Assembly (NCBI GenBank): GCA_934700265.1
Contig: CAKUXH010000019.1
Location: 1 to 12,841 of the forward strand
Source of the DNA: an uncultured Opitutales bacterium
Lineage (GTDB): Bacteria > Verrucomicrobiota > Verrucomicrobiia > Opitutales > UBA9783
Length of the DNA stretch: 12,841 nt
Direction: 5' to 3'
Shown here: positions 1 through 12,841 of the stretch, in pieces
Numbering within the stretch: position 1 is the first letter of the stretch
Layout of the letters: each line of letters begins with the position of its first letter
Made by a program: the position numbers and the translations under genes
The notes under the pieces: generated by a model
Told to the model about the DNA's origin: nothing
Databases searched by the model: none
What the model saw: only the letters and a program-made list of their open reading frames with translations

Positions 1-18
1 GAATAGAATATAAGAAAT

Positions 19-48
19 AAATAGCCACGAAAATTTTCGTGGCTATTT
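19..48. terminator. Perfect 30-bp palindrome, probable bidirectional terminator
   Basis: The 30 bases are exactly self-complementary, giving a stem of up to 13 pairs around a short AATT-centred loop. A short T-rich tail follows on both strands (TTTTG on plus; TTTATTTCTTATA on minus). The plus-strand tail is short, so it may terminate better on the minus strand. It probably ends the gene that lies left of the window and insulates the promoter that follows directly. No gene is visible in bases 1-18. Confidence 0.75.
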
Positions 49-59
49 TGATAAATCAC

Positions 60-88
60 TTGCTAAAAAATAGCAGATGTAGTATAAT
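60..88 (+). promoter_or_regulatory. Sigma70-type promoter for the poly-G gene
   Basis: A -35 TTGCTA (60-65) and a perfect -10 TATAAT (83-88) are separated by exactly 17 bases. The expected transcription start is about base 95, which is the A of the ATG of the following gene, so the mRNA would be leaderless or nearly so. The ten bases ending in this -10 (GTAGTATAAT) recur exactly in the der promoter. TTGATA at 48-53 is too far upstream to be the -35. Confidence 0.7.
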
Positions 89-94
89 AAAAAT

Positions 95-1810
95 ATGGGG
101 AAATACTTGCAAATATTAAAAAATCTGTTGGGGGGGGGTATTACAAGCCTAATAAAAACGGGGATTTTTTTGATTGTATGGATTTTAGGTTTGCAAGAGG
201 TTGTTGGGTACGAACCAGGGAGCATTGCTGGTAAATATAGCAGTGGTCTTATTGGTTCATTGCCTTATGAATCATGGATAAAACGTTGGGGAGATTTGTA
301 TGGTTCTGGAGCTGCGAGGCAAAATATTGTTCCGAGTGCGATGGTAGATGGTAAAGGTGATTTATACACATTAGTACTTGATTATTTTTATACAGGAAGT
401 CGAGGTCCTGATTTTCATTTGACGAAATTTTATTGGAATGGGACAAATGTTTCTAGAGGAAAAACCAAATGTATAGATGCTTGGCGCGAGTGGCATGGAA
501 GTAGTTTAAATATTAAAGATACACCTAATTTACCTTTAGACCAAGATGCTATGTACTTTAGAGAATATTTTCCTAACGTATTACATTCATGTATTTGTCA
601 AGATTTGTACGAAGACAGTGAGTATATTGTTGTGAATTTTTATGTTCCTGCGTTGCGTTTTGCGAATGTTACTGATACCGAAGGAATTTATACGCAAGTT
701 CTTAGAAAGTCAGATTTTTCTGTTTACACAACGGAAAAATATCATGGACATGATAAAGACAATCAGTTTTCTTTTAATCATTTGAAGCCTCGACGTTATA
801 ATACTTCTTGGAATTATGGAGTTCCTACTAATTTTCTTTCTGGTGCAAATAATCGAAATATTAATTATAATTTATTTTTCCCAGGTCTTAGAAAAACAAA
901 TGGTTATGATTCCGGTGGTATTTATAATTTAAAGACATTGTGTTGCGAAGGAAATTATAATTCGTCTGGAATTGCTATTGAATCACGTTACATTAAATTT
1001 GGCAGCAGTTGTTATGGGTTATGTTGTTGGGCTGGAAACTACTGGGTTTTATTATTTTCCTTTGATCCTACTACTTATTGGAAATCTTTTCAATCTTATA
1101 ATGATTGGTATGGTTTGTATAAAAAAATGACAGAGGGTAGTTCAGATTATGATCATTATACACCGTATCATTATGATTTTTGTATTGTAAAAGCGCCGGA
1201 TGGTACTGGAGTTGCATGTGTGTTGGGATTGAGGAGGTGTGATGCTAGTACAAATTCATATACAGCTCTATCAGAGAAAAGTAATTTTCGTTGGAACGCG
1301 ACGAGTATTAATTGGTGGCGATCTACAGATACCTGTCTTATCTTAACATCAAGTAAATTGGGTACTACTCCCTCTTCAAGCTATTCGGATGATCCGCAGA
1401 ACATGATTTATACAACGGGAGGAATATGGTCACATGCGTTATCTTGCTCACATGGATTGTATGGAACCTATGGTTTGTATGATAACACGCATAAATGTTG
1501 CGTATATATGAGTAGTACGGGTTCTCAGTACATTATTTATTGTTACTGCTATCCAGGAATGAAAAAACGACTATATTTGGGGTATGCCATGTGTTCTGTG
1601 GATAAAGATTATAAAGTTCAATTAGGAACGAAATATGAATTTAGAGCAAATTCTTCGCAGTGGAGTGAAAGTTTTAGTAACTTGAATTCGTGTTCGCGGA
1701 TTATATCGATGGATTGTAGGAATGGGCATCTGTGGATTACGTGGGTGAATGCTGACGATTCGGAATATTATTACTTTCATATCTGTGCTAAAGACCTTGT
1801 TGGTGAGTAA
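95..1810 (+). CDS. Unrecognised Cys/Tyr/Trp-rich, probably exported protein with a poly-G tract
   Basis: I do not recognise this 571-residue protein. Residues 1-21 carry scattered lysines and 22-38 form a hydrophobic segment, so an N-terminal signal peptide or membrane anchor is likely. The rest looks extracellular: I count 21 Cys (including CC pairs at 283-284, 310-311 and 468-469), about 52 Tyr and 18 Trp, with many Ser, Asn and Gly. Short aromatic strand-like stretches alternate with Asp/Gly/Asn turns (for example LWITWVNADDSEYYY near the C-terminus), which suggests an all-beta fold, possibly propeller-like; that is a guess. ATG 95 has no Shine-Dalgarno sequence, and the promoter places the transcript start on it. 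A run of nine G at codons 12-15 controls the frame. No Met or plausible start after the run would keep the hydrophobic segment. The long open frame and coherent composition argue for a real gene; the function is unknown. Confidence 0.75.
   Translation: MGKYLQILKNLLGGGITSLIKTGIFLIVWILGLQEVVGYEPGSIAGKYSSGLIGSLPYESWIKRWGDLYGSGAARQNIVPSAMVDGKGDLYTLVLDYFYTGSRGPDFHLTKFYWNGTNVSRGKTKCIDAWREWHGSSLNIKDTPNLPLDQDAMYFREYFPNVLHSCICQDLYEDSEYIVVNFYVPALRFANVTDTEGIYTQVLRKSDFSVYTTEKYHGHDKDNQFSFNHLKPRRYNTSWNYGVPTNFLSGANNRNINYNLFFPGLRKTNGYDSGGIYNLKTLCCEGNYNSSGIAIESRYIKFGSSCYGLCCWAGNYWVLLFSFDPTTYWKSFQSYNDWYGLYKKMTEGSSDYDHYTPYHYDFCIVKAPDGTGVACVLGLRRCDASTNSYTALSEKSNFRWNATSINWWRSTDTCLILTSSKLGTTPSSSYSDDPQNMIYTTGGIWSHALSCSHGLYGTYGLYDNTHKCCVYMSSTGSQYIIYCYCYPGMKKRLYLGYAMCSVDKDYKVQLGTKYEFRANSSQWSESFSNLNSCSRIISMDCRNGHLWITWVNADDSEYYYFHICAKDLVGE
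130..138 (+). repeat. Poly-G tract of nine, putative slippage site
   Basis: Nine consecutive G lie within codons 12-15 (TTG GGG GGG GGT) of the exported-protein gene and encode the end of Leu12 and Gly13-15. With eight G the frame would end at TAA 150-152; with ten G it would end at TAA 232-234. Only nine, or nine plus or minus multiples of three, keeps the gene open. Such tracts are known slipped-strand switches in other bacteria, so phase variation is a reasonable inference here. A homopolymer sequencing error cannot be excluded, but the frame as given is intact. Confidence 0.85.
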
Positions 1811-1860
1811 ACTAATATTATTTTTGCTTGCACTTTTTATTTAATTTTTTGATACTTATA

Positions 1861-2592
1861 ATGATGCGTCAATTTTTCATTATTGCGACATGTTGTGTCT
1901 TGTTTGGCTGTAAGCAGGATTCGACTGTGCTTGAAGAAATCAATGAGCCATTGTTTCAAAAGGCGCAAGCTTGTTTAAGTGAAAATCGGAGCGAGGAAGC
2001 CTTTAAGCTGTTCAATCGTTTGATTGGCCAAAGGATCGATAATTGCCCAGAATCTCATTTTGAATTGGGGCAGCTTTATTTAAGCATAAAAAAAGATCCT
2101 ATTTTTGCGATATACCATTTTAGACAGTATCTTATTCAAGAACCGGAAGGTAAACGAGTTCATTTAGTTTTGCAAATGATTGAGACGGCTAAAAAAGAGT
2201 TTTCACGTACATTGCCTTTAAATGATCGGTATAGTGAATCGCCTGAATATTTAAATTTGATTGAAGTATTGAAACAGGTCCGGGCTGAAAATTTGCATTT
2301 AAAAAATCAGCTAGCTAAGATTCGTATTTCTAGAGAAAAAGCAACGAAGAATGATGGAGATGTTGTTGCACCTGTGATCAGTGATTCTACAAACAAAGAA
2401 CGTTTTTATGTGGTCCAAAATGAGGATTCATTATCGAAGATTAGTTTAAAAATGTATGGAAGTGCGGTTAAATGGAATCTTATTTATGAAGCAAATCGTG
2501 ATGTTTTGCCCTCTGCGAATAGTTTAAAAATTGGAATGAGATTACGTATTCCTCCATTGAAGCTATTGAAAAAAACAATAAATCATGAATGA
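1861..2592 (+). CDS. TPR and LysM domain lipoprotein
   Basis: This 243-residue protein begins with a short lipoprotein signal: residues 1-16 are hydrophobic and end in VLFG before Cys17, the likely lipidated residue. Residues about 28-112 look like TPR helices, including the motif ELGQLYLSIKKDPIFAIYHF. Residues about 129-160 are charged and coiled-coil-like. Residues about 182-231 form a LysM module (FYVVQNEDSLSKIS ... LKIGMRLRIPP), which binds peptidoglycan in this family. It is probably a membrane-anchored cell-wall-binding protein acting in the periplasm. The frame is open back to TTG 1828, but ATG 1861 (or the adjacent ATG 1864) gives the proper signal peptide. No Shine-Dalgarno sequence is present. 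It lies 50 bases after the poly-G gene and overlaps ruvC by 8 bases, so it is probably co-transcribed with ruvC. Confidence 0.85.
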   Translation: MMRQFFIIATCCVLFGCKQDSTVLEEINEPLFQKAQACLSENRSEEAFKLFNRLIGQRIDNCPESHFELGQLYLSIKKDPIFAIYHFRQYLIQEPEGKRVHLVLQMIETAKKEFSRTLPLNDRYSESPEYLNLIEVLKQVRAENLHLKNQLAKIRISREKATKNDGDVVAPVISDSTNKERFYVVQNEDSLSKISLKMYGSAVKWNLIYEANRDVLPSANSLKIGMRLRIPPLKLLKKTINHE

Positions 2593-3160
2593 TAGTCGTC
2601 GTAAGTTATGGACGGCTAAACTCTTGAGTAGGCAGTGTTTAAAAGATCCTATTTTAGTAGAGCATACAGATTTCACAGGGTTTATTTTAGGAATAGATCC
2701 GAGTTTACGTGGGAGTGGATTTGGGATTATAGAAATTGTTAATAAGCATGAAATAAATCTTATTGATAGTCTAACTTTAAAAATATCAGCTAAAAGGTCT
2801 TTTGTTGAATGCTTGGGTGAAATTTTTTTAACAACCGATAATTTTTTAAAAAAATATCCGATAAAAGCTGTTGGTATTGAAGAAACTATTTATGTCCAAA
2901 ATTCAAAGGTTGCTCATATTTTAGGTTCAGCAAGAGGAGCTTGCTTGAGTGCAGTTGCTTTAAAACACGTTCCTGTTGAAGAATTCCCTCCATTACGAAT
3001 TAAAAAATCTGTGGTTGGTGTTGGACAGGCTACAAAAGATCAGGTAGCCAAAATGGTTGCTCAATTGTTGAAACTAACTGCTCCTTTGCCACCGGATGAA
3101 TCGGATGCTACCGCAGCTGCTTTATGCTATTTTTTCTCATTAAAAAGCTTGCTCCATTGA
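2585..3160 (+). CDS. ruvC: Crossover junction endodeoxyribonuclease RuvC
   Basis: RuvC cuts Holliday junctions during homologous recombination together with the RuvAB branch-migration motor. All four acidic catalytic positions can be placed: Asp38 in GIDPSLRGSGFG, Glu99 in VGIEET, and Asp171 and Asp174 in LPPDESDATAAAL. The conserved stretch KKSVVGVGQATKDQV (residues 140-154) aligns with the E. coli KQTVVGIGSAEKSQV region. The protein has 191 residues with a basic N-terminal extension of about 32 residues before the first strand, where E. coli RuvC starts directly. The ATG lies inside the end of the LysM lipoprotein gene (8-base overlap) and has no Shine-Dalgarno sequence, so translation is likely coupled to the upstream gene. 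ruvA and ruvB are not in the window. Confidence 0.95.
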   Translation: MNDSRRKLWTAKLLSRQCLKDPILVEHTDFTGFILGIDPSLRGSGFGIIEIVNKHEINLIDSLTLKISAKRSFVECLGEIFLTTDNFLKKYPIKAVGIEETIYVQNSKVAHILGSARGACLSAVALKHVPVEEFPPLRIKKSVVGVGQATKDQVAKMVAQLLKLTAPLPPDESDATAAALCYFFSLKSLLH

Positions 3161-3183
3161 GCCAATTTTGTTCATAGTATTTA

Positions 3184-3189
3184 TATAAT
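3184..3189 (+). promoter_or_regulatory. Possible -10 box of the tRNA-Pro gene
   Basis: A perfect TATAAT lies ten bases before the mature 5' end of the tRNA. No good -35 is found at 16-18 bases: TTGAGC at 3157-3162 would need a 21-base spacer. The assignment therefore rests on the -10 and its position alone. Confidence 0.4.
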
Positions 3190-3198
3190 AATTACAAT

Positions 3199-3275
3199 CG
3201 GGATGTAGCTCAGCCTGGTAGAGCGCTACGTTCGGGACGTAGGTGTCGCTGGTTCGAATCCAGTCATCCCGACCA
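3199..3275 (+). tRNA. tRNA-Pro(CGG) with encoded CCA
   Basis: The 77 bases fold as a complete cloverleaf. The seven-pair acceptor stem pairs CGGGATG with CATCCCG, followed by discriminator A3272 and an encoded CCA (3273-3275). The anticodon stem CTACG/CGTAG closes the loop TTCGGGA, so the anticodon is CGG (3233-3235), followed by G37. The T arm GCTGG-TTCGAAT-CCAGT is normal. The C1-G72 pair with A73 is the bacterial proline identity. It stands between ruvC and the convergent flhA end. The 54 bases after it are T-rich without a convincing hairpin. Confidence 0.97.
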
Positions 3276-3329
3276 GCAAATTAGTTAGTATTTTTTGTTA
3301 CTTTTTTTAGATGATTTAATTTTTGAGCG

Positions 3330-5438
3330 TTATTTCCTTAGTTCATCGTAATTAAGTTTAAGAATTCCGAAGTTACGAATTTGAATGTCATTAGGCAGCT
3401 CTTGGTAGGAAAGAACAATCATTTTAGGGAAAGATGGTTCGAAAAAACGTTTGAAGGGTAAGCGTAGCTCATTAGATGTTAAAACAATAGGATCCATAGA
3501 CTGCTCTGTCATATTGTTTAAAAGAGGAGTTAAATGCTTTAAAAGCTCTTGTGTAACCGTTGGTTCAATGAACAGTCCAATTTCAAATTGTGTGCGTTTG
3601 ATTTTTGAAATCAATTCATTTTCAAGCTTTGGATCTAAAATGATAGCAGACAGATAATTATCGTGGATATAATTTTCAATGAAATACATTCCTAATCGAC
3701 GTCGTGCCTGTTCTGATAAATCGTCTGGATGTTTCGTATATGGGGCAAAATCACCAATAGCTTCCAAAATAAGAGTTAAGTGTTTTAGACTGATCCCTTC
3801 TTTTAATAAATTTTGTAGAACATGTTGTATAAGTCCAACAGAAACAAGATCTGGAAGAAGTTCGCTGATAAGGGTAGGATGGGTTGTTTTGACTGCATCG
3901 ATTAGTTTTTGAGTGTCTTCGCGGCATAATAATAAATGAGCATTTTGCTTTAAAGTTTCTGATAAATGTGTGATGAGAACGGAAACAGGATCTACCAAAG
4001 TATATCCTTTTAATTCAGCTTCTTCTTTATCTTTTTCTTGAACCCACCAAGCTTTTAAATTGAAAACAGGTTCATGGGTTTCTATAGCATTATTTAATGG
4101 TATAAGTCCGTCAACATCACAGCCACTCATAGCAAGCCAGGCATTGGCTTCCAGGGTATTACTTGCTAGTGCTTTTCCTCGTAATAAAATACGGTACTGA
4201 TTCCCATTAAGATCAATATTATCTTTTATGAAGATTTTAGGAATGAAAATTCCCAGTTCTCGTTCAAGCTTTTTTTGAATATTGCTTACACGGTCAGAAA
4301 GCGAACCACCACTATTTGAGTCATTATATTGCAGAAGATTATATCCTAATTCCAATGTAATGATTTCATTATCTAATGTGGCCATTGTAGGTGAAGTTTG
4401 AACTTCTTCAGAAGGGCTATCCGATAGTTTCCCTTGCTGAGTTGACAGAGCTTCTTCAAATTCAGAGCCGTCTATATTTTTGCTTTTTAAATGAAAAGCA
4501 ATGAAAATTAAAAATAAACCTAAACTGAAAAATGGAAGGAAGGGCATTCCGGGTATGATAGCAAAAACAATCATCATAGAAGCAACAATTTTGATGGCTT
4601 TTGGAGAAAAGAATAATTGTTTCTGAAAATGTTCACCAAGGTTGCTGGATTCACTTGTTCGTGTGATGAGCATACCTGCTCCGATGGAAACAATAAGTGA
4701 TGGTATTTGTGATACAAGACCATCACCGATAGAAAGGAGGGTATAACGTTGGAGGGCGTGTAATAGAGGCATTCCTTTTTGGACAACCCCAATAGCGATA
4801 CCTCCAACAACATTAATGGCTGTAATTAACAATCCAGCAACGGCATCGCCTCGTACGAATTTACTAGCACCATCCATAGCTCCATAGAAGTCAGCTTCTT
4901 TTTGAATTTTCATGCGTCGTTGAGTTGCTTTAGCCTCATCAATGAGGCCGGTATTTAATTCGGCATCGATAGCCATTTGCTTTCCTGGCATTGCATCTAA
5001 TGTAAAACGTGCAGCAACTTCAGCAATACGTCCTGCACCTTTGGTAATGACAACGAAATTTACGACAACAAGAATAAGAAATACAACAGCCCCTACAACG
5101 TAATTCCCTTGAACGACGAAATTACCAAATGAATCAATAACGTTCCCTGCATAGCCTTCTAATAGAATAAGTCGAGTTGAAGCAACGTTTAATCCTAGTC
5201 GAAATAAAGTTACTATTAACAATAAAGTTGGAAAAACTGTGAATTCTGCAGGATTTTTTAGATAAATAACGATCAGAAGTGTAAGAAGAGATAAACCTAT
5301 GCTTATCGCTAAAAGTAAATCCATTAAAACGGGTGAGATTGGTAATACCAGAAGCATAACAATCCCAAACAAAGCAAATGTAAAAATAACATCTGTTTGC
5401 TGAAACAATCGTTTAAATGGAGTTTTTTCTTCTGGCAT
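3330..5438 (-). CDS. flhA: Flagellar export apparatus protein FlhA
   Basis: FlhA is the large integral-membrane subunit of the flagellar type III export gate; it uses the proton gradient and docks chaperone-substrate complexes. The 702 residues match the family's usual length. Residues about 15-315 hold the membrane segments, with the FHIPEP signature loop at 137-167 (RIAEVAARFTLDAMPGKQM within it) and the conserved FVRGDA (Asp198). A Ser/Glu-rich linker (about 320-356) leads to the cytosolic domain. Its THLSE motif and the LIQHVLQNLL segment favour flagellar FlhA over the injectisome paralogue SctV. The gene starts 4 bases after the adenylate cyclase stop and has no Shine-Dalgarno sequence, so it is the downstream member of a two-gene unit. 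No other flagellar gene is in the window. I cannot tell from here whether the cell is motile. Confidence 0.93.
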   Translation of the reverse strand: MPEEKTPFKRLFQQTDVIFTFALFGIVMLLVLPISPVLMDLLLAISIGLSLLTLLIVIYLKNPAEFTVFPTLLLIVTLFRLGLNVASTRLILLEGYAGNVIDSFGNFVVQGNYVVGAVVFLILVVVNFVVITKGAGRIAEVAARFTLDAMPGKQMAIDAELNTGLIDEAKATQRRMKIQKEADFYGAMDGASKFVRGDAVAGLLITAINVVGGIAIGVVQKGMPLLHALQRYTLLSIGDGLVSQIPSLIVSIGAGMLITRTSESSNLGEHFQKQLFFSPKAIKIVASMMIVFAIIPGMPFLPFFSLGLFLIFIAFHLKSKNIDGSEFEEALSTQQGKLSDSPSEEVQTSPTMATLDNEIITLELGYNLLQYNDSNSGGSLSDRVSNIQKKLERELGIFIPKIFIKDNIDLNGNQYRILLRGKALASNTLEANAWLAMSGCDVDGLIPLNNAIETHEPVFNLKAWWVQEKDKEEAELKGYTLVDPVSVLITHLSETLKQNAHLLLCREDTQKLIDAVKTTHPTLISELLPDLVSVGLIQHVLQNLLKEGISLKHLTLILEAIGDFAPYTKHPDDLSEQARRRLGMYFIENYIHDNYLSAIILDPKLENELISKIKRTQFEIGLFIEPTVTQELLKHLTPLLNNMTEQSMDPIVLTSNELRLPFKRFFEPSFPKMIVLSYQELPNDIQIRNFGILKLNYDELRK

Positions 5439-5442
5439 GAAA

Positions 5443-7752
5443 TTATTTTGTTTTCATCACAAAAACGCCATTCCAATCTTCTTCAGGGGGATTTTGCAAC
5501 ATATACTTACAACGATTTCTGAAAACAATGGATGGGTTAGTATATATTCCAGGATCTCGTTCTGGAACTAATGGTTCTAGGACAGCTGATTGTTCAAAGC
5601 ATTGAATAGCTGTTTGCCAATTGCGAGATAAGTAATTATGAATGCCTTTTTCAAATAGTTCAATACAATCAAAGGTCGTTTGTTTTAAATTTCTCTCTAG
5701 ACCGATAAGTTCGTAGACTCCTAAAGGATGTTGACGACCTTTAACAACAATCCTATCGATGAATCGGAAAACCAACTGGTTGGGTTCTGTTATAACTTCC
5801 TTGTAGGTGTCTTCACTTACAAGTGTGTATACACCATAAGCTTTTGCTCCGGATTCACAACGCGCTCCAATATTTACGGTGTCTCCCATCATTGTAAAAT
5901 TAAAACGTGTTTCTGAGCCCATATTTCCCACAACTGCATTGCCAGAACATAGACCAATACGGGTTCGCATGCGAAAAATCTCTGGAGGCCAATTGCTGTG
6001 ATCTCTAGCCCATTTTTCTCTTAAAAATGCTTGTTTTTCTTGTATGTTACATGCGGCGATGCAAGCACTTAATGGGTGATGATCAAGTGTAAAAGGTGCG
6101 CCAAACATTGCGACAACAGCATCTCCTATATATTTATCAAGCGTGCCACCTTCATTGATAATGGTATTGGTTACTTGCGTTAAGTATTCATTCATTAAGG
6201 CGACTAAAGCTTCTGGATCAAGTAATTCAGAAAATGTTGAAAAATTTTGAATGTCGCTGAAAAAGGCAGTTAAGTTACGTTCAACGCCTCCTAATTGAGG
6301 ATCGTCTTGTTGTTTTAGCATGGCTGTAACAAGTTCAGGTGATAAATAATTTCCAAATACACGTTTTAGTCTTAAGCGTTGTTGCCTTTCTACAATGAGC
6401 TGATATACAGTTCCTAGTCCCCAGAACATGATAATTGACCCTAAAGGGGCAATAAATGGAAGTGCTAGGTTTATTGTTATGGAATATACTCCGAATAAAT
6501 AAAACGTAAGTAGGAAATAAATAATAATACAGCTAAAAAATAAGCGTGTATATTTTGAGAATATTTCTGGATACAAGGTTAAGCTTGCGATAAAAAAGTT
6601 TAGAATGAATATAATTAAAAATTCTGCCCAATTAGGTAAATGTTGGACATAGGCATCCCAATACATTGTTTTGAAGGCATTAATATGTGCACTTATGTGT
6701 GGTTCTTTTTTGGTGGTAAGAACTTTTATTTGGGTTGTTTCATCAGCAACATTACTTAAAAAAACAATAGCCTTATTAAATTGTTGGAAAAAGGATTTTG
6801 CATCTTTTTTTTCAGCAAGTAGAGAAGCATTCGATTCCAATACGTCAAAGTTTTTGATTACACTTTCTAAATTAACTTTTTTATCGGAGGAAGATTCAAA
6901 AGGGGAAAACCAATTGATTTCAAGAAGTTGTCTTTGTGTTAAAGGAATTTGTTTTACAACAGAAATTTCTTTATCTAAAAACAAAATGACATGTTTTTTA
7001 TGATATGTTTCGGTAGGAGCATCATCACCACGAATATCTAAACTTCCTTTATGGTTTAAATAGAGGCGTAATGCTTCGACACTAAGTCCGTAAAATATGT
7101 TATTTTTTGTTCTAGCATAAAGAGGTAGCCAACGAACACCATCTTCGTAATTTGTGGAAGAAGAAACATTGTTTAAAGCAATAATCGTATTATCACTTAT
7201 GATATTATTCGAAGGTAAAATTGGATCTTTGATTTTAGAAAAGTCGATGAATCCTTCCTTGATGAGTGGTAACGGATATTCATTGCGAAGGAAGGTTTGA
7301 TCTCCAGTGCCATTGCAATTAAACCATCCACCTACAATAGTATTTTTTAATTGAGAAAAATAATACTGGCATAATTGTTCGTCGGTTTGTACTTTATGTG
7401 GATCAATAAGAGTTGAATATTGTTTTTCCCCGAAAAATATATTGGTGGCAATAACAGCTGGAGTTGAATATTTTTGAATAGCGTACATTGCTTTTGTGTA
7501 ATAACTCATAGGAATTGGTTGTTCACCCATAAGTTTGAGCGATGAAGTGTCGATGTTTACACAAACAATGTTAGGTTGTTCTTTTTTAGAGAGTTCTGAA
7601 AGTTTTTTTTCATCGACATTACCTCTTAAAAAGTAACGTAAATAAAGTGTATAATTCTCTAGATGTTGTACCCACTGATACCGTTCGGATAATTGCCAGA
7701 AAATAGGAAGGGCAAAAAATGCTAAAAATATTTTAAGAAAACCTTTAATCAT
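5443..7752 (-). CDS. CHASE2 domain membrane-bound class III adenylate cyclase
   Basis: This 769-residue protein probably makes cAMP from ATP in response to an extracytoplasmic signal. Residues 4-20 form a first membrane segment. Residues about 35-370 are an extracytoplasmic CHASE2-type sensor (INAFKTMYW near its end). About three membrane segments follow at 375-450. The cyclase domain is about 490-690. Metal-binding Asp500 (FFSDIQNFS) and Asp544 (DKYIGDAVVAMFG) are present, as are the adenine-selecting Lys540 and Asp624 (MMGDTVNIGAR) and the transition-state Asn627 and Arg631, so it should be active and ATP-specific. Residues about 700-750 look like a TPR-type helical tail. ATG 7752 follows a strong divergent promoter. 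The gene is directly followed by flhA. Confidence 0.9.
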   Translation of the reverse strand: MIKGFLKIFLAFFALPIFWQLSERYQWVQHLENYTLYLRYFLRGNVDEKKLSELSKKEQPNIVCVNIDTSSLKLMGEQPIPMSYYTKAMYAIQKYSTPAVIATNIFFGEKQYSTLIDPHKVQTDEQLCQYYFSQLKNTIVGGWFNCNGTGDQTFLRNEYPLPLIKEGFIDFSKIKDPILPSNNIISDNTIIALNNVSSSTNYEDGVRWLPLYARTKNNIFYGLSVEALRLYLNHKGSLDIRGDDAPTETYHKKHVILFLDKEISVVKQIPLTQRQLLEINWFSPFESSSDKKVNLESVIKNFDVLESNASLLAEKKDAKSFFQQFNKAIVFLSNVADETTQIKVLTTKKEPHISAHINAFKTMYWDAYVQHLPNWAEFLIIFILNFFIASLTLYPEIFSKYTRLFFSCIIIYFLLTFYLFGVYSITINLALPFIAPLGSIIMFWGLGTVYQLIVERQQRLRLKRVFGNYLSPELVTAMLKQQDDPQLGGVERNLTAFFSDIQNFSTFSELLDPEALVALMNEYLTQVTNTIINEGGTLDKYIGDAVVAMFGAPFTLDHHPLSACIAACNIQEKQAFLREKWARDHSNWPPEIFRMRTRIGLCSGNAVVGNMGSETRFNFTMMGDTVNIGARCESGAKAYGVYTLVSEDTYKEVITEPNQLVFRFIDRIVVKGRQHPLGVYELIGLERNLKQTTFDCIELFEKGIHNYLSRNWQTAIQCFEQSAVLEPLVPERDPGIYTNPSIVFRNRCKYMLQNPPEEDWNGVFVMKTK

Positions 7753-7776
7753 AATATTCTTTCAAAAAAGCCTTTT

Positions 7777-7804
7777 ATTATATTTAATATTACACTATTT
7801 TCAA
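7777..7804 (-). promoter_or_regulatory. Promoter of the cyclase-flhA unit
   Basis: On the minus strand, TTGAAA (7804-7799, five of six consensus bases) and TATAAT (7782-7777, perfect) are separated by 16 bases. The expected start is near 7770, which leaves a leader of roughly 18 bases before ATG 7752. Only a weak purine stretch (GAAAGAA) could serve as ribosome binding site. The box lies between the divergent cyclase and tadA starts. Confidence 0.7.
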
Positions 7805-7824
7805 AAACAACACAATCATTTTTT

Positions 7825-8334
7825 ATGGAGAACCATGTCTTTTGTCCTTTTGTACCCTTTGACATTTCGGTTAAAAAAGAAACAGATTGTTTTTTTATGC
7901 AAAATGCCTATAATGAAGCTTTGCGGGCTTGGCAATTAGGAGAGATTCCTATCGGTGCAGTTGCCGTTGAAAATGGAAAGATTATTGCAAGTACATGTAA
8001 TTTAGTAGAAACAAACCACGATGCGACTTCACATGCTGAAATGGAAATCATTCGTTATTTGTCAAAAGTTCGTGGTGATTGGCGTTTGAATGGTATTACA
8101 CTTTATGTCACCAAAGAACCTTGTCCTATGTGCAGTGGAGCTATTTACAAGTCGAGAATTTCTCGCGTAGTTTTAGGATGTTATGATAAAATTCAAGGGT
8201 GTATAGGTGGTCGGATTCACTTTAACGAAATTTTGAAGTTATATCATAGGTTAAATGTTTCACAAGAAGGGCTAGAAGGTGCTTGTGAAAATTTACTGAA
8301 AACATTTTTTGAACTTCGTCGTAAAAAGTTATAA
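7825..8334 (+). CDS. tadA: tRNA-specific adenosine deaminase TadA
   Basis: TadA converts adenosine 34 to inosine in the wobble position of tRNA-Arg(ACG), an essential tRNA edit. The 169-residue protein has the deaminase zinc site: His70-Ala-Glu72 (HAE, Glu72 being the proton shuttle) and Pro99-Cys100-Pro-Met-Cys103. GEIPIGAVAVENG (residues 39-51) and KEPCPMCSGAIYKSRISRVV are typical of TadA rather than guanine deaminase. The start at ATG 7825 adds about 24 residues before the usual first helix (FFMQNAYNEAL). ATG 7897, the Met25 codon, would give a shorter protein nearer the E. coli form. Neither start has a Shine-Dalgarno sequence. It is a single gene, divergent from the cyclase and followed by a hairpin. 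Confidence 0.93.
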   Translation: MENHVFCPFVPFDISVKKETDCFFMQNAYNEALRAWQLGEIPIGAVAVENGKIIASTCNLVETNHDATSHAEMEIIRYLSKVRGDWRLNGITLYVTKEPCPMCSGAIYKSRISRVVLGCYDKIQGCIGGRIHFNEILKLYHRLNVSQEGLEGACENLLKTFFELRRKKL

Positions 8335-8369
8335 TTCAAAAATGAATAAAAATCGTTTTTAAAAAATAA

Positions 8370-8395
8370 AAAAAGCAGATAAAAATCTACTTTTT
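8370..8395. terminator. Probable terminator between tadA and the barrel remnant
   Basis: AAAAAG and CTTTTT (8370-8375 and 8390-8395) with AGAT and ATCT (8377-8380 and 8385-8388) form a ten-pair stem with one C-A mismatch and an AAAA loop. A-runs on one side and T-runs on the other could serve both converging transcripts. The stem has few G-C pairs, so strength is uncertain. Confidence 0.55.
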
Positions 8396-8412
8396 AAAGA
8401 TAAAATCTTGAA

Positions 8413-8745
8413 TTAAAAATTATAACGTATACCTGCTTCAATGATATGGGTATGTGATCCTTTGGTAAATAAATCGGAAAATCTATATCCTGTTTTAAAG
8501 GTCCAATTTTCATTAATATCATAAGAAATAACTGCCATTAATTGATAGTTCCAGTCAATTGTGCCTTCCCAAGGTGTCGTTTCATTTGGTGTTTTCGATC
8601 TATTTTCATTTTTACAAATTCCCAATCCAGTACCTGCGTAAGGTTTAAAATTATCATTTAAAGCATAAATATAATAAACGTTGATTGTGCCTAATAATTT
8701 TCTACATTCGCTATGTGCTTGTTGATAGTCTTTTGCTTTAATTGT
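8413..8745 (-). pseudogene. C-terminal remnant of an outer-membrane beta-barrel protein
   Basis: In one minus-strand frame, about 110 codons are open from just after a TAG (8748-8746) to the stop. They encode barrel-like strands: INVYYIYALNDNFKPYAG, then LMAVISYDINENWTFKTGYRF, and the end IIEAGIRYNF with the C-terminal Phe of outer-membrane barrels. This resembles the last strands of small OmpA/OmpW-like barrels, which usually have 180-250 residues. There is no signal peptide and no first half. ATG 8769 lies in frame but meets the TAG after seven codons, and the first other start-like codon is TTG 8625, inside the barrel. No promoter is evident. I read it as a 5'-truncated, decayed gene; the missing part is not in the 40 bases before lepB. 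A short expressed fragment is possible but unlikely. Confidence 0.7.
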
Positions 8746-8785
8746 CTATATATTGAAAATTCCGCACATAGTTGTAGATTAAAAT

Positions 8786-10120
8786 TTATTTAAAAACGTA
8801 ATCTTGTGGATTGGCAGATAGGTTGGCCTTGGGGTGTTCAGCAAAACCCCAGCGCCAAGAAATAGGATGGAGAACAAAAGCTGCTTTTCCTAAAACTTCT
8901 TTTTCGGGTACTTCTCCCCAAAAACGGCTATCGTAACTAAATGGAGAATTGTCACCAAGAGCAAAGAAATGATTTTTTGAAACGGTGGTAGTTGTGCCAA
9001 ATTTTAGGCACCCATCGGCACGGTAGCCAGGATAAATCCCAAGTTTTTGGTTGTTGTTTTCGAATGCAGAACTACCGGTAGCTAACTGACCATTACAATA
9101 CAGCCGGTTATTTTGTATTTTTAATTGATCGCCTGCTTGACCTGCTAAACGTTTAATATAGTAAAGATCACTGTTTAAACGAGGGATTTTTTTTGTGCGA
9201 AATACGATGGCTTCTCCATTACGAGGTCTTCTAAAGTGATATGTTAATCGATCTACGAAAACCATATCTCCACATAAAATATCGAAATGAAGGCAGCATT
9301 TTCCTTTTTGAGCATACGTAGAGGTGTTGATATAGTAGCCTTTTTCACTTGAATAATTTAGATCTAAATAAGGTGATTGCAAAACAGAAGTAAAACTTTC
9401 ATATTGTGGGAAAAATTTTTTGCGTAGTAGTGCTTCCATATCAGTAAATTCATAAGGCATTCGAATACGAATTTGTTCATGACCTACCCATAGGATATAG
9501 ACTTTATAAGGTTTAGGTAGAAAGTGTTTAAACCAGAACGGTCCGATCTCTCGACCATATTCGATTTCATAACGAATATGTGAATTATATTTAACCATAT
9601 CTTGCTGATTAAATAATGGGATTTTTATAAAGCCATTATTTGGAGCTTTGTAGTGGTAGTTTTCTGCGCCTTTTAAAAGCCATCGAAACGGTTTTATAAT
9701 AAAACTTGGTGGAGTTTTTTTGTCTGATTGAACCTGGGTTAGCATTCCCGAAAAAGAAGGAAACATGGAGCAAGTGGGAATACGAAACGGTTGTATAAAA
9801 AATGTTCGTATGCTCAGTGCTAAAAATGCGGCAACCCATAGAACTTCTGCATTATCACTCCAGAAAGAAACAGGAAAAAAAGGTGTTTTTAATGATTTTA
9901 AATATTTTTGCAATTGATTTAAGGCTTCCTGGATGCCTTCAGGTGGAGGTGTGCTTTTTGCCCAGGTTTTATTTAAATTGCTTAATAAGTTTTGGTAATT
10001 GAGGATCGTTTTATTTTGATCGGCTGTTAAAATATCACAGCGATAATTACGAATCTTGGTTGCCCAGTGCAAAGCATCCAAAACAGATTTTCGTAAATTC
10101 TTTTCGTTGTGATTAAACAT
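8786..10120 (-). CDS. lepB: Signal peptidase I with a large insertion
   Basis: This peptidase removes signal peptides from exported proteins at the outer face of the inner membrane. From ATG 10120 the protein has 444 residues. Residues 1-89 are a charged helical cytosolic region, and 90-113 a membrane segment. Ser118 in IPTCSMFPS is the nucleophile. The motif DMVFVDRLTYHFRRP is at about 285-299, Lys323 in YYIKRLAGQAGD is the general base, and GDNSPFSYDSRFWG starts at 389. Ser and Lys are 205 residues apart, against about 55 in E. coli; the extra 150 or so residues are an insertion seen in large PVC-type signal peptidases. The frame extends to TTG 10153, but that would overlap marC. ATG 10120 starts 1 base after the marC stop, without a Shine-Dalgarno sequence, so the two are probably co-transcribed. 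Confidence 0.93.
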   Translation of the reverse strand: MFNHNEKNLRKSVLDALHWATKIRNYRCDILTADQNKTILNYQNLLSNLNKTWAKSTPPPEGIQEALNQLQKYLKSLKTPFFPVSFWSDNAEVLWVAAFLALSIRTFFIQPFRIPTCSMFPSFSGMLTQVQSDKKTPPSFIIKPFRWLLKGAENYHYKAPNNGFIKIPLFNQQDMVKYNSHIRYEIEYGREIGPFWFKHFLPKPYKVYILWVGHEQIRIRMPYEFTDMEALLRKKFFPQYESFTSVLQSPYLDLNYSSEKGYYINTSTYAQKGKCCLHFDILCGDMVFVDRLTYHFRRPRNGEAIVFRTKKIPRLNSDLYYIKRLAGQAGDQLKIQNNRLYCNGQLATGSSAFENNNQKLGIYPGYRADGCLKFGTTTTVSKNHFFALGDNSPFSYDSRFWGEVPEKEVLGKAAFVLHPISWRWGFAEHPKANLSANPQDYVFK

Positions 10121-10121
10121 T

Positions 10122-10739
10122 TTAATGAGCGAACCCAGCAATACCACCTGCAATAAATTGAGCAGCCATAGCTACAACAATAAGTCCGCAAAGTTTTGTA
10201 CTAATTTGAACAACCGATTTTGTTAACCATTTCGAACTAAAAGCTGTAATGTAGAAACCACTATAAAATGTTAACATTAATAGCACTAAAGCGACATAAG
10301 CATACACATTTTGGATCGAATTAATGGCATCACTTTTGGCGATCATCAATGATGAAATGGCTCCAGGTCCTGAGATGATTGGAAATGCAAGTGGTGTTAC
10401 AGTGATATCGAGACGACTTTGTTGCTTGTTGCTGCTAGTTGTTTCATCTGAAATCTGAGAACGTATCATGTCAAGCCCCATAAGCCCCATGATGATTCCA
10501 CCGGCGATACGAAATGCATTCATATCGACACCCATAAAATCTAAGAGACTTGGGCCAAAAAATGCGCATGCGAGAAGGATACCAAAAGATACATTAATCG
10601 CTTTTATGGATAATTGCCAACGTTCTTTGGGGGTATATCCTGGCGTCATTGCGATTAACATAGCCATAGCCGCAATAGGTGAACTTGCTGCGAACAATTT
10701 TGCGTACATTTCAATTAAATATAAGACATCAGCATTCAT
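10122..10739 (-). CDS. MarC family integral membrane protein
   Basis: This 205-residue protein is nearly all hydrophobic, with about six membrane segments. The MarC/UPF0056 hallmark PLAFPIISGPGAISS is at 116-130, and an N-terminal AASSPIAAMAMLIAMT stretch matches the family's start. The polar linker at about 97-110 (SDETTSSNKQQSR) separates the two halves. The family's role is unsettled; the old link to multiple antibiotic resistance was withdrawn, so no transport function is claimed here. ATG 10739 has no Shine-Dalgarno sequence. It lies 147 bases after bioY and 1 base before lepB on the same strand, probably forming a marC-lepB unit. Confidence 0.9.
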   Translation of the reverse strand: MNADVLYLIEMYAKLFAASSPIAAMAMLIAMTPGYTPKERWQLSIKAINVSFGILLACAFFGPSLLDFMGVDMNAFRIAGGIIMGLMGLDMIRSQISDETTSSNKQQSRLDITVTPLAFPIISGPGAISSLMIAKSDAINSIQNVYAYVALVLLMLTFYSGFYITAFSSKWLTKSVVQISTKLCGLIVVAMAAQFIAGGIAGFAH

Positions 10740-10835
10740 AAAATAATTTATTCAGACACAAAATAACATTTTTTGCAAGCTTAATTTGCTTGTTTTTTGC
10801 TAATGATAATCTTCCAGACAATAATTGAATTTAGT

Positions 10836-10870
10836 TCAAGGAAAAAGATCTGTCTAAATTTTGTCCTTGA
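10836..10870. other. Inverted repeat in the bioY-marC gap
   Basis: TCAAGGA (10836-10842) and TCCTTGA (10864-10870) are exact inverse complements, with A4/T4 able to extend the stem past one bulged G. It lies 17 bases after the bioY stop and could end the bioY transcript, but no T-run follows on the minus strand. A second small hairpin in the same gap, CAAGC/GCTTG at 10776-10792, has a T6 tail only on the plus strand, where no gene needs it. No clear marC promoter was found in 10740-10886. Confidence 0.35.
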
Positions 10871-10886
10871 GTAAGAATAAGCAGCT

Positions 10887-11411
10887 TTATTTGCTTCTTT
10901 TTAAGAATTTATGTAGGAATAGAGCTAATCCAAAATTTTTTATGATTTCAGAGAAGATAAAAGGACAAACTCCCACTAAAAAAGCCTGTTTAATTCCTAT
11001 AATAAATGCTAAACCCGCAAGTCCTACAACGAAGGTTGGAACAGTAGAAATTAGACCAAGCAAAAATAAAGAGGTTATTGTTTTGCAATTCCAATTTCTA
11101 TAAATGTAGTCTGTTAGGCAAACGGATCCTAAAAATCCAAGTAAATAACCGAAGGATGTTCCTGTCGCGTTAGCAAATACAGGTAAACCAATAGCTCCTT
11201 CTACTAAGTATAAAAGGACAGAAGCTAAACCTAGTCGTTTCCCTAAAAAAAGCGTTAAAAATGTTACTGTAGTGGTCTGTAAAGTGAACGGAACAGGTCC
11301 TAACGGAATTGCTATTTTAGCGCTTATCGCAAGCAAAATACTTGCTGAAAAAACAGCTAAAACATGTTTTTCTGTAGATCGATTTATCGTATGTGTTATA
11401 ATATTTTTCAT
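10887..11411 (-). CDS. bioY: Biotin transporter substrate-binding subunit BioY
   Basis: BioY is the biotin-binding S-component of an energy-coupling-factor importer in the inner membrane. The 174-residue protein has about six membrane segments and the family motifs GPVPFTLQ (38-45) and the following GKRLG (57-61) and GAIGLPVFA (72-80). Its length is slightly short for the usual 180-200. Partner ATPase and T-component genes are not in the window, so it would act with a shared module elsewhere or alone. No biotin synthesis gene is nearby; uptake may replace synthesis, which cannot be judged from here. ATG 11411 has no Shine-Dalgarno sequence. No BirA-type palindrome was seen in the 170 bases upstream, so repression by BirA is not supported. 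Confidence 0.92.
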   Translation of the reverse strand: MKNIITHTINRSTEKHVLAVFSASILLAISAKIAIPLGPVPFTLQTTTVTFLTLFLGKRLGLASVLLYLVEGAIGLPVFANATGTSFGYLLGFLGSVCLTDYIYRNWNCKTITSLFLLGLISTVPTFVVGLAGLAFIIGIKQAFLVGVCPFIFSEIIKNFGLALFLHKFLKRSK

Positions 11412-11582
11412 AAATAATACATCTATTTAAAAATTTTTATGAATGAATAATTTTTCCCTTTTGAAAAGAAAAATTCACGGTTTGTAATTAAAAATTAAAA
11501 TTTAGCCATCAAAATGGAAGGCTATTGGGTGTTTTTGGTATTGTCAAGGATAATTCAAATGTGTCATTAAATAAAATAATGG

Positions 11583-11611
11583 TTGGAATTTAATTACATA
11601 AGTAGTATAAT
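11583..11611 (+). promoter_or_regulatory. Sigma70-type promoter of der
   Basis: TTGGAA (11583-11588) and a perfect TATAAT (11606-11611) are 17 bases apart. The expected start is near 11618, giving a leader of about 45 bases. The -10 sits in GTAGTATAAT, identical to the ten bases at the poly-G gene promoter. Confidence 0.65.
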
Positions 11612-11647
11612 CTTTGAACAAAAGCTTGCCTTTTTATCGTTTTATTT

Positions 11648-11651
11648 GGAG
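11648..11651 (+). promoter_or_regulatory. Shine-Dalgarno GGAG for der
   Basis: GGAG ends 11 bases before ATG 11663, slightly longer than the ideal spacing. It is the only clear anti-16S match in front of any gene start in this window and supports the chosen der start. Confidence 0.6.
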
Positions 11652-11662
11652 TATAGCTTATC

Positions 11663-12841
11663 ATGAAGTTACCATCGGTTTTATTATTTGGACAGACGAA
11701 TGTCGGAAAAAGTACGCTTTTTAATCGGTTAAGTCGTACAAAAATGGCCGTTGTATATGATCAACCAGGGGTAACAAGAGATTTTATTACTGTTGATGTG
11801 GATAATCGTTTTCAGTTGATTGATAGTGGAGGACTTTTTAGTCCGCAGGATGCTTTTTCAAAGTCGGTAGAGGCACGTGTTTGGAACGCAGTCAAAAATG
11901 CAGATGTTATCGTTTGGGTTTTAGATGGTCGTTGTGGGTTGACACCAATGGATCGTCAATTATCGCAAGAATTACGTAAATTAAAACAACCTCGTATCTT
12001 AGTAGTTAATAAAATTGATAACGAGTTAGATGAAGATAATTTAACTGAATTTTATCGCTTAGGCTGGAATGTGCTTATTCCTATTTCTGCTGAACATAAT
12101 AGCAACATCAATCTTTTAAAAGAGGCTATTTTGCAAAGTCTTCCTGAGGTTGAATCGCATGAAGAAGCGATTCCTTTAACAGCACAATTTGCTTTAGTTG
12201 GAAGACCGAATGTTGGAAAATCTTCGCTTACAAATGCCTTGTTAAAAGAGGATCGTGTGCTCGTTAGTAATGTTGCAGGGACAACGCGTGATGCGATTTC
12301 TTGTCCATTTACTTGGACGTTTCGTAAAACAGGGAAAAAGGAAAATTTTATCTTGGTAGATACCGCGGGTATTCGTAAAAAAACAACAGATGCTATTGAA
12401 TTTTATTCTTCGGTTAGGACAAATGTTGCTTTACAAAAGGTAGACATTGCTGTTATTTTGCTCGATATTTTAGCGGGTCCAACTACGATTGATAAAAATC
12501 TTATCAACGAGATTCATGAGTTAGGTAAAGGATGTATCTTGGTAGTAAATAAGTGGGATATTGCTCGTGAGAAATTGACTGAAGAAGGTAAGAATTGTGA
12601 GAAATTCCAGCAAGCCTTTTTGGAAGAAGTGCGTAAAGCTTGTCCTTTTACCGATGCAAGTGTTGTTTTTATTTCTGCTAAAACAGGGGAAGGTTTGGAG
12701 CTTCTTTTAAATCAAATCAAAGCTCTACAAAAACGTTTGCAGACGAAAGTAACGACAGGAGCACTCAATCGTTTCTTTCAAAAGATTCAATTGAAGACGC
12801 CACCAACGTCTTGTCATGGAAAGCATTTTAAGATTTATTAT
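11663..12841 (+). CDS. der: Ribosome assembly GTPase Der (EngA), 3' end outside window
   Basis: Der has two tandem GTPase domains and a C-terminal KH-like domain and helps mature the 50S ribosomal subunit. The frame starts at ATG 11663 and is open for 393 codons to the window end, so it is incomplete. Domain 1 has the P-loop GQTNVGKST (10-18), PGVTRD, DSGG (54-57) and NKID (116-119). Domain 2 has GRPNVGKSS (180-188), AGTTRD, DTAG and NKWD. The KH-like part begins near residue 360 (TGALNRFF ... HGKHFKIYY) and is cut off; the family is usually 440-490 residues. The first P-loop has Gln-Thr where most Der proteins have Arg-Pro, and DSGG replaces DTGG. It is divergent from bioY, with its own promoter and GGAG site. 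Confidence 0.96.
   Translation, partial: MKLPSVLLFGQTNVGKSTLFNRLSRTKMAVVYDQPGVTRDFITVDVDNRFQLIDSGGLFSPQDAFSKSVEARVWNAVKNADVIVWVLDGRCGLTPMDRQLSQELRKLKQPRILVVNKIDNELDEDNLTEFYRLGWNVLIPISAEHNSNINLLKEAILQSLPEVESHEEAIPLTAQFALVGRPNVGKSSLTNALLKEDRVLVSNVAGTTRDAISCPFTWTFRKTGKKENFILVDTAGIRKKTTDAIEFYSSVRTNVALQKVDIAVILLDILAGPTTIDKNLINEIHELGKGCILVVNKWDIAREKLTEEGKNCEKFQQAFLEEVRKACPFTDASVVFISAKTGEGLELLLNQIKALQKRLQTKVTTGALNRFFQKIQLKTPPTSCHGKHFKIYY

Follow-up and report, generated by a model that had tools for sequence, protein, structure and literature searches.

The 5′-end of the gene at positions 95–1810 of the window, i.e., of the whole stretch of DNA analysed (12,841 nucleotides), raises the question whether a run of nine G in its early codons serves as an on/off switch. 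The run (codons TTG-GGG-GGG-GGT, 12 to 15, encoding Leu-Gly-Gly-Gly) had been described from the letters alone, in the following called the sequence-only reading, as lying in front of a hydrophobic segment, and this position was confirmed. The features of the region are the following:

19–48, no strand assigned (scored on the minus strand): inverted repeat, terminator-like, 5′ of the gene
60–88, plus strand: promoter-like TTGCTA-17-TATAAT, the −10 box ending 6 nt before ATG95
95–1810, plus strand: ORF of 571 codons for a putative exported protein, predicted beta-propeller, no Pfam family at 0.001
130–138, plus strand: G9 tract, codons 12–15, likely switch
150–152, plus strand: stop codon met by the ATG95 frame after loss of one G
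158–208, plus strand: hydrophobic export segment (codons 22–34) and tail to Gly38, read by eye from sequence and alignment
232–234, plus strand: stop codon met by the ATG95 frame after gain of one G

With nine G, the frame of ATG95 is open for 571 codons up to position 1810, and the stop codons named for eight and for ten G could be verified. The first in-frame ATG 3′ of the tract is codon 83 and a TTG at codon 26 falls within the hydrophobic segment, so that no downstream start retains the whole export segment, as had also been claimed. The mature part is predicted to begin at Tyr39.

The statement that nine G are very unlikely to arise by chance was compared with two null models. The G/C runs of the window have lengths of 1 to 5 and then 9, with nothing else above 5, and a first-order Markov model gives an expectation of 0.0085 runs of at least nine per window (0.0063 for G and 0.0022 for C). 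However, when the codons of the ORF were shuffled synonymously with the encoded protein fixed, 390 of 20,000 shuffles reached at least G9, and this is the fairer null because the protein fixes Leu-Gly-Gly-Gly at this place. The length of the tract is therefore unusual, and by itself not decisive. It exceeds the seven G used as cut-off for the poly-G phase-variable genes of Campylobacter (PMC6321876). Taken together, the locus shows a repeat above this cut-off in the reading frame, an early stop codon after a change of one unit in either direction, and a remainder of the gene that is intact and conserved, which are three of the characteristics of a contingency locus. The tract is located 130 nt from the end of its contig, and no strain variants of it were seen in the protein database (one sequence, one contig).

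The first protein search revealed 12 relatives, to which a profile search added none. The 571-codon frame aligns with 12 homologues, and the frame given by nine G is the one shared with homologues, matching on both sides of the tract. The three homologues with the N-terminus most like that of the window's protein (P0002, P0005, and P0006) have the same start methionine and share the motif LQILKNL, and at the position of the tract the homologues carry Gly or Glu-rich residues. P0003 has no N-terminus, which would fit an out-of-frame copy. The protein is lineage-restricted, and its family was found in four of the 372 genomes of the order that were searched. The source label of one homologue reads Opitutales bacterium, and the FlhA-like protein of the window is 82% identical to one in the MAG Verrucomicrobia bacterium UBA1183. 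The relatives G001–G009 are listed at 0.7–1.1 Mb.

The product had been called unrecognised, and no Pfam family was found for it at 0.001. A curated match to the sialidases or to another solved beta-propeller family was therefore also lacking. A structure model of modest confidence matches propellers, with identities of 4–12% to the listed structural matches; the prediction for the product is an exported beta-propeller.

A promoter-like site scoring at least 10/12, with its −10 box ending 6–7 nt before an ATG, was found in seven of ten family members, compared with one of 77 control genes scanned alike (one of 87 genes in a simpler control); the pattern was spotted first and tested afterwards. 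For two of the three other members (G004:C15a and G004:C22) the 5′-end lies past the scanned stretch or the contig end, and the third (G001:C10) lacks the site. G008:C11, G008:C9, and G004:C21, which are pieces or contain stop codons, were excluded from the family and promoter counts. Of the ATGs linked to these seven sites, five share the frame of the body, and two, in G008:C17 and G004:C15b, lie in another frame. The pattern supports ATG95 as the probable true start and suggests that transcription may begin at or next to it, giving transcripts with little or no leader. In G004:C15b (L119:2400–2450), a perfect TTGACA-17-TATAAT lies 7 nt before the out-of-frame ATG, with no high-copy repeat between.

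Nine family members from G001, G002, G004, and G008 were scanned over a stretch beginning 330 nt ahead of the match start and ending 150 nt past it. G/C runs of at least six were absent from all nine, and conservation of the tract in the family was rejected on this ground, which was also counted against a switch, although a repeat kept among relatives is regarded here as a frequent and not a defining feature of contingency loci. The tenth match, G008:C11, covers a C-terminal piece. The loci that hold family members (L116–L123) are free of runs of G7 or longer.

Repeats of another kind were found at the corresponding place. In G008:C17 (L122, 5190–5224), 3.5 perfect copies of the 10-bp unit GTTCTTCGCC separate the ATG from the export segment. 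In the assembled sequence, the frames of the two ATGs (5182 and 5188) stop directly after the repeat, and the frame of the body can be followed back across it with no ATG encountered. The orthologue G004:C22 (74% identical) has at least 11.8 copies of the 10-bp repeat, extending up to the contig end, so the copy number differs between the two orthologous sites; the array presumably broke the G004 assembly. Elsewhere in the nine genomes, the 10-bp array is found only at the start of G004:C7, where the flank resembles the promoter region of G008 and, by eye, a TATAAT box lies 6 nt before a TTG. The contig start of G004:C15a carries a further unit, of 8 bp, in 11.8 copies or more, with the matched body of a family ORF following after about 550 nt, and the same unit stands at the start of G004:C21 beside a promoter-like stretch and a GTG. 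Over 176.8 kb of DNA taken from the four genomes with the family, TRF detected seven arrays (unit up to 12, at least 3 copies), of which three are at family genes, one (G004:C21) carries the 8-bp unit of G004:C15a and three are elsewhere; as this DNA was picked around family genes and G-runs, the seven do not represent a genome-wide rate. The remaining family members examined have no comparable array.

Long G-runs are widespread in the relatives. Runs of G8 or longer were present in all 11 genomes scanned, including G014, whose runs were counted with their sequence context left out. The four family-bearing genomes (about 4.1 Mb) contain three runs of G9 or longer (one each in G001, G004, and G008, and 0 in G002). 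In G004 (L066:2242–2256), a G15 leaves a methyltransferase-like ORF divided between two frames, and the G008 copy (L070:3001–3008, minus strand) has a G8 at the same site and an open frame of 260 aa. The two copies are 92% identical over the first 115 residues, and their Pfam matches (TylF and Methyltransf_24) are weak (E 0.004–0.006) and fall short of the curated cut-offs. Together with the 10-bp array, this is the second orthologous site at which the repeat length differs between species of the relatives. In-frame G10 runs are located in an FkbM methyltransferase ORF of G005 (L084:1166–1175; Pfam E 1.2e-14) and in a beta-barrel-like ORF of G006 (L098:8692–8701; E 9e-4, below the cut-off).

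In G003, each of the five runs of at least G9 is associated with a single exported-protein family, falling inside a member gene, immediately in front of one, or no more than about 110 nt 5′ of one. By our own arithmetic, some 15 genes of this family with 150 nt upstream make up roughly 2% of the genome. Three of the five runs have a common homologous upstream element, so the five are not independent events. G003 has 17 matches to the family and G005 has 10, some of them being pieces of one gene, and no Pfam match was found for the family; according to our own reading of the sequence it may be beta-barrel-like. Twenty matches were read (15 in G003 and five in G005), of which, by eye, at least eight carry 15-bp repeats immediately in front of the start and about 12 are without a long G/C run. 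The loci concerned (L087 and L155–L167 in G003, L168–L172 in G005) belong to genomes of 0.7–0.8 Mb. By eye, several members have poly-C of 9–11 and poly-A about 50–110 nt upstream, and some are located directly 3′ of a tRNA gene.

A switch at every long G-run was ruled out, as many of the G006 and G007 runs are seemingly intergenic or incidental, and so is one run in G001 and one in G008. In G006 (L095:2993–3001, minus strand, reversed coordinates) and G007 (L110:3001–3009), a G9 directly follows TTGAC in similar contexts, by eye upstream of exported-looking ORFs, and these runs are perhaps promoter-spacer tracts. The only G9 of G001 (L073:3001–3009) lies in an intergenic repeat, and a similar stretch without the run precedes a LysM gene (L124, about 1180–1430).

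On this basis, the G9 tract is probably a slipped-strand translational on/off switch of a predicted exported beta-propeller, i.e., a contingency locus, with the assembled copy open and probably ON. The earlier proposal of a candidate phase-variable gene is supported by the frame shared with the homologues, the 10-bp repeat in the orthologous pair and several long G/C runs in or beside contingency-type genes in the sister genomes; it is the other repeat at the corresponding place in the family and the switch-like runs of the sister genomes, and not conservation of the G-run, that lead to this view. Transcription from the TATAAT box 6 nt upstream would start at or next to ATG95. Replication slippage by one G in either direction would put a short N-terminal peptide out of frame ahead of the export segment, and translation would then end at 150–152 or 232–234, with no downstream start to restore the whole segment. 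Cells of one clone would consequently differ in exporting the protein. We infer that slippage at the tract is frequent in this organism, that the protein reaches the outside and is exposed there, and that selection acts on switching.

The tract could instead be incidental to the glycine codons of a fixed gene, mutating occasionally and having no selected role in switching. Such a history would explain why the homologues have Gly or Glu-rich residues at this position without a known run and why all nine members scanned in the relatives lack one near the start; the frequency of G9 among the synonymous shuffles and the incidental long runs of the relatives point the same way. It is nevertheless considered unlikely, since an orthologous pair of the same family has a different frame-shifting repeat at the corresponding place and since the window has no second G/C run above five. 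Loss of mismatch repair as the cause of the tract is not supported either: MutS_I was found in eight of nine relatives (not in G009), which means that unusual instability is not implied.

Homopolymers are error-prone in sequencing, and the tract is known from a single contig near whose end it lies, so its true length might differ from nine owing to a sequencing or assembly error. The uninterrupted 571-codon frame given by nine G, which matches the homologues both before and after the tract, makes this improbable, and even a wrong length would still mean a long G-run at this place. Homopolymers can also slip in transcription, and the tract might act without any change of the DNA if RNA polymerase or ribosome slippage on G9 fixed the fraction of full-length product. 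Since nine G are already in frame, such programmed slippage could only reduce the output, and such a mode of action would be unexpected for the 10-bp array in the orthologous pair, which leaves programmed slippage the least probable explanation and a very unlikely one. A DNA-level switch by slipped-strand mispairing is thus the preferred interpretation of the tract.

The body of Opa is a beta-barrel, and that of the family described here is predicted to be a propeller. Further differences from the opa genes of Neisseria are the kind of repeat, which is a G-run in the window and an 8- or 10-bp unit in other members, and that switching is proposed here. Both systems are alike in a 5′ frame-shifting repeat in the region of the export signal, a (CTCTT)n in the coding region of the leader peptide in opa, in belonging to a multi-copy family and in a gate before the mature protein (PMC3960869). 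The 10-bp repeats of G008:C17 and G004:C22 come nearest to this arrangement. The poly-G/C genes of Campylobacter likewise have runs of at least seven G in the reading frame, where single-base slippage shifts the frame (PMC6321876), but the organism is unrelated, and here the run is found in one family member only and slippage is a proposal.

Switching by mononucleotide repeats is known mainly from the host-associated Neisseria, Haemophilus, Campylobacter, and Helicobacter (PMC3048395). Literature searches for phase-variable genes in Opitutales, for homopolymeric phase variation in Verrucomicrobiota and for UBA1183 returned nothing. The assertion that no poly-G switch has been described in this kind of organism was nonetheless too strong, as mononucleotide slippage at long G-runs was proposed in 2011 for capsule genes of Akkermansia muciniphila (PMC3048395). 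This bacterium belongs to the same phylum and has its runs in surface-related genes as well; it differs in the genes concerned and, by the labels, in the order, and for its capsule a switch by DNA inversion (an inverton) was demonstrated, with slippage mentioned as a possibility (PMC13343947). Within the literature searched, switching of the type proposed here has not previously been described in this lineage.

For a wider interpretation, the chances appear about even. It would assume a previously undescribed phasome in an Opitutales-type lineage with genomes of about 1 Mb, consisting of a private exported beta-propeller family with start-codon-fused promoters and interchangeable gates (G-run, 8-bp or 10-bp unit) before the export signal, and of poly-G/C runs that switch a large, beta-barrel-like family of exported proteins as well as surface-modifying methyltransferases, by which a reduced genome would keep clonal surface diversity. 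Signs of switching, spread over several gene families in verrucomicrobial relatives with small genomes, suggest that reduced genomes can keep or reacquire clonal surface variation. In addition, the family provides a natural series on the origin of contingency repeats, since the repeat at a single functional position varies among members and is absent from some.

Regarding the gene neighbourhood, a fixed location of the gene at the same place was ruled out in the three relatives examined (G001, G004, and G008). The LysM gene is preceded in G001 by a pseudouridine-synthase-like ORF and an intergenic repeat, and in G008 and G004 by an ORF that reads like aspartate-semialdehyde dehydrogenase (all names read from the translations). 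MarC and signal-peptidase-like genes are located at 8786–10739 of the window, with the family gene 7 kb off, and ORFs similar to these adjoin the family member G004:C22 (L120:2028–3997). At 3330–7752 of the window, the FlhA-like gene adjoins a CHASE2-adenylate cyclase gene, a pair that is also present in G001. G001 and G002 have a second FlhA of about 35% identity, and thus one FlhA set may serve another export system.
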